A DNA stretch of 64,000 nucleotides. Source: Acetoanaerobium noterae. GTDB taxonomy: Bacteria > Bacillota > Clostridia > Peptostreptococcales > Filifactoraceae. The DNA lies in NCBI RefSeq assembly GCF_900168025.1, contig NZ_FUYN01000003.1, positions 1 to 64,000 of the forward strand, read 5' to 3'. Below are positions 1 to 64,000 of this stretch, piece by piece. A program made the position numbers and the translations under genes. The notes under the pieces were generated by a model. It was not told the origin of the DNA, did not search any database, and saw only the letters and a program-made list of their open reading frames with translations. Numbering within the stretch: the first letter of the stretch is position 1; each line of letters opens with the position of its first letter.

Positions 1-480
<480 letters not shown>

Positions 481-660
481 TATAATCCTTAGTCTCAGTA
501 AAAATTTACTGACTTGGTTGTTGTTCATAAATGGTGTGGTTTTTAATCGAAATTAAAAACTTTTTATGGTTTACTATCCAGTTTTCAAAGTTCATCTGTT
601 TTTAACCTTTTGTCTTCTTGTCGAAGACATTTGTTTCATCCTCTCGTTGAGGACATGTAT
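481..660 (-). promoter_or_regulatory. 16S rRNA leader (transcribed, untranslated)
   Basis: This stretch lies between the rRNA promoter and the 16S 5' end and has no coding potential. It contains two hairpins at the expected transcript start (TCCTC/GAGGA at 639-653 and GTCTTC/GAAGAC at 612-628). On the minus strand it has a CTTTGAAAACTGGATAG segment (574-590) of the kind often found in Firmicutes rRNA leaders. A CAGTAAA/TTTACTG stem (496-511) lies next to the 16S start and may be part of the processing stalk. Anti-termination and RNase III roles are inference. Confidence 0.6.
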
Positions 661-661
661 T

Positions 662-690
662 AATATATCATGCTCTAAAAAAAAAAGCAA
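662..690 (-). promoter_or_regulatory. Promoter of the rRNA operon
   Basis: On the minus strand there is a -35 TTGCTT (685-690), a 17-nt spacer and a -10 TATATT (662-667). An A/T-tract region upstream could act as an UP element. The predicted transcript starts near 655, giving a leader of about 170 nt before the 16S gene. Confidence 0.75.
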
Positions 691-711
691 TACCTTTTCT
701 TTTATTTTTTT

Positions 712-743
712 TAAAAAAGAACAACCTAATCTCAGATTGTTCT
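712..743 (-). terminator. Terminator of the nrdDG operon
   Basis: AGAACAA (718-724) pairs with TTGTTCT (737-743), and on the minus strand the stem is followed by six T. It sits 15 bases after the nrdG stop and directly before the rRNA promoter, so it separates the two units. The plus strand also has a T-run, so the element could work both ways. Confidence 0.7.
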
Positions 744-757
744 TTTTTTGATTAAAT

Positions 758-1270
758 TTATAAATCATTCCATAATACGAAGTTATTGAAATTACTTTTA
801 TTGATATCAATAATTCTTTGATTAGAAGACCCTACAAATGGCTTTTCTATGGTTCTTAAATTCAAATCAAATTTTCCATCTACTAATATATCTACAGATT
901 TCAGTAATTCAAGCTTAGCTTTATCTTTTGAATTGACAATTTCTTCTGCTTTGTATCCTGTGAAGCACCAAATATCTAAATTTAAGCCTCTTTCTTTATT
1001 AAAAGCTTTAATTTCATTTGAAAGCTTTATGAAGGAGTTAGCTTGTTCAAATGGCTCTCCTCCAGAAAAAGTAACTCCCTTAAGCAAAGGATTTCGTTTA
1101 ATATCATTTAGTATTTCATCTATCATTTTATACTTACCCGAATCAAAACAATGGGATTCAGGGTTATGACAACCTACGCATTTATGCGGACACCCTTGAG
1201 CAAATACAACATATCTTAGACCTGTTCCATCTACTATACTCTCTTTTTCAATTCCACATATTTTTATCAT
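758..1270 (-). CDS. nrdG: Anaerobic ribonucleotide reductase activating enzyme
   Basis: Radical-SAM activase that installs the glycyl radical on NrdD. The N-terminal CPHKCVGC motif (CX3CX2C) binds the [4Fe-4S] cluster that cleaves S-adenosylmethionine, and TFSGGEPFEQ is the usual SAM-binding segment. At about 170 residues it has normal family length. The reading frame is open to a TTG at 1279, but the AAGGA Shine-Dalgarno lies at proper spacing from the ATG at 1270, so I start there. It follows nrdD by about 30 bases and is probably co-transcribed under the NrdR-like boxes upstream of nrdD. Confidence 0.95.
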   Translation of the reverse strand: MIKICGIEKESIVDGTGLRYVVFAQGCPHKCVGCHNPESHCFDSGKYKMIDEILNDIKRNPLLKGVTFSGGEPFEQANSFIKLSNEIKAFNKERGLNLDIWCFTGYKAEEIVNSKDKAKLELLKSVDILVDGKFDLNLRTIEKPFVGSSNQRIIDINKSNFNNFVLWNDL

Positions 1271-1301
1271 TTTAAACAATCCTTCTTAGTTTTTAAGCTT
1301 T

Positions 1302-3650
1302 TTATATATGCTTAACTCTATCATTAACTTCAGATTTTTTAGCATCATTAAATCTATCTAAAGTTCCTACTAAATATCCAGTTATTCTTCTGATTCTTTC
1401 AAAAGGAACATCGCCTTCTTCTCTTCCACATGAAGGACAGGTATCTCCTATAACACCATTATATCCACACACAGGATCTCTATCTAATGGGTGATTTATA
1501 CTTCCATAGCCAATTCCTGCATCTTTCATAGCTCTAATTATAGTTTCAAATGCATCTAAATTAGAAGATGGATTGCCATCTAATTCTATATAGCTAATAT
1601 GCCCAGCATTTGTAAGTTCATGGTAAGGTGCTTCTATTTGAATTTTTTCATATGCACTAAGCTTGTAATAAACTGGCACATGGAATGAATTAGTGTAGTA
1701 ATCTTTATCAGTTACTCCTTCAATTTCTCCAAATAGCTTTCTATCTATACGTGTAAATCTTCCTGAAAGACCTTCAGCTGGAGTTGCTATCAAGGAATAG
1801 TTAAGCTTATGAGCTTCACTCATTTCATCCATTTTATTTCTAATATGTCTAATTATCTTTTCTCCTAATGCTCTAGAGCTTTCATCTTCTCCATGATGCT
1901 TGCCTGTAAGCGCAATTAAGCATTCAGCAAGACCGATGAATCCCATTGTAAGAGTGCCTTCTTTTATTATATCTCTAAGTTCATCATCCCATCCCAGATT
2001 TTCAGAACCCTTCCAAATACCTTGTCCCATTAAAAACGGGAAGTTTTTGACTTTTTTGCTAGCTTGTATTTCAAATCTTTCTAAAAGCTGTTCTCCAATT
2101 AAGTTAATTTTCTCATCTAGCTCGGCAAAGAATCCCTCTAAATCTGCTTTGTTTCTATCTGAAGTTTTTATTCCATACTTTATCCCTAGCCTTGGCAGGT
2201 TAAGTGTCGTAAACGAAAGATTTCCTCTACCCATAGCTTGCTCTTCTCCGCAGACATTCCCCATTACTCTCGTTCTGCAACCCATATACACAACTTCTGT
2301 TTCTGGTTTATCAGGTTGATAATATTTGATGTTAAAAGGAGCGTCAAGGAAACTGAAGTTTGGAAACAGTCTCTTTGAGGATACTCTCATAGCAAGTCTA
2401 AATAAATCATAGTTTTTATCTTCTTTATTTAAGTTGATGCCTTCTTTTACTTTGAATATAAGTATAGGGAAAATAGGAGTTTCTCCATTACCCAATCCCT
2501 TTTCTTGTGAAAGCATTAAGTTTTTTGAAATCATTCTTCCTTCTTCTGATATGTCTGTACCAAAATTGACACTTGAAAAAGGAACTTGTGCTCCTGCTCT
2601 TGAATGCATTGTATTTAAATTATGAATAAAAGCTTCCATTGCCTGATAAGTTTTTCTGTCCGTTTCAAATAATGTTTCATCATAAACAAAAGCTTGTAAT
2701 TTTCTAACTTGTTCAAAATCTATAGAGTATACTTTAGATATTTTTTGAGCCTCTATATTTTTTTCTTCATCAGAGACTGATATTTTTGCTGAACCAGTTT
2801 CATCAGTTATTTTTAAAATACTATCTATTATAGCTTTTCTCTCAAAAACATTTCCTAAAACCATATATAATGCCTTATAAAAATTTTCTGCGTATAGTTT
2901 TCTAAATGTTTTTTTAACCCCTTCTGAAAGAGCATAATCGAAATTAGGAATAGATTGACCTCCATGCTGATCATTCTGGTTAGACTGGATAGCAATCGCT
3001 GCTAAGGCTGCATAGCTCATGATATCTTGAGGCTCTCTTAAAAAACCATGACCTGTTGAAAATCCTCCTGAAAAAACTTTTTTTAAGTCTATTTGACAAC
3101 ATGTCAACGTTCCCATATTCAAAAAGTCCATATCGTGGATATGAATTTCTCCATTGTCATGAGCCATCGAATGTTCATTTTTTATTATAAAATCTTTACA
3201 GAACTCTTTAGATACAGCACTTCCATATTGAAGCATAGTACCCATTGCAGTGTTTCCATTTATATTTGCATTTTCTCTTTTTATATCAGATTCATTTGCA
3301 TCCAAAAATGTTATATCTTCAATTGTTTTCATGAGCCTAGAACGAGAATTTCTTATTCTACTTCGCTCTGCTCTATATAATATGTAAGTTTCAGAGGTTT
3401 TAGCATGCCCTGTCTCAATCAAAACCTTAATTACAGCATCTTGAATATCTTCAACAGAAGGAATTTTCCCAGCAAATTTTCTATTAAGAAGCTTTCTTAC
3501 TTCTTCTGTCAGTTCTGAAGCTATTTGGTAATCTGCTGTAATGCCTTCTTTATTTGCTACTTCGGATGCAGCCAGAAAAATTGCTCTTGTTATTTTTTCT
3601 GGATTAAATGGAATAAGCCTGCCGTCTCGTTTTTTCACTTTGTCAATCAT
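1302..3650 (-). CDS. nrdD: Anaerobic (class III) ribonucleoside-triphosphate reductase
   Basis: Oxygen-sensitive glycyl-radical enzyme that makes deoxyribonucleotides, 782 residues. Residues 1-95 form an ATP-cone allosteric domain (starting MIDKVKKRDGR). The catalytic barrel follows. A C-terminal zinc-site cysteine cluster is visible as CGYNG...CPSC. The glycyl radical loop is RRITGYLVGT, with Gly758 as the expected radical site. The start has a good AAGGGG Shine-Dalgarno. Two NrdR-type boxes lie in its leader. No aerobic reductase (nrdAB or nrdEF) is in the window, which fits an anaerobe. Confidence 0.97.
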   Translation of the reverse strand: MIDKVKKRDGRLIPFNPEKITRAIFLAASEVANKEGITADYQIASELTEEVRKLLNRKFAGKIPSVEDIQDAVIKVLIETGHAKTSETYILYRAERSRIRNSRSRLMKTIEDITFLDANESDIKRENANINGNTAMGTMLQYGSAVSKEFCKDFIIKNEHSMAHDNGEIHIHDMDFLNMGTLTCCQIDLKKVFSGGFSTGHGFLREPQDIMSYAALAAIAIQSNQNDQHGGQSIPNFDYALSEGVKKTFRKLYAENFYKALYMVLGNVFERKAIIDSILKITDETGSAKISVSDEEKNIEAQKISKVYSIDFEQVRKLQAFVYDETLFETDRKTYQAMEAFIHNLNTMHSRAGAQVPFSSVNFGTDISEEGRMISKNLMLSQEKGLGNGETPIFPILIFKVKEGINLNKEDKNYDLFRLAMRVSSKRLFPNFSFLDAPFNIKYYQPDKPETEVVYMGCRTRVMGNVCGEEQAMGRGNLSFTTLNLPRLGIKYGIKTSDRNKADLEGFFAELDEKINLIGEQLLERFEIQASKKVKNFPFLMGQGIWKGSENLGWDDELRDIIKEGTLTMGFIGLAECLIALTGKHHGEDESSRALGEKIIRHIRNKMDEMSEAHKLNYSLIATPAEGLSGRFTRIDRKLFGEIEGVTDKDYYTNSFHVPVYYKLSAYEKIQIEAPYHELTNAGHISYIELDGNPSSNLDAFETIIRAMKDAGIGYGSINHPLDRDPVCGYNGVIGDTCPSCGREEGDVPFERIRRITGYLVGTLDRFNDAKKSEVNDRVKHI

Positions 3651-3663
3651 AACTATCCCCTTT

Positions 3664-3711
3664 CCACATTATATTGTGGTTCTTTAGTACCATGTCCACA
3701 ATATGTAGTAT
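3664..3711 (-). promoter_or_regulatory. Tandem NrdR-like operator boxes upstream of nrdD
   Basis: Two similar 16-bp boxes, CCACATTATATTGTGG (3664-3679) and CCACAATATGTAGTAT (3696-3711), start 32 bp apart, which is three helical turns. NrdR sites in many bacteria are pairs of boxes resembling ACACWATATWTWGTGT at this spacing. They lie between the predicted -10 and the start codon, a position suited to repression of nrdDG by NrdR. The nrdR gene itself is not in the window. Confidence 0.7.
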
Positions 3712-3722
3712 ATCCATTAATA

Positions 3723-3751
3723 AGATTACCAAAATAAAAATAGCAAGTCAA
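3723..3751 (-). promoter_or_regulatory. nrdD promoter
   Basis: On the minus strand there is a -35 TTGACT (3746-3751), a 17-bp spacer and a -10 TAATCT (3723-3728). The -10 is preceded by TGG, giving an extended -10. The -10 is weak, which suits a regulated promoter. Confidence 0.55.
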
Positions 3752-3795
3752 ACCCATAATTTAACAAATAAACTTGATTTTTTATCCTATTCAAA

Positions 3796-3817
3796 GAAAA
3801 AAGAGCATATTCTGCCC
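3796..3817 (-). terminator. Terminator of cobQ
   Basis: On the minus strand GGGCA-GAATA-TGCTC folds into a short stem (3803-3817) that begins inside the cobQ stop codon, followed by a run of six T. The stem is short, so moderate confidence. Confidence 0.55.
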
Positions 3818-5337
3818 TAAATTCCTTTTTCCATTATTTCATAAATTTTCTTTGTATCTACATGCGCTCTTACATGAGCTGCTAATTTTTTATATTCGTT
3901 TTCCTTAAATTCTTCGTAGGTAGAAAACTCTTCTTGTTTACTTTCAAGCCCTCTAGCTTTTCTTATGTTTGAAAGTATTTTTTTAGTAAACTCCATAGAG
4001 TCAAATATACCGTGAATGTAGGTTCCAAATACATTCCCTTTTATATTTATACTACCTTCTTTATAATCGGCTAGCTCTCCATGCTTTTCTAAGATTTTTA
4101 TCGCTCCTGTTTCATTGATACTTCTTCCACAGTGTATTTCATAGCCTTTTATATTGGTTCCTTTGATTCCACTAAATATACTGTTTTCAACATCAAACTC
4201 TATCTTTGCTGAGACCTGAGAAGTAACCTTTTCATCCTCGAAAATTGTCTCAAGATCAATCAAAGACATTCCTGCAATTTCTTCAATTCCACATTCTACT
4301 CCATCAGGATCTTTGATTTTTGTTCCAAGCATCTGGTATCCACCACAGATTCCAATGATCGGGATATTATTTTTATGCGCTTTAATTATTTGCTTTTCTA
4401 GTCCACTCTCTCTTAGAAATATTAAATCCTCGATGGTGTTCTTCGTCCCTGGAATAATTATAAGGTCAGAATCATCTAGAGAAGTTAGTCCATCTATATA
4501 TGTAAGCTGAACATCATCAAAAGTCTCAAAAATATCAAAATCTGTAAAATTAGATATATGAGGTAATCTTATTACATTTACAGAAATAGCTTTATTTTTC
4601 TTTTCTTTAATTCTAAATTTATCAGTAAGTGAATCTTCATCTTCTATATTTAAATTTGTATATGGAACCACGCCTAAAACAGGAACTCCTATAAGCTCTT
4701 CAAGCATATCCAGCCCAGGCTTTAATATTTCTATATCTCCCCTGAATTTATTGATTATTACTCCTTTTACATAAGCTCTTTCTTCAGGAGTCAAAAGCAT
4801 TATCGTTCCATAAAGAGATGCAAAAACTCCACCTCTATCTATATCCCCAACTATTACTACCGGGCTTTTAGCTATTTTTGCCATACCCATATTTACAAAA
4901 TCATTTTCCCTAAGATTAATCTCTGCTGGACTTCCCGCTCCTTCTATTACAATGATGTCATTTTCATCTAGTAGCTCAGTATAAGTAGACTCAACAACTT
5001 CTCTAAGGCTATTTTTTTCTTTATGATAGGTAACAGCATCAAGATTATCTTTTACTTTTCCCATTACTATGACCTGAGATTTTCTATCAGTAGTTGGCTT
5101 TAATAAGATAGGGTTCATTCTTACATCAGGTTTTTTATTTGCAGCCTCAGCTTGAACCACTTGAGCTCTTCCCATTTCTTTCCCATCAGCTGTTATAAAT
5201 GAATTTAAAGCCATATTTTGAGATTTAAACGGAGCAACATTATATCCATCTTCCGTAAATATCCTGCAAAATGCTGTATTTATAAGACTCTTTCCAACGC
5301 CTGAAGCTGTACCTTGAAACATAATTGATTTTTTCAT
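3817..5337 (-). CDS. cobQ: Cobyric acid synthase
   Basis: ATP- and glutamine-dependent amidase of cobalamin synthesis that amidates adenosylcobyrinic a,c-diamide at four side chains. The N-terminal dethiobiotin-synthetase-like domain carries a modified P-loop, GTASGVGKS, and the SQNMALNSF motif typical of CobQ. The C-terminal class I glutamine amidotransferase domain has the catalytic cysteine in GICGGYQMLG and histidine in GTYIHGIFD. The 506 residues are normal length. It stands alone between terminators, with no other cobalamin gene in the window. The B12-dependent mutase at 19-21 kb is a likely user of its product. Confidence 0.96.
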   Translation of the reverse strand: MKKSIMFQGTASGVGKSLINTAFCRIFTEDGYNVAPFKSQNMALNSFITADGKEMGRAQVVQAEAANKKPDVRMNPILLKPTTDRKSQVIVMGKVKDNLDAVTYHKEKNSLREVVESTYTELLDENDIIVIEGAGSPAEINLRENDFVNMGMAKIAKSPVVIVGDIDRGGVFASLYGTIMLLTPEERAYVKGVIINKFRGDIEILKPGLDMLEELIGVPVLGVVPYTNLNIEDEDSLTDKFRIKEKKNKAISVNVIRLPHISNFTDFDIFETFDDVQLTYIDGLTSLDDSDLIIIPGTKNTIEDLIFLRESGLEKQIIKAHKNNIPIIGICGGYQMLGTKIKDPDGVECGIEEIAGMSLIDLETIFEDEKVTSQVSAKIEFDVENSIFSGIKGTNIKGYEIHCGRSINETGAIKILEKHGELADYKEGSINIKGNVFGTYIHGIFDSMEFTKKILSNIRKARGLESKQEEFSTYEEFKENEYKKLAAHVRAHVDTKKIYEIMEKGI

Positions 5338-5366
5338 AGTTTCCCCCTAAATATCTTCACATTTTG

Positions 5367-5389
5367 TTATTGCACTTTTATTGCAATAA
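5367..5389. repeat. Perfect inverted repeat in the cobQ leader
   Basis: TTATTGCA (5367-5374) and TGCAATAA (5382-5389) are perfect 8-bp arms around 7 bases, downstream of the cobQ -10. It could be an operator or a weak RNA hairpin. I found no cobalamin riboswitch consensus here, and the roughly 65-nt leader is too short for one. Confidence 0.5.
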
Positions 5390-5407
5390 GATATTATCTT
5401 TTTATAG

Positions 5408-5436
5408 TATATAATTATTTTTAATGTTATTCAAGC
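5408..5436 (-). promoter_or_regulatory. cobQ promoter
   Basis: On the minus strand there is a -35 TTGAAT (5431-5436), a 17-bp spacer and a -10 TATACT (5408-5413). It lies 70 bases upstream of the cobQ start. Confidence 0.65.
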
Positions 5437-5492
5437 AAGCATTATAATATGATAAAATGCTATAATACTATAAAATTCCAAGGAGAGATACC

Positions 5493-6650
5493 ATGATTTC
5501 AAGACGTGCATCCGAAATTTGCCCTTCGAAAACTATTGCCATAAGTCAGAAAGTTAATGAATTAAAGAAAAGTGGTTTTGATATTATAGACCTGAGTATT
5601 GGTGAGCCTGATTTTCCTATTCCCAGCGCTGCAAAGAAATATGTAGAAATCGCTTTAAGAGAAAATAAAACAAAATACGATAACGTAAGAGGCCTAGAAA
5701 AGCTTAGAGATGAGGTTTCAAAAAAACTTCTAAATGAAAATTTTCTTAACTACAGCCTTGATGAAATAATAATTTCTACAGGTGCAAAGCAGCCTATTTA
5801 TAATAGTATACTTGCAACCTGTGATGTCGGCGATGAAATAATAATACCTTCTCCATACTGGGTAAGTTATATTGAAATAGCAAAGATTGCTGGTGTCACT
5901 CCTATTATAATAGAAACTAAAGTCGAAAATGAATTTAAAATCACAGCTAATGATTTAAGCTCTTATATTAATCCAAAAGTCAAAGCTATTTTATTTAGCA
6001 ACCCCTGTAATCCTACAGGAAGTATTTATTCAAAAGAGGAACTAGAAGAAATCGCTGAAGTTTGTTTACAAAATAACATATTAATAATATCTGATGAAAT
6101 ATACGAAAGAATATATTATGATGTTAGACCCATATCAATAGCAAGCATATCAGAGGCTATAAAAAACATAACTATAGTTGTAAATGGCTTTTCTAAGTCA
6201 TGTGCTATGACAGGCCTTAGAGTTGGCTATACCGCATCAAGAAAGGAAATTGCTGACAAAATAGCATCAATTCAGGGCCATATTACTTCTCATCCTTCAC
6301 TTATTTCTCAGTATGCTGCTTTAGGTGCATTATGCGAAGGATTGGATGATATTGAAAAAATGGTAGAGGAATTTAAAGTCAGAAGAAATTATGTTCTAGA
6401 CTTTATATCAAGCATTCCTAAAATCTCATTTATAGAGCCGCTTGGTGGGTTTTATTTATTTTTTAAAATTGAGAACCACTTGGATTCTATGAAACTATGC
6501 GAAGAGCTACTTGAAAAGTACAATTTAGCTTTAGTTCCATCTATCGCTTTTGGAGTTGAGGGTTATTTAAGAATGTCTTATGCTGCTGATTTAGAAGTTA
6601 TCAAAAAAGGACTGAATGCTATAAAAAGCTTCATAATTGAAAATAACTAA
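5493..6650 (+). CDS. Pyridoxal-phosphate aminotransferase, class I (aspartate aminotransferase family)
   Basis: PLP-dependent aminotransferase of fold type I, 385 residues. Hallmarks are SIGEPDFPIP near the N-terminus, NPCNPTGS, SDEIYERI (Asp that contacts the PLP nitrogen) and GFSKSCAMTGLRVGY, which holds the Schiff-base lysine. FYLFFKIE and the C-terminal LRMSYA with the carboxylate-binding arginine follow. This is the aspartate/aromatic aminotransferase Igamma group, but the amino-acid donor cannot be set from sequence alone. A strong AAGGAGAG Shine-Dalgarno precedes the ATG. Transcribed alone, divergently from cobQ. Confidence 0.9.
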   Translation: MISRRASEICPSKTIAISQKVNELKKSGFDIIDLSIGEPDFPIPSAAKKYVEIALRENKTKYDNVRGLEKLRDEVSKKLLNENFLNYSLDEIIISTGAKQPIYNSILATCDVGDEIIIPSPYWVSYIEIAKIAGVTPIIIETKVENEFKITANDLSSYINPKVKAILFSNPCNPTGSIYSKEELEEIAEVCLQNNILIISDEIYERIYYDVRPISIASISEAIKNITIVVNGFSKSCAMTGLRVGYTASRKEIADKIASIQGHITSHPSLISQYAALGALCEGLDDIEKMVEEFKVRRNYVLDFISSIPKISFIEPLGGFYLFFKIENHLDSMKLCEELLEKYNLALVPSIAFGVEGYLRMSYAADLEVIKKGLNAIKSFIIENN

Positions 6651-6746
6651 TCCTATAATAGAATTAGTTATTTAATACAATTTATAATTATGCACTTACT
6701 TTATTTCTTTTTAATATGGTAGGTGCATTTTATGTAAATATGATAT

Positions 6747-7028
6747 TTATCTAGCTATTTTATGATTCCTTCTATATTGCTCATAGGAATTATATCTTAT
6801 ATCTTCTTTCATAGCTACTGCTCCAGAAACATAATTGCTATTTCTTGTTGCTTGATAAGAATATTCTCTAGTAGCTTCTGGCATAGCGTGATGATGCGAA
6901 GTTCTAGTTGCTCTTCTTGATTTTTTAGGATTGCTTTCGTAAAAAAATGAGACATATAGCAATTTTAAACAATTTGCACAGATTATTGAAAAACAAAAAA
7001 CGCAAATCCAACTTACAACTATATTCAC
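6747..7028 (-). CDS. Small putative membrane protein, function unknown
   Basis: I do not recognise this protein. It has one strongly hydrophobic, cysteine-containing N-terminal segment (about 22 residues, IVVSWICVFCFSIICANC), then a positively charged junction (NPKKSRRATRTSHHH). The soluble tail is rich in Tyr, Asn, Arg and Ala, and ATREYSYQ is echoed by ATRNSNYV. This predicts a single-pass protein with a basic cytoplasmic tail. I start at the GTG at 7028 because GGGAG lies eight bases upstream; the frame is also open to an ATG at 7043 that has no Shine-Dalgarno. It lies alone between genes on both sides. Confidence 0.55.
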   Translation of the reverse strand: MNIVVSWICVFCFSIICANCLKLLYVSFFYESNPKKSRRATRTSHHHAMPEATREYSYQATRNSNYVSGAVAMKEDIRYNSYEQYRRNHKIAR

Positions 7029-7221
7029 CTCTATCACTCCCATCCATGGTAACTACTTAGTTTGATATAATCGATGACCCTCTAAGCTAGATTTCTTCAG
7101 CAATTCAAAAAATCCTTCTTTTTTTTGAAAAAAAAATTAAAATGAATCAAAGGTCCCAGAATAACATAAGTTAAATTAAATAATATTTACTATTTTGTCA
7201 GAGATTTATCGTAAAATGAAA

Positions 7222-7265
7222 AAAGGCCTAAAAAGAATAAAATTCATATTCTTTTAGGCCTTTTT
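7222..7265 (-). terminator. Terminator of lysS (works in both directions)
   Basis: GGCCTAAAAAGAAT (from 7225) pairs with ATTCTTTTAGGCC (to 7260) with one bulged A. It is flanked by A-runs and T-runs on both sides. On the minus strand it ends lysS transcription about 45 bases after the stop. Confidence 0.85.
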
Positions 7266-7305
7266 TTAGATTAGTTCATAATATTTGGTATATATTTTTT
7301 TAGTT

Positions 7306-8820
7306 TTATTCTTTAGTGTCATTCTTTTCTTCTTTTATAGGCTTCATTGTAGGGAAAAGTATTACATCTCTGATAGATGAAGAGTTAGTAAGTAACATTA
7401 TAACTCTATCAATACCTATTCCAAGACCGCCTGTTGGTGGAAGTCCTACTTCTATTGCATTTAAGAAGTCTTCATCAAGCATATAAGCTTCATCGTCTCC
7501 TAGCTCTCTTTGCTTCAATTGATCCATAAATCTTTCTCTTTGGTCAATAGGATCATTTAGCTCTGAGAAAGCATTTGCAATTTCCCAAGTGTTCACAAAT
7601 GCCTCGAATCTATTTGTAAGTCTTGGGTCATCTGGATTTCTCTTAGATAGCGGAGAAACCTCAACTGGATGATGAGTTATAAATGTAGGCTGAATTAAAT
7701 GCTCTTCACAGAACTCTTCAAACATAGCAGCTATAACAAATCCTCTATTCATAACTGGAGTAATTTCAATGTGATTTTCCTTTGCAACTTTAATGGCTTC
7801 TTCATCTGTTTGAATTTCATTAAAGTCTATACCTTTAAATTCTTTTATTGCATCAATCATACTAAGTCTTCTCCAAGGAGGAGTAAGATCGATTTCTGTG
7901 CCTTGATAATTTATTTTTGTAGTTCCAAGTGATTTTTGTGCCATGCAAGCTACAGCTTCTTCAGTAAGTCTCATTATATCTTCATAATCAGCATAAGCCT
8001 GATATACCTCTATAGCTGTATACTCAGGGTTGTGCTTTATTGACATACCTTCATTTCTAAACATTTTTCCTAGCTCATATACTCTTTCAAACCCACCAAC
8101 AATAAGTCTTTTTAAGTATAGCTCATTTGCAATACGCATATACATATCAATATCTAGAGTATTATGATGAGTGATGAAAGGTCTTGCAGTTGCTCCTCCT
8201 GCTATAGTAGATAATATAGGAGTATCCACTTCTAGGAAATCTCTTTCATCTAGATATTCTTTTAATGCCTTAATTGCTTTACTTCTTATCAAGAAAGCCT
8301 CTTTTACATCTGGATTTACGATTAAATCCACATATCTTTGCCTATATCTTAAATCAGGATCTTTTAATCCATGATATTTTTCAGGTAAAATTTGAAGAGA
8401 TTTAGTAAGTAATGCAACCTTAGATGCTTTTACTGATTGCTCCCCTTTATTGGTCATGAACACTGTACCTTCTACACCAATAATGTCTCCAATATCATAA
8501 GTAACAAAATCTGTGTAGCTGTCATCACCTATAGCATCTTGTCTTACATAAACCTGTATTCTTCCTTGTTCATCTTGGATATCAATAAAAGAAGCCTTGC
8601 CATGCCCTCTCATACTCATAATTCTTCCTGCAAGAGAAACTTCGTTTCCCTCTAACTTTTCAAAGTTGTCCTTAACTTGCTTGCTGTGATGCGTCTTTAT
8701 GTATTTCTCTATCTTAAAAGGGTTTTTACCAGCTTCTTGAAGCTTTTTCAGTTTGTCCCTTCTTATTTGAAGCATCTCGTTCAAACTTAGCGTTTCAGAA
8801 TTCATTTGATCATTAGACAT
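7306..8820 (-). CDS. lysS: Lysyl-tRNA synthetase, class II
   Basis: Charges tRNA-Lys. The N-terminal OB-fold anticodon-binding domain (about residues 55-155) contains [14 protein letters not shown]. The class II catalytic core follows, with motif 2 ([14 protein letters not shown]) and motif 3 ([14 protein letters not shown]). The 504 residues match bacterial LysS. AGGAGG precedes the ATG at normal spacing. It follows greA but has its own promoter and lies behind a hairpin. I looked for a T-box leader and found no TGGNACCGCG motif. Confidence 0.97.
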
Positions 8821-8848
8821 AACACTACCTCCTGTTTTTTTTATTATT

Positions 8849-8877
8849 AAAGCTCATATAAATTTTATATGAGCTTT
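8849..8877. repeat. Long perfect hairpin overlapping the lysS promoter
   Basis: Arms AAAGCTCATATAA (8849-8861) and TTATATGAGCTTT (8865-8877) are perfect over 13 bp with a 3-base loop. A T-run follows only on the plus strand. On the minus strand it overlaps the proposed lysS -10 and would lie at the very 5' end of the mRNA. It may be an operator, an RNA-stabilising stem or a plus-strand terminator. Confidence 0.6.
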
Positions 8878-8892
8878 TTATTGTAAATACAA
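8864..8892 (-). promoter_or_regulatory. lysS promoter
   Basis: On the minus strand there is a -35 TTGTAT (8887-8892), a 17-bp spacer and a -10 TATAAA (8864-8869). It sits just after the greA terminator. Confidence 0.5.
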
Positions 8893-8952
8893 AAAGGTTC
8901 CCGGGACCCATTAGCAATTTTTATTGCGTTAATGGGTGGGGTTCTTATAACC
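8891..8952 (-). terminator. Terminator of greA
   Basis: On the minus strand ACCCATTAACGCAAT pairs with ATTGCTAATGGGT. The stem is flanked by GC-rich GGTT...AACC segments and followed by five T (8891-8895). It is compact and located 13 bases after the greA stop. Confidence 0.6.
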
Positions 8953-8964
8953 CTGTTGTTATTA

Positions 8965-9459
8965 TTACCTTCTTATTTCTAAAATTTTAATTTTAGATAT
9001 TCCATCTGGAACCTGAACATCAATTTCATCTCCTACTACTTTTCCTAGAAGAGCTTTGCCTATAGGTGATTCATTTGATATTTTAGACTCAGAAGGGTCT
9101 GCTTCTGCAGAGCCTACTATTGTGTACTCATCTTCTTCTACTTCATCTGTAAGTGCATCCTTAAACTCTATTTTAACTACTGAGCCTACTGTAACAAGAT
9201 TTGTATCTATTGAGCTTTCATCGATTATAACAGCTACTCTAAGTATATTTTCAAGTTTTAATATTCTTTCCTCTAATTGAGCCTGCTCATTCTTAGCCTC
9301 ATCGTACTCAGAGTTTTCAGAAATATCACCAAACGAAATGGCTACCTTGATTCTTTCTGCTACTTCTTTTCTTCTAACAGTCTTTAAAAGCTCTAGTTCA
9401 TCCTCTATCTTCTTAAATCCTTCTTCTGTTAAAAGTATTTCTTTTTTTTGGTTGTCCAC
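8965..9459 (-). CDS. greA: Transcription elongation factor GreA
   Basis: Rescues backtracked RNA polymerase by stimulating transcript cleavage. The N-terminal coiled coil carries the acidic tip region ([19 protein letters not shown]). The C-terminal FKBP-like domain has the typical [14 protein letters not shown] stretch. The frame opens at an ATG at 9483, but the strong AAGGAGAG lies between it and a GTG at 9459. The GTG gives 164 residues, close to the usual 158, so I start there. It follows dus by about 80 bases, probably in the panT-coaX-dus-greA unit. Confidence 0.95.
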
Positions 9460-9540
9460 TTCTAAATCTCTCCTTTTTATCATGGCTCAAAGAGCATATT
9501 TTCTATTATATATGCGAATGATTATATAGTATGAATTTAA

Positions 9541-10509
9541 CTATGTCAAGGATTGAGCATATTCAGTTAATGCATTAATAACGTCTGATGGCTCATACAT
9601 TTTATTTATATGGTCTTTTATTCTGGCGCTATTTTTTAAACCTTTCAAGTACCAACCAAGGTGTTTTCTCATTTCTGTAACAGCTTTATGCTGTGTTTTA
9701 TATTTTAGTGCAAGCTTATAATGGCTTATAGCTGTATCTATCTTTAGTTTAGGACTTATTTCCTTTGGTAAAATTGCTGATTCCATATAATCATTTACTT
9801 CCTTAAAAATAAATGGGTTTCCTTGGGCCCCTCTGCCTATCATAAGTGCATCTGCTTTAGTTATATCGAGTATTCGCTCCGCTGCTTCAAACGATGTTAT
9901 ATCACCATTTGCAATCACGGGAATTGTAAGTTTCTCTTTTAATTCTTTTATTATTTCCCAGTCAGCAGTCCCACTGTAATATTGCTCTCTTGTTCTTCCA
10001 TGAAGAGTTACAGCATCTGCTCCAGCCTCTTGCATTAGCTTTCCAAATTCTAACGCATTAATGCTTTGTTCGTCCCATCCCTTTCTAAATTTAACTGTGA
10101 CAGGAAGATTAGTAGCTGCTTTTACTTTATTTACTATTTCATATGCTAGCTTTGGGTCTTTCATAAGAGCTGAGCCATCTCCTGCTTTTACAACTTTAGG
10201 AGCCGGGCATCCCATATTTATATCTATAATTTCAAATCTATTAAGCTCGGTTAATGTTCTTGCAGCTTCTGCCATAAAACCTGGCTCACTTCCAAATATT
10301 TGAACAGCAACTGGTTTTTCCTCATCCTCTACAAGTAACATATCAAAGGTATTTTTGTCTTCATAGCAAACTGCTTTTGCATTTATCATCTCCGTATAGA
10401 GCAAGGATGCTTCAAACTGCTTACATATAAGTCTAAATGGCAAATCTGTCACTCCAGCCATAGGAGCTAAAAATACATTTCCTGGTGTTTCAAAGTTCCC
10501 AATTCTCAA
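9541..10509 (-). CDS. dusB: tRNA-dihydrouridine synthase (DusB type)
   Basis: FMN-dependent enzyme that reduces specific uridines in tRNA. APMAGVTDLPFR near the N-terminus and the catalytic cysteine in INMGCPAPKVVKAGDGSAL are diagnostic, followed by the phosphate-binding VIANGDI and MIGRGAQGNPF. The 322 residues match family length. The start is a TTG directly after the coaX stop (TAA-TTG), so translation may be coupled. In many Firmicutes dusB sits next to coaX or greA/lysS, as it does here. Confidence 0.93.
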   Translation of the reverse strand: MRIGNFETPGNVFLAPMAGVTDLPFRLICKQFEASLLYTEMINAKAVCYEDKNTFDMLLVEDEEKPVAVQIFGSEPGFMAEAARTLTELNRFEIIDINMGCPAPKVVKAGDGSALMKDPKLAYEIVNKVKAATNLPVTVKFRKGWDEQSINALEFGKLMQEAGADAVTLHGRTREQYYSGTADWEIIKELKEKLTIPVIANGDITSFEAAERILDITKADALMIGRGAQGNPFIFKEVNDYMESAILPKEISPKLKIDTAISHYKLALKYKTQHKAVTEMRKHLGWYLKGLKNSARIKDHINKMYEPSDVINALTEYAQSLT

Positions 10510-11280
10510 TTACATTCTATTCCTTTCATAAATTATCCTAAGTCCTTCTAATGTAAGAAACTTATCGACAATTTTTACAGTTTTTGTCTCTGCGCATATC
10601 AAAGGAGCAAGGCCACCTGTAGCAACAACATTTACATCATCACTTCCAAGTTCTTCTTTCATCATAGAAACTATATTATCTACTAGCCCTGCATATCCGA
10701 AAACTATTCCTGATTGCATTGCCCATGTAGTATTTTTGCCTATAGCACCTTTAGGCTTAGCTATTTCAACTTTATGAAGCTTTGATGCTCTTTGAAAAAG
10801 TGCCTCACTTGAAATTTTTATTCCTGGCGATATAGCTCCTCCTAGGTATTCTCCTTTTTGAGAAACTGCGCAAAATGTCGTAGCCGTTCCGAAATCTATA
10901 AGTATAAGAGGCCCACCATATTTTTCATAACCAGCTACAGCATTTACTATTCTATCTGCACCAACTTGCTGTGGATTTTCATATTTAATGTTAATTCCTG
11001 TTTTCACTCCAGGACCTACGATAATTGGCTCTTTTGCACAGTACTTGAATGAAAAGTTTTCAAGGGAATGCATAACCTCTGGAACAACTGAGGAGATAAT
11101 AACATCTTCAATATTTTTCAAGGATATACCTTCATAATCAAATAATTGCCTTATTATTACGCCATATTCATCTGAAGTTTTTGACTTATCTGTTCCAATT
11201 CTAAAGTTACATATAAGTTCCTTATCTTTGTAAACTCCTAAAACCATATTCGTATTTCCAACATCAAATACTAGTAGCAT
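10510..11280 (-). CDS. coaX: Type III pantothenate kinase
   Basis: First step of coenzyme A synthesis. It belongs to the ASKHA fold, with [13 protein letters not shown] (phosphate 1 motif), [26 protein letters not shown] (phosphate 2) and [11 protein letters not shown]. The 256 residues are typical. The gene lies 60 bases downstream of an ECF S component, which makes that neighbour a likely pantothenate importer. A hairpin lies between the two. Confidence 0.96.
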
Positions 11281-11304
11281 AATTCACCTCTAAGTATATT
11301 TTAA

Positions 11305-11323
11305 GGGAAGCCATTGGCTTCCC
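11305..11323 (-). terminator. Hairpin between panT and coaX (possible attenuator)
   Basis: GGGAAGCC (11305-11312) pairs perfectly with GGCTTCCC (11316-11323). On the minus strand only TTAAAATA follows, so the T-run is poor. It may attenuate or set mRNA ends between the two genes and probably does not terminate fully. Confidence 0.45.
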
Positions 11324-11339
11324 TATCATAGTCAAATTA

Positions 11340-11924
11340 TTATCGTCTTACCTTTTTTATAGCTTTTACTGCTGCAGTTACTATTAGCATTGCAACAAAC
11401 ATTTCAGGAAGACCATTTGTTATTCCTATACCACTTATAACTTTGAATGCGTTTTGGCCAGATAGTCCAAGTGCTGATACAAATTTTTCTGCATATAGTG
11501 CATATACCATACCCAGCACACCTAGTGTATTTACTAAAGTTCCAAGTGCTCCTGTAATTCCAATCGAAACAGCTTCATTCTTTGTAGTTTTTGAAAAAAA
11601 CTTGTAAATATAGTATGAAGCAAGTCCTATTAAAATTCTAGGAAGAATAGATACAAGGGGGTTCCAAAATACAAATGAAATAGGTGTAGGTGCTGTAATA
11701 CTTCTTATAAGTGAGAAAATCCCAAATATAAGTCCTACAAGCATTCCTACTATAGGGCCTTCAACTATTGCTCCTATTATTACAGGAATATGCATTATAG
11801 TTGCGTTTGTTGGGCCTACTGGAATAAACCCCAGTGGAGTCATCCCTAGTACAACTGAAATAGCTCCAAGCATGCCTGTTACTGCCATATGCCTTACTGT
11901 AAAGGACTTCTTTGTTTCTATCAA
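11340..11924 (-). CDS. panT: ECF transporter S component, probably for pantothenate
   Basis: Integral membrane substrate-binding subunit of an energy-coupling-factor vitamin importer, with about six hydrophobic segments. Features include GMLGAISVVLGMTPLGF, PVGPTNATIMHIPVI and the PLVSILPRILIGLASYYIY stretch, all usual for this S-component family. It would work with the shared EcfA/A'/T module, which is not in the window. Pantothenate is inferred from the adjacent coaX and from overall resemblance to PanT. I start at TTG 11924, five to six bases after GGAGGTG; the frame also has a GTG at 11933 too close to that Shine-Dalgarno. Confidence 0.75.
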   Translation of the reverse strand: MIETKKSFTVRHMAVTGMLGAISVVLGMTPLGFIPVGPTNATIMHIPVIIGAIVEGPIVGMLVGLIFGIFSLIRSITAPTPISFVFWNPLVSILPRILIGLASYYIYKFFSKTTKNEAVSIGITGALGTLVNTLGVLGMVYALYAEKFVSALGLSGQNAFKVISGIGITNGLPEMFVAMLIVTAAVKAIKKVRR

Positions 11925-12102
11925 TTTGTCCACCTCCGTTCCAGCTCCTTCATGGATGCCGGACTAATAAAATAATGTTAATACACAAAGTTCAGTTTTA
12001 TATGAATAAATACTGACTTACAAATAAATATTATATGCTAATTTATACCCAATTTCCATAGTTTTTGTATAATTTTTCAAATTATTTTTTTAGATACTTA
12101 TT

Positions 12103-13062
12103 TTACTTTTCATCAGAAAGATCATTGAAGCTTTTTAAGCCTAAAACAGATTTTGAGCTTTTGACACCGCTGTATATTGCTTCTTGCATTACTTCACTCG
12201 CCAAATTTGCAACCACATCGATACTTGTTTCGATTTCTCCAGTTGCTAAAGCAAAAATTGTATCTCCATCTAAAGTGGTGTGTATCGGAGATATAGCTCT
12301 TGCATATCCGTTGTGAGCCACCTGAGAAACTTTCTTACACTGGGCTTTTGAAAGCTTAGCATTAGTTATAATTGCTCCTATAGTTGTGTTTGTATTATCA
12401 AAGCCTCTTTGCAAAAGAGAGCTTGTCATTAATTTAGATGTATTGGCAAAGGAAGCTTTGTCTTTATTTAAAGCTCCAGCTATAATTTTCCCATCTTTTA
12501 TAATATCTCCAAAAGCGTTTACTGCAACCAAAGCTCCTACAACCAGTCCTGATTCGTGAACAAACTCACTATACCCAAGGCCAGATTTCATTGCAAACTC
12601 CATAGAGTTTATCTTGCCTATACTCGCTCCAGTCCCTGCTCCATAATTCCCTATCTCAAAATCCTCACCCGCATTTTCACAAGCTTTATATCCCATAACT
12701 TCATCTGGTCTTACTTTATAATCACCTAGCAAAAGATCAAATAAAACTGCTTGGCAAACAATCGGAACCTTTGTTACTCCTACATCAAATCCAATTTCTC
12801 TTTCTTCTAGATATTTCATAACACCAGTTGCTGCAGCTAATCCAAAAGCCGAACCTCCTGAAAGTACAACAGCGTGGACCTTATCAACTGTGTTTACTGG
12901 ATCAAGTAAATCCGTTTCTCTAGTTCCAGGTGCACTTCCTCTTACATCAACTCCTGCAGTAGCTCCATTTTCACATAGAATTACTGTCACCCCAGTGAGA
13001 GCCTGTTCATCTTGTAGATTTCCAATTTTAATTCCTTTTACAGTTGTTTTTATAGTAATCAC
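12103..13062 (-). CDS. P1-family peptidase (DmpA / L-aminopeptidase-D-esterase family)
   Basis: Self-cleaving N-terminal nucleophile hydrolase family. Characteristic segments are GVTVILCENGATAGVDVRG, GSAPGTRETDLLDP, HAVVLSGGSAFGLAAATG and NYGAGTGASIGK. The serine in the last one is the predicted nucleophile exposed after autoproteolysis. The C-terminal half contains AISPIHTTLDGDTIFALATG. The 319 residues are normal. It probably removes N-terminal residues from small peptides; real substrates are unknown. A GTG start lies two bases after the birA stop, so the two are co-transcribed. Confidence 0.88.
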   Translation of the reverse strand: MITIKTTVKGIKIGNLQDEQALTGVTVILCENGATAGVDVRGSAPGTRETDLLDPVNTVDKVHAVVLSGGSAFGLAAATGVMKYLEEREIGFDVGVTKVPIVCQAVLFDLLLGDYKVRPDEVMGYKACENAGEDFEIGNYGAGTGASIGKINSMEFAMKSGLGYSEFVHESGLVVGALVAVNAFGDIIKDGKIIAGALNKDKASFANTSKLMTSSLLQRGFDNTNTTIGAIITNAKLSKAQCKKVSQVAHNGYARAISPIHTTLDGDTIFALATGEIETSIDVVANLASEVMQEAIYSGVKSSKSVLGLKSFNDLSDEK

Positions 13063-13064
13063 CC

Positions 13065-14018
13065 CTATCGTATAGAAATTTCTCCTGAGCTTAACTCTTT
13101 TACTTCACCCTCTTGAGTCTTGATAATAAGCGCTCCTTGATTATTAATATCAACAGCTATAGCACTTTCAATTTGATTCATATAATGTACATTTATTTGC
13201 TTTCCAAGTACGCTTGAATTGTTTCTTAATATATTCACTACTTCACTGGTATTTTCATTTAAGTATAAATTATACAGAAGCTCAAATTCATATATAAACT
13301 GCCAAATTATACTTAACTTTTTCACATCATATCCCTCTAATTTAAGAGAGGTTGCTATATTTTTAAGCTCGCTTGGAAATTCTAAGCCGCTGACATTTAT
13401 TCCTACTCCAAGTACTATATATTCTATAAACTCCATGTCAGCTGACATTTCAGTAAGTATACCAGCAACCTTTTTGCCGTTTATTAACACATCATTTGGC
13501 CATTTTATTTTAGTCTGTATATTGAATTTATTAAATGTATTTACAAGTGCTGCTCCAGCTATACTGGTTATAAAAGGGGCTTTAGTAGGTTCAAAACCAG
13601 GCTTAAGTATAATTGATAGGTATATTCCATCCCCTTTTCCAGAGTGAAAGCTTCTACCTCTTCTTCCTTTACCCTTTACTTGCTCTAGAGATATAATAAC
13701 ACTGCCGTCTACTAATTCTTTTGCTTTTTTCTTTGCATAGTCATTTGTTGAGTCAACGCTCTCTAAAACTTCAACACTATGCCCTATAAAATCTGATTTC
13801 ATTCCTATTTCAATAAGCTCTTTGTTTAATATATCTGGATATGAAATTAGTTTATAACCTTTTTTAGTTACGGACTCAATTTCAAATCCAAGTTCTTTTA
13901 ATTTAGATATTCTTTTCCATACTGCAGCTCTTGTGATTCCAAGTTTATCTGAAATATTTTGGCCAGAGACATATTCACTATCCGAATCTATTAGCATCTG
14001 TATTATAGTTTTATTCAT
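13065..14018 (-). CDS. birA: Bifunctional biotin-protein ligase / biotin operon repressor
   Basis: Attaches biotin to carrier proteins and, through its N-terminal winged helix (residues about 5-60, LGITRAAVWKRISKLKELGF), represses biotin genes. The ligase core shows GKGRRGRSFHSGKGDGIYLS (biotinyl-AMP loop) and IKWPNDVLINGKKVAGIL with the catalytic lysine. A small SH3-like C-terminal domain follows. The frame opens at a GTG at 14033, but AGGAGA sits six bases before the ATG at 14018, so I start there. The biotinylated decarboxylase subunit encoded immediately upstream on the same strand is an obvious substrate. Confidence 0.95.
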   Translation of the reverse strand: MNKTIIQMLIDSDSEYVSGQNISDKLGITRAAVWKRISKLKELGFEIESVTKKGYKLISYPDILNKELIEIGMKSDFIGHSVEVLESVDSTNDYAKKKAKELVDGSVIISLEQVKGKGRRGRSFHSGKGDGIYLSIILKPGFEPTKAPFITSIAGAALVNTFNKFNIQTKIKWPNDVLINGKKVAGILTEMSADMEFIEYIVLGVGINVSGLEFPSELKNIATSLKLEGYDVKKLSIIWQFIYEFELLYNLYLNENTSEVVNILRNNSSVLGKQINVHYMNQIESAIAVDINNQGALIIKTQEGEVKELSSGEISIR

Positions 14019-14066
14019 AATGATTCTCCTCACAATATCAATTCACTTATTACTTTATTTTAGCAG

Positions 14067-14087
14067 AAAAGCAGCCCTAAGGCTGCT
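14067..14087 (-). terminator. Terminator of the mcm-mmd operon
   Basis: On the minus strand GCAGCC-TTAG-GGCTGC forms a tight stem followed by TTTT, directly after the stop codon of the last gene, mmdB. Confidence 0.8.
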
Positions 14088-14091
14088 TTAA

Positions 14092-15303
14092 TTAATTAAA
14101 TAAACTAAGTAATACACCTGCTGCTACAGCAGAACCAATAACACCAGCTACGTTAGGTCCCATAGCATGCATCAATAGGAAATTTGCTGGATTTGATTCC
14201 TGTCCTACTTTGTTCGAAACTCTGGCTGCCATAGGTACGGCAGATACTCCTGCTGAACCAATCAGTGGATTAATTGGATCTTTTGAAAATTTGTTGAGAA
14301 TTTTAGCAAGAATTACACCAGAGGCTGAACCTACTCCAAACGCAATAACTCCAAGTACTATTATCTGAATAGTTTGAAGGGTAAGGAATTGTTCAGCATT
14401 TGCTGTCGCTCCAACAGATATTCCAAGTAGAATAGTAATGATATTGATTAATTCATTGCTAGCTGTCTTACTAAGTCTTTCTGTCAATCCAGACTCTTTA
14501 AATAAGTTTCCTAGCATCAACATACCAATTAAGGTTGCGGCTGGAGGTAATATTAAAGACACTACGATTGTAACTACTATTGGAAAAATTATTTTTTCTT
14601 TTTTACTTACAGTTCGAAGCTGCTTCATAACTATTTTTCTTTCATCTTCAGTTGTAAGCGCCTTCATGATAGGCGGCTGAATTACAGGCACCAAAGCCAT
14701 ATAAGAATATGCAGCAACAGCGATAGGCCCTAGCAGATGAGGTGCTAACTTAGTAGTTAGAAATATTGCTGTGGGTCCATCAGCTCCACCTATTATACCT
14801 ATTGAAGCAGCTTCTTGTGCAGTAAAGCCAAGAGCAATTGCTCCAAAGAAAGTAAAAAATATACCAAACTGAGCAGCTGCTCCTAAAAGTAGAGATTTAG
14901 GATTTGCAATAAGTGGTGCAAAATCCGTCATAGCTCCAACACCCATAAATATTAGAGGTGGAAAGATTCCTAGCTTGTTACCCATTGAAAGATAATATAT
15001 AAGCCCTCCAGGTAAATTCGTCTTCATATGAGCTGAAAAAATACCTTCTTGAGCTTTTTGAGCCTGCTCCATGCTTTCAATTGGATCTATGTATAATAGA
15101 GTTTCTGGTGAAGCCATTATTCCTGCTAATGGAAGATTTGCAAGCAACATTCCAAAAGCTATAGGAATTAACAATAAAGGCTCAAATCCTTTTGCAATTG
15201 CTAGATAAAATAATATACAAGACACTATTATCATTCCTAGCTGACCTAAAGATATATGAGCTATTCCAGTAGAATTAATAAATTCTAATATAACTTGAAT
15301 CAT
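14092..15303 (-). CDS. mmdB: Na+-translocating decarboxylase beta subunit
   Basis: Membrane subunit that decarboxylates carboxybiotin and exports Na+. Roughly ten or more hydrophobic segments span its 403 residues. The conserved Na+-site sequence is present as [10 protein letters not shown], and the C-terminal [22 protein letters not shown] is typical of OadB/GcdB/MmdB. Oxaloacetate, glutaconyl-CoA and methylmalonyl-CoA decarboxylases share this subunit. I assign methylmalonyl-CoA because the mutase and epimerase are in the same operon. It is the last gene of the operon. Confidence 0.93.
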
Positions 15304-15375
15304 AAGGTATCTCCTTTCTGTTTAAGTCAGATACTCAAAACGTCATGTTTGTGTAGTTGACCTTTATAGCTTTTA

Positions 15376-15765
15376 CTACTGTACTACTACTAGAACATCT
15401 CCTGAACTAACAGATGCTCCCTTAGCAACAGCAATTTGCTTTACTATGCCATCAGCAGGAGACATTATTTCATTTTCCATTTTCATCGCTTCAAGAATAA
15501 CTAGCACTTCTCCAGCTTTAACTGCTTGTCCTTCAGTAACCTTTATATCGTTAATAGTTCCTGGCATAGGAGCTTTTACACTTCCTGCTCCGTTTGTAAC
15601 TACTGGCTTTTTAGCTTCTACCTTTGGTGCTGTAGGAGCTGAAGGCTGAGGAGCAGCTACAGGTGCTTGATGCTGAATTCTAGGAGCACTTGTACTTGAA
15701 TCTTTAATTTCTTCTACTTCAACCTCATACTGATTACCATTAACTGTTATATTAAATTTTTTCAT
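15376..15765 (-). CDS. mmdC: Biotin carrier (gamma) subunit of methylmalonyl-CoA decarboxylase
   Basis: Mobile biotin carrier of 129 residues. A short N-terminal part precedes an Ala/Pro-rich flexible linker (about residues 28-60). The lipoyl/biotinyl domain follows, with the EAMKMEN motif and biotin-accepting Lys95. The linker lets the carboxybiotin swing between the transferase (mmdA) and membrane pump (mmdB). Biotinylation would be by the BirA encoded just downstream. A good GGAGG Shine-Dalgarno precedes the ATG. Confidence 0.95.
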
Positions 15766-15778
15766 TGTCGACCTCCGA

Positions 15779-16186
15779 TTATAATCTATTTTGTAATTGT
15801 TCTAATCTTCCATTTTTTGCCCAAGTAGGACTATCATTTCCCACTCTATTTATATTTACAACTCTAATTTTACTTTCACTTACACCCATAGAGCAAGCAA
15901 CTGCAGCTGAAATTACTGCTATTAGCTCAGATATATCTTCGCTAGGTTCTTGCTCTTGCTCATAGCTTTGAATATTATCAAATTCATTATTTTCTTCATT
16001 TTCTTGCTTAGACTTTGGATTCACCATACTATCCATAGCTTTTATTATCCCAATTAATAAAACTAGAACTAAAAATACAATCGCCATAGATAAAGCAGTT
16101 GCTGCTAATCCACCAAGCATTTTTTCTCCAAATGTAAGAGCAGTTATATCGTGGGACATTTGGTCTAAAATTTCATTTATATTCAT
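15779..16186 (-). CDS. mmdD: Delta (OadG-like) membrane anchor subunit of the decarboxylase
   Basis: Small subunit of 135 residues with one membrane helix (about residues 27-50, [20 protein letters not shown]), then a very acidic Asn/Glu-rich linker. A C-terminal segment ([26 protein letters not shown]) resembles the tail of OadG-type subunits. The family anchors and stabilises the alpha subunit on the membrane pump. The sequence is divergent, so the assignment rests partly on position between mmdA and mmdC. Confidence 0.85.
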
Positions 16187-16200
16187 TCATAGCCCTCCTT

Positions 16201-17742
16201 TTATAATGGTACATTTCCATGCTTTTTAGAAGGTCTTTGTTCTCTCTTTGAAAGCAACATATCAAAGGCCTCAGCCAGTCTTATAATCGAATGTGCTGGC
16301 TCAATTACATCATCTACAAAGCCTCTTTCTGCCGCTTTGTATGGTGTTGCAAATTCGTCAGTATACTCTTTAATTTTTTCAGCTCTAGTTGCTGCTGGGT
16401 CTTCTGAATTTTTTATATCATCTTTAAATATAATATTTGCAGCTCCTTGTGGTCCCATTACAGCAATTTCAGCTGATGGCCATGCATATACCATATCCGC
16501 TCCTAAATCCTTTGAGCACATTGCAAGATATGATCCACCGTAAGCTTTACGAGTTATTATTGTAACCTTAGGAACAGTAGCCTCGCTATATGCATAAAGC
16601 ATTTTAGCTCCATGTCTGATTATTCCACCTAGTTCCTGTGAAGCTCCTGGTAAGAATCCTGGTACGTCTACAAATGATAATATAGGCACATTAAAGCAGT
16701 CGCAAGTTCTGATAAATCTACTTGCTTTATCAGATGCATTTATATCTAGGCATCCTGCCATAACCATAGGCTGATTTCCAATAATTCCTACTGATTGGCC
16801 ATTTATTCTAGCAAAACCTGTTACTATATTTTTCGCAAAATAAGGTTGTACTTCAAAGAAATCTCCAAAATCTACAATTGACGTAATGATTTTTTTCATA
16901 TCGTAAGGCTTATTTGAATCTGCTGGCACTATATCATTTAGTTCATCAGATACTCTGTTTATATCATCCGCTTCAAATACTGGAGCCATCTCCATATTGT
17001 TTGAAGGCAAGTAGCTAAGGAGCTTTCTTATTTCAAGCAGGCAAGCTTCGTCATTTGCAGAAATAAAGTGGGCTACTCCTGAAACAGAGTTATGAGTCAT
17101 AGCTCCACCTAGTTCTTCAGCTGATACTTCTTCTCCTGTAACTGTTTTAATAACTTGAGGTCCAGTTATAAACATCTGGCTAGTTTTATCAACCATAAAT
17201 ATAAAATCTGTAAGCGCTGGAGAGTATACAGCTCCTCCTGCACAAGGTCCCATTATTGCTGATATCTGAGGGATAACTCCTGAAGCTATTGTGTTTTTAT
17301 AAAAAATCTCTCCATATCCAGCAAGAGCATCAACAGCTTCTTGTATTCTAGCTCCACCAGAATCATTTAGTCCAACAACTGGTGCTCCCATTTTCATTGC
17401 TAAATCCATAATTTTAGCCATTTTTTTAGCATGCATTTCTCCAAGCGAACCACCAACTACAGTAAAGTCTTGAGCGAAAGCATAAACCAATCTTCCGTCC
17501 ACTTTACCATATCCAGTTATAACGCCTTCAGCTGGAGCATCTACTTTGTCCATGCCAAAATTTGTACAGCGATGCTTCACAAATGCATCTAGCTCAACAA
17601 AGGTCCCTTCGTCGAAGAATACATTCATACGCTCTCTAGCTGTTAGTTTTCCTGATTGATGCTGTTTATCTATTCTTTTTTGTCCGCCTGCCATTTCAAT
17701 TTTCTCTCTTTTTTGGCGAAGCAGTTCAAGTTTTTCTGACAT
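16201..17742 (-). CDS. mmdA: Methylmalonyl-CoA decarboxylase alpha (carboxyltransferase) subunit
   Basis: Transfers the carboxyl group of methylmalonyl-CoA to biotin. It has the two crotonase-fold carboxyltransferase halves. Recognisable segments are [67 protein letters not shown] and [19 protein letters not shown]. The 513 residues match PccB/MmdA proteins. A propionyl-CoA carboxylase role is less likely because no biotin carboxylase is encoded here, while the beta, gamma and delta pump subunits are. Confidence 0.94.
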
Positions 17743-17777
17743 TTTATTGCCTCCTTAATTAATTGATTGATTTATGT

Positions 17778-18185
17778 CTATCTTTCGCTTAACTCGAGCA
17801 GAATGCCTCCAGTTGCTTTTGGATGACAAAAAGCAATCTTTGCTCCTCCAGCTCCATATCTTGGTTTTTCATCTATCATTGCATACCCTTTTTCTTTCAT
17901 GTTAGCTATAGCTTCCTCTATATTGTCTACACGAAGCGCAACATGCTGTATTCCGCCTCTTCCACCATTTTTTTCTATAAACTTAGCGATAGGCCCATCC
18001 TCTGATGTAGATTCTAAAAATTCTAGTTCAGTGTCCCCTACAGGGAAAAATGCAACCTTAACCTTTTGGTCTTCAACTACCTCAGTACCTTCACATTTTA
18101 TTCCAAGAACTTCTTCATAAAACTTAATTGTTTCATCAAGATTAGTTACAGCTATACCAATATGGTCTACTCTAGATACGTTCAT
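17778..18185 (-). CDS. mce: Methylmalonyl-CoA epimerase
   Basis: Interconverts (R)- and (S)-methylmalonyl-CoA, linking the mutase product to the decarboxylase substrate. It is a single VOC (glyoxalase-like) metalloprotein of 135 residues. The metal-site region begins with [13 protein letters not shown], and [18 protein letters not shown] and GILLELSE follow. Length and motifs are normal. It lies between meaB and mmdA in the operon. Confidence 0.95.
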
Positions 18186-18243
18186 TTACAACCTCCTAGT
18201 TTTATTAAATAATTAATTATATAAATATCAAAAATATTCTATA

Positions 18244-19176
18244 TTACAACAAAATCTTTGATAAGATTTTCTCAGCCACTGAATACGGATCTATTTCATT
18301 ATTCACCGTATCCATTAAAATTTTGGACATACTGTCCTCTGATATCAGCAAGGAAATTTTCTTTTCTATATTATCGTGTACTATTTCCTTTATTTCAGCT
18401 TTATTCCTATTTATTTTTTTCGAAATAATTTCTTCACTTGTTTCAAGGTATGCTCTGTGAAGCTCAATATTATCAAATAGCTCAGCTATACCTTCGCCAG
18501 TTTCTCCTATCGCCATTGAAACAGGAGGTCTAAATTTCCAATCCTTTTTAAAATCAAGCATGATTTCAACTTCTCTAAAGGTTTTCTTAGCTCCGTCTTT
18601 ATCTGATTTATTCACTACAAATACATCGCCGATTTCCATTACTCCAGCTTTTATAGCCTGGATGTCATCACCTAAGCCTGGAACCATTACCATAACAACT
18701 GTATCCGCAGTCTTTACTATATCCACTTCAGATTGCCCTACCCCAACAGTTTCAACAATAATATAGTCACAGCCATATACATCTAATATTTTTATGGCAC
18801 CTTGAGTGGCCCTTGATAGACCACCCAAATGCCCTCTTGTACCCATCGACCTTATAAATACGTCTTTATCTACAGATAAATCAACCATTCGAATTCTATC
18901 ACCTAGAATCGCACCTTTTGTAAAAGGACTAGTAGGATCTATAGCAATTACACCAACTTTTTTGCCCTTTTCTCTGAGCTTTTTAATTAGCTTATCAGTC
19001 AAAGTTGATTTACCTGCTCCTGGAGGTCCAGTTATGCCTATTACATAAGCTCCCTTGGTATGTTTATGAAGCTCTTTTAATAACTCTACATATCCAGGTG
19101 ATTCGTTTTCAACTATGCTAATAAGCCTAGCGCATGCAGTTTTTTCTCCTTTTAATAGTCTTTCCAAAAGTTCCAT
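18244..19176 (-). CDS. meaB: MeaB/ArgK-type GTPase, chaperone of methylmalonyl-CoA mutase
   Basis: G3E-family GTPase that loads and protects the adenosylcobalamin of the mutase. The P-loop GPPGAGKST lies at residues 50-58, the switch region includes AIDPTSPFTKGAILGDRIRM, the Walker-B segment is VETVGVGQSEVD, and the base-specificity motif is NKSD. The 310 residues are typical. It is 27 bases downstream of the mutase B12-binding subunit, the usual arrangement for this partner. Confidence 0.95.
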   Translation of the reverse strand: MELLERLLKGEKTACARLISIVENESPGYVELLKELHKHTKGAYVIGITGPPGAGKSTLTDKLIKKLREKGKKVGVIAIDPTSPFTKGAILGDRIRMVDLSVDKDVFIRSMGTRGHLGGLSRATQGAIKILDVYGCDYIIVETVGVGQSEVDIVKTADTVVMVMVPGLGDDIQAIKAGVMEIGDVFVVNKSDKDGAKKTFREVEIMLDFKKDWKFRPPVSMAIGETGEGIAELFDNIELHRAYLETSEEIISKKINRNKAEIKEIVHDNIEKKISLLISEDSMSKILMDTVNNEIDPYSVAEKILSKILL

Positions 19177-19203
19177 TGATTTTACCTGCCTTAATATAAA
19201 TTT

Positions 19204-19608
19204 TTAAGCTTTTTTCTTAATATTTTCTTTTATAAAATCTATTGTAATTTGTGTAGGTGTACCTGGAGTAAATACCTCAGAAATTCCCTTTTCTTTAAGT
19301 TCAGGGATATCGTCATCTGGAATAACTCCTCCACCTATGACAAGAATTTCATCAAAAACATTCTCAGCTTTTAATAACTCTACTACTTTTGGAAGAAGGT
19401 GACTGTGAGCTCCAGATAGGATGCTCATTGCTACTACATCTACATCTTCTTGTATAGCTGCTTGAACTATTTGGTCTGGAGTTTGTCTAAGTCCTGTATA
19501 AATAACTTCCATACCTGCATCTCTAAGAGCTCTAGCTATAATTTTTGCGCCTCTGTCATGGCCATCAAGCCCTGGCTTAGCAACTAAAACACGAATAGGT
19601 CTATCCAT
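19204..19608 (-). CDS. mcmB: Methylmalonyl-CoA mutase, cobalamin-binding subunit
   Basis: Stand-alone B12-binding domain of 134 residues. Base-off/His-on binding is shown by DGHDRG (residues 15-20, with His17 as the lower axial ligand), [12 protein letters not shown] and the GGGVIPDDD loop. In most bacteria this domain is the C-terminus of the large mutase subunit. Here it is a separate gene directly after the catalytic subunit, as in archaea and several Clostridia. Confidence 0.95.
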
Positions 19609-19644
19609 TTTGGTTTCCTCCCCAAATCTATATAAATATTATAA

Positions 19645-21324
19645 TTAAAGTATTACAGATTGCTTGTATTCTCCAAACACATCTCTCATAACGTTGCAGA
19701 TTTCGCCTAAAGTTGCATAAGCTTTTACGGCATCTAGTATATATGGCATTAAGTTCTCATCCGTACTACATGCATTTTTAAGTGAAGCTAAAGCTTGCTC
19801 TACTTTTTGAGAATCTCTTTTTTGCTTAAGGTCAGCAATTTTATTTTCTTGTAGTTCTCCTACTATAGGATCAACTCTAAGTAATCCTGTTGGTTTTGGC
19901 TCTTCAACTTGGAATTTGTTCATTCCTACTATAATTCTTTTGCCTGATTCAATCTCCTTTTGGTAAGTATATGATGCATCCATAATTTCTTGTTGCATAT
20001 ATCCTTTTTCAATTGCAGATGGAGAACCACCTAAATCGTCAATCTTGTTAATTAGCTCCATAGCTGCATCTTCTAATTGATTTGTTAGCGATTCTACATA
20101 ATATGAACCTGCAAGTGGATCTATAGTATCAGCCGCTCCGCTTTCATGAGCAACAATTTGTTGAGTTCTAAGAGCAGTTCTAACTGATGCTTCAGTAGGA
20201 AGCGCTAGTGCTTCATCCTTTGAATTTGTGTGTAGAGACTGAGTTCCACCAAGTACAGCAGCTAAAGTCTGAATTGCAACTCTTACGATATTGTTTTCTG
20301 GTTGCTGAGCTGTAAGTGTTGATCCACCAGTTTGAGTGTGGAATTTTAACATCATTGATTTAGGATTAGTTGCATTAAATCTATTTTTCATAACTTTAGC
20401 CCAGATTCTTCTAGCCGCTCTATACTTAGCAACTTCTTCAAATAAATCATTATGAGCATTAAAGAAGAATGAAAGTCTTGGAGCAAAGCTATCTACATCA
20501 AGACCTGCATCTATAGCGGCCTGAACATAAGCTATACCATTTGAAAGTGTAAATGCAATTTCTTGAGCAGCAGTAGAGCCTGCTTCTCTGATATGATATC
20601 CTGATATACTGATAGTATTCCAAAGAGGAACTTCTTTAGAACAGTATTCGAATATATTAGTGATAAGTCTCATAGACGGTTTTACAGGGAAAATATATGT
20701 ACCTCTTGCAACGTACTCTTTTAATATGTCATTTTGAATAGTACCACGTAATTTATCTGAAGTAACTCCTTGCTTTTCAGCCACTGCAATATACATTGCA
20801 AGCAATACTGCCGCTGGAGCATTAATTGTCATAGAAGTTGAAACCTTATCTAGAGGAATTCCATCAAATAGAATTTCCATATCTGCTAATGAGTCTATAG
20901 CAACTCCAACTTTCCCAACTTCACCTTTAGATATTTCATCACCTGAATCATATCCCATTTGAGTAGGTAGGTCAAAAGCAACCGATAATCCCATAGAGCC
21001 TTGCTCAATAAGGTACTTGTATCTTTTATTTGATTCCTCTGCTGTAGCAAATCCAGCATACATTCTCATTGTCCAGAATCTACCTCTGTACATGGTATCT
21101 TGAACGCCTCTAGTGAATGGATACTGAGCAGGTATTCCCAAATCTCTTTCATAATCAAGTTCTTCGATATCAGCTGGAGTATAAAGTCTTTTAACTTCAA
21201 TCTCCGATGAGTTTTTAAAAGTCTCTTTTCTTTCTGGGAATTTTTCCAGAGCCTTTTTTACTTTTGTAGCTTCCCAGGATTCTACAGTTTCTCTGATTTT
21301 TGAAACATCATTCTTATTAAACAT
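19645..21324 (-). CDS. mcmA: Methylmalonyl-CoA mutase, catalytic (TIM-barrel) subunit
   Basis: Radical rearrangement of succinyl-CoA and methylmalonyl-CoA. The 559 residues cover only the substrate-binding barrel. Diagnostic segments include [55 protein letters not shown] and [15 protein letters not shown]. Tyr89 in RMYAGF is the position where methylmalonyl-CoA mutases have Tyr and isobutyryl-CoA mutases have Phe, which supports this substrate. It is the first gene of the eight-gene operon and has a GGGAGGAAAG Shine-Dalgarno. Confidence 0.94.
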
Positions 21325-21416
21325 TTTTACTTTCCTCCCTAGATAGTTATGTTTGTTTGGGAACCAACTACAAGATTAACACACTTTTTGTAATTTGTCT
21401 TTAGAAATCAGAGTAA

Positions 21417-21473
21417 TTTTCATGCAATTGAGTGAAAAAATTTCATGATTTCTTGACCAAGAATTATTTCATG
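21417..21473 (-). promoter_or_regulatory. Palindrome and repeated boxes in the mcm operon leader
   Basis: A perfect palindrome TTCTTG-AC-CAAGAA lies at 21450-21463. Copies of ATTTCATG flank it on both sides (21440-21447 and 21466-21473), and a third near-copy TTTTCATG lies at 21417-21424. The repeats are 23 and 26 bp apart. This looks like a binding site for a dimeric regulator, in the long leader before mcmA. The factor is unknown. Confidence 0.5.
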
Positions 21474-21555
21474 CCATAAAATGCATTTTTGTATTCATTA
21501 GTTAGTCATAAAAACTTAAGAAAGCTTCATTTTTCAGCTATCAGTTTATTGTTAA

Positions 21556-21584
21556 ATTGTATTTTTTGCAGAATTACAATTCAA
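21556..21584 (-). promoter_or_regulatory. Promoter of the mcm-mmd operon
   Basis: On the minus strand there is a -35 TTGAAT (21579-21584), a 17-bp spacer and a -10 TACAAT (21556-21561). It would give a leader of about 225 nt. I looked for a cobalamin riboswitch in that leader and did not recognise one. Apart from this promoter, the palindrome downstream and the ftsH terminator, the 352-base gap shows nothing else. Confidence 0.6.
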
Positions 21585-21596
21585 ATCATGCACAAT

Positions 21597-21643
21597 GAAA
21601 AAAGCGCCATATCGCTAATTTTAAAATAGCAGATAGGCGCTTT
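21597..21643 (-). terminator. Terminator of the ispE-ftsH gene cluster
   Basis: On the minus strand AAAGCGCC and GGCGCTTT form the base of an imperfect stem with TTTTAAAA at its tip, followed by a run of at least six T. It lies about 35 bases after the ftsH stop. Confidence 0.8.
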
Positions 21644-21676
21644 AAGCTTATTTAATATTTAAGTCCAGCTTTTATA

Positions 21677-23653
21677 CTAAACTTCCTTTTCCTTTTCACT
21701 TTCATCATCAAGTTTAAGTTCAGAAGGAGTATCAGAAACAGTTTCACTGCTGATAGTTTCATCAATGAACTGACCTAGCTCCTCTTTATTTTCTGACTTA
21801 GCTTCATCACTTGACTCTAAATCATCATCTGTCAAATCAAGCTCGCCAGCAAAAGCTTTTTGGAATTGAGCTGCATCAAGAGTTTCATATTTTAATAATG
21901 CTTTTGCAACACCATGAAGCTTTTCTATATTGTCACTAAGAAGCTTTTCTGTCATATGATATGCTTCATCGACTATTCTTCTTATTTCTCTATCGATTTC
22001 TGAAGCTACCTCTTCAGAATAATTCCTTCTAGTAGTAAAATCTCTTCCAAGGAAAACTTCATCTGAAGAATCTCCAAATGCCATAGAACCAAGCTTTTCA
22101 CTCATTGCATATTTTGTAACCATAGCACGAGCAATTGCAGATACTCTTTCCAAGTCATTTTGAGCTCCAGTTGATATATCATCTAAAACTAATCTTTCAG
22201 CTACCCTACCACCTAATAGATGCACTAATTGCTCTTCCATTTCAGTTTTTGTAGCATAGTATTTATCTTCAGTAGGGAGAATCATTGTAAATCCTCCAGC
22301 TCTACCTCTTGGAATAATAGTAACCTGATGAACAGGGTCTGTATGTGGCAATAGTGATGCCACAACAGCATGACCTGCTTCATGATATGCTGTAAGCTTT
22401 CTTTCTTTTTCACTTATTACTTTTGATTTTTTCGGAATACCAGCTATAACCTTAGTGATTGCTTCTTCTATAGTATCCATTTTTATTGTTTTCTCATTTA
22501 ATCTTGCAGTAAGAAGAGCTGCTTCGTTCATAAGATTTTCAATATCAGCTGGAGTAAATCCTGGCGTTCTTCTTGCAAGAACCTTTAAATTAACATCTTC
22601 AGCAAGAGGCTTATTTCTTGCGTGAACCTTTAGAATCTCTTCTCTGCCTTTTGCATCTGGAGAACCAACTAGCACCTGTCTGTCAAAACGACCTGGTCTA
22701 AGTAAAGCAGGGTCTAAGATATCTGGTCTGTTTGTAGCAGCCATGATAATAACTCCTTCATTCACTCCAAAACCATCCATTTCAACTAGAAGCTGATTAA
22801 GCGTTTGTTCTCTTTCATCATGTCCGCCTCCAAGACCTGCTCCTCTTTTTCTTCCAACTGCATCAATTTCGTCTATGAAAATGATACATGGAGCTGATTT
22901 TTTGGCTTGCTCAAACAAATCTCTCACTCTAGATGCTCCGACCCCAACAAACATCTCAACAAAGTCAGAACCACTTATAGAGAAAAATGGCACTTTAGCT
23001 TCTCCAGCAACTGCCTTAGAAAGATATGTTTTACCTGTTCCAGGAGGACCTACCATCAAGATACCTTTTGGTATTCTGGCTCCTAGCTCAATATATTTTT
23101 TAGGATTTTTCAGGAAATCTACAATTTCCTCAAGCTCCTCTTTTTCTTCGTCTAGTCCAGCGACTTCCTTAAAAGTTACTTTGACTTTTTCATCACCTTT
23201 ATGCATTTTTGCTTTGGACTTTCCAAAATTCATAACCTTGCTACCGCCACCTTGAGACTGCTGCATAAATACGAACCAAATCACTACAAAAATCAATATC
23301 ATAAATAGTGAAGGCAGTATTTCAATAAGCCAAGGTGTAGCTGGTACAGGCTCACCTGTAACTACTAGCTTTTTCTCTTGTGCTTGTTTTAATATTTCCG
23401 AAGACAAGCTCTCCTCATTGATTGAATAAGGTAAATACGACGTGAATGTTTCATTTGTACTCTTTAATGTTCCTGTAATTCTTCTATCTACAAATTTTAC
23501 CTCTTTAACATCTTCTGCTTTAAGATTTTGGTAAAACTCTGAAAACGGTATATCCCTAATCTCCTGAGTCTGGTTCCCAAAAAGCTGAACAACCGAGATG
23601 ATAATTAAAAATATAAGTAGATAAAAGCCTGCTCCTCTGAAAAATTTTTTCAA
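21677..23653 (-). CDS. ftsH: ATP-dependent membrane zinc metalloprotease FtsH
   Basis: Membrane quality-control protease, 658 residues. Two membrane helices (about 8-25 and 109-130) frame the extracytoplasmic domain. The AAA+ module has Walker A GPPGTGKT (202-209), Walker B IIFIDEID (257-264) and the second region of homology [19 protein letters not shown]. The zinc site is HEAGH (424-428). The C-terminal tail is long, acidic and low-complexity, as often seen in Firmicutes. It follows tilS by 66 bases, the standard tilS-ftsH order without hpt between them. Confidence 0.97.
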
Positions 23654-23719
23654 AAAGAAGCCCTCCTCTCTAACTATTTCGATTTAAGATATATCAAAGT
23701 ATATCATACAACATTTTTT

Positions 23720-25114
23720 TTATAAAGTTTTGCAAGTTATTCTAATTACTCTTTTAGTATTTTCATCAATTTTATAATCCTCGCTAATCTTATGTCCCAT
23801 AAGCCACAAGATTCCTTTGTCATCAGAAAGTACAGCAATGCTGTTTCTTTTTTCTCTTGGGATTTTTAAATCAATAAAAATGTCTTTAAGCTTCTTCGTC
23901 CCTCCTAACCCCATAGGTTTCATTCTGTCACCATCTAATCTTGATCTGACAATTAAATTACCTTTGATTTTATCATAATCAAAAGCTTTGGTATACTGAC
24001 CTGTCGGAAGTGCAATGCATCTTTCTTTTGACATAATTTTAGATTCAATGCGCATGCCGATTTCATCTATTTGTATATACCCATCTGGTTCCAAAATATA
24101 GTTGTAATTTACATTTTCAAAAGATATTTCTTCAAAAGTAAAAATTAAACCATCTGTAGTTTTATATACCATCAAGCCTTTAGGAAGATTCAGTTTAAGC
24201 TGATTTTTAGAATTTTTGATAAGAGATAAGATATCCTCTATATGTACATTATCAATGCCTTCAAGTGTGCCAGCTAAAGTTTTTATTGCCATCCTAATAA
24301 GTCTTTTTACTAAAGAGGAATGAGTTCCTTTCAGCTCTTCTATATCAAGTTTAATGGTTTCATTTGTATTTTCAAGCACCTGCTCTTCGAAAATTCTTTG
24401 AGCTTCAGCTTCTAGATAATCACTATCTTCTCTTAATACATTTGCCATTCTTGAAATTGTATCCTTAATATTAGCTGAAAATTCTTGCTCTATAAAAGGA
24501 AGTAATTTTAGTCTAATCTTATTTCTTGTATATTCCGTTTCTAAATTCGTGTAATCTATTCTAGGGTTTAGTTTGTTTTCATCGCAATAACTTACAATGT
24601 TAGCTTTTGAAGTATCCATAAGAGGTCTAATAACTCCATCGACTCTCTTGTAATCCATGCCCTTAAGACCTGTGATACCTGTACCGCGTATAAGTCTCAT
24701 TATAACTGTTTCTGCTTGATCATCTAGATTATGAGCTACAGCAATTTTTTTCGCTCCTATACGATTTTTTACTTCAAAAAGCATATCATATCTCAGTTTT
24801 CTCGCAGCTTCTTCTAATGTCATTTTCTTTTCTTTTGCATATGCTGGTACATCTATAGCCTTTACAAAAAATGGAACATCTAGCTCATCACATAATTTTG
24901 CAGCATAAAGTGCATCCTTTTGGGCTTCTATCCCCCTAATTTTATGATTTAAATGAGCCGCATAAATTTTTATATTATAATATGTCTCCAATTTCTTTAA
25001 AGCATGCAACAGACATACGGAATCTGGTCCTCCAGATAGTGCTACCAAAATTTTATCTTTATTTTCTATAAGATTTTCTCTTTCTATGGTTTGCTTAATT
25101 TTTTCAATAACCAT
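23720..25114 (-). CDS. tilS: tRNA(Ile)-lysidine synthase
   Basis: Converts the wobble cytidine of the AUA-reading tRNA-Ile to lysidine. The PP-loop SGGPDS lies near residue 30 of the long frame, followed by AAHLNHKIRG, AHNLDDQAETVIMRLIRGTG and a C-terminal TilS substrate-binding domain (GTKKLKDIFIDLKIPR). The frame opens at an ATG at 25123, but AAAGG abuts it. The next ATG at 25114 is nine bases from that Shine-Dalgarno and is preferred. Co-transcribed with DUF1934 upstream and ftsH downstream. Confidence 0.95.
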   Translation of the reverse strand: MVIEKIKQTIERENLIENKDKILVALSGGPDSVCLLHALKKLETYYNIKIYAAHLNHKIRGIEAQKDALYAAKLCDELDVPFFVKAIDVPAYAKEKKMTLEEAARKLRYDMLFEVKNRIGAKKIAVAHNLDDQAETVIMRLIRGTGITGLKGMDYKRVDGVIRPLMDTSKANIVSYCDENKLNPRIDYTNLETEYTRNKIRLKLLPFIEQEFSANIKDTISRMANVLREDSDYLEAEAQRIFEEQVLENTNETIKLDIEELKGTHSSLVKRLIRMAIKTLAGTLEGIDNVHIEDILSLIKNSKNQLKLNLPKGLMVYKTTDGLIFTFEEISFENVNYNYILEPDGYIQIDEIGMRIESKIMSKERCIALPTGQYTKAFDYDKIKGNLIVRSRLDGDRMKPMGLGGTKKLKDIFIDLKIPREKRNSIAVLSDDKGILWLMGHKISEDYKIDENTKRVIRITCKTL

Positions 25115-25144
25115 CGAGTTCATCCTTTACAATATATTCATCTT

Positions 25145-25570
25145 TTATTTATTAACAGTTATGTGCATACTGTTTTTTCCTTCAAACATATTTTTTATCA
25201 AAATATCATATTCTATTATGATATCAATTTCAAGAGGCTCTTCTTTAATATAAACATCCACGCTTTTAGTCAGCATTTCCATTGTCATACTTCCATATGG
25301 TGTTTTATATTGAGTCCTATGTCTTTTATTCTTTTCAAACTCCATAGTTGAGGAGTTGCTACCTAGCCTTCTTAAAACAACTTGATTATCTTTTATTTTT
25401 AATGTAGTAGTCGTTCCTTGCATTCCAGAAATTTCGCTCTCATCATAAACAAGATAATAAGCATCGCTTTTTTTGTAAAACTTTCCTTCTGTTATTAACT
25501 CAATAACTTCATCTTGCTTTGTATTAATGTCTACCTGAGTAGTTCTTATATTTATAATTGCCTTATTCAA
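25145..25570 (-). CDS. DUF1934 beta-barrel protein (YwiB-like)
   Basis: Small calycin-like protein of about 141 residues with alternating beta-strand pattern, matching the DUF1934/YwiB family by segments such as DAYYLVYDESEISGMQGTTT and TPYGSMTMEMLT. Its biochemical role is not established. The Shine-Dalgarno AAAGG is correctly spaced from a TTG at 25570; a GTG at 25579 directly abuts it and is less likely. It lies between ddl and tilS on the same strand with short gaps. Confidence 0.8.
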   Translation of the reverse strand: MNKAIINIRTTQVDINTKQDEVIELITEGKFYKKSDAYYLVYDESEISGMQGTTTTLKIKDNQVVLRRLGSNSSTMEFEKNKRHRTQYKTPYGSMTMEMLTKSVDVYIKEEPLEIDIIIEYDILIKNMFEGKNSMHITVNK

Positions 25571-25593
25571 ATGTATCACCTTTCAACTAACAC

Positions 25594-26664
25594 CTACATA
25601 TTCTTTTTAGAAGAATCTCTCTTATGCCTTTGTATAGCTAAATCAATTAGTTCTTCTAATAAGTTTTCATAAGATACTCCACTATTTTCCCAAAGCTTCG
25701 GATACATGCTAATAGATGTAAATCCTGGCATTGAGTTAACTTCATTAAGATACACCTTTTGAGTATCCTTGTCTACAAAAAAATCTATTCTGCAAAGTCC
25801 CTCTGCATTTAAGCCTTTATATGCCCTATATGCCATGTCTTGAATCTGTCTATCAGCTTCAAAACTAAGGTCTGCTGGTATGATAAGCTGAGATGCATTG
25901 CTTTTGTACTTAGCATCATAATCATAAAACTCATCTGAAGGAATTATCTCTCCAGCAACTGATATTCTAATATTATCGCAATTGCCTAGCACAGCAACTT
26001 CTATTTCTCTTGCATTAACGCCTTTTTCAATTATTATTTTATGGTCATACTCAAAAGCTTTTTGCATAGCTAAAACCAGCTGTTGTTTATCTTTAGCTTT
26101 TGATATTCCAACACTTGATCCCATATTGGCTGGTTTAATAAAGCAAGGATAACCTAAATTAGCTTCTGCTCTTGAAACAATCTCTTGTGCTTGCTCATAT
26201 GAATAACAAGTTATATGAGGCACTTGGTTTATCCCTTCATAAGAGAATATTTTCTTCGCCATATCCTTATCCATTCCGTTAGCAGACGCTAGGACTGAAC
26301 ATCCTACGTAAGGTATGCCTGAAAGCTCTAGTAAACCTTGAAGCTTTCCATCTTCACCATATGGTCCATGAAGAACTGGAAAAACAAGCTCAAGCTCAGC
26401 AATCACTTTATCATTATCATAAATTCCTGGTTTTTTCTTGTTACTATATAAAATCACTTCAGCTGAAGTTTTTTTATCGAACCAGCTTCCATCTGAAACC
26501 TCTTCGATGCTTCCATCAAAGTAATGCATAAAACCATCTCTGTCCATTCCTATGAGATATACATTATGAACATCCTTATTAAGTCTTTTGTAAATATGCA
26601 TTGCAGACTGAAGTGAAACTTCATACTCTGCAGATTTTCCACCAAATATTAATCCAATGTTCAT
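25594..26664 (-). CDS. ddl: D-alanine--D-alanine ligase
   Basis: ATP-grasp enzyme making the D-Ala-D-Ala dipeptide for peptidoglycan. N-terminal GLIFGGKSAEYEVSLQSA, HGPYGEDGKLQGLLELSGIPYVG, FIKPANMGSSVGISK and the C-terminal RIDFFVD...LNEVNSMPGFTSIS motif are all present. About 356 residues, the longer VanA-like length class. I start at ATG 26664, six bases from AGGTG. A GTG at 26673 overlaps the gntR stop as GTGA and is the alternative. Confidence 0.95.
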   Translation of the reverse strand: MNIGLIFGGKSAEYEVSLQSAMHIYKRLNKDVHNVYLIGMDRDGFMHYFDGSIEEVSDGSWFDKKTSAEVILYSNKKKPGIYDNDKVIAELELVFPVLHGPYGEDGKLQGLLELSGIPYVGCSVLASANGMDKDMAKKIFSYEGINQVPHITCYSYEQAQEIVSRAEANLGYPCFIKPANMGSSVGISKAKDKQQLVLAMQKAFEYDHKIIIEKGVNAREIEVAVLGNCDNIRISVAGEIIPSDEFYDYDAKYKSNASQLIIPADLSFEADRQIQDMAYRAYKGLNAEGLCRIDFFVDKDTQKVYLNEVNSMPGFTSISMYPKLWENSGVSYENLLEELIDLAIQRHKRDSSKKNM

Positions 26665-26669
26665 TATTT

Positions 26670-27350
26670 TCACCTAGCCTTTTTTTTGTATTTATCGAGT
26701 ATGAACTCCTTTACCTCTCTTATATGTTCCATAGCACAAGCTCTAGATATCTCTGGATCCCTAGATTTTAAAGCATCTAATATTTTTTTGTGGCTATGAA
26801 CTATATATTTCGCTGTAGTAATGTCTTCAATATAGCTTTTTCTAAATCTATGAACTTGCTCTATAAGAACAGCATTAACCTTTACTAATCTTGGATTTCT
26901 AGAGGCACTTAACAAAACATCATGGAATCTAGAATCCCATCTTATAATTTTTTCAATATTTTTTTCCTCTACACTTTTAATAAGGGCTATATACGCTTTT
27001 TCTAGCTCCTTAAGCTCTTCTTCACTCATATTCACTGCAGCTAGTGATGCTGCTAAGCCTTCTAAGGTTTCTCTTACTTCAAGCACATCAGCTACATCTT
27101 TTACAGAAAGATCTGAAACCTGAGCCCCTCTTCTAGGAATCATTTCTACTAAACCTTCTAGCTCTAGCTTTCTAATAGCTTCTCTAATAGGAGTTCTAGA
27201 CACACCTAGCTTGTCAGCTAGCTGAACTTCCATTAACCTCTCTCCAGGTAGCAACGTTCCATCTAAAATTGCATTTCTAAGATGCTCGAATACAATTTCT
27301 CTAAGTGGTTTTATATCTTTTATATTGAGCTTATTAATCCCTCGATTCAA
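26670..27350 (-). CDS. GntR-family transcriptional regulator (FadR/FCD type)
   Basis: 226 residues. The N-terminal winged helix has LREIVFEHLRNAILDGTLLPGERLMEVQ-type sequence with the recognition helix in LGVSRTPIREAIRKLELEGL. The C-terminal all-helical FCD domain probably binds a small carboxylate with a metal. Starts at TTG 27350, six bases after a perfect GGAGGAG, inside the 3' end of ispE (17-base overlap). It sits between ispE and ddl, so it may regulate this cell-envelope precursor cluster or only be carried with it. Confidence 0.9.
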   Translation of the reverse strand: MNRGINKLNIKDIKPLREIVFEHLRNAILDGTLLPGERLMEVQLADKLGVSRTPIREAIRKLELEGLVEMIPRRGAQVSDLSVKDVADVLEVRETLEGLAASLAAVNMSEEELKELEKAYIALIKSVEEKNIEKIIRWDSRFHDVLLSASRNPRLVKVNAVLIEQVHRFRKSYIEDITTAKYIVHSHKKILDALKSRDPEISRACAMEHIREVKEFILDKYKKKAR

Positions 27351-28212
27351 TATAAACTCCTCCTCTCTCTGTTTTAGTTACAAAAATTTCATTATATTTA
27401 AATCTTAAACTCTCATAACAATCTTTCAAATCTGAAATGGATTCGAAAATTCCAAATACTGCAGTTCCACTGCCAGTCATCATAGAAATTTTCGCCTTGC
27501 CATTTATCATGTCTTTTTTTATTTCGTTTATCAATGAAACTTTACTTGCTGTAACACTCTCTAATACATTCCCCATAGTTTTTACCATTTCATCTAAATT
27601 CTTATAATTCATAGCCTTTATAAAGCCATTATTGTCAGGTCTATTTGCAAGTTCTGAAAGAAATAGATTCTTATATACAAAAGCTGTAGATATAGACTCA
27701 TCTGGCTTAATAATTAGCAGATTCAAATCCATAATTGGTAGCTTTTCCATTTTTTCTCCAATTCCTGTTGCTCTTACACACCCTCCTTCTATACAAAAGG
27801 GTACATCTGCTCCTATTTTAAGAGCTATACTTTTCATTTCCTCAAGTGACATGTTGAGATTAAAAAGCTCATTTATTCCAACTATTACAGCTGCTGCATC
27901 AGCACTTCCCCCAGCCATTCCTGCGCCAATTGGTATGGTTTTATTAATATGTATATCCACTCCTGAAAATTCTTTTTCTTCCATAATTAACTTTGCTGCT
28001 TTAAATGCAGAGTTCATTTCGTCTATTTCTAAGCTATTATTATCACAGCTTACCTTTATATTGTTTTCATAATTCTTTTTTATAGTTATTTCATCATATA
28101 TACCAACGCTGTGCATTACCATATCCAACAAATGATAGCCATCTTCACGTTTACCTATAACATCTAAAGTAAGGTTTATCTTTGCATTTGCTTTTACTAC
28201 TAACTTTTCCAT
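27334..28212 (-). CDS. ispE: 4-diphosphocytidyl-2-C-methyl-D-erythritol kinase
   Basis: GHMP kinase of the MEP isoprenoid pathway. KANAKINLTLDVIGKREDGYH at the N-terminus and the ATP-binding loop PIGAGMAGGSADAAAV are diagnostic; TGSGTAVFGIF is the C-terminal GHMP motif. The frame is open to 28287, but the first 25 codons lack family similarity and GGAGGAAGA lies directly before the ATG at 28212. That start gives 292 residues. veg lies just upstream, the same order as in Bacillus. Confidence 0.95.
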   Translation of the reverse strand: MEKLVVKANAKINLTLDVIGKREDGYHLLDMVMHSVGIYDEITIKKNYENNIKVSCDNNSLEIDEMNSAFKAAKLIMEEKEFSGVDIHINKTIPIGAGMAGGSADAAAVIVGINELFNLNMSLEEMKSIALKIGADVPFCIEGGCVRATGIGEKMEKLPIMDLNLLIIKPDESISTAFVYKNLFLSELANRPDNNGFIKAMNYKNLDEMVKTMGNVLESVTASKVSLINEIKKDMINGKAKISMMTGSGTAVFGIFESISDLKDCYESLRFKYNEIFVTKTERGGVYIESRD

Positions 28213-28264
28213 TCTTCCTCCAAAAGCACAATTGAGAATTATGTATTTTTTATACAATAAGAAC

Positions 28265-28270
28265 ATTATA
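28265..28270 (-). promoter_or_regulatory. Likely -10 element of the ispE promoter
   Basis: A perfect TATAAT on the minus strand lies about 55 bases before the ispE start, after the veg terminator. No good -35 is seen at 16-18 bp, so this is a partial assignment. Confidence 0.4.
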
Positions 28271-28330
28271 CTATACAAAACTTGCAAAATACATAAAAAC
28301 TGTAATTATAATCGAAAATAATTCTGCATA

Positions 28331-28364
28331 CAAAAAACCCCTCTTATATTAATAAAAGGGGTTT
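28331..28364 (-). terminator. Terminator of veg
   Basis: AAACCCCT and AGGGGTTT form the stem ends, with an AT-rich middle. A T-run follows on the minus strand, about 15 bases after the veg stop. Confidence 0.8.
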
Positions 28365-28379
28365 CTATGTAGTAATATA

Positions 28380-28643
28380 CTAAGAAAGTTTAGCTAAGTC
28401 GTTTTTACTCAGTTTTAGTTTCACAGTAGATGTAAGTACATCAGAATAGCTATAAGATACTCTAGTAGTAGTTTCGTAGTTTCCATCAAGCCTGACAACG
28501 AAAACATTAGGATATGCATTTTCTAGGATGCCTTCCCTAACAATAATCTTTTTTCTGCCTTTGTTGGCTTTTAGAATTATCTTTTTTCCCAGGTGCTTTT
28601 CAATACTCTTTCTTATTCCTTCTAAGGTATGTTTCGTAGCCAA
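28380..28643 (-). CDS. veg: Veg protein
   Basis: 87-residue basic protein of the Veg/DUF1021 family (HLGKKIILKANKGRKKIIVREGILENAYPNVFVV region). In Bacillus subtilis Veg is an abundant product linked to biofilm-gene control. The start is TTG at 28643, four bases after AGGGTGA plus T-run. Two tandem consensus promoters precede it, suggesting strong expression. Confidence 0.93.
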   Translation of the reverse strand: MATKHTLEGIRKSIEKHLGKKIILKANKGRKKIIVREGILENAYPNVFVVRLDGNYETTTRVSYSYSDVLTSTVKLKLSKNDLAKLS

Positions 28644-28676
28644 AAAATCACCCTCTTCTCTATTATCACTATTTAT

Positions 28677-28705
28677 ATAATAGCACAGTAGAGAGCAATT
28701 GTCAA
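28677..28705 (-). promoter_or_regulatory. veg proximal promoter
   Basis: On the minus strand there is a -35 TTGACA (28700-28705), a 17-bp spacer and a -10 TATTAT (28677-28682). Confidence 0.75.
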
Positions 28706-28719
28706 ATTTGTAAATTTTA

Positions 28720-28749
28720 ATTATAATCCAAGTACATAAGCGTTGTCAA
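28720..28749 (-). promoter_or_regulatory. veg distal promoter
   Basis: On the minus strand there is a -35 TTGACA (28744-28749), an 18-bp spacer and a -10 TATAAT (28720-28725). Both hexamers are perfect consensus. Confidence 0.75.
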
Positions 28750-28825
28750 TAAATAAAATCGGATTTATAAAATAATTATTTTGTAGTTCAATAATTTGGA
28801 ATAATTATACAAAAAATATGCTATA

Positions 28826-29629
28826 TTATTTCGTTTTTACATACTTTCTTATATGCTGCATGTTGGGTCCAAACTCTTTATCTAGTTCCAGCTTATGCAT
28901 TTTATATATTTCAGCTATAAAAATATCATGTGAAATAAATGACTCTGCCATGAGCATAAATGCCTTATTCTCTGTCCATATTCCTTGGTCTATTCCTTTT
29001 TCAACAAAAACAGCAAATAAAGACTCTGCTCCATCTACGACAAGTGTAAACCACCTTCCAACTTCCTCAACTTGCTTTTCAAGCCCTTCCATCTCATGAA
29101 AATGCATAATCCCTATATCATTTTTAGTATCTCCATAGATAACACTCACAATTTCTATTCCTTTACTTTCAACTTCCTTTAGCTCATCTGCAAAAAAATC
29201 AAACTCTTCAGCCCAAGCTTCTAAATATAAAAAGGAATTTGCTTTAGGTATCATGTTTTTTATCTTTTGGAAAATATTATCTCTTCCTTCCAAATGCCAT
29301 AGATATGACACTTTTTGTGACTGGCTTAAGTTTTTAATATTCTTTTTAAGATAATCTACAGAATACTCAACATTTTCTTTGTATGTATCTAAAAATGCAT
29401 CAAAATCAACAGGAATATATTTTGTAGGGCTATCTCCAATTATATTAACTAAGTTTTTTGACAGAAGCTTACTCATAGTTTCATATATTTTAGCTTGGGG
29501 AACTCCAGAATCTTTACTTAGTTCATATGCTGTAACTTCAGGATTTTTAATTAGAGCGACATAGGCCTTTGCTTCATATTTATTTAGTCCAAAATCCATC
29601 ATTTTTTCTATAATTCTTTCCTGGTCCAA
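28826..29629 (-). CDS. TrmB-family transcriptional regulator
   Basis: 267 residues. The N-terminal TrmB-type winged helix (about 8-75; FGLNKYEAKAYVALIK, GVPQAKIYETMSKLLSKNLV) is clear. The C-terminal part has a phospholipase-D-like effector region (about 105-230), as in short bacterial TrmB proteins. TrmB regulators are best known as sugar sensors in archaea; the ligand here is unknown. The start is a TTG at 29629 after AAGGAGGA. It is the next gene after arcC, separated by a terminator, so read-through control of or by the arginine pathway is possible but unproven. Confidence 0.85.
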   Translation of the reverse strand: MDQERIIEKMMDFGLNKYEAKAYVALIKNPEVTAYELSKDSGVPQAKIYETMSKLLSKNLVNIIGDSPTKYIPVDFDAFLDTYKENVEYSVDYLKKNIKNLSQSQKVSYLWHLEGRDNIFQKIKNMIPKANSFLYLEAWAEEFDFFADELKEVESKGIEIVSVIYGDTKNDIGIMHFHEMEGLEKQVEEVGRWFTLVVDGAESLFAVFVEKGIDQGIWTENKAFMLMAESFISHDIFIAEIYKMHKLELDKEFGPNMQHIRKYVKTK

Positions 29630-29704
29630 AATGGCTCCTCCTTAAATTTTTATAAAATAAAATTGTTATGGTTTTAATCGTTTAAAATCATAACAACTCT
29701 ATTT

Positions 29705-29734
29705 TAAATAAAAGGGAAGATTTCTCTTCCCTTT
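29705..29734 (-). terminator. Terminator of the arc operon
   Basis: AAAGGGAAGA (29711-29720) and TCTTCCCTTT (from 29725) form a perfect 10-bp stem with a 4-base loop. On the minus strand TTATTTAAAA follows the stem's terminal T residues. It lies shortly after the arcC stop. Confidence 0.75.
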
Positions 29735-29748
29735 CACTACATTATATA

Positions 29749-30684
29749 CTATTTTACTATTCTTGTCCCTGTCTGACCTGCAATACCTGCTGATGCTTTT
29801 TCCAATGATGTAATAAGAGCTTTTCTGCCTTCTTTTGACTCAGCAAAGGATATAGCTGCTTTAACCTTTGGAAGCATTGAGCCAGGAGCGAAATGTCCTT
29901 CTTCAATATATTTTTCAGCTTCATTTATAGTTAAAGTTGAAAGCCACTGCTCGTTTTCTTTTCCAAAATTAATAGCAACTTGCTCTACTGCTGTAAGAAT
30001 GATTAGGTAATCTGCATCTAAAATTTCAGCAAGCTTTGCTGAAGCAAAATCCTTATCAATAACTGCAGGAATTCCGATTAATTTATTTCCTTCAGCATAA
30101 ACAGGAATTCCTCCTCCGCCAACAGCAATAACTACTTGATTGTTGTCAACTAGAGTCTTTATTGTTTCTTTTTCCGCTACATCTATAGGAAGTGGTGAAG
30201 CAACAACTCTTCTATAGCCTCTACCTGCATCCTCTTTCATTACAAAGCCTTTTTCTGTCATTAGCTTTTCTGCCTCTTCTTTAGAGTAAAAAGCTCCAAC
30301 AGGTTTAGTTGGGTTTTCAAATGCTGAATCATTTTTATCTACTATTACTTGAGTAACTACAGTAGCTACTGGGATTTGCATATCTCTTTCAAGTAGTTCT
30401 TCTCTAATCGCATTTTGAAGATGGTAGCCTATATAACCTTGGCTCATAGCTCCACACTCTGGAAATGGCATTTCTGGAGTAGCCGCAGATGATTTTGAAG
30501 CTACATCCATAGCAAGATTTATCATACCTACCTGTGGTCCGTTGCCATGGGCTATTATAACCTCATGACCATCAGCTATCAAATCCACGATTGGCTTTGC
30601 TGTATGTCTTACAGCTTGAATTTGCTCCTCAGGTGTATTCCCAAGGGCGTTTCCTCCTAGTGCAACAACAATTTTATCTTTCAT
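29749..30684 (-). CDS. arcC: Carbamate kinase
   Basis: Final step of arginine fermentation: carbamoyl phosphate plus ADP gives ATP, CO2 and ammonia. The amino-acid kinase fold shows VVALGGNALGNTPEEQ, AHGNGPQVGMINLA, EDAGRGYRRVVASPLP and VAVGGGGIPVY. The 311 residues are standard. It is third in arcABC, with a hairpin between it and arcB. Confidence 0.97.
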   Translation of the reverse strand: MKDKIVVALGGNALGNTPEEQIQAVRHTAKPIVDLIADGHEVIIAHGNGPQVGMINLAMDVASKSSAATPEMPFPECGAMSQGYIGYHLQNAIREELLERDMQIPVATVVTQVIVDKNDSAFENPTKPVGAFYSKEEAEKLMTEKGFVMKEDAGRGYRRVVASPLPIDVAEKETIKTLVDNNQVVIAVGGGGIPVYAEGNKLIGIPAVIDKDFASAKLAEILDADYLIILTAVEQVAINFGKENEQWLSTLTINEAEKYIEEGHFAPGSMLPKVKAAISFAESKEGRKALITSLEKASAGIAGQTGTRIVK

Positions 30685-30721
30685 TCATTTTCCTCCTAGT
30701 TTTATGCATAATTTAAGTCTA

Positions 30722-30750
30722 TAAAAGCAGGGAAAACTCCCCTGCTTTTA
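30722..30750. repeat. Hairpin between arcB and arcC
   Basis: TAAAAGCAGGG (30722-30732) pairs perfectly with CCCTGCTTTTA (30740-30750). A strong T-run follows only on the plus strand. On the minus (coding) strand it probably acts as an mRNA-stability or partial-termination element that lowers arcC relative to arcAB. Confidence 0.6.
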
Positions 30751-30774
30751 GTTTTTTTATTTAATCGATTAATC

Positions 30775-31773
30775 TTATAAGTTTCCTATAGTTGCAACCA
30801 TTACAGCTTTTATAGTATGCATTCTGTTTTCAGCCTCATCAAATACTTTTGAATGTCTGCTTCTGAAAACTTCATCAGTAACTTCCATAGACTCAAGTCC
30901 AAACTTCTCATAGATATCTTTACCTACTGTTGTGTTTAAATCATGGAAAGCTGGTAAGCAATGTAAGAATAGAACATCTGGGTTTTCTGTCTTCTTAATC
31001 ATATCCATGTTAACTTGGTAAGGCTTAAGCTGCTTGATTCTTTCTTCAAACATAGCCTCTTCACCCATAGAAACCCATACATCTGTATAAATAACATCTG
31101 CATTTTTTACATCATCTATATTTTCACTGAAGTTAATAGATGCGCCAGTTTCCTTAGCAACTTCTTTCATTTCAGCAACTAGCTCTTCTGCTGGCCATAA
31201 TTCTTTTGGTGCAAGACCCCAGAACTCCATACCCATTTTTGCTGCACCTATCATTAAAGAGTTACCCATGTTATTTCTTGCATCTCCAGCATAAACAAAT
31301 TTAACTTTGTTAAGTGGCTTAGCAACATGCTCTTTGATAGTTAAAAAGTCAGCTAAAATTTGAGTTGGGTGATAAAGGTCAGTAAGACCGTTCCATACTG
31401 GCACTCCTGCATTTGCTGCTAAAATTTCTACTGTCTCCTGCTTAAAGCCTCTAAACTCAATACCATCATAAAATCTTCCAAGTACCTTAGCTGTATCTTC
31501 GATTGATTCTTTTTTACCCATTTGACTATCGCCAGAACCTAAGAATGTAACATGACCACCTTCATCAAGTACTCCAACTTCAAATGCGCATCTAGTTCTT
31601 GTTGAGGTTTTTTCAAATAGTAAAACTACATTTTTCCCTTCAAGTAGATTTCCTTTAATGCCTGCTCTTTTTTTCGCTTTTAAATCAGCTGATAGATCTA
31701 AAAGATAGTTGATTTCTTCTGGTGTAAAATGCTTTAATGTTAAAAAACTTCTTCCTTTAAGACTTACTGGCAT
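30775..31773 (-). CDS. arcB: Ornithine carbamoyltransferase (catabolic)
   Basis: Splits citrulline with phosphate to ornithine and carbamoyl phosphate. The carbamoyl-phosphate site [15 protein letters not shown], the ornithine-loop HCLPAFHD and [14 protein letters not shown] are present. The 332 residues match catabolic ArcB. The catabolic role is inferred from its place between arcA and arcC. A GGAGGG Shine-Dalgarno precedes the ATG. Confidence 0.97.
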
Positions 31774-31843
31774 ATTGTATTCCCTCCAATTTTTAAATTA
31801 AAAATTATTATTATTCTATAGGCCAAGCCTAAGTTTAAGTGTA

Positions 31844-33076
31844 TTATAGATTTTCTCTGTATAAAGGCATAGACATGCAGCGTGGACCGCCTCTACCTCT
31901 TGAAAGCTCACTCGATGGCATTATATGAAGCTTTACTCCAGCTTCCTCAAGTAGCTTATTTGTTACATGATTTCTAGAATAAACAACTACCTCACCTGGA
32001 GCAATTGCAAGAGTATTCGATCCATCATTCCACTGCTCTCTAGCGGCATCAATCATATCTCCTCCACCACAACGGATTAAAGTAACCTTTTCAACTTCAA
32101 GATATTTTGCCAATACCTTATCTAGCTCCTGAGTTTCTTTTTGGATTTTTATACTGTTACCTTCTCCTCTGCTAATAGCATATACTGTAAGAGGTCCTTC
32201 GATTTCAGGATGTATTGTAAATTTGTCAAAATCAATCATTGTGAAAACTGTATCTAGATGCATAAACGCTCTTTTATTAGGTATGTGGAAAGCTAAAACT
32301 GTTTTAAAGCTCTCATCCTTATCAAAAATACGTTTCGCCATTTTTTCGATAGAAGCAGCATCTGTTCTTTCAGAAATACCTATAGCTAGTACTTCTTTAT
32401 TAAGTACAAGCTCATCTCCGCCTTCTAATGAAGTGGTGTCATCCCTGTCAAACCATCTAGGAATGTTACTATCTTTAAAGCGTGGATGATTTTCAAAGAT
32501 ATACTTTGCAAATAAGGTTTCTCTATTTCTTGTAACAGTGCGCATGTGATTCAACGAAATTCCAGAGCCAATAGTAGCAAAAGGATCTCGCGTGAAATAT
32601 AGATTAGGCATAGGGTCTGCCACGAAAGGATAGCCTGAGTCTGCCATGTCAGCAAGAGAAGTTGCATTGTAATTTGGAAGTTCTGATTTTCTGATTCCCT
32701 CCATCATTTTGTCAACTAATTCTCTATTTGTTTTACAATTTAATAAGAGTTCTTTTACTAGCTGTTTTTTCTTCTCACCAAGAATTCCAGCTTCTTTAAT
32801 ATATTCCTCTACAAATCTTTCTTTTACACTAGCATCTTCGATTGCCTCTGCTGCTAAATCCTCCAAATAGAGTACCTCTACTCCATTGTCAGATAAAATT
32901 TTGGCAAAAGCATCATGCTCTTGTCTGGCTACTTCCAAGTAAGGAATATCATCAAACAACAGTCTATCCATCAGATCTGGTGTAAGATTCTCAATTTCTT
33001 TTCCTGGTCTGTGAAGCAGTACAGTCTTTAGTTTACCAATTTCTGAATAAACATTAAGAACCTTCTTGTCTTCCAT
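31844..33076 (-). CDS. arcA: Arginine deiminase
   Basis: Converts arginine to citrulline and ammonia. The N-terminal [36 protein letters not shown] and [13 protein letters not shown] motifs and the catalytic cysteine in [10 protein letters not shown] are all present. The frame is open to 33139, but the family start [14 protein letters not shown] begins at ATG 33076. GAGGTG lies six bases before it, giving 410 residues, the usual length. First gene of arcABC, read from a strong promoter about 170 bases upstream. Confidence 0.97.
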
Positions 33077-33154
33077 TACAGTCACCTCAATTTTATTTTT
33101 TTCCATAACTTTGAAAATTTTGTTATACCATGCTACCATATTTTAAATAATAGG

Positions 33155-33177
33155 TAGGTGATAATCAGTCTCACCTA
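33155..33177 (-). repeat. Hairpin in the arcA leader
   Basis: TAGGTGA and TCACCTA (33155-33161 and 33171-33177) are perfect 7-bp arms around nine bases, inside the predicted 5' untranslated region of arcA. No T-run follows, so it is not a terminator. Confidence 0.45.
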
Positions 33178-33246
33178 ATATTATATACCCAATAAAAATA
33201 AATTAAACATTTATTGTACTACAAAGGTGGTTATTATCTACACAGT

Positions 33247-33277
33247 TAGTATAATACTAGCATAATAATTGTGTCAA
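33247..33277 (-). promoter_or_regulatory. arc operon promoter with overlapping palindrome
   Basis: On the minus strand there is a perfect -35 TTGACA (33272-33277), an 18-bp spacer and a -10 TATACT (33248-33253). A perfect 13-bp palindrome TAGTATAATACTA (33247-33259) covers the -10 and could be an operator. I see no clear consensus ArgR box. Beyond this and the leader hairpin, the 309-base gap from 33077 to 33385 shows only AT-rich sequence. Confidence 0.7.
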
Positions 33278-33385
33278 ATGTTTTCCTGTATATTTTTTCA
33301 AAATTTCAAATAATTAATTTAATCCAATTTTCTTTATTTTCCGATAATTATACTTTTTAATTTTTCTAACTATAATCCTTATAAT

Positions 33386-34228
33386 TTATATTTTCAATAC
33401 ATTATTTTGCCCTGTTGATTTTTTTACTGGGATTTGAATCTCAGATATGTATTCTTCTTCAGAATCAGAAAAATCATAATCCACAATGTTTTTTTCTATT
33501 GAGTTTCCTGTAATCTCATAGCCATTGAGCTCTATCCATGAAATTAAAATTTCATAATGCCTATGCATATCTCTATAGGGTCCCAAAAAACTAATGCAAG
33601 CATACTCTCCTTTAGGCAAGGTTATTATTTCCGGTTTTAAAATATCTTCAGTAAATGGAAGCTCAATAAAATAACTAAACTTATTAAAAATACCTTTTTC
33701 CAAATCTTCCTTTTCCAGAGAGGTGTATATCTGTCCATCAACAAGCCATGAACTCATAGCTATATACTGTTTGTTGTCGCTAAACATTTTCTTAGTTTCA
33801 TAATGATCATCCTTTTGCTTTATTCTAAGAAAAATACCACTTCTAGCTGGCATCATCTTTAGTCTCACTATGTCTAAATCTTTTTGAGCTGACTCAATTA
33901 TCTGTATTTTTGTCTTAATCTTATTTTCTAAAGCACTCCAGTGTTGAACCTTTGCATGGGCCTCCTTCTCTTTTTTCTTTAAAAGAACCAAAAGATTTTC
34001 AGTATTTTTATTATGGAGATAATTTTTTATATCCTCAAGCGATATATCTAGACTTTTAAAGAAAAGTATCCTGCTAAGCTTAAAAAAATCCCTAACATCA
34101 TAATACCTATAGGAATTATCTTTATTGCACTGAGGCTTAAGTAATCCTTTTTTGTCATAATGTCTAATAGTATCCGTGCTTATATTGAAAAGTTTGGCCA
34201 ATTCTCCAATCATGAACTTTTCTTTCAT
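33386..34228 (-). CDS. MerR-family activator with GyrI-like ligand-binding domain
   Basis: 280 residues. The MerR winged helix is at residues 5-75 (MIGELAKLFNISTDTIRHYDKKGLL, YRYYDVRDFFKLSRIL), followed by a coiled-coil dimerisation helix (about 78-118). A C-terminal GyrI/effector-binding domain like that of BmrR (about 125-275) senses hydrophobic or cationic compounds in known cases. It is divergent from an MFS transporter whose promoter carries a canonical MerR dyad. The regulator very probably activates that gene, but the inducer is unknown. Confidence 0.9.
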   Translation of the reverse strand: MKEKFMIGELAKLFNISTDTIRHYDKKGLLKPQCNKDNSYRYYDVRDFFKLSRILFFKSLDISLEDIKNYLHNKNTENLLVLLKKKEKEAHAKVQHWSALENKIKTKIQIIESAQKDLDIVRLKMMPARSGIFLRIKQKDDHYETKKMFSDNKQYIAMSSWLVDGQIYTSLEKEDLEKGIFNKFSYFIELPFTEDILKPEIITLPKGEYACISFLGPYRDMHRHYEILISWIELNGYEITGNSIEKNIVDYDFSDSEEEYISEIQIPVKKSTGQNNVLKI

Positions 34229-34327
34229 AAATCTCTCCTTTACTTATGACTATATCTATTGTTTGGATTATTATACTTTAAATTCAGCTATAAAAAAACT
34301 CAATATACTTTTTTTGTAAAAAAATAT

Positions 34328-34358
34328 TTGACCTTTGAGTAACTCTAAAGTTTATAAT
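34328..34358 (+). promoter_or_regulatory. MerR-type promoter of the OFA transporter
   Basis: There is a -35 TTGACC (34328-34333), a 19-bp spacer and a -10 TATAAT (34353-34358). A 21-bp dyad fills the spacer: ACCTTTGAGT-A-ACTCTAAAGT (34331-34351), with 8 of 10 positions symmetric. An overlong 19-bp spacer spanned by an operator dyad is the hallmark of promoters activated by DNA untwisting by MerR-family proteins. Confidence 0.85.
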
Positions 34359-34399
34359 CAACTCACATTTATTTTTTGATATTATATGGAGGTCGTTTG

Positions 34400-35638
34400 A
34401 TGGAAAACAAAAGTTTGGCAAAACAGGCTTGGACAGTATTATTAGCTGGTCTTGGCGTAAATCTAACTATCGGCGTTTTATATTCTTGGAGCGTTATAAA
34501 AAAATCACTAGTTGCTGATTTGAATTGGTCAAACAGCGAAGCTTCACTTCCTTACACAGTTGCTATTTTAGTATGGGCTCTTACTCTTCTTGTTGCAGGA
34601 AAGCTTCAAGATAAATATGGTCCAAAGAAAATCGTTATACTTGGAACTATCTTTACAGCTCTAGGTCTTATTTTATCAAGTTTTACAACAAATCCTGCAA
34701 TAATAGTATTGTCATATGGAATAATAACTGGAGGTGGAATAGGCTTTGCTTACGCTTCAGTAACTCCTCCAGCGCTAAAATGGTTTCACCCAGCAAAAAA
34801 AGGTATGGTTACTGGAATAGTTGTAAGTGGTATGGGTCTTGCTTCTCTTTACATAGCTCCTATTACCACAGCTCTAATTTCATCGTTTGGCATCTCAAGA
34901 ACTTTTTTAATACTGGGTATTTTTATATTAATTGTTGGAACTGGAATAGCTCAGCTAATTAAAAATCCTCCTGAGGGTTATGTTCCTGAAGAACCAAAAA
35001 ATATGAAAAACTCAAACTCTCCTAAATCAAAACCAGTAGCTGATTTTGATTGGAGGGGTATAATTAAAACTAAAGAATTTTATTTTTTATGGATAATGTT
35101 TGCCCTGTCATCATCAGCTGGTCTAATGATAATAGGAAATCTAGCAGCCATTTCTTTAGAGCAGGCTTCATGGGATAAAGGATTCTTTTTAGTTGGATTG
35201 CTTGCTATATTCAATGCCCTAGGTCGTATAGGTGCAGGCCTTCTTTCTGATAAAATCGGTCGTATACGTACGCTTACTTTAGTTCTTGCTATACAGGGAA
35301 TAAATATGTTGTTATTTGCTAGTTATGTAAATCCAATCGGAATTACTATAGGAACTATGTTAGCAGGTATAGGCTATGGTTCACTACTCAGTCTTTTCCC
35401 ATCTCTTACTGCAGATTTTTATGGAGTAAAAAACTTTGGTGGAAATTATGGCGTTTTATATACAGCATGGGGTATAAGTGGAACCATCGGACCTATTATG
35501 GCAGCTGTCATAGTTGATAGCACAGGTTCATACAATCTTGCATACCTTATATCTGCTGGACTACTTATATTTGCAATAGGAATATCCCTAATAACAAAAA
35601 ATCCTCAAGATTCAAAAAGAATAAATCAAGCAGCTTAA
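34400..35638 (+). CDS. MFS transporter, OFA (oxalate/formate antiporter) family
   Basis: About 412 residues with 12 predicted membrane helices in two halves separated by a hydrophilic loop (EEPKNMKNSNSPKSKP, about residues 195-215). The MFS motif AGKLQDKYGPKK follows helix 2, and a second copy GLLSDKIGRIRT is in the C-terminal half. NLTIGVLYSWSVIKK at the start is typical of the OFA family. I start at ATG 34400 behind GGAGG; an upstream ATG at 34376 lacks one. The substrate, possibly a monocarboxylate, is not determinable. Confidence 0.88.
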   Translation: MENKSLAKQAWTVLLAGLGVNLTIGVLYSWSVIKKSLVADLNWSNSEASLPYTVAILVWALTLLVAGKLQDKYGPKKIVILGTIFTALGLILSSFTTNPAIIVLSYGIITGGGIGFAYASVTPPALKWFHPAKKGMVTGIVVSGMGLASLYIAPITTALISSFGISRTFLILGIFILIVGTGIAQLIKNPPEGYVPEEPKNMKNSNSPKSKPVADFDWRGIIKTKEFYFLWIMFALSSSAGLMIIGNLAAISLEQASWDKGFFLVGLLAIFNALGRIGAGLLSDKIGRIRTLTLVLAIQGINMLLFASYVNPIGITIGTMLAGIGYGSLLSLFPSLTADFYGVKNFGGNYGVLYTAWGISGTIGPIMAAVIVDSTGSYNLAYLISAGLLIFAIGISLITKNPQDSKRINQAA

Positions 35639-35664
35639 AAAATATCCCTCTTAGCATTTTTGTT

Positions 35665-35694
35665 TTGTTTTCATTCACAGTTTAAAGGTATAAT
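35665..35694 (+). promoter_or_regulatory. Promoter of the PsuG-like gene
   Basis: There is a -35 TTGTTT (35665-35670), an 18-bp spacer and a perfect -10 TATAAT (35689-35694), about 54 bases before the start codon. Confidence 0.55.
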
Positions 35695-35747
35695 AACTAA
35701 TATGCCGCTAACTTAAATGAAAATTGACATGTTAAGGGGGTTTTTTT

Positions 35748-36668
35748 ATGAATAAATACCTTTTTATAGAAAAAAACTTAGAAAAGATAATCCGCTCAAA
35801 TAAGCCTGTAGTGGGTTTAGAATTAAATAGTATATCAAAGGTTGTTCCTTATCCGCAGAGCTTAAATTTAGCAATGGAGATTGAAGATATAATTAAAAGC
35901 AGTGGAGCCTACCCTGCAACTTTAGGAATTATTGATGGAAAGCTAATCGCAGGTCTTACTTCATCTGAAATAGCATATCTACTCAGCATGGATCACGCGC
36001 CTAAAATATCAACAAGAGATATTTCCTATTTTATATCTCAAAAGCTTTCTGGGACACTTACTTCAGCTGCAGCTCTTTTTATTTCCAAGCTTGCCGGAAT
36101 AAGAGTTCTGTCAACAGCTGCTATTGGTGGAGTTCATAGAGGTGCAGTTGAAAACTTTGATATATCATCCGATTTACAAGAGCTCTCATCTACAAATGTA
36201 GCTGTAGTTTGCTCTGGAGTAAACTACATTTTCGATATCCCTTTGACTTTGGAATATCTAAAAACATACGGAGTACCCGTTGTGGGATATACTACAGATA
36301 TTTTTCCAGCTTTTTATGTATTAGACGACCGCCTCAAGGTGGAGTATAGGATAGACCACCCTAAAGAAATTGCTAGCTTGATTGATACAAAATGGAACCT
36401 GGGAATAAAAGGTGGAGTAATAGTTGCTAATCCTGTTCCTCCTGCATGCGTTATTGATAGAGAAACTATGGAAAGCTATGTGAAAATGGCGCTAGAAAAA
36501 GCAAGGCAGTCACATATAGATAGAAAAGACTTTACTTCGTATATGATAGAGGAAATAGACAGTTACACAAAAGGTAAAACTATGCAGTATATAGGTGAAA
36601 TTCTAAAAAACAACGCTAGACTCTCATGCATTATAAGTGACGAATTGACAAATTTATACAAGGAATAA
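35748..36668 (+). CDS. PsuG-family protein (pseudouridine-5'-phosphate glycosidase fold) lacking the Schiff-base lysine
   Basis: 306 residues, collinear with PsuG (YeiN/IndA) throughout: YPATLGIIDGKLIAGLTSSE, KISTRDIS, IGGVHRGAVENFDISSDLQEL and VGYTTDIFPAF. Known PsuG enzymes break the C-C bond of pseudouridine phosphate using a lysine (Lys166 in E. coli, in AGAKSIL). Here that segment reads SGVNYIF, with Asn159. The ESTIISHGMP segment is ELNSISKVVP, so the catalytic Glu is kept (Glu25) but neighbouring Ser, Thr and His are lost. The Lys93 (Lys86 here) and Asp149 (Asp142) equivalents remain. No pseudouridine kinase is adjacent. It may be inactive, or have a different activity. Confidence 0.8.
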   Translation: MNKYLFIEKNLEKIIRSNKPVVGLELNSISKVVPYPQSLNLAMEIEDIIKSSGAYPATLGIIDGKLIAGLTSSEIAYLLSMDHAPKISTRDISYFISQKLSGTLTSAAALFISKLAGIRVLSTAAIGGVHRGAVENFDISSDLQELSSTNVAVVCSGVNYIFDIPLTLEYLKTYGVPVVGYTTDIFPAFYVLDDRLKVEYRIDHPKEIASLIDTKWNLGIKGGVIVANPVPPACVIDRETMESYVKMALEKARQSHIDRKDFTSYMIEEIDSYTKGKTMQYIGEILKNNARLSCIISDELTNLYKE

Positions 36669-36675
36669 TTTAAAA

Positions 36676-36727
36676 AAACTCCATCAAGTCCATTTAGCTT
36701 TTTTAGCTAAGGTCTTAGATGGAGTTT
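36676..36727. terminator. Shared bidirectional terminator (psuG-like / pfp)
   Basis: AAACTCCATC (36676-36685) pairs with GATGGAGTTT (36718-36727). An inner TTAGCT/AGCTAA stem caps it. A-runs on the left side and T-rich flanks serve both converging genes. Confidence 0.75.
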
Positions 36728-36752
36728 ATAATTTCTATAATTTATAATACTA

Positions 36753-37973
36753 TTATATATTTTTAAGAATTTTATCTACTTTAGGAGCTCTAAGCATATG
36801 AGCTGTAAATGGATCTTGACCTATAAGTGGCCTTAGATAATTTTTAAAAGCCTCTGTTACATGATTTCCTTCTTTATTTATAAAATGTTCTGGCATTGAT
36901 TTTGTATATTTTGCTACCTTGTCTAAGCTAGTAAGCCTGTAATCTACAGAATAATCTCCAGTTCTGTGTATAGTAATGGAACCATCCATATTATGCCAAA
37001 GAGCGAACTGCGCAGCTTTTTCTCCCACTTCTCTAGCTTCATGCTGATCCACTTCTGAAACACATCCCATGAAGGACCTTTGCAAATATCCAAAAGTATC
37101 TGATCTGACTCTGCTTATTCCTAAATTCTCTTTAACATAGCTAGCTAGCTTTTCACCTAATGCTCCTGTAGAGGAAAGCACTATATTACCATGGGCATCG
37201 TATTCAATTTTGCTCATTAAGTCTTTTGCAACAGGAACGCCATCTTCATTTTTTATACCTTCTGATACTGCAACAACGCATCTTCCGTATTTTCTATATA
37301 CTTCTCTTACATCTCCTAAAAATTTCTCTTTATCAAACGGAACCTCTGGCAAGTATATAAGGTGAGGACCATCGTCAGGAAATTTCTGAGCAATGGCAGA
37401 AGCTGCAGTTAAAAAACCTGCATCTCGTCCCATAACTACTCCTATATATACACCAGGAAGTGCTCTATTGTCTAAATCAACTCCATTGAAAGCTTGAGAA
37501 ACAAACTTTGCAGCAGAACCATATCCTGGAGTGTGGTCATTTACTAAAAGATCATTGTCTATGGTTTTAGGAATATGTATAGCTCTAAACTCATATGAGG
37601 ATTTTTTTGCATTTTCATTAACTATATTCACAGTTGATGCAGAATCATTTCCTCCAATATAAAAGAAATATCTCACATCATGAGCCTTTAATACCTCAAA
37701 TATCTCTTTGCAATATTTTTCATCGGGCTTATCTCTTGTAGAAAATAGCGCTGAAGATGGTGTATTCGCAACGCATTCCAAATTATGAGTCGTTTCTTGA
37801 GTAAGATCAAGAAAATCTTCATTAATTATACCTCTAACACCATGAACCGCTCCATAAACTCTCTCAACCTGAGGAAATTTTCTAGACTCTAAAGCTGCAC
37901 CAACTAAAGATTGATTAATTACAGCTGTGGGTCCTCCACCTTGAGCTATGACAACCTTGCCTTTTAGTACCAT
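36753..37973 (-). CDS. pfp: Diphosphate-dependent 6-phosphofructokinase
   Basis: Glycolytic phosphofructokinase of 406 residues using pyrophosphate. The N-terminal IAQGGGPTAVINQSL, YIGGNDSAST (Asp after GGN in place of the ATP-enzyme GGDGS) and PKTIDNDL, whose lysine is characteristic of PPi enzymes, support PPi use. GVYIGVVMGRDAGFL follows. Being reversible, it can act in both glycolysis and gluconeogenesis and save ATP. An AGGGGG Shine-Dalgarno precedes the ATG. Confidence 0.9.
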   Translation of the reverse strand: MVLKGKVVIAQGGGPTAVINQSLVGAALESRKFPQVERVYGAVHGVRGIINEDFLDLTQETTHNLECVANTPSSALFSTRDKPDEKYCKEIFEVLKAHDVRYFFYIGGNDSASTVNIVNENAKKSSYEFRAIHIPKTIDNDLLVNDHTPGYGSAAKFVSQAFNGVDLDNRALPGVYIGVVMGRDAGFLTAASAIAQKFPDDGPHLIYLPEVPFDKEKFLGDVREVYRKYGRCVVAVSEGIKNEDGVPVAKDLMSKIEYDAHGNIVLSSTGALGEKLASYVKENLGISRVRSDTFGYLQRSFMGCVSEVDQHEAREVGEKAAQFALWHNMDGSITIHRTGDYSVDYRLTSLDKVAKYTKSMPEHFINKEGNHVTEAFKNYLRPLIGQDPFTAHMLRAPKVDKILKNI

Positions 37974-38038
37974 ACATAATCCCCCTAACCATTATCAAAG
38001 ATAAGTTAAAATAAGAGCTAAGTGATACAAAATAAAGA

Positions 38039-38722
38039 CTAAATTAATTCCTTGAGTTTAAAATCCAAGTAGTCACATGACACCAAAGAATATTCGACAT
38101 TGTTTACTCTACCTTGAAGTCCAGTTTTAAAAAAATCATTGCCATGAAGATGACCATAGACCACTTTATCAACATTATACTCATTAATTAGAGCTGTAAA
38201 CAGCGAATTCTCAAACAGCTCATTTGTAGGTGGATAATGAAGCATGGCTATAATAGTTTTTGCACCTGTAGTTTTTGCTTTATCTAGAGAATTTTTAAAT
38301 CTCATAGCTTCTCTTTCATATACCTTTAAATCTTCTTCTGTAAACTTTGTTTCATTTGGACAAAGCCAGCCTCTTGTTCCGCAGATAACGTAGTCTCCAA
38401 ATACATATACGTTGTTATGAAGGAAAAACATATTATCATATAATTTATTCATTTTGCTTAAAGTACTCCACCAGTAGTCGTGGTTTCCTTTAATCAATAC
38501 TTTTGTACCTGGAAGCTCAGCAATTTCTTGCAAATCTTGTTTTGCTTCATCTAAATGAATTGCCCATGAGGTGTCCCCTACCAAAAGCACTAAGTCTTCT
38601 GGTTTTACCCTAGCCTTCCAATCCTCAAATATTCTTTCTTTGTGATTATGCCATCCGAATATGTCCATAGGCTTGTTTGAATTACTTGAGAGATGAAGAT
38701 CTCCTATAGCATATATTTTCAT
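38039..38722 (-). CDS. Calcineurin-like metallophosphoesterase
   Basis: 227 residues with the complete two-metal motif set: GDLHLS (D-x-H), LLVGDTSWA, IKGNHDYWWS, MLHYPP and YGHLHG. It is a small cytosolic phosphoesterase; the natural substrate is unknown. It lies 26 bases after the small alarmone synthetase gene on the same strand, so it could act on nucleotides, but this is only inference from position. Confidence 0.88.
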   Translation of the reverse strand: MKIYAIGDLHLSSNSNKPMDIFGWHNHKERIFEDWKARVKPEDLVLLVGDTSWAIHLDEAKQDLQEIAELPGTKVLIKGNHDYWWSTLSKMNKLYDNMFFLHNNVYVFGDYVICGTRGWLCPNETKFTEEDLKVYEREAMRFKNSLDKAKTTGAKTIIAMLHYPPTNELFENSLFTALINEYNVDKVVYGHLHGNDFFKTGLQGRVNNVEYSLVSCDYLDFKLKELI

Positions 38723-38748
38723 TAATTCTCCTTAATCATACTTTATTT

Positions 38749-39543
38749 TTACGATTTTTTTAGTTCATAAATACGTTTATTAAGCTCATTTCTAAGCATT
38801 ATTATATCGTCCATCTCAGATACAGTGCTTACCGCATCAAATCTGCGCTGAAAATCCTTGGCTTCATCAGTAAGACCCATTTTTTGAAGCTCCTGAATGC
38901 TGTATATGATATCCTTTACCGTTACTGATTTCATTTCAAACATTACCTGAGCTCTCATTATTTCTTCTCTAATCACACTCATCTCTTGGTCTAAATTAAA
39001 AGCGGCATCAGCAGCTTTTCTTAGTCTTTGTGCTATATCGGAAGGAATATAGTGGTTATACTTATACTTCAAAGAATGCTCAATAGTAGCCCAAAAGTTC
39101 ATAGATAGAGTTCTTATTTGAATTTCTGCTAGGATATCAACTACTCCTGATACAGTTTGAATTGGGTATTTTATTATTACATGGTAGCTTCTATAGCCGC
39201 TTGACTTGTCGTTTTTAATATAATCCTTTTCATAAAGCACATCCATATCCTTACGGCTTCTTATATAAGAAACCACAGTATATATATCCTCTACAAACTG
39301 GCACATTATTCTTATCCCAGCTATATCTTCAATTTTGTCATCTACTTCGCTTAAGTCAATATCTAAGCGCTTGGCTTTATCTATAATTGATGATATTTTT
39401 TTTACTCTTCCCGTAACGAACTCAATAGGAGAATATTCGCCATTGTCTATTAGCTCTTTGCGAATATTTTTGAATTTTACTTTTAGTTCCTCTACAGCGT
39501 ACTGATAAGGAATAAGAACAGTTTTCCATTGATTAAGTTCCAT
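38749..39543 (-). CDS. relQ: Small alarmone synthetase (RelQ/YjbM-like GTP pyrophosphokinase)
   Basis: Single-domain (p)ppGpp synthetase of 264 residues with no HD hydrolase or TGS/ACT domain. Synthetase motifs are FVTGRVKKISSIIDKAKR, DIAGIRIMCQFVEDIY, KSSGYRSYHVIIKYP, EIQIRTLSMNFWATIEHSLKYK and a C-terminal helical part for tetramer formation. It makes pppGpp/ppGpp in response to stress. It is 21 bases downstream of an MBL-fold gene and upstream of a metallophosphoesterase. Confidence 0.9.
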   Translation of the reverse strand: MELNQWKTVLIPYQYAVEELKVKFKNIRKELIDNGEYSPIEFVTGRVKKISSIIDKAKRLDIDLSEVDDKIEDIAGIRIMCQFVEDIYTVVSYIRSRKDMDVLYEKDYIKNDKSSGYRSYHVIIKYPIQTVSGVVDILAEIQIRTLSMNFWATIEHSLKYKYNHYIPSDIAQRLRKAADAAFNLDQEMSVIREEIMRAQVMFEMKSVTVKDIIYSIQELQKMGLTDEAKDFQRRFDAVSTVSEMDDIIMLRNELNKRIYELKKS

Positions 39544-39564
39544 AATATCGTCCCCTTCACAATA

Positions 39565-40467
39565 TTAAAGTTTGTAGTAATACACTAAACCATTTTCAAC
39601 CTCGTATTGAATTTGATCATTGTCAATTAACAAGGTTAACATGGAGCCGAGTGTGGAATAGTAATAATGATATTCTTTATAATCTAGCTTCAAGTCATTA
39701 TCACTTATTATCTTACTAAGTAGTTCTTCTCTAGTATATGGTTGTTCTAACAGATTATATATTTCATTCACGTACCTGTTAACATTATCTTTATTTTTGC
39801 TTACAATATCCGTTATTTCATCCTTGTTATAAATGGATTTGCTGTGTCCTATAACACAATAATCAAAATCAATCTCATCTATCAGCTCAAGGCTTTTTAA
39901 ATATTTTTCTACATCAAATATAAAAGGAAAATCATATTTTTTCATTATATGATAGTCAAATAATGCATCCCCAACGTAAAGAACCTTATCAGGCGATAGA
40001 ATTCCTATATCTCCATTACTATGCCCATTAAGCTCATATGCTTGAAATTTTATATCAGAAAGCTTAAACTGTCCTTGTTTTATTGTATCTTCTATATCAA
40101 AATCAAAAATACTGGCTTTTGTATTTCCTAGTAATTTTTTATGTGGATTTGCTCCATAAATATATGTAGTAAAAAATTTAGGACTTTGAAGAAATTTTTT
40201 TGTGTTTTCAGAGCAGAAAAAACTGCATCCAGTAAAATGACTTTTAATACTACTATATGCTTCAAAATGATCTAGATGCTCGTGGGTTGTGATACAGTAT
40301 CTAGCTCTAAGAGAGCTGTCTTCTAGCATCTGACTTAGTCTATTTCCTCTTGCAGACGATAGCCCTGGATCTATAATAAGTACAGATTTATCCTTAAAAG
40401 TATATATCCCTGTGGTAGTCCCACCCTTTACGAATCCGCTTTTCCCATTAATTTTTGTAATCTCCAT
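39565..40467 (-). CDS. MBL-fold (metallo-beta-lactamase superfamily) hydrolase
   Basis: 300 residues. The zinc motif THEHLDHF (HxHxDH), the downstream histidine in LNGHSNGDIG, aspartate in YVGDALFDYH and histidine in VIGHSKSIY complete a two-metal site. The C-terminal 70 residues look like a small helical/winged-helix extension seen in some MBL proteins (VNEIYNLLEQPYTREELLSK). The substrate is unknown. Likely first gene of a three-gene unit with the alarmone synthetase. Confidence 0.8.
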   Translation of the reverse strand: MEITKINGKSGFVKGGTTTGIYTFKDKSVLIIDPGLSSARGNRLSQMLEDSSLRARYCITTHEHLDHFEAYSSIKSHFTGCSFFCSENTKKFLQSPKFFTTYIYGANPHKKLLGNTKASIFDFDIEDTIKQGQFKLSDIKFQAYELNGHSNGDIGILSPDKVLYVGDALFDYHIMKKYDFPFIFDVEKYLKSLELIDEIDFDYCVIGHSKSIYNKDEITDIVSKNKDNVNRYVNEIYNLLEQPYTREELLSKIISDNDLKLDYKEYHYYYSTLGSMLTLLIDNDQIQYEVENGLVYYYKL

Positions 40468-40498
40468 AGTATTCCCTCGTTTTAAAATCTGTTAATTT

Positions 40499-40507
40499 TG
40501 GTATAAT
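40499..40507 (+). promoter_or_regulatory. Extended -10 promoter of the transglutaminase-like gene
   Basis: TGGTATAAT (40499-40507) is an extended -10 with a perfect TATAAT. No -35 is seen at standard spacing. It points to the plus-strand gene at 40585. Confidence 0.45.
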
Positions 40508-40584
40508 ATATAGTAACCTTATATATTATATCAGAAAAACACAACATTTTCTCTTGTTGATTATTATTAGAAAGGAGGATTGAA

Positions 40585-41373
40585 ATGAAAAAATCTCTCC
40601 TCATCTTCATGGTTATCTTTTTACTCATGCCTGCCAATACCTTCGCCCTTAGTGCGACTGCTTACGATGCCAACAATCTACTACAAAGTGAACAATTTCG
40701 CCTAGAACTTATCCAAGATGCAATAAGCAGAAAAGAAAATATCAATTTAAATTTAAAAAACTTTAGCGATAGTCAAGCACAGAAAATTTTCAATCATATT
40801 ACGAACATAATTTTTTATCAAAGCAATATGGACATCTATTCTATTACTATGGATGGAAGTGTAACTGGAAAATCTGCCAATTTAGTTTTAAACTTGGATT
40901 ATCGCATGACTCCAGATGAAAATACAAAAGTTAATGAATGGATAAAAACCACTATGGATCCTTTTTTAGCACTAAGTCCTAGTAATCTTGAGATAATTAA
41001 ATTTGTAAATGATACTATAGTTAAGCATGTTGAATATGACCTTAGTTATGAAAAAAATTCTGCATATCATGCAGTATTTAACAAATCATCACTGTGTGAA
41101 GGCTATTCATTTCTAACTTATAAAATGCTTAGTTACGCAGGAATAGATGCAAAAATTATAAGTGGAGTGGCTGCTAATGAAGACCACATGTGGAATCTAG
41201 TTAAGCTAAACAATTTATGGTATCATTTAGATGTCACTTGGAACGATCCAGTTTACAGTGGCTCATTTAAGAAACCATTAAATTATGTAAGCTATGATTT
41301 CTTTATGCTTACAAGTACTCAAATGGCAAAAACCCACACCTGGGATCAGACTCTATTTCCATTAGCTAAATAA
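40585..41373 (+). CDS. Secreted transglutaminase-like protein
   Basis: 262 residues with a signal peptide (about 1-22, MKKSLLIFMVIFLLMPANTFA). A transglutaminase/cysteine-protease-like core follows, with the predicted triad Cys171 (SSLCEGYS), His201 (EDHMWN) and Asp216 (HLDVTWND). Such extracytoplasmic domains in Firmicutes are usually proteases or crosslinkers of cell-envelope proteins; the substrate is unknown. AAAGGAGG precedes the ATG. The next small gene follows after 17 bases. Confidence 0.85.
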   Translation: MKKSLLIFMVIFLLMPANTFALSATAYDANNLLQSEQFRLELIQDAISRKENINLNLKNFSDSQAQKIFNHITNIIFYQSNMDIYSITMDGSVTGKSANLVLNLDYRMTPDENTKVNEWIKTTMDPFLALSPSNLEIIKFVNDTIVKHVEYDLSYEKNSAYHAVFNKSSLCEGYSFLTYKMLSYAGIDAKIISGVAANEDHMWNLVKLNNLWYHLDVTWNDPVYSGSFKKPLNYVSYDFFMLTSTQMAKTHTWDQTLFPLAK

Positions 41374-41390
41374 ATCAATTAGGAGGAATT

Positions 41391-41636
41391 ATGACAACCA
41401 GATATATAAAAATAATCACCTTAAAAGGGAGTTATTTTACTAAAGAATATGAAAAAAAGAAAAAAGATGTAATAAAAGTAAGGAAGGTTCTTGAAGAAAC
41501 CGTTAAAAAATTTTTTAAAGCAAGAGATTGCGAAGTCCTAATAATTTTTGAAGAGACCGGGAGAGAGGTTTTGGTTACTCCAGATTCTTCAACTGAGGAT
41601 ATCAAAAAATATCTAGGTGAAAAATTTATTCCATAA
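41391..41636 (+). CDS. Small hypothetical protein (81 aa)
   Basis: I do not recognise it. The sequence is highly charged and lysine-rich in the first half (EKKKKDVIKVRKVLEETVKK, helical), then beta-like (EVLIIFEETGREVLVTPD) and a final helix. It has no signal peptide or membrane segment. A strong AGGAGG sits correctly before the ATG, and it follows the transglutaminase-like gene by 17 bases, so it is real and probably co-transcribed. Confidence 0.7.
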   Translation: MTTRYIKIITLKGSYFTKEYEKKKKDVIKVRKVLEETVKKFFKARDCEVLIIFEETGREVLVTPDSSTEDIKKYLGEKFIP

Positions 41637-41698
41637 GGCTCTAATCAGTATTAATATAGACCAACCTCACTTACTGATAATTTATTCCTAAAAAATAA

Positions 41699-41738
41699 AA
41701 GAGTAGCCCAATAATGAAATTTAATTGGATTACTCTTT
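41699..41738. terminator. Bidirectional terminator
   Basis: AAAAGAGTA with CCAAT on the left pairs with ATTGG and TACTCTTTT on the right. A-runs and T-runs on both sides serve the plus-strand 81-aa gene and the converging radical SAM gene. Confidence 0.75.
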
Positions 41739-41750
41739 TCTATTATAATT

Positions 41751-42701
41751 CTAAAGGTGTCTTACAGCTTTTCCTCCTAGATAGTCAAAATAACACCCTT
41801 GGTATAAATCATTTGCTATCATATAGGCTTCAATCATATCTTTAAGCTTCCACCATGAGGTAGAATAATTACAAAAAATCGTATCTTCTTTTGGAGCTCT
41901 TCCTAAAAGCCTGTGAATTACAATATCTGGAGAAAGATAAGCAAGAAAAAGCGAAGTTCTTTTTATATAATCATCCATTGAGCATATCTCTAGTTTCCCT
42001 GACTCGACTAAATCTGCCATTGGAGTGTTTTTAATAAGATATAAGGAATGAAGCTTTACTGCATCTACCTTAAGCGCAGAAAGTATCTTTGCTCCCTCAA
42101 TTATATCTTCCTCGTCATCATACGGAATATTTAGTATCATGTGTACTACTAGCTCAAAGCCATAGCTTTTTACAAGATTAGCCGCTTCAATAAATTCTGC
42201 CAAGGTATGACCTCTGTTTATGCTTTTTAAGGTCTTATGATTTATGCTTTGAAGCCCAAGCTCTATTGTTATTTCAATGTCTTGTGCATCTTTTATCATT
42301 TTAAGAATATCTAAATATCTCTCATCCAATGAATCCGGTCTAGTAGATACTGAAATTTCAACTACATCTTCTCTTATAGCTTCTTTTAAATAGGCTTCAA
42401 AGACAGCCGGTGGCAGATAAGTGTTAGTGAAATTTTGAAAATACGCTATATATTTTTTAGCCTTATATCTAGGCCCTATATAGTCAATATTTTTCTCAAG
42501 CTGGTCTTTAACAGATATTTTATTCGATAGGGCTTCAAATCCTGCAGCTTTTTCTGAGCAAAAGCTACAACCATCTTTTGCAACGCATCCATCTCTATTT
42601 GGACAAGTTACTGGAAGATTTATAGGTATCCTATAAACCTTTTCTTTGTACTTTTCTTTTAAGTACTCCGAATAAACCTTATACAATTTATTATTAGACA
42701 T
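41751..42701 (-). CDS. Radical SAM protein, TIGR01212 family (YtqA/YhcC-like)
   Basis: 316 residues. The N-terminal IPINLPVTCPNRDGCVAKDG segment and the CSFC that follows supply the [4Fe-4S] cysteines in the arrangement of this family. EISVSTRPDSLDERYLD and ELGLQSINHKTLKSINRGH form the core SAM barrel. The biological reaction is not established. It lies 12 bases downstream of uppP on the same strand. Confidence 0.85.
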   Translation of the reverse strand: MSNNKLYKVYSEYLKEKYKEKVYRIPINLPVTCPNRDGCVAKDGCSFCSEKAAGFEALSNKISVKDQLEKNIDYIGPRYKAKKYIAYFQNFTNTYLPPAVFEAYLKEAIREDVVEISVSTRPDSLDERYLDILKMIKDAQDIEITIELGLQSINHKTLKSINRGHTLAEFIEAANLVKSYGFELVVHMILNIPYDDEEDIIEGAKILSALKVDAVKLHSLYLIKNTPMADLVESGKLEICSMDDYIKRTSLFLAYLSPDIVIHRLLGRAPKEDTIFCNYSTSWWKLKDMIEAYMIANDLYQGCYFDYLGGKAVRHL

Positions 42702-42713
42702 TTAATTCTCCTA

Positions 42714-43532
42714 CTATTTTATAAAAAAGAAGTATACTAGCAAAATACTAGAGAGCGCTATTCTATAATATCCAAAAACCTTAAAATTATGCTTTTGAAC
42801 ATAGTTTAAAAATAACTTTATAACCAGAAGAGCTACTATAAAAGAGAAAACACAGCCTAGAAACAGTAAAAACCACTGCCATGCGGTAAAAATTGTGCCT
42901 CCCAAAAACATTTTCGCAAGCTTTAAAAGAGTAGCCCCGAACATAGTAGGAATGGCTAGGAAAAAAGAAAATTCCGCTGCCGCTCCTCTTGAACACCCAA
43001 GAAGCATAGCTCCTATAATTGTTGCAGCTGATCTTGATGTACCTGGAATCATTGCTAAGCACTGAACAAGTCCAATTAAAAGAGCAGTTTTATATGTAAT
43101 TTTATAAACAGAATCAATAGATATTTTTTTATTCTTATTTTCAATCCAAACTATTATTATTCCCCAAACAAAAAGCGCTATTGTAACTGTTACAGGTCCA
43201 AACAGATATTTATCTATGAAGTCGTCGAATAAGAATCCTAATATTCCAGCTGGAATAACTCCTACTATTACTTTTAACCATAAATCTATTGTATTCTTTT
43301 TTTGCTGTTTAGATTTATTTGAACTAAAAGGGTTTAGTTTTTCAAAATACAACACAACTACCGATAGAATAGCCCCAAGCTGGATAATAACATTGAAGCT
43401 ATTTGAGAAAGACTGTGGCTTTAGGGAAACAAATTCATTTACTAAAATAAGGTGGCCAGTGCTACTAACTGGTAGAAACTCAGTCACCCCTTCTACTATA
43501 CTCAAAATTAATACTCTTATTATGTCTAACAT
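42714..43532 (-). CDS. uppP: Undecaprenyl-diphosphatase
   Basis: Membrane phosphatase (BacA family) that recycles undecaprenyl carrier lipid for the cell wall. SIVEGVTEFLPVSSTGHLIL and IPGTSRSAATIIGAMLLG are the two catalytic motifs (Glu, Ser, Arg). About eight hydrophobic segments span 272 residues. AGGAGG is correctly spaced from the ATG. An unusual group of three hairpins lies 65-190 bases upstream. Confidence 0.95.
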   Translation of the reverse strand: MLDIIRVLILSIVEGVTEFLPVSSTGHLILVNEFVSLKPQSFSNSFNVIIQLGAILSVVVLYFEKLNPFSSNKSKQQKKNTIDLWLKVIVGVIPAGILGFLFDDFIDKYLFGPVTVTIALFVWGIIIVWIENKNKKISIDSVYKITYKTALLIGLVQCLAMIPGTSRSAATIIGAMLLGCSRGAAAEFSFFLAIPTMFGATLLKLAKMFLGGTIFTAWQWFLLFLGCVFSFIVALLVIKLFLNYVQKHNFKVFGYYRIALSSILLVYFFFIK

Positions 43533-43597
43533 CCAAAAATCCTCCTAGTTATTATGTTTAGTACTATGATATAATAGCATGTTTTTTCAAAAACTAA

Positions 43598-43719
43598 AAC
43601 AGAACCTTGAGCATAGGTTCTGTTAGTGGGGTTTGGGGTTTTATCTCAATTTATGCTATGGAGATAAACAAAAAAGCCATGGACTACGAGGATTCATCCT
43701 CTGTAGCCTTCATGGCTTT
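43598..43719 (-). ncRNA. Three-hairpin element: terminator plus possible leader RNA or small RNA
   Basis: Three consecutive hairpins lie in 122 bases. AACAGAACC/GGTTCTGTT spans 43598-43624. TTTATCTC/GAGATAAA lies at 43640-43647 and 43661-43668. A long stem with AAAGCCATG/CATGGCTTT ends spans 43673-43719. On the minus strand the long stem is followed by six T, as a terminator for the gene at 43901. The loops of the two smaller hairpins are complementary (AGCATA 43610-43615, TATGCT 43652-43657), allowing a kissing contact. Between them lies CCCCAAACCCC. The element could be the uppP leader or an independent small RNA. The rest of the 368-base gap (43720-43900) is featureless AT-rich sequence. 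Confidence 0.45.
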
Positions 43720-43900
43720 GTTATGTTAATATATTATCATACATATAGTAACAATGCAATACTAATTTATAAACTTAATTTTTAAGTCTATTTAAACATT
43801 TACATAATATATTTACAAATAGCTTTAAATTTCTACAACCACTTATAGATTTTTAGCATCACTTATTAGCTTTTAGTTTATATAATGGTTTTACAAGTTT

Positions 43901-44707
43901 TTATAAATCTGCAAATAAAACCAGTTCTTCTAAAGCTTGTTTAGCTTTCTCAAAATCTATAAAAAAAGGACTAGTGCATATAGTAATAAGTGCTGCCTTT
44001 TTAGCAAGGTTATTAATCACTTCTATTTTTCTTTTCCTGTCAATGTACTCCATATCCTCGCTGAAAAAATCCAAATCAATATCTAAAATATACCCCTTAC
44101 TATGTACTGCTTGTTTTTCAATATTATCCAAAGAATATGTTGAATCCACTATAAATAAGCTCTCAATCAAGCTTTCCTTTTGAAGTGGCTTAATAAAATT
44201 CCCCACATTTAACACAGCATTTGTATAATAAAATGCAGCATCTAACAAAGTTAGCTCGTAATCTTTATCTTCTTTGCTTAGATAATTAATTTCATAAAAA
44301 AAATCTCTTATATCAGCCTGCCAATTTTTCACTTCAGAAAAATCTACATCTGGTGTTCTCGTATCCTTATGCTGATCAATATGAATCATATCAAGTCCAA
44401 AGGGAATTTGATTTTCAAAAATTTCTTTATATATAAAGAAAAATGCGTGGTTATGATTGTCAAATACGTAGATTTTTTTATTCTTATGAGTTTTTACTAT
44501 AAAGGGATCTATTCCTTTAAAGCCCACTTCCTTATCGTTATCCATCTCAGCAAAAGCTACAGTATTTGATTCATTTATATGAATTTCGCTCGATTCTTTT
44601 AAAGATGAAATGCCGATTTCTTTATAAAGCTCTCTTTTATCGAATGAGAATTTATTATTTCCTATTTTACTTTTTAACTTAAAAGGTTTCTTATAATGGA
44701 AGCTCAT
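43901..44707 (-). CDS. UPF0489 family protein (arginase-like fold predicted)
   Basis: About 268 residues. Segments YVFDNHNHAFF, MIHIDQHKDTRTP and ILDIDLDFFSEDM resemble the metal-ligand motifs of the arginase/deacetylase fold, as in the uncharacterised UPF0489 family. A two-metal hydrolase is plausible, but no reaction is known. The frame opens at a TTG at 44734, but AAAGGCG lies six bases before the ATG at 44707. It stands alone, divergent from the GDT1-type gene. Confidence 0.75.
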   Translation of the reverse strand: MSFHYKKPFKLKSKIGNNKFSFDKRELYKEIGISSLKESSEIHINESNTVAFAEMDNDKEVGFKGIDPFIVKTHKNKKIYVFDNHNHAFFFIYKEIFENQIPFGLDMIHIDQHKDTRTPDVDFSEVKNWQADIRDFFYEINYLSKEDKDYELTLLDAAFYYTNAVLNVGNFIKPLQKESLIESLFIVDSTYSLDNIEKQAVHSKGYILDIDLDFFSEDMEYIDRKRKIEVINNLAKKAALITICTSPFFIDFEKAKQALEELVLFADL

Positions 44708-44788
44708 AGCTATCGCCTTTCGTTTTATTAGCAAAGAAAAATTTTACTAAATTTAATTTTAATTAATATCCCTACTACACAATATCAA

Positions 44789-44817
44789 TTGATATTAGAA
44801 AAAGAATGAGTTATAAT
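44789..44817 (+). promoter_or_regulatory. Promoter of the GDT1-type gene
   Basis: There is a -35 TTGATA (44789-44794), a 17-bp spacer and a perfect -10 TATAAT (44812-44817). The leader is about 95 nt. I found no yybP-ykoY (Mn2+) riboswitch consensus in it, although that element often precedes this gene family. Confidence 0.7.
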
Positions 44818-44918
44818 ATTTTTTTAAAAACTAGCCGTTCTATTTTTATCGTATTTTTAAACTATGATTTGTTTTTAGTTTATTAAAATATTATTGAATT
44901 TTTAGTGGGGGTAAAATC

Positions 44919-45806
44919 ATGGGAACAATTATATCATCTTTTTTACTTATATTTCTAGCTGAAATGGGAGATAAAACTCAGCTTCTAGCTCTTGCATTTT
45001 CAACTAAATATAAAATAAAGCAAGTTCTTATAGGGGTTTTTCTTGGAGCATTTTTAAATCACGGCCTTGCAATAGTTTTTGCAAGCTTCATAAGTAACTA
45101 TGTTTCTCTAGATTTAATTAAAGTTGTGGCGGCCATTATGTTTATTATTTTTGGGCTTTGGTCTCTAAAACTAGAATATGAAGATGAGGACGAGGAGGAC
45201 GAGGCTTCTTTTTCTTTCAAAACTCCTATTTTAACTGTAGCAAGTGCTTTTTTCATAGGCGAGCTTGGTGATAAAACTCAGCTTACAGCAATGACTCTAG
45301 GTGCTAAATCAGCTTATCCGTTTCTAACACTTCTTGGAACTACCTCAGGAATGATTGCCGTAAGTTTAATCGGTATACTAGTAGGGAAAGTACTCGGAAA
45401 AAGAATTCCAGAAGTCACAATGAAGGTCCTTGCTTCAATTATATTCTTAGGCTTTGGTTTATCAGGGCTATACTCATCAGTAGATAAAATATATTTCACC
45501 CCTACATACATAACTCTATTTAGCTTTATACTTGCACTATCTATTGGTATTATTTTAAAAATGAATTCCAAAAATCACAATATATATTATGAGAAAAAGC
45601 TTGCTGAACTTATAGCCAAATGCAGACATTGTGATATCCATGATACAAACTGTATCACAGCTATGCAGATAAGAGAGTTAACTCAAAAATACGTAGGTCA
45701 AGACCTTCCTTATATAGGAGATATAATTTTATACTTTGAATCCATGAAAAAGGTGGCTCCTAAAAAAGCCACCGATTTAGAAAAAATATTTCACACTAAA
45801 ATCTAA
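44919..45806 (+). CDS. GDT1/TMEM165 (UPF0016) family membrane protein, putative Mn2+/Ca2+ exporter, with extra C-terminal tail
   Basis: 295 residues. Two homologous halves each start with the family signature: EMGDKT at 15-20 and ELGDKT at 115-120. An acidic loop (EYEDEDEEDE, 86-95) separates them. Bacterial homologues export Mn2+. Beyond the usual six helices there is a seventh hydrophobic segment (about 196-214) and a soluble tail of about 80 residues with Cys235, Cys238 and Cys245 (CRHC...C), which could bind metal. The plain bacterial proteins are about 190-200 residues, so the tail is extra. Confidence 0.85.
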   Translation: MGTIISSFLLIFLAEMGDKTQLLALAFSTKYKIKQVLIGVFLGAFLNHGLAIVFASFISNYVSLDLIKVVAAIMFIIFGLWSLKLEYEDEDEEDEASFSFKTPILTVASAFFIGELGDKTQLTAMTLGAKSAYPFLTLLGTTSGMIAVSLIGILVGKVLGKRIPEVTMKVLASIIFLGFGLSGLYSSVDKIYFTPTYITLFSFILALSIGIILKMNSKNHNIYYEKKLAELIAKCRHCDIHDTNCITAMQIRELTQKYVGQDLPYIGDIILYFESMKKVAPKKATDLEKIFHTKI

Positions 45807-45829
45807 ATATAGAGTCAAAGAAATTACGA

Positions 45830-46498
45830 CTATTTAAATATATCCCATGGCTTATGGTCTGGTAACTCAATTTTGAATTCGAGCTTTTCTTTTTTAGTAG
45901 GATGCTCAAAGCTCAAATAATATGACCATAAAGCTATGGATTTTTTTTGAGGATTAGAAGAGCCATATTTTAAATCTCCATATAAAGGGCACCCTCTAGT
46001 CGAAAACTGCACTCTTATCTGATGTGACCTTCCTGTGATAAGGTCAACTGAAACCAAGCTAAGTCCTTGTCTCTCATCCATAACCTCATAGCTGAGCTTT
46101 GCATCTTTAGAATCCTTGACTTCATTTTTAAATGCTTTTACTTTGTTATTTGATTTGTCCTTTACAAGAAAATCTTCCATAAAGCCCGACTTTTTCTCAA
46201 GACTTCCTTCTGCAACTAAAGTATACTTCTTTTCAATTTGTTTTTTTCTTATTTGATCTGATAACCTAGATGCAGCCTTAGAGGTTCTAGCGAAGACCAT
46301 TAGACCTCCTGACACTCTATCTAGCCTATGAACCAGTCCTATAAATACCTCTCCTGGCTTATTGTATTTTTCTTTTACATATGCCTTGACCCAGCTGAGC
46401 ATATCCAAATCCTTTGAATCATCCTCTTGCGAGGGCATTCCAAAGGGTTTTACTACTACTATAATATGGTTGTCTTCATATATTACTTCAGGAGTCAC
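45830..46498 (-). CDS. RluA-family RNA pseudouridine synthase
   Basis: About 222 residues. The catalytic aspartate lies in LVHRLDRVSGGLMVFART, followed by KKYTLVAEG and a GRSHQIRVQFSTRGCPLYGD motif. There is no N-terminal S4 domain, so it is of the short RluA/YqcB kind; the target RNA is uncertain. The frame is open upstream into the methyltransferase gene. GTG at 46498 starts two bases after that gene's stop, with GGGAG eight bases before, so I use it. Confidence 0.9.
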   Translation of the reverse strand: MTPEVIYEDNHIIVVVKPFGMPSQEDDSKDLDMLSWVKAYVKEKYNKPGEVFIGLVHRLDRVSGGLMVFARTSKAASRLSDQIRKKQIEKKYTLVAEGSLEKKSGFMEDFLVKDKSNNKVKAFKNEVKDSKDAKLSYEVMDERQGLSLVSVDLITGRSHQIRVQFSTRGCPLYGDLKYGSSNPQKKSIALWSYYLSFEHPTKKEKLEFKIELPDHKPWDIFK

Positions 46499-46500
46499 TT

Positions 46501-47370
46501 TTATTTCTCCCATCTTCCATATATTCCACAAGGTAGAATTAAATCTTCTTTTTTCACTGGCAAGCCTATTTCTCCACTCGATACACTTCCCTGCTTGTCC
46601 TTTACAATTATAAGCTTCAGCATATTTTCTATAGCTGTTGGAGATAATCCTGTTGTGTAAGAATTTAATAATAAAAATAGCGGTTCATCACTTAGCACCT
46701 GGGATGTAAGCTTTAGTAGCTTCGTAAGCTCCTCTTCAAATTTCCAAATCTCTCCATTTGGCCCTCTTCCATACGAAGGAGGATCCATTATTACAGCATC
46801 GTATTTATTACCTCTTCTTATTTCTCTTTGTACAAACTTAAAGCAATCATCTACTATATATCTAATTTTATTGTTCGATAAACCACTAAGCTCTGCATTT
46901 TCTTTAGCCCAAGCAACCATTCCTTTTGATGCATCTACATGGCATACTTCCTCTGCTCCAGCATAAGAAGCAGCGCAGGTTGCTCCTCCAGTATATGCAA
47001 ATAAATTAAGAACCTTTATAGGTCTATTTGCTTTTGAAATTTTATCCATCATCCAGCTCCAATTAGCTGCCTGCTCAGGAAACAGTCCTGTATGTTTAAA
47101 ACCTGTAGGCTTTATATAAAAAGATAGTCCCTTATAAGATATAGTCCATCTTTCAGGAATTTTCTTTTTAAACTCCCAGGTTCCTCCACCTTTGCTACTT
47201 CTATGATAATGTCCATGGACATCTTTCCACTTTACGTTATCTGTATCAGCTGGCCATATAGCCTGAGGGTCAGGTCTTCTAAGCACTATATTTTTCCATC
47301 TTTCTAACTTTTCGCCGTTGCCAGCATCAATAATCTCATAATCTTTCCAATCATCTGCTAAAATAAGCAT
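46501..47370 (-). CDS. Class I SAM-dependent RNA methyltransferase
   Basis: 289 residues. SAM-binding motif I is KVLNLFAYTGGATCAASYAG, then HVDASKGMVAWAKENAELSG and the catalytic-site VIMDPPSYGRG. This pattern matches the RlmI/RlmK-type rRNA cytosine/guanine methyltransferases, but the N-terminal PUA domain of RlmI is absent. The exact site is unknown. Directly upstream of and coupled with the RluA-type gene, so both probably modify RNA. Confidence 0.85.
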   Translation of the reverse strand: MLILADDWKDYEIIDAGNGEKLERWKNIVLRRPDPQAIWPADTDNVKWKDVHGHYHRSSKGGGTWEFKKKIPERWTISYKGLSFYIKPTGFKHTGLFPEQAANWSWMMDKISKANRPIKVLNLFAYTGGATCAASYAGAEEVCHVDASKGMVAWAKENAELSGLSNNKIRYIVDDCFKFVQREIRRGNKYDAVIMDPPSYGRGPNGEIWKFEEELTKLLKLTSQVLSDEPLFLLLNSYTTGLSPTAIENMLKLIIVKDKQGSVSSGEIGLPVKKEDLILPCGIYGRWEK

Positions 47371-47465
47371 TGCTTCACATCCTATAATTTAAGTTTCTTA
47401 ATAATTAGCTTTAATCCTAAAACAGTATAGCATCTGAAAATCATTTAATAAAGAAAAAATAAACA

Positions 47466-48638
47466 TTAAACAAACCAATTTTCGTCGATAATTTGGCTTT
47501 TAGTTTTTTTCTGAGTTAAAGCACTATAAATTTTCGATGATAATTTAGTTTCTCCTATTAATAATCCCCCTACCAAAATATCATTTTCAAAAACTAATTT
47601 TTTATAATTATTAGAGTCTTCAACAATTTCATAAGTTCTTCCTTCTTTGTCCTCTATGTCTCCTGCAGAATAAACTCCTATTTCTAGTCCTTTTAATATA
47701 GTAGCAGGAATAAAGCCCTCAAATTCTTTATTATCGCCAAGTACATTGGCAGCAGCGATTTTTCCCATCTGCATAGCTGCTGGCCAAATTCCATATGTGC
47801 TATTTCCAATTTGTACATTATCTCCCGCTGCATAGATATCTTCATCACAGGTTTTAAGATTTTTCGTTACCATTATACCTCTATCACAATCTATCTTACA
47901 TCCTTTTGGAAGGTCTAAATTTGCTCTTACTCCCACAGAAATAATAACCATATCTGCATCTAGAATTTTTTTGCTACTTAGTTCAACTCCCGTTACAGTT
48001 TCTTCTCCTAAAATAGCTTTAGAGGATTCTCCAAGATAAAACTTTATACCAGATTTAGTTGCAGATTCTAAAACTAATTTCGATGCTTTGACATCGAGCT
48101 GTCTTGGCATCAGCCTATCACTAAATTCTACAATGCTTACATCAATATTTTTATGAAGTAAGCTCCAAGCTGCTTCAATCCCTAAAAGTCCTCCTCCAAT
48201 AATGACTGCTTTTTTTACTTTATCAAGATTTTTATTTATATTTTCTATATCGCTAGCATATTTGATTGTGTATACACCTTTTTTATCTGTTCCTTCTAAA
48301 GGAGGAACAAAATTATTACTTCCAGTACATAAAATTAGCTTGTCGTATTCATAGTTAGCATTATTTTCTGTTGTCACGATTTTTTTATCTTTATCTATTC
48401 CGATTACTTTGGTGTTTAGAATTATAGAAATATTTTTTTCTTGAAAATATTCTTTAGTCTTCAAATAAAAATTAGCTGGATATTCACTTTCACCAATCAT
48501 ATGGGACAACATCGGTCTATAATAAGGAAGTCTATCATCGCTACTAATCATTGTGATTTTTATATCTGGATTCAACTTTCTCAATGTTTCCGCTGCCGAT
48601 ATCGCTGCGGCGCTACTTCCGATAATTACTATTTTCAT
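47466..48638 (-). CDS. NAD(P)/FAD-dependent oxidoreductase (NirB/rubredoxin-reductase type)
   Basis: 390 residues with two Rossmann folds. The FAD site is VIIGSSAAAISAAETLR, the NAD(P) site is AVIIGGGLLGIEAAWSL, and the second FAD motif is IYAAGDNVQIG. The protein resembles NADH:rubredoxin oxidoreductases and the N-terminal part of nitrite reductase. There is no active-site disulphide. It may move electrons to rubredoxin in oxygen or peroxide defence. Divergent from the hydrogenase operon, with which it shares a 0.7-kb control region. Confidence 0.85.
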   Translation of the reverse strand: MKIVIIGSSAAAISAAETLRKLNPDIKITMISSDDRLPYYRPMLSHMIGESEYPANFYLKTKEYFQEKNISIILNTKVIGIDKDKKIVTTENNANYEYDKLILCTGSNNFVPPLEGTDKKGVYTIKYASDIENINKNLDKVKKAVIIGGGLLGIEAAWSLLHKNIDVSIVEFSDRLMPRQLDVKASKLVLESATKSGIKFYLGESSKAILGEETVTGVELSSKKILDADMVIISVGVRANLDLPKGCKIDCDRGIMVTKNLKTCDEDIYAAGDNVQIGNSTYGIWPAAMQMGKIAAANVLGDNKEFEGFIPATILKGLEIGVYSAGDIEDKEGRTYEIVEDSNNYKKLVFENDILVGGLLIGETKLSSKIYSALTQKKTKSQIIDENWFV

Positions 48639-49174
48639 AAAATCCCCTCCTGATTTGATATAAAATTAACTAATTGAATAAATAAATTATTATTTATTTA
48701 TAAATATCATTTTAATTTAAGAAATCATCTCTATTTCTTATCTAATTATATCATTAAAAACGCTTTAAAACACTCAAATAAAACAATTGGATAATAAGAT
48801 TTAAAACACGCTTATAATTACTTCTTTCTTTAATATTGAAATTTTGTTAATAAATAAATTAATTGTTATTCAATTGAGAATATTATGAATATTTATTAGT
48901 TTTATTTTGATTTTTTTGATATAATATTTTTATCCAGATTTTACAAATTTAAAAATAAGTTTTTTTTAATTTTGTAAGTTTAATTCCCACTAAAGCACTC
49001 TGGAAACGTTATCTTTACAAAAAAAATAGGTTTTTCTTAATTTTGCTCATTACTACAATATAGGAGGGTGATAATTTCTAACTATGAATAAAGGCTTAAC
49101 GATAAAAATATCGTAAGTAGTTAATTTATCAAAGAAAAGGGGCGTAGTTGAATATTTCATTCATTTGATAATCG

Positions 49175-49210
49175 TTTTCTTGAATATTTGAGTAAATTTA
49201 TTCAAGAAAA
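49175..49210. repeat. Perfect 12-bp inverted repeat upstream of hydrogenase genes
   Basis: TTTTCTTGAATA (49175-49186) and TATTCAAGAAAA (49199-49210) flank a 12-base loop. Related TGAATATT or AATATTCA boxes occur on both sides, so the arms look like part of a repeated binding motif. Confidence 0.7.
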
Positions 49211-49292
49211 CCTAAAAAATATTCATTGATATTCAGCGTTTTGTGAATATTTAACCATTATTGCAAATACTATTTTTCTTTTTTTTAAATTC

Positions 49293-49301
49293 TGTTATAT
49301 T
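49293..49301 (+). promoter_or_regulatory. Extended -10 of the hydrogenase operon
   Basis: TGTTATATT, that is TG-n-TATATT, lies 41 bases before the first start codon. No good -35 is present, in keeping with an activator- or repressor-controlled promoter next to the repeat cluster. Confidence 0.4.
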
Positions 49302-49341
49302 ATGGGTAAAGATTGTCTAATATTTAGCAAGGAGGGATAAT

Positions 49342-49821
49342 ATGCAAGAAACCACTTTAAACAAGGAGCTTTATGATCAGTTAGCAGATTATATTGCTAA
49401 TGTGGAGAATAAAGAAACTGCTCTTATCGAAGTTCTTCATAAGGCTCAAAACCTCTTTGGATTTATTCCAAAGGAAGTTCAACTATTTATAGGTGAAAAA
49501 TTAGGAGTCCCAGCTTCTAAAGTATTCGGTGTTGTTAGCTTTTATTCTTACTTTACTACAGAACCAAAAGGTAAATACGTAATTAACGTATGTATGGGTA
49601 CGGCATGCTTTGTTAGAAAAGCTGATTCTCTACTTAGAGAGCTTGAAAAAGTTCTATGCATCAAGCCAGGCGAGACTACTGAAAACAAAATGTATTCAAT
49701 AGAGGCGCTTAGATGTGTTGGAGCCTGTGGTTTAGCCCCTGTTATTATGGTAAACGACGAAGTTTATGGAAAAGTAACTGTGGACGATATTCCAAAAATA
49801 CTTGCAAAATATGCTGATTAG
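49342..49821 (+). CDS. hydC: [FeFe]-hydrogenase gamma subunit (NuoE-like, thioredoxin-fold [2Fe-2S])
   Basis: 159 residues. The N-terminal helical bundle precedes a thioredoxin-like domain with the four [2Fe-2S] ligands in CMGTAC and RCVGACGLAP. It corresponds to NuoE and to HydC of trimeric NAD-linked hydrogenases. First gene of the operon hydC-hydB-hydA, with a strong GGAGGG Shine-Dalgarno and 14 bases to the next gene. Confidence 0.92.
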   Translation: MQETTLNKELYDQLADYIANVENKETALIEVLHKAQNLFGFIPKEVQLFIGEKLGVPASKVFGVVSFYSYFTTEPKGKYVINVCMGTACFVRKADSLLRELEKVLCIKPGETTENKMYSIEALRCVGACGLAPVIMVNDEVYGKVTVDDIPKILAKYAD

Positions 49822-49835
49822 GAAGGAGGACTAAC

Positions 49836-51713
49836 ATGAATAAAATTGAATCTTTTAAGGCTCTACTAGATTTACAAGCTGAGTACAAGCCAAATTTAAA
49901 GCTAAGAACAGATAACATTCAAAATACAGAGTACAGAGAAATCCTAGTGTGCGGTGGAACTGGATGTATGTCCTCTCAAAGTCAAAAACTAATCGATAAT
50001 CTTAACGCAGAAATAGCAAAAGCAGGTTTATCTGACAAGGTAAACGCTCATATTACAGGATGTTTTGGTTTTTGTGAGCAAGGACCAATTGTAAAAGTAT
50101 TCCCAGATGATGTGTTTTATGTACAAGTAGCTCCTGAAGATGCAGCTGAGTTAGTTAAAACTCATCTTGTTGATGGAAACAGAGTACATAGACTACTATA
50201 TCAAGATCCTGATTCACACGAAAAAGTAAACACTCAACACGAGATGTCTTTTTATAAAAAGCAAAAACGTATTGCTCTTAGAAACTGCGGTCTTATTAAC
50301 CCAGAACTAATCTCTGAGTATATTGCTTGTAGAGGTTATGAGGCAATAGGAAGATGTATTTCTGAAAAAACACCTCAAGATGTAATTGATGAAATAAAAC
50401 TATCTGGCCTAAGAGGAAGAGGCGGCGGAGGTTTTTCTACTGGTCTTAAGTGGGAATTCACGAAAAAGCCTGTATCAGATATTAAATATATAGTATGTAA
50501 TGCTGACGAGGGAGACCCTGGTGCATTTATGGACCGTTCTATTCTTGAAGGTGACCCTCATAGTATAATCGAAGCTATGGCTGTAGCTGGTTATGCTGTT
50601 GGAGCATCAAAAGGATTCGTTTATATTCGTGCTGAGTATCCTCTTGCTATCAAGAGACTTCGTCATGCTATAAACGAAGCTAGAGAGCACGGACTACTTG
50701 GAGACAATATAATGGGAACAAGCTTCTCTTTTGATATTGAAATCAAGTATGGCGCAGGAGCTTTCGTATGTGGAGAGGAAACTGCTCTTATCCATTCTAT
50801 AGAAGGACAACGTGGAGAGCCAACTACAAAACCTCCATTCCCTGCTGAAAGCGGTCTTTGGGACAAGCCTACATGCGTTAATAACGTTGAGACTCTTGCA
50901 AACGTTCCTGCAATCCTTTTAGAAGGAGCTTCTTGGTTTAACGCAATCGGAAGTGAAACATCAAAAGGAACTAAAGTTTTTGCACTTGCTGGTAAAATTA
51001 ACAACGTTGGTCTAGTTGAAGTTCCTATGGGAATTACTCTTAGAGAAATCATCTATGAAATAGGTGGCGGAATCAAGGACGGCAAAGAATTTAAGGCTGT
51101 TCAAACAGGAGGTCCATCAGGTGGATGTATTACTAAAGACCAATTAGATGTAAAAATAGATTATGAATCATTAGGAGCTATTGGCTCTATGATGGGTTCA
51201 GGCGGTATGATTGTTATGGACGAAGATAACTGTATGGTTGATATAGCTAAATTCTATTTAGAGTTTACTGTAGAGGAATCATGCGGAAAATGTACTCCAT
51301 GTCGTGTAGGTAACAAGCGACTTCATGAAATGCTTACTAAGATTTCTGAAGGCAAAGGAACTATGGAAGATCTTGATGCTATGAGAGAGCTTGCTCAAAC
51401 TATAAAAGATACTTCACTTTGCGGTCTTGGACAAACTGCTCCAAACCCTGTATTATCTACATTAAATTTCTTCGAAGATGAATATATAGCTCACGTTCAA
51501 GATAAAGCTTGTCCTGCTGGAGCTTGTCAGTCTCTTCTAAAATATATGATTACTGAAGAAAAATGTATCGGATGTACTAAGTGTGCTAAGGTTTGTCCAG
51601 TATCATGTATTAGTGGAAAAGTGAAGGAAAAGCATGTAATTGATCAAAATCAATGTATTAAATGTGGTGCTTGTTTTGATGCTTGTCCTGTAAATGCTAT
51701 TACTAAAGGTTAA
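49836..51713 (+). CDS. hydB: [FeFe]-hydrogenase beta subunit (NuoF-like, FMN- and NAD(H)-binding)
   Basis: 625 residues in three parts. Residues about 30-115 form a thioredoxin-like [2Fe-2S] domain (ILVCGGTGCMSSQ, GCFGFCEQGP). The NuoF core binds FMN and NAD(H) (GLRGRGGGGFSTGLKWEF, CNADEGDPGAFMDRS, GAGAYVCGEE-like GAGAFVCGEETALI) with a [4Fe-4S] site SCGKCTPCRVG. The C-terminus carries two ferredoxin clusters (CIGCTKCAKVCP, CIKCGACFDACP). This is the layout of HydB in electron-bifurcating NADH/ferredoxin hydrogenases. Confidence 0.93.
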   Translation: MNKIESFKALLDLQAEYKPNLKLRTDNIQNTEYREILVCGGTGCMSSQSQKLIDNLNAEIAKAGLSDKVNAHITGCFGFCEQGPIVKVFPDDVFYVQVAPEDAAELVKTHLVDGNRVHRLLYQDPDSHEKVNTQHEMSFYKKQKRIALRNCGLINPELISEYIACRGYEAIGRCISEKTPQDVIDEIKLSGLRGRGGGGFSTGLKWEFTKKPVSDIKYIVCNADEGDPGAFMDRSILEGDPHSIIEAMAVAGYAVGASKGFVYIRAEYPLAIKRLRHAINEAREHGLLGDNIMGTSFSFDIEIKYGAGAFVCGEETALIHSIEGQRGEPTTKPPFPAESGLWDKPTCVNNVETLANVPAILLEGASWFNAIGSETSKGTKVFALAGKINNVGLVEVPMGITLREIIYEIGGGIKDGKEFKAVQTGGPSGGCITKDQLDVKIDYESLGAIGSMMGSGGMIVMDEDNCMVDIAKFYLEFTVEESCGKCTPCRVGNKRLHEMLTKISEGKGTMEDLDAMRELAQTIKDTSLCGLGQTAPNPVLSTLNFFEDEYIAHVQDKACPAGACQSLLKYMITEEKCIGCTKCAKVCPVSCISGKVKEKHVIDQNQCIKCGACFDACPVNAITKG

Positions 51714-51730
51714 GAAGGGGTGATTACGGT

Positions 51731-53464
51731 ATGGTGAATGTTAATATAAATGGAAAAGATATACAGGTTCCTGCAGGTTCTACAATACTTGAAGCCGCTA
51801 AAGAACTAAATATCAAAATACCTACTTTATGTCACCTTGATCTTCATGACATAAAGATGGTAAACCAAGCTGCATCTTGTCGTGTGTGCGTGGTTGAAGT
51901 TGAAGGAAGAAGAAATCTTGCTCCAGCTTGTGCTACTCCAGTATTTGAAGGAATGAAAATAAAAACAGATACTCAAAAAGCAATCAGAGCTAGAAGAACA
52001 GTTGTTGAGCTTTTATTATCAGATCATCCAAAGGATTGTCTAATTTGTGAAAAGAACACTGATTGTGAGCTTCAATCTCTTGCTGCTGATTTAGGTATAA
52101 GAGAAATCAAATACGAAGGCAAAATGTCTGAGTACCCAATTGATAGAAGCAGTTATTCTATAGTTAGAAATATGGATAAATGCGTACTTTGCAGAAGATG
52201 TGAAACTGTATGTAACAATGTTCAAACAGTTAACGTATTATCTGCAGTTGGAAGAGGTTTTGATACTGTAGTAGGTACTGCATTTGATTTACCTATTCAT
52301 GAAACTACATGTACATTCTGCGGACAATGTCTAGCAGTATGTCCTACAGCTGCTCTTACTGAAGTAAATAACGTTTCTAAAGTATGGAACGCTATCAATA
52401 GTAAGAAATATGTTGTAGTTCAAACAGCTCCAGCTGTTAGAGTTGCTCTAGGTGAAGAGTTTGGTATGGAGCCTGGAACTGTAGTTACTGGCAAAATGGC
52501 TGCTGCACTTAGAACACTTGGATTTGATAAAGTATTTGACACAGACTTTGCTGCTGACCTTACTATAATGGAAGAAGCATCTGAGTTTGTTCATAGATTA
52601 GAGCATGGTGGCAAGCTTCCAATACTTACAAGCTGCTGTCCAGGATGGGTTAAATTCTTTGAGCATCAGTTCAGCGATATGTTAGATATCCCATCAAGCT
52701 GTAAATCTCCTCACGAAATGTTTGGAGCTGTTGCTAAAACTTATTTAGCTGAGAAGCTTGATGTTAAGCCAGAGGATATGATTGTTGTATCTGTAATGCC
52801 TTGCGTAGCTAAAAAATACGAGTCTGCTAGACCAGAGCTTGGTCATGGTGGAACTAAAGATGTTGATATAGTAATTACTACTAGAGAGCTTGCTCAAATG
52901 ATTAAAGAAGCTGGTATAAACTTTAATGAATTAGAAGACCAAGACTTTGATAATCCTCTAGGAGAATCAACCGGAGCATCTGTAATATTCGGAACTACTG
53001 GTGGAGTTATCGAGGCTGCTCTTAGAACTGCTTATGAGTGGTTAACAAAAGAAACTCTTGAAAACGTTGAATTCGAAGCACTTAGAGGTCTTGATGGAAC
53101 TAAAGAAGCTACAGTAAATATCAATGGTCAAGATATCAAAATTGCTGTTACTCATGGACTTGGTAATGCGAGAGCTTTACTTGAAAAAATCCGTGCAGGT
53201 GAAGCTGAATACCACGCTATAGAAATCATGGCTTGCCCTGGTGGATGTATCGGTGGTGGCGGACAGCCATATCACCATGGAGACTTATCAATTCTTTCAA
53301 GAAGAATTGAAGGTATTTACTCTGAAGATAGAGCAAAAACTATTAGAAAATCTCATGAGAACCCAATGATAAAACAGCTTTATGCTGATTTCTTAGGTGA
53401 GCCATATGGCCATAAAGCTCATGAATTACTTCACACAAAATACACTGCAAGACAAAAAATGTAA
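51731..53464 (+). CDS. hydA: [FeFe]-hydrogenase catalytic subunit
   Basis: 577 residues. The N-terminal [2Fe-2S] ferredoxin has Cys34, 50, 53 and 67. A His-ligated [4Fe-4S] site follows (His99, Cys103, 106, 112), then two ferredoxin clusters (CVLCRRCETVC, CTFCGQCLAVCP). The H-cluster motifs are TSCCPGW (Cys302), MPCVAKKYE (Cys358) and MACPGGCIGGGGQP (Cys502, Cys506). All H-cluster ligands are intact. Together with hydB and hydC it should form a trimeric bifurcating enzyme that makes H2 from NADH and reduced ferredoxin. Maturases HydEFG are not in the window. Confidence 0.97.
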   Translation: MVNVNINGKDIQVPAGSTILEAAKELNIKIPTLCHLDLHDIKMVNQAASCRVCVVEVEGRRNLAPACATPVFEGMKIKTDTQKAIRARRTVVELLLSDHPKDCLICEKNTDCELQSLAADLGIREIKYEGKMSEYPIDRSSYSIVRNMDKCVLCRRCETVCNNVQTVNVLSAVGRGFDTVVGTAFDLPIHETTCTFCGQCLAVCPTAALTEVNNVSKVWNAINSKKYVVVQTAPAVRVALGEEFGMEPGTVVTGKMAAALRTLGFDKVFDTDFAADLTIMEEASEFVHRLEHGGKLPILTSCCPGWVKFFEHQFSDMLDIPSSCKSPHEMFGAVAKTYLAEKLDVKPEDMIVVSVMPCVAKKYESARPELGHGGTKDVDIVITTRELAQMIKEAGINFNELEDQDFDNPLGESTGASVIFGTTGGVIEAALRTAYEWLTKETLENVEFEALRGLDGTKEATVNINGQDIKIAVTHGLGNARALLEKIRAGEAEYHAIEIMACPGGCIGGGGQPYHHGDLSILSRRIEGIYSEDRAKTIRKSHENPMIKQLYADFLGEPYGHKAHELLHTKYTARQKM

Positions 53465-53506
53465 GTCCCTTCCCCACAGTTAATTTATTAAACCCACATA
53501 AATATG

Positions 53507-53542
53507 CTAAACGCTCATTACCTAAAAGGTAATGAGCGTTTT
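53507..53542. terminator. Bidirectional terminator between hydA and ppk
   Basis: AAACGCTCATTACCT and AGGTAATGAGCGTTT form a perfect 15-bp stem with a 3-base loop, followed by T on the plus strand. It serves both converging operons. Confidence 0.92.
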
Positions 53543-53556
53543 TATATTGTCTTTAT

Positions 53557-55662
53557 CTACTCTTCATAGGTTCTTGGTTTAAACTCAGTAATTTCATTAA
53601 AATTAAATCTATTATCTATCTTATTTTTAATATAATCATAAAAATAGTCTTGAACGTTAAGAGGTTCTTTACCCCTTTTATCTACTCTGCTATATGCCCC
53701 TGTACTATGAAGAATTCTAGTTTTGTCAGTATCTGAAAGATATAAATTAATAATATTTTTCACTCTTGCTTTATTACATTCATCTTCTACTGGAAATAAC
53801 AGCTCGACTCTTCTATCTAGATTTCTAGGCATAAGATCAGCACTAGACATAAATATCTTTTCTTGGCCAGCATTATAAAAATAAAAAATTCTACTATGCT
53901 CTAGCAATTTTCCTACTATGCTTCTTACTTCTATATTTTCACTTACTTGAGGATATTCAGGAACCAAACAGCATATGCCCCTTATAATCAGCTTTATATT
54001 TACTCCTGCCTCGGAAGCCTCATATAAAAGTCTAATCATGCTTTCATCCACCAAAGAATTCATTTTAAATATTATCTGTCCTCCAAACCCCTCTTTTGCA
54101 TTTCTTATTTCATTCTTAATTAAATTTTCAATCTTCTTTCTCAATCCCACTGGAGCTATATCTAGCTTTTCAAGTCTTTGGATTTGGCTGAAGCCAGATA
54201 GCATATTAAAAACAGCTGAGGCATCTGCCCCGATATACGGGTTGCATGTCATTATTGCTGTATCAGTATAAAACTTAGCTGTTACATCATTGTAATTGCC
54301 TGTCCCCATATGAACATATCTCTTTATTTTATCTTCTTCTCTTCGTACTACAAGCAGTAGCTTACAATGGGTTTTTAAGCCCACAAGCCCATATATTACA
54401 TGACATCCAGCTTTTTCAAGCTGTTTAGCCCAAATTATATTATTTTCCTCATCAAATCTCGCTTTTAGCTCTACCAGCACTGTCACCTGCTTGCCGTTTT
54501 CTGCCGCCTTTGCTAAAGCTGATATTATTGGCGAATTTCCGCTTACTCTATAGAGAGTTTGTTTAATCGCAAGCACATTGTCATCCTCAGCAGCTTGTCT
54601 TACAAAATCAACAACTGTATCAAAGCTTTCAAAAGGATGATGAAGCATAATATCTCTTTCACTTATGGCTTCAAAAATATTGTTATTTTGAACCGTAATA
54701 GAAGGAAGTGGTATCTGATTTTCAAATTTTAAATCTTGATAGCCTTTTAAATTATAAAACTTCATAAGAAAAGTAAGATCTAAAGGTCCACTGATTCTAT
54801 ACATTCCGCCTTCAAAAGCCTCTGACTCTTCTAAAATATAATCAATTATCTCTTGAGAGGTGTTTTTCTCATATTCTAGTCTTACAGCATTACCCCATTT
54901 GCGTTTTTTTATAGACTGCTCTATTTCTTCAAGCAAATCCTCCGCTCCATCTTCATCAATAGAAAGGTCAGCATTTCTTGTAATTCTATAACATGCCATA
55001 TCGAGAATCTCATGCCCTATAAACAGCATATCCATATGAATTTTAATAATATCTTCAAGTAGGATAAATTCTTTTTTATCATTTTCACAAGGAAGAAGTA
55101 TAAATCTATCTAGCACAGATGGAACCTGAACTGTTGCAAACACTGGTTCTACATCTTCATTTCCTCTAAGTAATATAGCAATGTTCAAGCTCTTATTTAA
55201 AATTAATGGAAATGGTCTTGATTTATCCACTACCATTGGTGTAAGCACTGGGTAAATCTGATTAAAAAAATATTTTTCTACAAAAATCCTCTGCTCGTCC
55301 GTTAAATTCTTAGGCCTTTTGAAATATATATCTTCTTTTTTAAGAGCTGGAATAAGTGACCTAAGATAGGTGTTATATTTTTCAGATACTAGTTCGTGTA
55401 CTCTGAGAGTAATTTTATCTAGCTGTTCTTTTGGAAGCAGTCCAGCTGAGTCTTTCTTACTGTAGCCTGCTATTATTTGGTCATTTAAGGATGCTACCCT
55501 AACCATAAAAAATTCATCTAAATTAGAAGCAGTAATAGCTAAAAATTTTAACCTTTCAAATAATGGATTTTTTAAATCCTGGGCTTCTTCAAGCACTCTT
55601 GTATTAAACTCCAGCCAGCTTAATTCCCTGTTAAAAAAAGGATAGACTGTATTATTTGTCAT
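53557..55662 (-). CDS. ppk: Polyphosphate kinase
   Basis: PPK1 family, about 701 residues. The N-terminal helical domain starts FFNRELSWLEFNTRVLEEA. Catalytic histidines are seen in GLKTHCKLLLV (autophosphorylated His) and LLEHSRIFYF. HMGTGNYND and SSADLMPRNLDRRVELLFP are typical. It makes polyphosphate from ATP. The frame opens at a GTG at 55671 overlapping the ppx stop (GTGA). The ATG at 55662 has AAGGGTG at better spacing. Translationally linked to the upstream ppx. Confidence 0.95.
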   Translation of the reverse strand: MTNNTVYPFFNRELSWLEFNTRVLEEAQDLKNPLFERLKFLAITASNLDEFFMVRVASLNDQIIAGYSKKDSAGLLPKEQLDKITLRVHELVSEKYNTYLRSLIPALKKEDIYFKRPKNLTDEQRIFVEKYFFNQIYPVLTPMVVDKSRPFPLILNKSLNIAILLRGNEDVEPVFATVQVPSVLDRFILLPCENDKKEFILLEDIIKIHMDMLFIGHEILDMACYRITRNADLSIDEDGAEDLLEEIEQSIKKRKWGNAVRLEYEKNTSQEIIDYILEESEAFEGGMYRISGPLDLTFLMKFYNLKGYQDLKFENQIPLPSITVQNNNIFEAISERDIMLHHPFESFDTVVDFVRQAAEDDNVLAIKQTLYRVSGNSPIISALAKAAENGKQVTVLVELKARFDEENNIIWAKQLEKAGCHVIYGLVGLKTHCKLLLVVRREEDKIKRYVHMGTGNYNDVTAKFYTDTAIMTCNPYIGADASAVFNMLSGFSQIQRLEKLDIAPVGLRKKIENLIKNEIRNAKEGFGGQIIFKMNSLVDESMIRLLYEASEAGVNIKLIIRGICCLVPEYPQVSENIEVRSIVGKLLEHSRIFYFYNAGQEKIFMSSADLMPRNLDRRVELLFPVEDECNKARVKNIINLYLSDTDKTRILHSTGAYSRVDKRGKEPLNVQDYFYDYIKNKIDNRFNFNEITEFKPRTYEE

Positions 55663-55667
55663 TTTAT

Positions 55668-57209
55668 TCACCCTTTAACTTTTAGAATTGGTCTATATCC
55701 TGTTACATCTTCAAAAAAATCTGCTTTTTTCATAAAATACCATTTTTCGAGAGGAATATCATCCTTTGCATGAGCTGTTATTATTAGATTGGTGTCCTTC
55801 ACCTTTATATCTATGGACTTAATTTTTCTTTTATGTGTTATATCCATAGCGTCGCAAAGCTTTAATATGCTTGATAGCTTACTAATTTTTATTCTATTCT
55901 CATAAGGCAAAATCTTATAAGAGTCTATACTCTTTGGATTCTCTTCGTTATGAAATCTAGCCGTATGAGCTATTATATTTAAATCACTATCGCTTATTCC
56001 CATTATGTCTTGAGCTTTTATAATACTGTATGAATGCTCAATGTGCTCATTGAGATTGATATACTTGCCTATATCATGAAGAAGCGCTGCAATCTCAAGC
56101 AAAAATCTATCGTTAGAACCAAGCTCATGAATCTTTTTAGTTTTATCAAAAATTTTTATAGCCATTTCTCTTACATGAAGAGCATGGGAATCATCTATTC
56201 TGTAGCGCTTACCAAGATAAGCCACCGAGCTTAATATATCGTTTAAAAATTCCTCTTTACGCTTTGTATTATATATATTATCAGCCATATCTGCTAAGAT
56301 ACCATGCCTTAAGGACACTCTTGGGGCATATATCCCATCCGCCTGAGTAAGGTCTACAAATTTTTTAAATATAACTAAGGTTGGAAGCACCATCTCTGCT
56401 TGTTTTTCTGAGATTTGCATATATTGTGCTACCTCATAGGTGTTCATTTGCTTTATCTTTTTATATAAATCTGTAAGATTCTCTTTTGAAACAAACTTTA
56501 TAGATTTTTCTTTATCAGTTTTCTTTGATATTTTATATATCTCAGTAAATTCCCCACCAATTCCTATGAAGTTCGATAAATTATAGGGCTTTATTCTATC
56601 CTTTAATATATAAATATTACTCTCAATATAATCTTCAATCACAGAGGCAAAATCCAAAGTAATCTTTTCTAAATCAGCCAGAGTCTCCATTACTCTAAGA
56701 GAGCCAATTTTTACATACTCTGTAAACTGTAGTTTCGAATCATAATAAAGACTTACTTCCACCCCACCTGAGCCTATATCTACAATCAAAACTCCAGCTT
56801 GCTTAATATTAGTAAAATCAGGCAAATAATCTTCTATAGCTTTATATGTGAGGAGTCTTTCCTGTGCATTGTTAATTATCTCTAAGCTAAGTCCGCTTGA
56901 TATTCTTATCTGCTCCAGTACATAATCACAATTTGCTGATTCTCTTATTCCACTTGTCGAAACTGCTCTATATTCTGTTACTCGATAGTCAAGCATTAGC
57001 TTTTTAAAATTTTTCAGTATTTTACATGCCTCTTTTATAGTTTCAATGCTTATTTTTCCATAGTTATATGTATCCTTCCCAATGTCAATCGGCTTTTTTA
57101 CTTCGTCAATTATATTGATTCCAGTATTTTCTCCTATTTCAGCTATAATCATTCTAATTGTGTTCGAACCCACATCTATAGCTGAAACCAGCTTAGTGCT
57201 TTTTCCCAT
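55668..57209 (-). CDS. ppx: Ppx/GppA exopolyphosphatase-family protein with HD domain (paralogue 1)
   Basis: 513 residues. The N-terminal ASKHA phosphatase has AIDVGSNTIRMIIAEI and a phosphate-loop DIGSGGVEVSLYY. The usual SGxEEA segment is diverged to NNAQER, but the catalytic Glu aligns. The C-terminal HD domain carries LLHDIGKYINLNEH. It degrades polyphosphate and/or pppGpp in the family. It overlaps ppk, so synthesis and degradation are encoded together. The diverged loops could mean altered activity compared with paralogue 2. Confidence 0.9.
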   Translation of the reverse strand: MGKSTKLVSAIDVGSNTIRMIIAEIGENTGINIIDEVKKPIDIGKDTYNYGKISIETIKEACKILKNFKKLMLDYRVTEYRAVSTSGIRESANCDYVLEQIRISSGLSLEIINNAQERLLTYKAIEDYLPDFTNIKQAGVLIVDIGSGGVEVSLYYDSKLQFTEYVKIGSLRVMETLADLEKITLDFASVIEDYIESNIYILKDRIKPYNLSNFIGIGGEFTEIYKISKKTDKEKSIKFVSKENLTDLYKKIKQMNTYEVAQYMQISEKQAEMVLPTLVIFKKFVDLTQADGIYAPRVSLRHGILADMADNIYNTKRKEEFLNDILSSVAYLGKRYRIDDSHALHVREMAIKIFDKTKKIHELGSNDRFLLEIAALLHDIGKYINLNEHIEHSYSIIKAQDIMGISDSDLNIIAHTARFHNEENPKSIDSYKILPYENRIKISKLSSILKLCDAMDITHKRKIKSIDIKVKDTNLIITAHAKDDIPLEKWYFMKKADFFEDVTGYRPILKVKG

Positions 57210-57444
57210 CTAATCCACTCCTACATTTATATTGCTATTTCTATTATACAGTCAACACGTATACTATTTGTTAAGCAATGATTAATTAATCTTATACCCA
57301 ATAATTTTATGTAGTTAAAGCAAAAATACATCTTTTATATATATTTCTAATTAAGTGAAGGAAGAGCTTTGTTTTGTGGTATCATTTATAGTAAGAATTC
57401 TGCTCATTAATGCAATCAAAGATTTATAATTAGTCCCAGACACT

Positions 57445-57482
57445 TTGTTGTATTCATAATAAAGCTAGACTAAATACAACAA
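57445..57482 (+). repeat. Inverted repeat just before the Shine-Dalgarno of ppx paralogue 2
   Basis: TTGTTGTATT (57445-57454) and AATACAACAA (57473-57482) are perfect 10-bp arms around 18 bases, ending eight bases before the AGGAGG-type ribosome site. It may be an operator or an RNA hairpin that affects translation. The remainder of the 294-base gap between the two ppx genes holds AT-rich sequence where I could not set a promoter with confidence. Confidence 0.55.
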
Positions 57483-57503
57483 TAATTAGGAGGTGAAATC
57501 TTT

Positions 57504-59006
57504 ATGGATACTATAGGAATCATAGATATGGGTTCAAACTCTGTTAGATTAATACTAGTGAGAGTATTTAAGGACTTGTCATTTAGACTTATGGACGAGC
57601 ATAAGGAATCCATTCGTTTAGGGGATGGAATAGATGAGTTTTCTAACCTAAAGGAAGATAAAATTCAAGATGCACTAAAAACTATGAAAATGTTTAAAAG
57701 GCTATGTGATGCTCAAAATGCAACTAAAATAATCGCTGTTGCAACTGCTGCAGTTAGAAAAGCCAATAATGGTCAAGAGCTTATAGATAGAATTTATGAT
57801 GAAACTAATATAGATATGAAGGTAATAAGTGGAAAAGATGAGGCTTACTTTGATTATCTAGCTGTTTCCCATTCTGTATTTTCAAAAGATGGATTAATTT
57901 TAGATATAGGCGGAGGAAGTTTTGAGCTTGTGCTTATGAAAAATAGAGAGCTTATAGAGTCAGTAAGTATCCCTATGGGTTCAATCGATTTTGCTCAAAA
58001 ATTTAAAATTAAAGACCCTCTTACAAAAGATGAAGAAAAGAAAATGATAAAGTTTATATCAGACAAGCTAAAAGAAGTTCCATGGCTTAAATCGGCGAAA
58101 AATTTACCTCTTATAGGAGTCGGAGGAACACTTCGTAACATTGGTAAAATTAATATGTTAAAACGAAATTATCCCATCGATATTCTCCATAATTATGAGG
58201 TTAAAACTGACGAGGTTTTTGAAATATACGATGAGCTCAAAGCAATGGATTATGAATCAAAAAAAACATATCCAGGACTATCATCAGATAGAGCGGATAT
58301 CTTTATAGGCTCTCTTAGTCTTGTTTCAGCAATTATGAAGCAGATTAACAGCGATAAATTGATAGTAAGTGGTAAGGGTGTAAGAGAAGGCTTGTTTTAC
58401 AACTATCTGCTTGACAAAAATGTATATGTAGATAACCCTCTAATGCTATCACTTGAAAACACTACTAAGATTATGGGGCTAGACCTCGTGCATTCATATC
58501 AGGTTAGAAAGCTTACTAAACGTCTTTTTGATTTATTAAAGCCTGTTCATAAGATAACTGATGATGTCGGCAATATAATAGACACTTCCTCACTACTTCA
58601 TGATGCAGGAATAATAATAAACTACTATAACCACCATAGAAATTCATTCTTCGTAATACTTAATTCTCAAGTAAATGGATTGTCCCACAAGGAACTTTTG
58701 ATGAGTGCTTATACAGCTTCCATGCATAGAAAAAATAAAGCATTAGAAAATTACTCCAGATACAAGCTTTTACTAGATTCAGAGGATGTACAAAAAATTA
58801 AAAAAATAGCTATCTTTCTCAGAATTGCCGAGAGTCTTGATAAAAGCATGAGCTGCATAGTTTCTGATTTAGAAATAGAAATCAAAAAAGACAAAGTTAT
58901 AATTAAAGTTATTTCTAAAGACAATCCAGAAGTAGAGCTCAATGATGCGAGAACTGCTATCTCTGCATTCAAGAAGCTTTATAAGCTTGACCTCGTTATT
59001 GAATAG
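57504..59006 (+). CDS. Ppx/GppA exopolyphosphatase-family protein with HD domain (paralogue 2)
   Basis: 500 residues, same architecture as the divergent paralogue at 55.7-57.2 kb. The ASKHA motifs are intact: IIDMGSNSVRLILVRV, VATAAVRKA, VISGKDEAYFDYLAV and ILDIGGGSFELVLM, then GVGGTLRNIGK. The C-terminal HD-like domain has LLHDAGIIINYYNHHRNS. It looks like the canonical exopolyphosphatase of the pair. The good AGGAGGTG Shine-Dalgarno is preceded by a perfect inverted repeat. Confidence 0.9.
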   Translation: MDTIGIIDMGSNSVRLILVRVFKDLSFRLMDEHKESIRLGDGIDEFSNLKEDKIQDALKTMKMFKRLCDAQNATKIIAVATAAVRKANNGQELIDRIYDETNIDMKVISGKDEAYFDYLAVSHSVFSKDGLILDIGGGSFELVLMKNRELIESVSIPMGSIDFAQKFKIKDPLTKDEEKKMIKFISDKLKEVPWLKSAKNLPLIGVGGTLRNIGKINMLKRNYPIDILHNYEVKTDEVFEIYDELKAMDYESKKTYPGLSSDRADIFIGSLSLVSAIMKQINSDKLIVSGKGVREGLFYNYLLDKNVYVDNPLMLSLENTTKIMGLDLVHSYQVRKLTKRLFDLLKPVHKITDDVGNIIDTSSLLHDAGIIINYYNHHRNSFFVILNSQVNGLSHKELLMSAYTASMHRKNKALENYSRYKLLLDSEDVQKIKKIAIFLRIAESLDKSMSCIVSDLEIEIKKDKVIIKVISKDNPEVELNDARTAISAFKKLYKLDLVIE

Positions 59007-59084
59007 AAAATGTTTTATAATAAGCTTAACTCAAAATCAATCCAAGATTATTCACTTGGTACGATAGCTTTGATATAACCAAAA

Positions 59085-59128
59085 TAAAAAACTAGGACTT
59101 AACCAATTGGTTAAACCCTAGTTTTTTT
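59085..59128. terminator. Bidirectional terminator between ppx paralogue 2 and the aldehyde dehydrogenase gene
   Basis: AAAACTAGG with TTAACC on the left pairs with GGTTAA and CTAGTTTT on the right, with A-runs and T-runs at both ends. It lies between converging genes. Confidence 0.85.
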
Positions 59129-59134
59129 AATTTT

Positions 59135-60601
59135 TTAAGAATAAAGCATTTTGACCATCTTCTTAAATAAATTCATTTTATTTTTTGAGTATGGAAACCA
59201 TTGAATCTCTTTGTCTTTTATTCCAGTGTCTTCTACGATTCCCACCTCATTTACAAAGGATAGCAGCCCTTCTTTTCCATGATAGCGTCCCATTCCACTT
59301 GCTTTAACTCCTCCAAATGGAAGTGCCATATTTGCAACAGGTACTATAACTTCATTTATAGCTATTACTCCAGCATTAAGCTTAGAGGAAACTCTAGACG
59401 CTTTGTTTGCATCTGAAGTAAATATGCTAGCTCCTAGTCCATAAATACTGTCATTTGCAAGCTCTACAGCTTCATCCTCGTATCTAAATTTCATTACTGG
59501 AAGAACTGGTCCAAAAGTCTCTTCTCTCATCACTAGCATGTCGTGATTTACACTACTTAGCAATACTGGAGAAATAAATTTATTATTATCAATCATTTCT
59601 GCTTTTGTATAGAGCTCTGCCCCATTAAGCTTAGCATCCTCGATATGAGATTTTACTATTCTCACTTGATTTTCACTAGTCATGCAACCAAGGTCTGCAT
59701 AAGGCTCTGTACCTTGCCATAGCTCACCGATCTTGCCTTTTACTAGGGATAGAAACTCATCATATACTTCTTCCTGTACATAGGCTCTTTCTACAGATAG
59801 ACATACCTGACCAGAGTTTGTAAAGGCTCCCCAGACAGCAGCGCTTGCAGCTCTCTCAAGGTTTGCATCCTTAAATACTATCATAGGATCCTTGCCACCT
59901 AACTCTAGCTCTACTGGAATCAGATGTTCACTTGCCTGTTTTAATATTTTTTTACCTGTAGCTGTAGAGCCAGTAAAAAATATTTTGTTAGGCTTTAAAT
60001 CGATTAATTTTTCTCCAAGCCCTGAGTTACTATTAGCGTAAACTACCTGAACTATTTTTTTAGGAAAGTTTAAGGCAGTAAACATTCTTTCAATAAGCTT
60101 TCCAACGGCAAGAGTTTCAAAAGAAGGCTTTAGTATTACGCTATTTCCAGCTATAAGCGCAGAAATTGTCGGTATCATAGACAGGCTAAACGGAAAGTTC
60201 CAAGGTGATATCACAAGAACCGTTCCTAAAGGTCTATATTCTACGTAGCTCTTTTTAGGTTTAAAATATAAAGGGCTAGATACCTTTTTTGTAGATAAGA
60301 TATCCTCTGCAGTTTTCTCATAGTATTTTATAGCTTCTATCACTGCAAGAATCTCAGAGGTATAGGCTTCTATGACAGGCTTTCCTGTAGCTTTTGATAT
60401 CTCTCTGCTAAGCTCATCTCCCATTTCTACTAAATACTTTCTAAGAGCCTGCATATATTTCAATCTTTCCTTTAAAGATAAATGTGACCATATTCTAAAT
60501 GCATCAGCTGAATCTTTATAGATAGCTTCTAAATCATCGGGCTTTGTTGAGTTTATAGTTGCTATTATTTCAGAGTTTATTGGACTTTTACATTCTATCA
60601 T
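59135..60601 (-). CDS. Aldehyde dehydrogenase (NAD(P)-dependent)
   Basis: About 488 residues of the ALDH superfamily. ISPWNFPFSLSMIPTISAL, FFTGSTATGKKI (cofactor), ELGGKDPMIVF (catalytic Glu) and NSGQVCLSVERAYV (catalytic Cys), plus MREETFGPVLPV, are intact. The substrate is not clear. A basic, hydrophobic C-terminal tail (KMNLFKKMVKMLYS) may touch the membrane. I start at ATG 60601, six bases after TAGGAGTG; an upstream ATG at 60622 has no Shine-Dalgarno. Confidence 0.92.
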   Translation of the reverse strand: MIECKSPINSEIIATINSTKPDDLEAIYKDSADAFRIWSHLSLKERLKYMQALRKYLVEMGDELSREISKATGKPVIEAYTSEILAVIEAIKYYEKTAEDILSTKKVSSPLYFKPKKSYVEYRPLGTVLVISPWNFPFSLSMIPTISALIAGNSVILKPSFETLAVGKLIERMFTALNFPKKIVQVVYANSNSGLGEKLIDLKPNKIFFTGSTATGKKILKQASEHLIPVELELGGKDPMIVFKDANLERAASAAVWGAFTNSGQVCLSVERAYVQEEVYDEFLSLVKGKIGELWQGTEPYADLGCMTSENQVRIVKSHIEDAKLNGAELYTKAEMIDNNKFISPVLLSSVNHDMLVMREETFGPVLPVMKFRYEDEAVELANDSIYGLGASIFTSDANKASRVSSKLNAGVIAINEVIVPVANMALPFGGVKASGMGRYHGKEGLLSFVNEVGIVEDTGIKDKEIQWFPYSKNKMNLFKKMVKMLYS

Positions 60602-60699
60602 TGCTCTCACTCCTACATTCATTTTCTTTACTATCTATTCCCGAATTGCTTATGCTATAAACATTTTATCTCACACTTAAAGGCAAGCTTTTATAAGCT

Positions 60700-62208
60700 T
60701 TACTTTTTAATTCTAGTCAATCCATTTTTTACAGCTTCAATCACTGAGGCTGATTCGTCTATTTTGTATATTCTAGCTGGATTGCCTTTGGTATCCCAAT
60801 CTACTCCACTCCACCAAACAGCAAGTTTAATTCTGTCATATTTGTGAATCTTAGTAAACATATCTTGAATCCAAGCTGGCTTATCTCCACCATGTGAGCT
60901 AGAACCAAATTCTGTAATCATAAGTGGTTGAGAGAATCTATTTGCATACTCATAATATATTTCATCGTAGATTCTTTCAAAGCTTCTCCAGCTTTCTCCT
61001 TTATAGTAATTTCCTGTATTATATCCTGTTAATCCTACTACATCGACATATTCATCCCCTGGATAATATGACATGTAGTGATTCCAAGCAAAGTTTGGAA
61101 AGCTTCTTTCATTTGGATTCCATACAAAAATAGCATTATCTACTCCATTTACTTTGAACAAATCATAAATATATCTATATAGCTCGACATATAAATCTGC
61201 ATCTTTTCCATAATGATATGCACTGTATTTGCACCAGTCTCCGTTCATCTCATTGTTAAGTCTAAATAAAACAGGATAATTAATAGATTTTAAATCATTG
61301 GCGTAGGTAATAAAATACTGGTCATATTCTCCATTTAAAATCTTATAGGTTATATCCTCCTGTGAGCCTTGCTCCTTTGTAGTTTGCATAGTAAGCTCAA
61401 CTACCTTATTGTTTAGCTTTGCCGTAAGCATCTCATTTTTAGGGAATTTTTCATCCATATGCTGGTATCTTACAATAACAGGAAAATCATAATCTAGCTT
61501 AGTTTGTAATTGCTTTAGATATGAAAAATCATATGGCGCAGTTGGCTCAAAAATACCGAACTTCAAATTGCTTTTTTGAGCAAATGTCTCATCGTAAAAT
61601 TCTTTAGCCTCTTTGCTCATAGGTCTAGTTATAGTTTTCGTAGCTTTATAAGCTGGCATAGCTGAGCTTGAGGATGTCAATTTAAAAGTACTGGCAATTG
61701 CTTCAAAATCAGATATTGGCTTGCTTGACTTCATTATTATAGTGTATACCTTTTTATTTGTCCTAGGTATTTCTACGCAAGCATAATAGTTTTTATCATT
61801 TTTTATTTTGGATAGCTTTGGCCTAGTATAGTAAATCAAATGTGATTTAATTCCACTTACTTTAATGTCCCTTGATTTGCTTACAGAAAACAAAGGATTG
61901 TTATAAAGGCTTTTATTCCCATAATTTTTATAGGTTGCAAAGCTATCAAGCTCATTTGTAAAATCATCATAATAAACATCAATGGTCGTATCAGCATTTA
62001 CAAATCTAGTTCTTATATCCATTGCAGATTCGTCTATCTTCATATCTTGATAAACATGAAGGCTGTACCCTAAAGCATAATTTTCATATTGATTGGTGTA
62101 CTCATTAAGCGATACTACTGTGGATGCTGACTCGGCAGACGCCTCAATTGGCAGTAAGGTAAGCCCTAGGATTAATGCTAATCCTAATAATGTCAATTTC
62201 TTTTTCAT
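60700..62208 (-). CDS. Secreted glycoside hydrolase, GH26-like
   Basis: 502 residues with a clear signal peptide (about 1-25, ending in ASA). Residues 30-180 form an unassigned N-terminal domain with alternating beta-type pattern. Residues about 215-495 resemble a GH26 TIM barrel: FRLNNEMNGDW (Glu320, acid/base), FVWNPNERSFPN and MITEFGSSSHGG (Glu433, nucleophile). GH26 enzymes hydrolyse beta-mannans or mixed-linkage glucans; the substrate here could be an own or host polymer. A TAGGAGG Shine-Dalgarno precedes the ATG. Transcribed after hom. Confidence 0.85.
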   Translation of the reverse strand: MKKKLTLLGLALILGLTLLPIEASAESASTVVSLNEYTNQYENYALGYSLHVYQDMKIDESAMDIRTRFVNADTTIDVYYDDFTNELDSFATYKNYGNKSLYNNPLFSVSKSRDIKVSGIKSHLIYYTRPKLSKIKNDKNYYACVEIPRTNKKVYTIIMKSSKPISDFEAIASTFKLTSSSSAMPAYKATKTITRPMSKEAKEFYDETFAQKSNLKFGIFEPTAPYDFSYLKQLQTKLDYDFPVIVRYQHMDEKFPKNEMLTAKLNNKVVELTMQTTKEQGSQEDITYKILNGEYDQYFITYANDLKSINYPVLFRLNNEMNGDWCKYSAYHYGKDADLYVELYRYIYDLFKVNGVDNAIFVWNPNERSFPNFAWNHYMSYYPGDEYVDVVGLTGYNTGNYYKGESWRSFERIYDEIYYEYANRFSQPLMITEFGSSSHGGDKPAWIQDMFTKIHKYDRIKLAVWWSGVDWDTKGNPARIYKIDESASVIEAVKNGLTRIKK

Positions 62209-62232
62209 GGTTCCTCCTAGATTATCTCTATA

Positions 62233-63444
62233 TTATAGAAGCTCGCTTGGAATTAAAGCATCATCAAGTCTAGCAATAAAATAGTTTTGATTAGCTACAT
62301 TTATTTCATCAGCATAATTTTTAATCTCTGATGAAGTAATTTTCTCAGCAATAAAAGCTCCTTTGTGTAAATTTATTAAATTATAAGCTGAAAGCTTTGC
62401 TTTTAATTCTTCTATTTTATTTGTATCATTTAACCTCACGTAATAATCTGCTAAAATTGGATTTACTTTTGTGCTAGAAAAATCAACTGCTAGGTGTTCA
62501 ATAGCCTCAAGGTTATATATATCTAAAAGATCGCTCACTACTGCATTTGCAGTTGCATATCTTCCAGCTCCTTCTCCATAAAAGCTCACTTCGCTTAGGT
62601 TATCTCCTTTTGCCATACCAATATTATAGGCATCAGACACTTGGGCAAAAATGGAGTTTTGTTTTAAAATAACTGGCTCTACAGCAGCCTTATAATTATT
62701 GTCCTCATAAGTAGACCTAGCTATTAGTTTTATGTCGCATCCTGCTTTTTTTGCTATATCCATATCCTGCTTTTCAATATGTCTAATTCCATTTATTTGA
62801 ATCTGCTCAAGTGGAAGATGCTTTTTAAAAATTGTACTAGAAAGCACTGAAATCTTTCTTGCCATATCAGTACCATCGATATCATCTGAAGGGTCTTGCT
62901 CAGCATAGCCTTTTTCTTGAGCCTGCTTTAATACATCTGCAAACTCCAGGCCTTCTTTTGACATTTTGCTCAAAATAAAATTGCTAGTTCCATTTAAAAT
63001 CCCAGAAATCTCATAAAAGTTATTTATTCTCGCATTTTGCTTTAAAGGCTTAATAAGAGGTATTCCTCCACCTACACTTGCTTCATATAAAAGTGCTGCG
63101 TTATGGTTTTTAGCTAGAGCTAAGAATTCCTCCATGTGCTTTGCTAGAACTGCTTTATTGGCAGTCACTACATGCTTACCTTGGGATAATGCATACTTTA
63201 TATATTCATAAGGCTTATCAATTCCACCCATAACCTCTACTACAGTATCAATCTCAGGATCGTTTAATATTTCGTAAGGCTCTAAGGTCAAATTCAGGCC
63301 TTGCTCTTCATAAGAGATATATTTGCTTTTATTTCTAACTAGAGCAGCTTTAACTTTTATATCATATTCTTGAAACTTTGTGGTGGATAGAATATCCCAT
63401 ACTCCTCCGCCAACTGTACCTAAACCTAAAATGCCTATCTTCAT
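62233..63444 (-). CDS. hom: Homoserine dehydrogenase
   Basis: NAD(P)-dependent step of threonine/methionine synthesis, about 403 residues. GILGLGTVGGGVWDIL (Rossmann), TANKAVLAKHMEEF, GGGIPLIKPLKQNARIN and SDDIDGTDMARKISVLSS are typical. The C-terminal part (YYVRLNDTNKIEELKAKLSA) resembles a shortened ACT domain, shorter than in Bacillus Hom, so feedback control may differ. The ATG at 63444 lies six bases after AGGAGG. The frame also opens at 63462, which is unlikely. Confidence 0.92.
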   Translation of the reverse strand: MKIGILGLGTVGGGVWDILSTTKFQEYDIKVKAALVRNKSKYISYEEQGLNLTLEPYEILNDPEIDTVVEVMGGIDKPYEYIKYALSQGKHVVTANKAVLAKHMEEFLALAKNHNAALLYEASVGGGIPLIKPLKQNARINNFYEISGILNGTSNFILSKMSKEGLEFADVLKQAQEKGYAEQDPSDDIDGTDMARKISVLSSTIFKKHLPLEQIQINGIRHIEKQDMDIAKKAGCDIKLIARSTYEDNNYKAAVEPVILKQNSIFAQVSDAYNIGMAKGDNLSEVSFYGEGAGRYATANAVVSDLLDIYNLEAIEHLAVDFSSTKVNPILADYYVRLNDTNKIEELKAKLSAYNLINLHKGAFIAEKITSSEIKNYADEINVANQNYFIARLDDALIPSELL

Positions 63445-63510
63445 CTCAAACCTCCTGATCATAGTATTAAATTCTACTTTATACTATACAATATAAACAC
63501 TATAATTTAA

Positions 63511-63573
63511 ACAAAAAATCCCTTTATAACTATTAAATATTAAATTAATATCTAAAGTTAAAAGGGATTATAT
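63511..63573 (-). terminator. Terminator of fabZ
   Basis: On the minus strand AATCCCTTTTAACT pairs with AGTTATAAAGGGATT across an AT-rich loop, followed by TTTTTTG. Confidence 0.7.
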
Positions 63574-63628
63574 TGTAAGTTTTAAAAACAGATTAACCAT
63601 CTGTATATTCATGTATGAGCGCTAATAT

Positions 63629-64000
63629 TTAGCCGATAGCAAACATCAGCTCGGCTTCTACTGCAACCTTGTCTCCTATTTTAGCTATAGCGCTTCCTAT
63701 TCCTATAGAAGCCTTTGATTTTATAATCTCAACCTCAAGAGTAAGAACATCTCCAGGTTTTACTTTTGTCTTAAATCTAGCCTTATTTATTCCTGCAAAA
63801 TAAGCTGTCTTGCCTTTATTTGCCTCTACGCTTAAAATACATACAGCTCCCGTTTGAGCCAGTGCTTCAATTATAAGCACTCCAGGCATTACATGTTCCT
63901 GCGGAAAATGGCCTTGAAAATAATATTCTGAAGCCGTAACTGCTTTTAGTCCCACTGCCTTTTTGCCAGATTCGAGTTCTAATATCTTATCCACTAATAA
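63629..64000 (-). CDS. fabZ: 3-hydroxyacyl-ACP dehydratase FabZ, partial (5' end outside the window)
   Basis: Dehydrates 3-hydroxyacyl-ACP in fatty acid elongation. The hot-dog helix carries HFPQEHVMPGVLIIEALAQT with the catalytic His and Glu. YFAGINKARFKTKVKPGD follows. The reading frame is still open at the right edge (LLVDKILELESGKKAVG), where FabZ normally has about 20 more residues ending in PFLLVD. The gene is cut by the window and is not a pseudogene. The GTG at 63994 is an internal codon and not the start. Confidence 0.95.
   Translation of the reverse strand, partial: LLVDKILELESGKKAVGLKAVTASEYYFQGHFPQEHVMPGVLIIEALAQTGAVCILSVEANKGKTAYFAGINKARFKTKVKPGDVLTLEVEIIKSKASIGIGSAIAKIGDKVAVEAELMFAIG

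Follow-up and report, generated by a model that had tools for sequence, protein, structure and literature searches.

The window, meaning the whole stretch of 64,000 nucleotides of Acetoanaerobium noterae DNA that was analysed, carries a paralogue of the pseudouridine-5'-phosphate glycosidase PsuG, which we call the N-type and in which the Schiff-base lysine, a loop of the active site and the residue that contacts uracil have all been replaced. Judged on the residues that define that enzyme, the N-type is not a PsuG, and we give a probability of about one-half to the reading that it has left pseudouridine-5'-phosphate cleavage, with the phosphate and metal half of the site kept and the C1 and uracil half rebuilt, and that it acts on another phospho-pentose compound. 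All other members of the family that we sampled keep the lysine, including some whose loops are altered or whose product, as in AlnA, is another one, and a natural, conserved member without either the lysine or the uracil contact marks a point at which a C-glycosidase may have given rise to a new function. Homology-based annotation would probably label genes of the N-type kind as PsuG, which would mislead predictions of pathways.

The gene starts with an ATG codon and encodes a protein of one PF04227 domain:
35748..36668, + strand: PsuG-family (PF04227) paralogue, the N-type, 306 amino acids (ORF call, HMM and structure searches)
The PF04227 match spans residues 12–297 with an E-value of 1.2e-101 and 340 bits, against a curated cut-off of 25.2, so that membership of the PsuG fold family is full-length and above the cut-off; NCBIfam holds no model that matches either the N-type or the canonical PsuG. 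The full-length alignment with PsuG claimed in the original prediction is thereby borne out, the closest solved relatives being E. coli PsuG (4gij, E-value 2.2e-66), Arabidopsis PsiMP glycosylase, AlnA and TM1464. A structural model predicted from 35 aligned sequences (mean pLDDT 92, pTM 0.91) superposes on 4gij and 4gik with a TM score of 0.95, an rmsd of 1.4–1.6 Å and a Z-score of 46, whereas structures of other families than PsuG/AlnA/TM1464 reached a Z-score of only about 5. Over the four structures of E. coli PsuG, or YeiN (4gij, 4gik, 4gil and 4gim), the likeness extends to the whole fold (TM 0.94–0.95), with 38% sequence identity.

The changes are concentrated in three places of the active site, where N-type residue numbers are lower than those of E. 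coli PsuG by 6 in the N-terminal loop and by 7 from Lys86 onward:
36213..36233, + strand: codons of SGVNYIF (residues 156–162), in which Asn159 (36222–36224) replaces the Schiff-base Lys166 (alignment)
35820..35843, + strand: codons of ELNSISKV (Glu25 to Val32), replacing the loop ESTIISHG (Glu31 to Gly38 in E. coli), with His37 becoming Lys31 (alignment)
36591..36593, + strand: codon of Ile282, replacing Asn289, the contact to uracil O2 in PsuG (alignment; role of Asn289 from PMC7722734)
In YeiN, Lys166 is the lysine that forms the iminium with C1 of ribose, Glu31 is its helper, and Asn289 makes the sole crystallographic hydrogen bond to uracil (PMC7722734). The replacement of Lys166 by Asn159, as originally proposed, holds up: HMMER aligned CSGVNYIFD of the N-type with CAGAKSILD, the distance of 17 residues from Asp142 to Asn159 is the same as that from Asp149 to Lys166 in E. 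coli, and the K166A mutant structure 4gim has its alanine in the Asn159 column, which fixes that column as the one of the Schiff-base lysine. The loop is indeed rewritten, although the claim that only its glutamate survives went too far, because Ile29 and Ser30 are retained along with Glu25, and it is the positions of Ser32-Thr33-Ile34 and of His37-Gly38 that are replaced. The loss was rightly described as selective, but the exchange of the uracil ligand Asn289 for Ile282 had been overlooked.

Against these losses stand the residues that are kept. Glu25, Lys86, Thr123, His130, Asp138, Ser140, Asp142 and Asn289 of the N-type are the equivalents of Glu31, Lys93, Thr130, His137, Asp145, Ser147, Asp149 and Asn296 in E. 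coli, and the earlier statement that other ligands such as Lys86 and Asp142 remain is thus correct. Lys93, Asp145, Ser147 and Asp149 of the E. coli enzyme presumably bind phosphate and metal. Of the features that identify a pseudouridine-5'-phosphate glycosidase, the N-type therefore has the glutamate and the whole of this four-residue set, and has neither the lysine nor the uracil-binding asparagine.

How unusual this combination is was judged on 149 distinct PsuG-family genes, a sample taken for the most part from the best-scoring genes of the order and class and from those present there in several copies, rather than from all life. The Lys166 column holds lysine in 147 of the 149 and asparagine only in the window gene and its orthologue in A. 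pronyense DSM 27512, which is 71% identical and has the same asparagine, loop and isoleucine; because the two exceptions are one orthologous pair, Asn159 is not a chance substitution. At Asn289 the sample has Asn in 144, Ser in two, Gln in one and Ile in two, the last being the N-type pair, which is also the sole holder of lysine in the His37 column. Lys93, His137, Ser147, Asp149 and Asn296 do not vary in any sequence aligned there, the N-type pair included. The suggested search for a clade with Asn and the ELNS loop is thus answered by a clade of two, the window gene and that of A. pronyense.

With Lys166 absent, the known iminium route is closed to the N-type, and with Asn289 and the old loop gone the protein is not expected to bind uracil in the manner of PsuG. 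We propose that the protein would hold a phosphorylated, pentose-like ligand by its metal and phosphate end, that its C1 or aglycone end would fit something other than uracil, and that no covalent iminium would form. The preferred course would be a non-covalent reaction, assisted by acid/base and metal catalysis through Glu25 and Lys86, on another phosphoribosyl or pentose-phosphate compound, candidates being an isomerisation or the hydrolytic cleavage of some other 5'-phosphoribosyl bond. In its fullest form, which we hold more tentatively than the loss of pseudouridine-5'-phosphate cleavage, the proposal is that an enzyme with the PsuG fold converts a phospho-pentose substrate without covalent Schiff-base catalysis and evolved in one genus beside an unchanged PsuG; to our knowledge, such chemistry is not known for this fold.

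Binding of a phospho-pentose is plausible because Lys-to-Ala mutants of known family members carry ligand in the crystal, PsiMP in 4gim and both PSU and R5P in 8k06. Loss of the lysine alone thus leaves binding intact, which would equally suit a ligand-sensing or regulatory pseudoenzyme, one that takes up ribose 5-phosphate or a related compound in the retained phosphate and metal half of the site and serves to signal or buffer without converting it. At the sequence level, a role confined to binding or regulation would look much like a new enzyme, and no pathway gene adjoins the N-type, as a sensor would allow. However, a pure binder has no need of the acid/base pair Glu25 and Lys86, whose retention would favour catalysis, and the single PF04227 domain comes with no DNA-binding or other partner domain; we regard a sensor as possible but doubtful. 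Common to the two readings is another phospho-pentose compound, either as a substrate or as a sensed ligand, and this much is most likely.

The known relatives differ from the N-type in instructive ways. AlnA, the prealnumycin C-glycosynthase (4ex8, 4ex9), shares the fold family, an altered loop and an altered Asn289 column (Gly), but retains the lysine (GGAKSILD); it is a precedent in which the aglycone site was changed and the lysine kept, whereas the N-type changed both and so does not have the make-up of an AlnA-type C-glycosynthase. The Arabidopsis PsiMP glycosylase (8k05–8k07) resembles the N-type in fold and in the position of the loop, but has the lysine (K185), and its lysine-less forms are engineered mutants.

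The example of AlnA, with Gly at the Asn289 column, shows that aglycone specificity can change within the fold, and it lends some force to the idea that the Schiff-base lysine has not been lost but moved. Lys31, in the same loop as Glu25, or Lys287, which stands in place of Tyr294, could replace Lys166 in forming the iminium, and the aglycone might then be a different one, as it is for AlnA, which uses its own lysine; Lys31 and Lys287 are both present in the two N-types and in none of the 33 canonical sequences aligned. No such relocation is seen in any other of the 149 sampled members, and we consider this explanation, which counts against a non-covalent enzyme, unlikely.

The history of the gene was examined through its conservation. 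Between the window gene and that of A. pronyense, dN is 0.21 with dS saturated, compared with a dN of 0.26 for the canonical psuG genes of these genomes, and the differences by codon position number 82/36/181; between the window strain and A. noterae DSL2, a third strain, 12 codon differences are synonymous and one is non-synonymous. Of 96 positions invariant in the 33 canonical sequences, 60 are retained in the N-types and 23 have an identical new residue in both. The active-site segments 20–38, 86–92, 120–148, 153–178 and 282–294, which were picked around the known site after the alignment had been seen, are identical between the species at 87 of 94 positions (93%), compared with 131 of 212 (62%) outside them. 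In a tree of 56 rows the stem leading to the N-type pair measures 2.1 changes per site and the two tips 0.33 and 0.19, which points to a phase of fast change followed by constraint.

The loss of catalytic residues beside a redundant intact copy is what might be seen in a psuG copy decaying toward a pseudogene. Decay is nevertheless barely credible here, in view of an open reading frame that is intact in three genomes, a dN far below dS and lower than that of the canonical gene, the 12:1 ratio between strains and the conservation of the rebuilt site. On this evidence the N-type is an old PsuG paralogue under purifying selection and apparently functional; together with the model at TM 0.95, it upholds the original view of a selective change in an intact fold. 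A recent duplication from the canonical PsuG of the same genome was also considered and tentatively set aside, the tree that forces the two together being 23 log units worse, with a borderline p-AU of 0.044 in a test that the long branches make unsafe.

Canonical psuG was found elsewhere in every genome searched, namely the window genome, A. pronyense and DSL2 (97.4% DNA identity in the last), which leaves the N-type paralogue free to change. The canonical PsuG of the window genome (G000:C1:575530-576438, L032:7525-8439) is 45% identical to the N-type and of near-equal length and, like it, has one domain, but it has the canonical residue at every site. A PfkB-type kinase gene adjoins canonical psuG in both the window genome and A. 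pronyense; in the former it encodes an HTH-PfkB protein with a winged-helix domain, whose best NCBIfam matches, sugar kinase and pseudouridine kinase, are both below cut-off. The presence of both genes in each genome would permit the N-type to be a non-catalytic subunit that regulates PsuG in mixed oligomers with it. Partners of that kind would be expected to be co-inherited, yet between the two species the canonical PsuGs share only 62% identity and belong to separate clades, whereas the N-types are 71% identical and form one, and the two genes are unlinked on the chromosome, so that we find mixed oligomers improbable. The different clades suggest instead that canonical psuG was exchanged or replaced, and that the N-type was probably inherited.

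The signals around the gene and its neighbours are as follows:
35687..35694, + strand: GGTATAAT, putative −10 box of a promoter of the N-type itself (also present upstream of its A. pronyense orthologue)
35734..35740, + strand: ribosome-binding site AAGGGGG (Shine-Dalgarno), 7 nt before the ATG (sequence)
36676..36727, + strand: terminator-like hairpin after the stop codon (−24.8 kcal/mol, z −5.3)
29749..33139, − strand: arcA-arcB-arcC, arginine deiminase pathway (named by reading the ORF sequences)
Of the promoter and terminator with which the gene had been credited, the hairpin is well supported; generic promoter-like matches in the region are no more frequent than chance would give (three found, 6.5 expected), and it is the sharing with A. 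pronyense that makes GGTATAAT a probable −10 box. Upstream, at 33386–35638, lie a MerR regulator with a GyrI-like domain and an L-lactate-type MFS transporter, and a convergent phosphofructokinase gene lies downstream. A pseudouridine kinase beside or fused to PsuG is usual but not obligatory. None adjoins the N-type, whose immediate neighbours are the MFS transporter and the phosphofructokinase, and the earlier remark on the missing kinase stands in this respect, with the qualification that a canonical psuG with its kinase gene lies elsewhere in the genome. Unlike E. coli PsuG, then, the N-type has the residues Asn159 and Ile282, the loop ELNSISKV and no adjacent kinase gene, and the absence of an adjoining pathway partner also counts against a new enzyme.

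The neighbour that the N-type has in common in both species is arcA-arcB-arcC, the others being different. In A. pronyense the gene and arcA are immediate neighbours in divergent orientation, and the MFS transporter, 64% identical, lies on another contig; in the window and DSL2 arcA and the N-type are separated by the MerR and MFS genes, with the arc genes 2.6 kb away in the window. Since both species also have veg, ispE, GntR and ddl in this order beyond arcC, the link with arc may be plain inheritance of gene order, and a functional link with the arginine deiminase genes, although considered, was not adopted.

A search of 394 genomes of the order and 391 of the class found no additional close relative of the N-type, and none was found in viral contigs; a single-protein scan of 84,980 species genomes with short exact peptide patterns matched only A. 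pronyense. Searched in 398 genomes of the phylum, a degenerate DNA pattern for the motif C[A/S]G[A/V]NxI[L/F]D matched the window gene and one site in a further genome (G920), which tblastn showed not to be a PsuG. By these searches, the N-type is restricted to the genus Acetoanaerobium.

Other divergent members of the family were met in the course of the sampling. One genome (G623) has, beside its canonical copy, a paralogue (L066:88-993) with Glu31 changed to Lys, the loop KSTLVSQG and Lys166 retained. Three genomes (G016, G038 and G055; L054, L056 and L058) hold a separate divergent clade with a stem of 1.2 changes per site, the loop ESTILSHNLP and, around the lysine, VKPTQ[D/E]; a canonical copy is also present in two of the three. 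A very divergent protein (L064:104-1000, G707; 40% identity, branch of three changes per site) carries ETGGTFEG as its loop, has Gln in the column of Asn289 and retains the lysine. Among plasmid records, compared by identity alone, only A. noterae DSL2 matched the N-type, at 99.7%, all other matches being below 60%. That record (NZ_CP154629.1; L077, L078) is a circle of 2.63 Mb labelled plasmid pTPELB2, carries chromosomal loci and is probably a misnamed chromosome.
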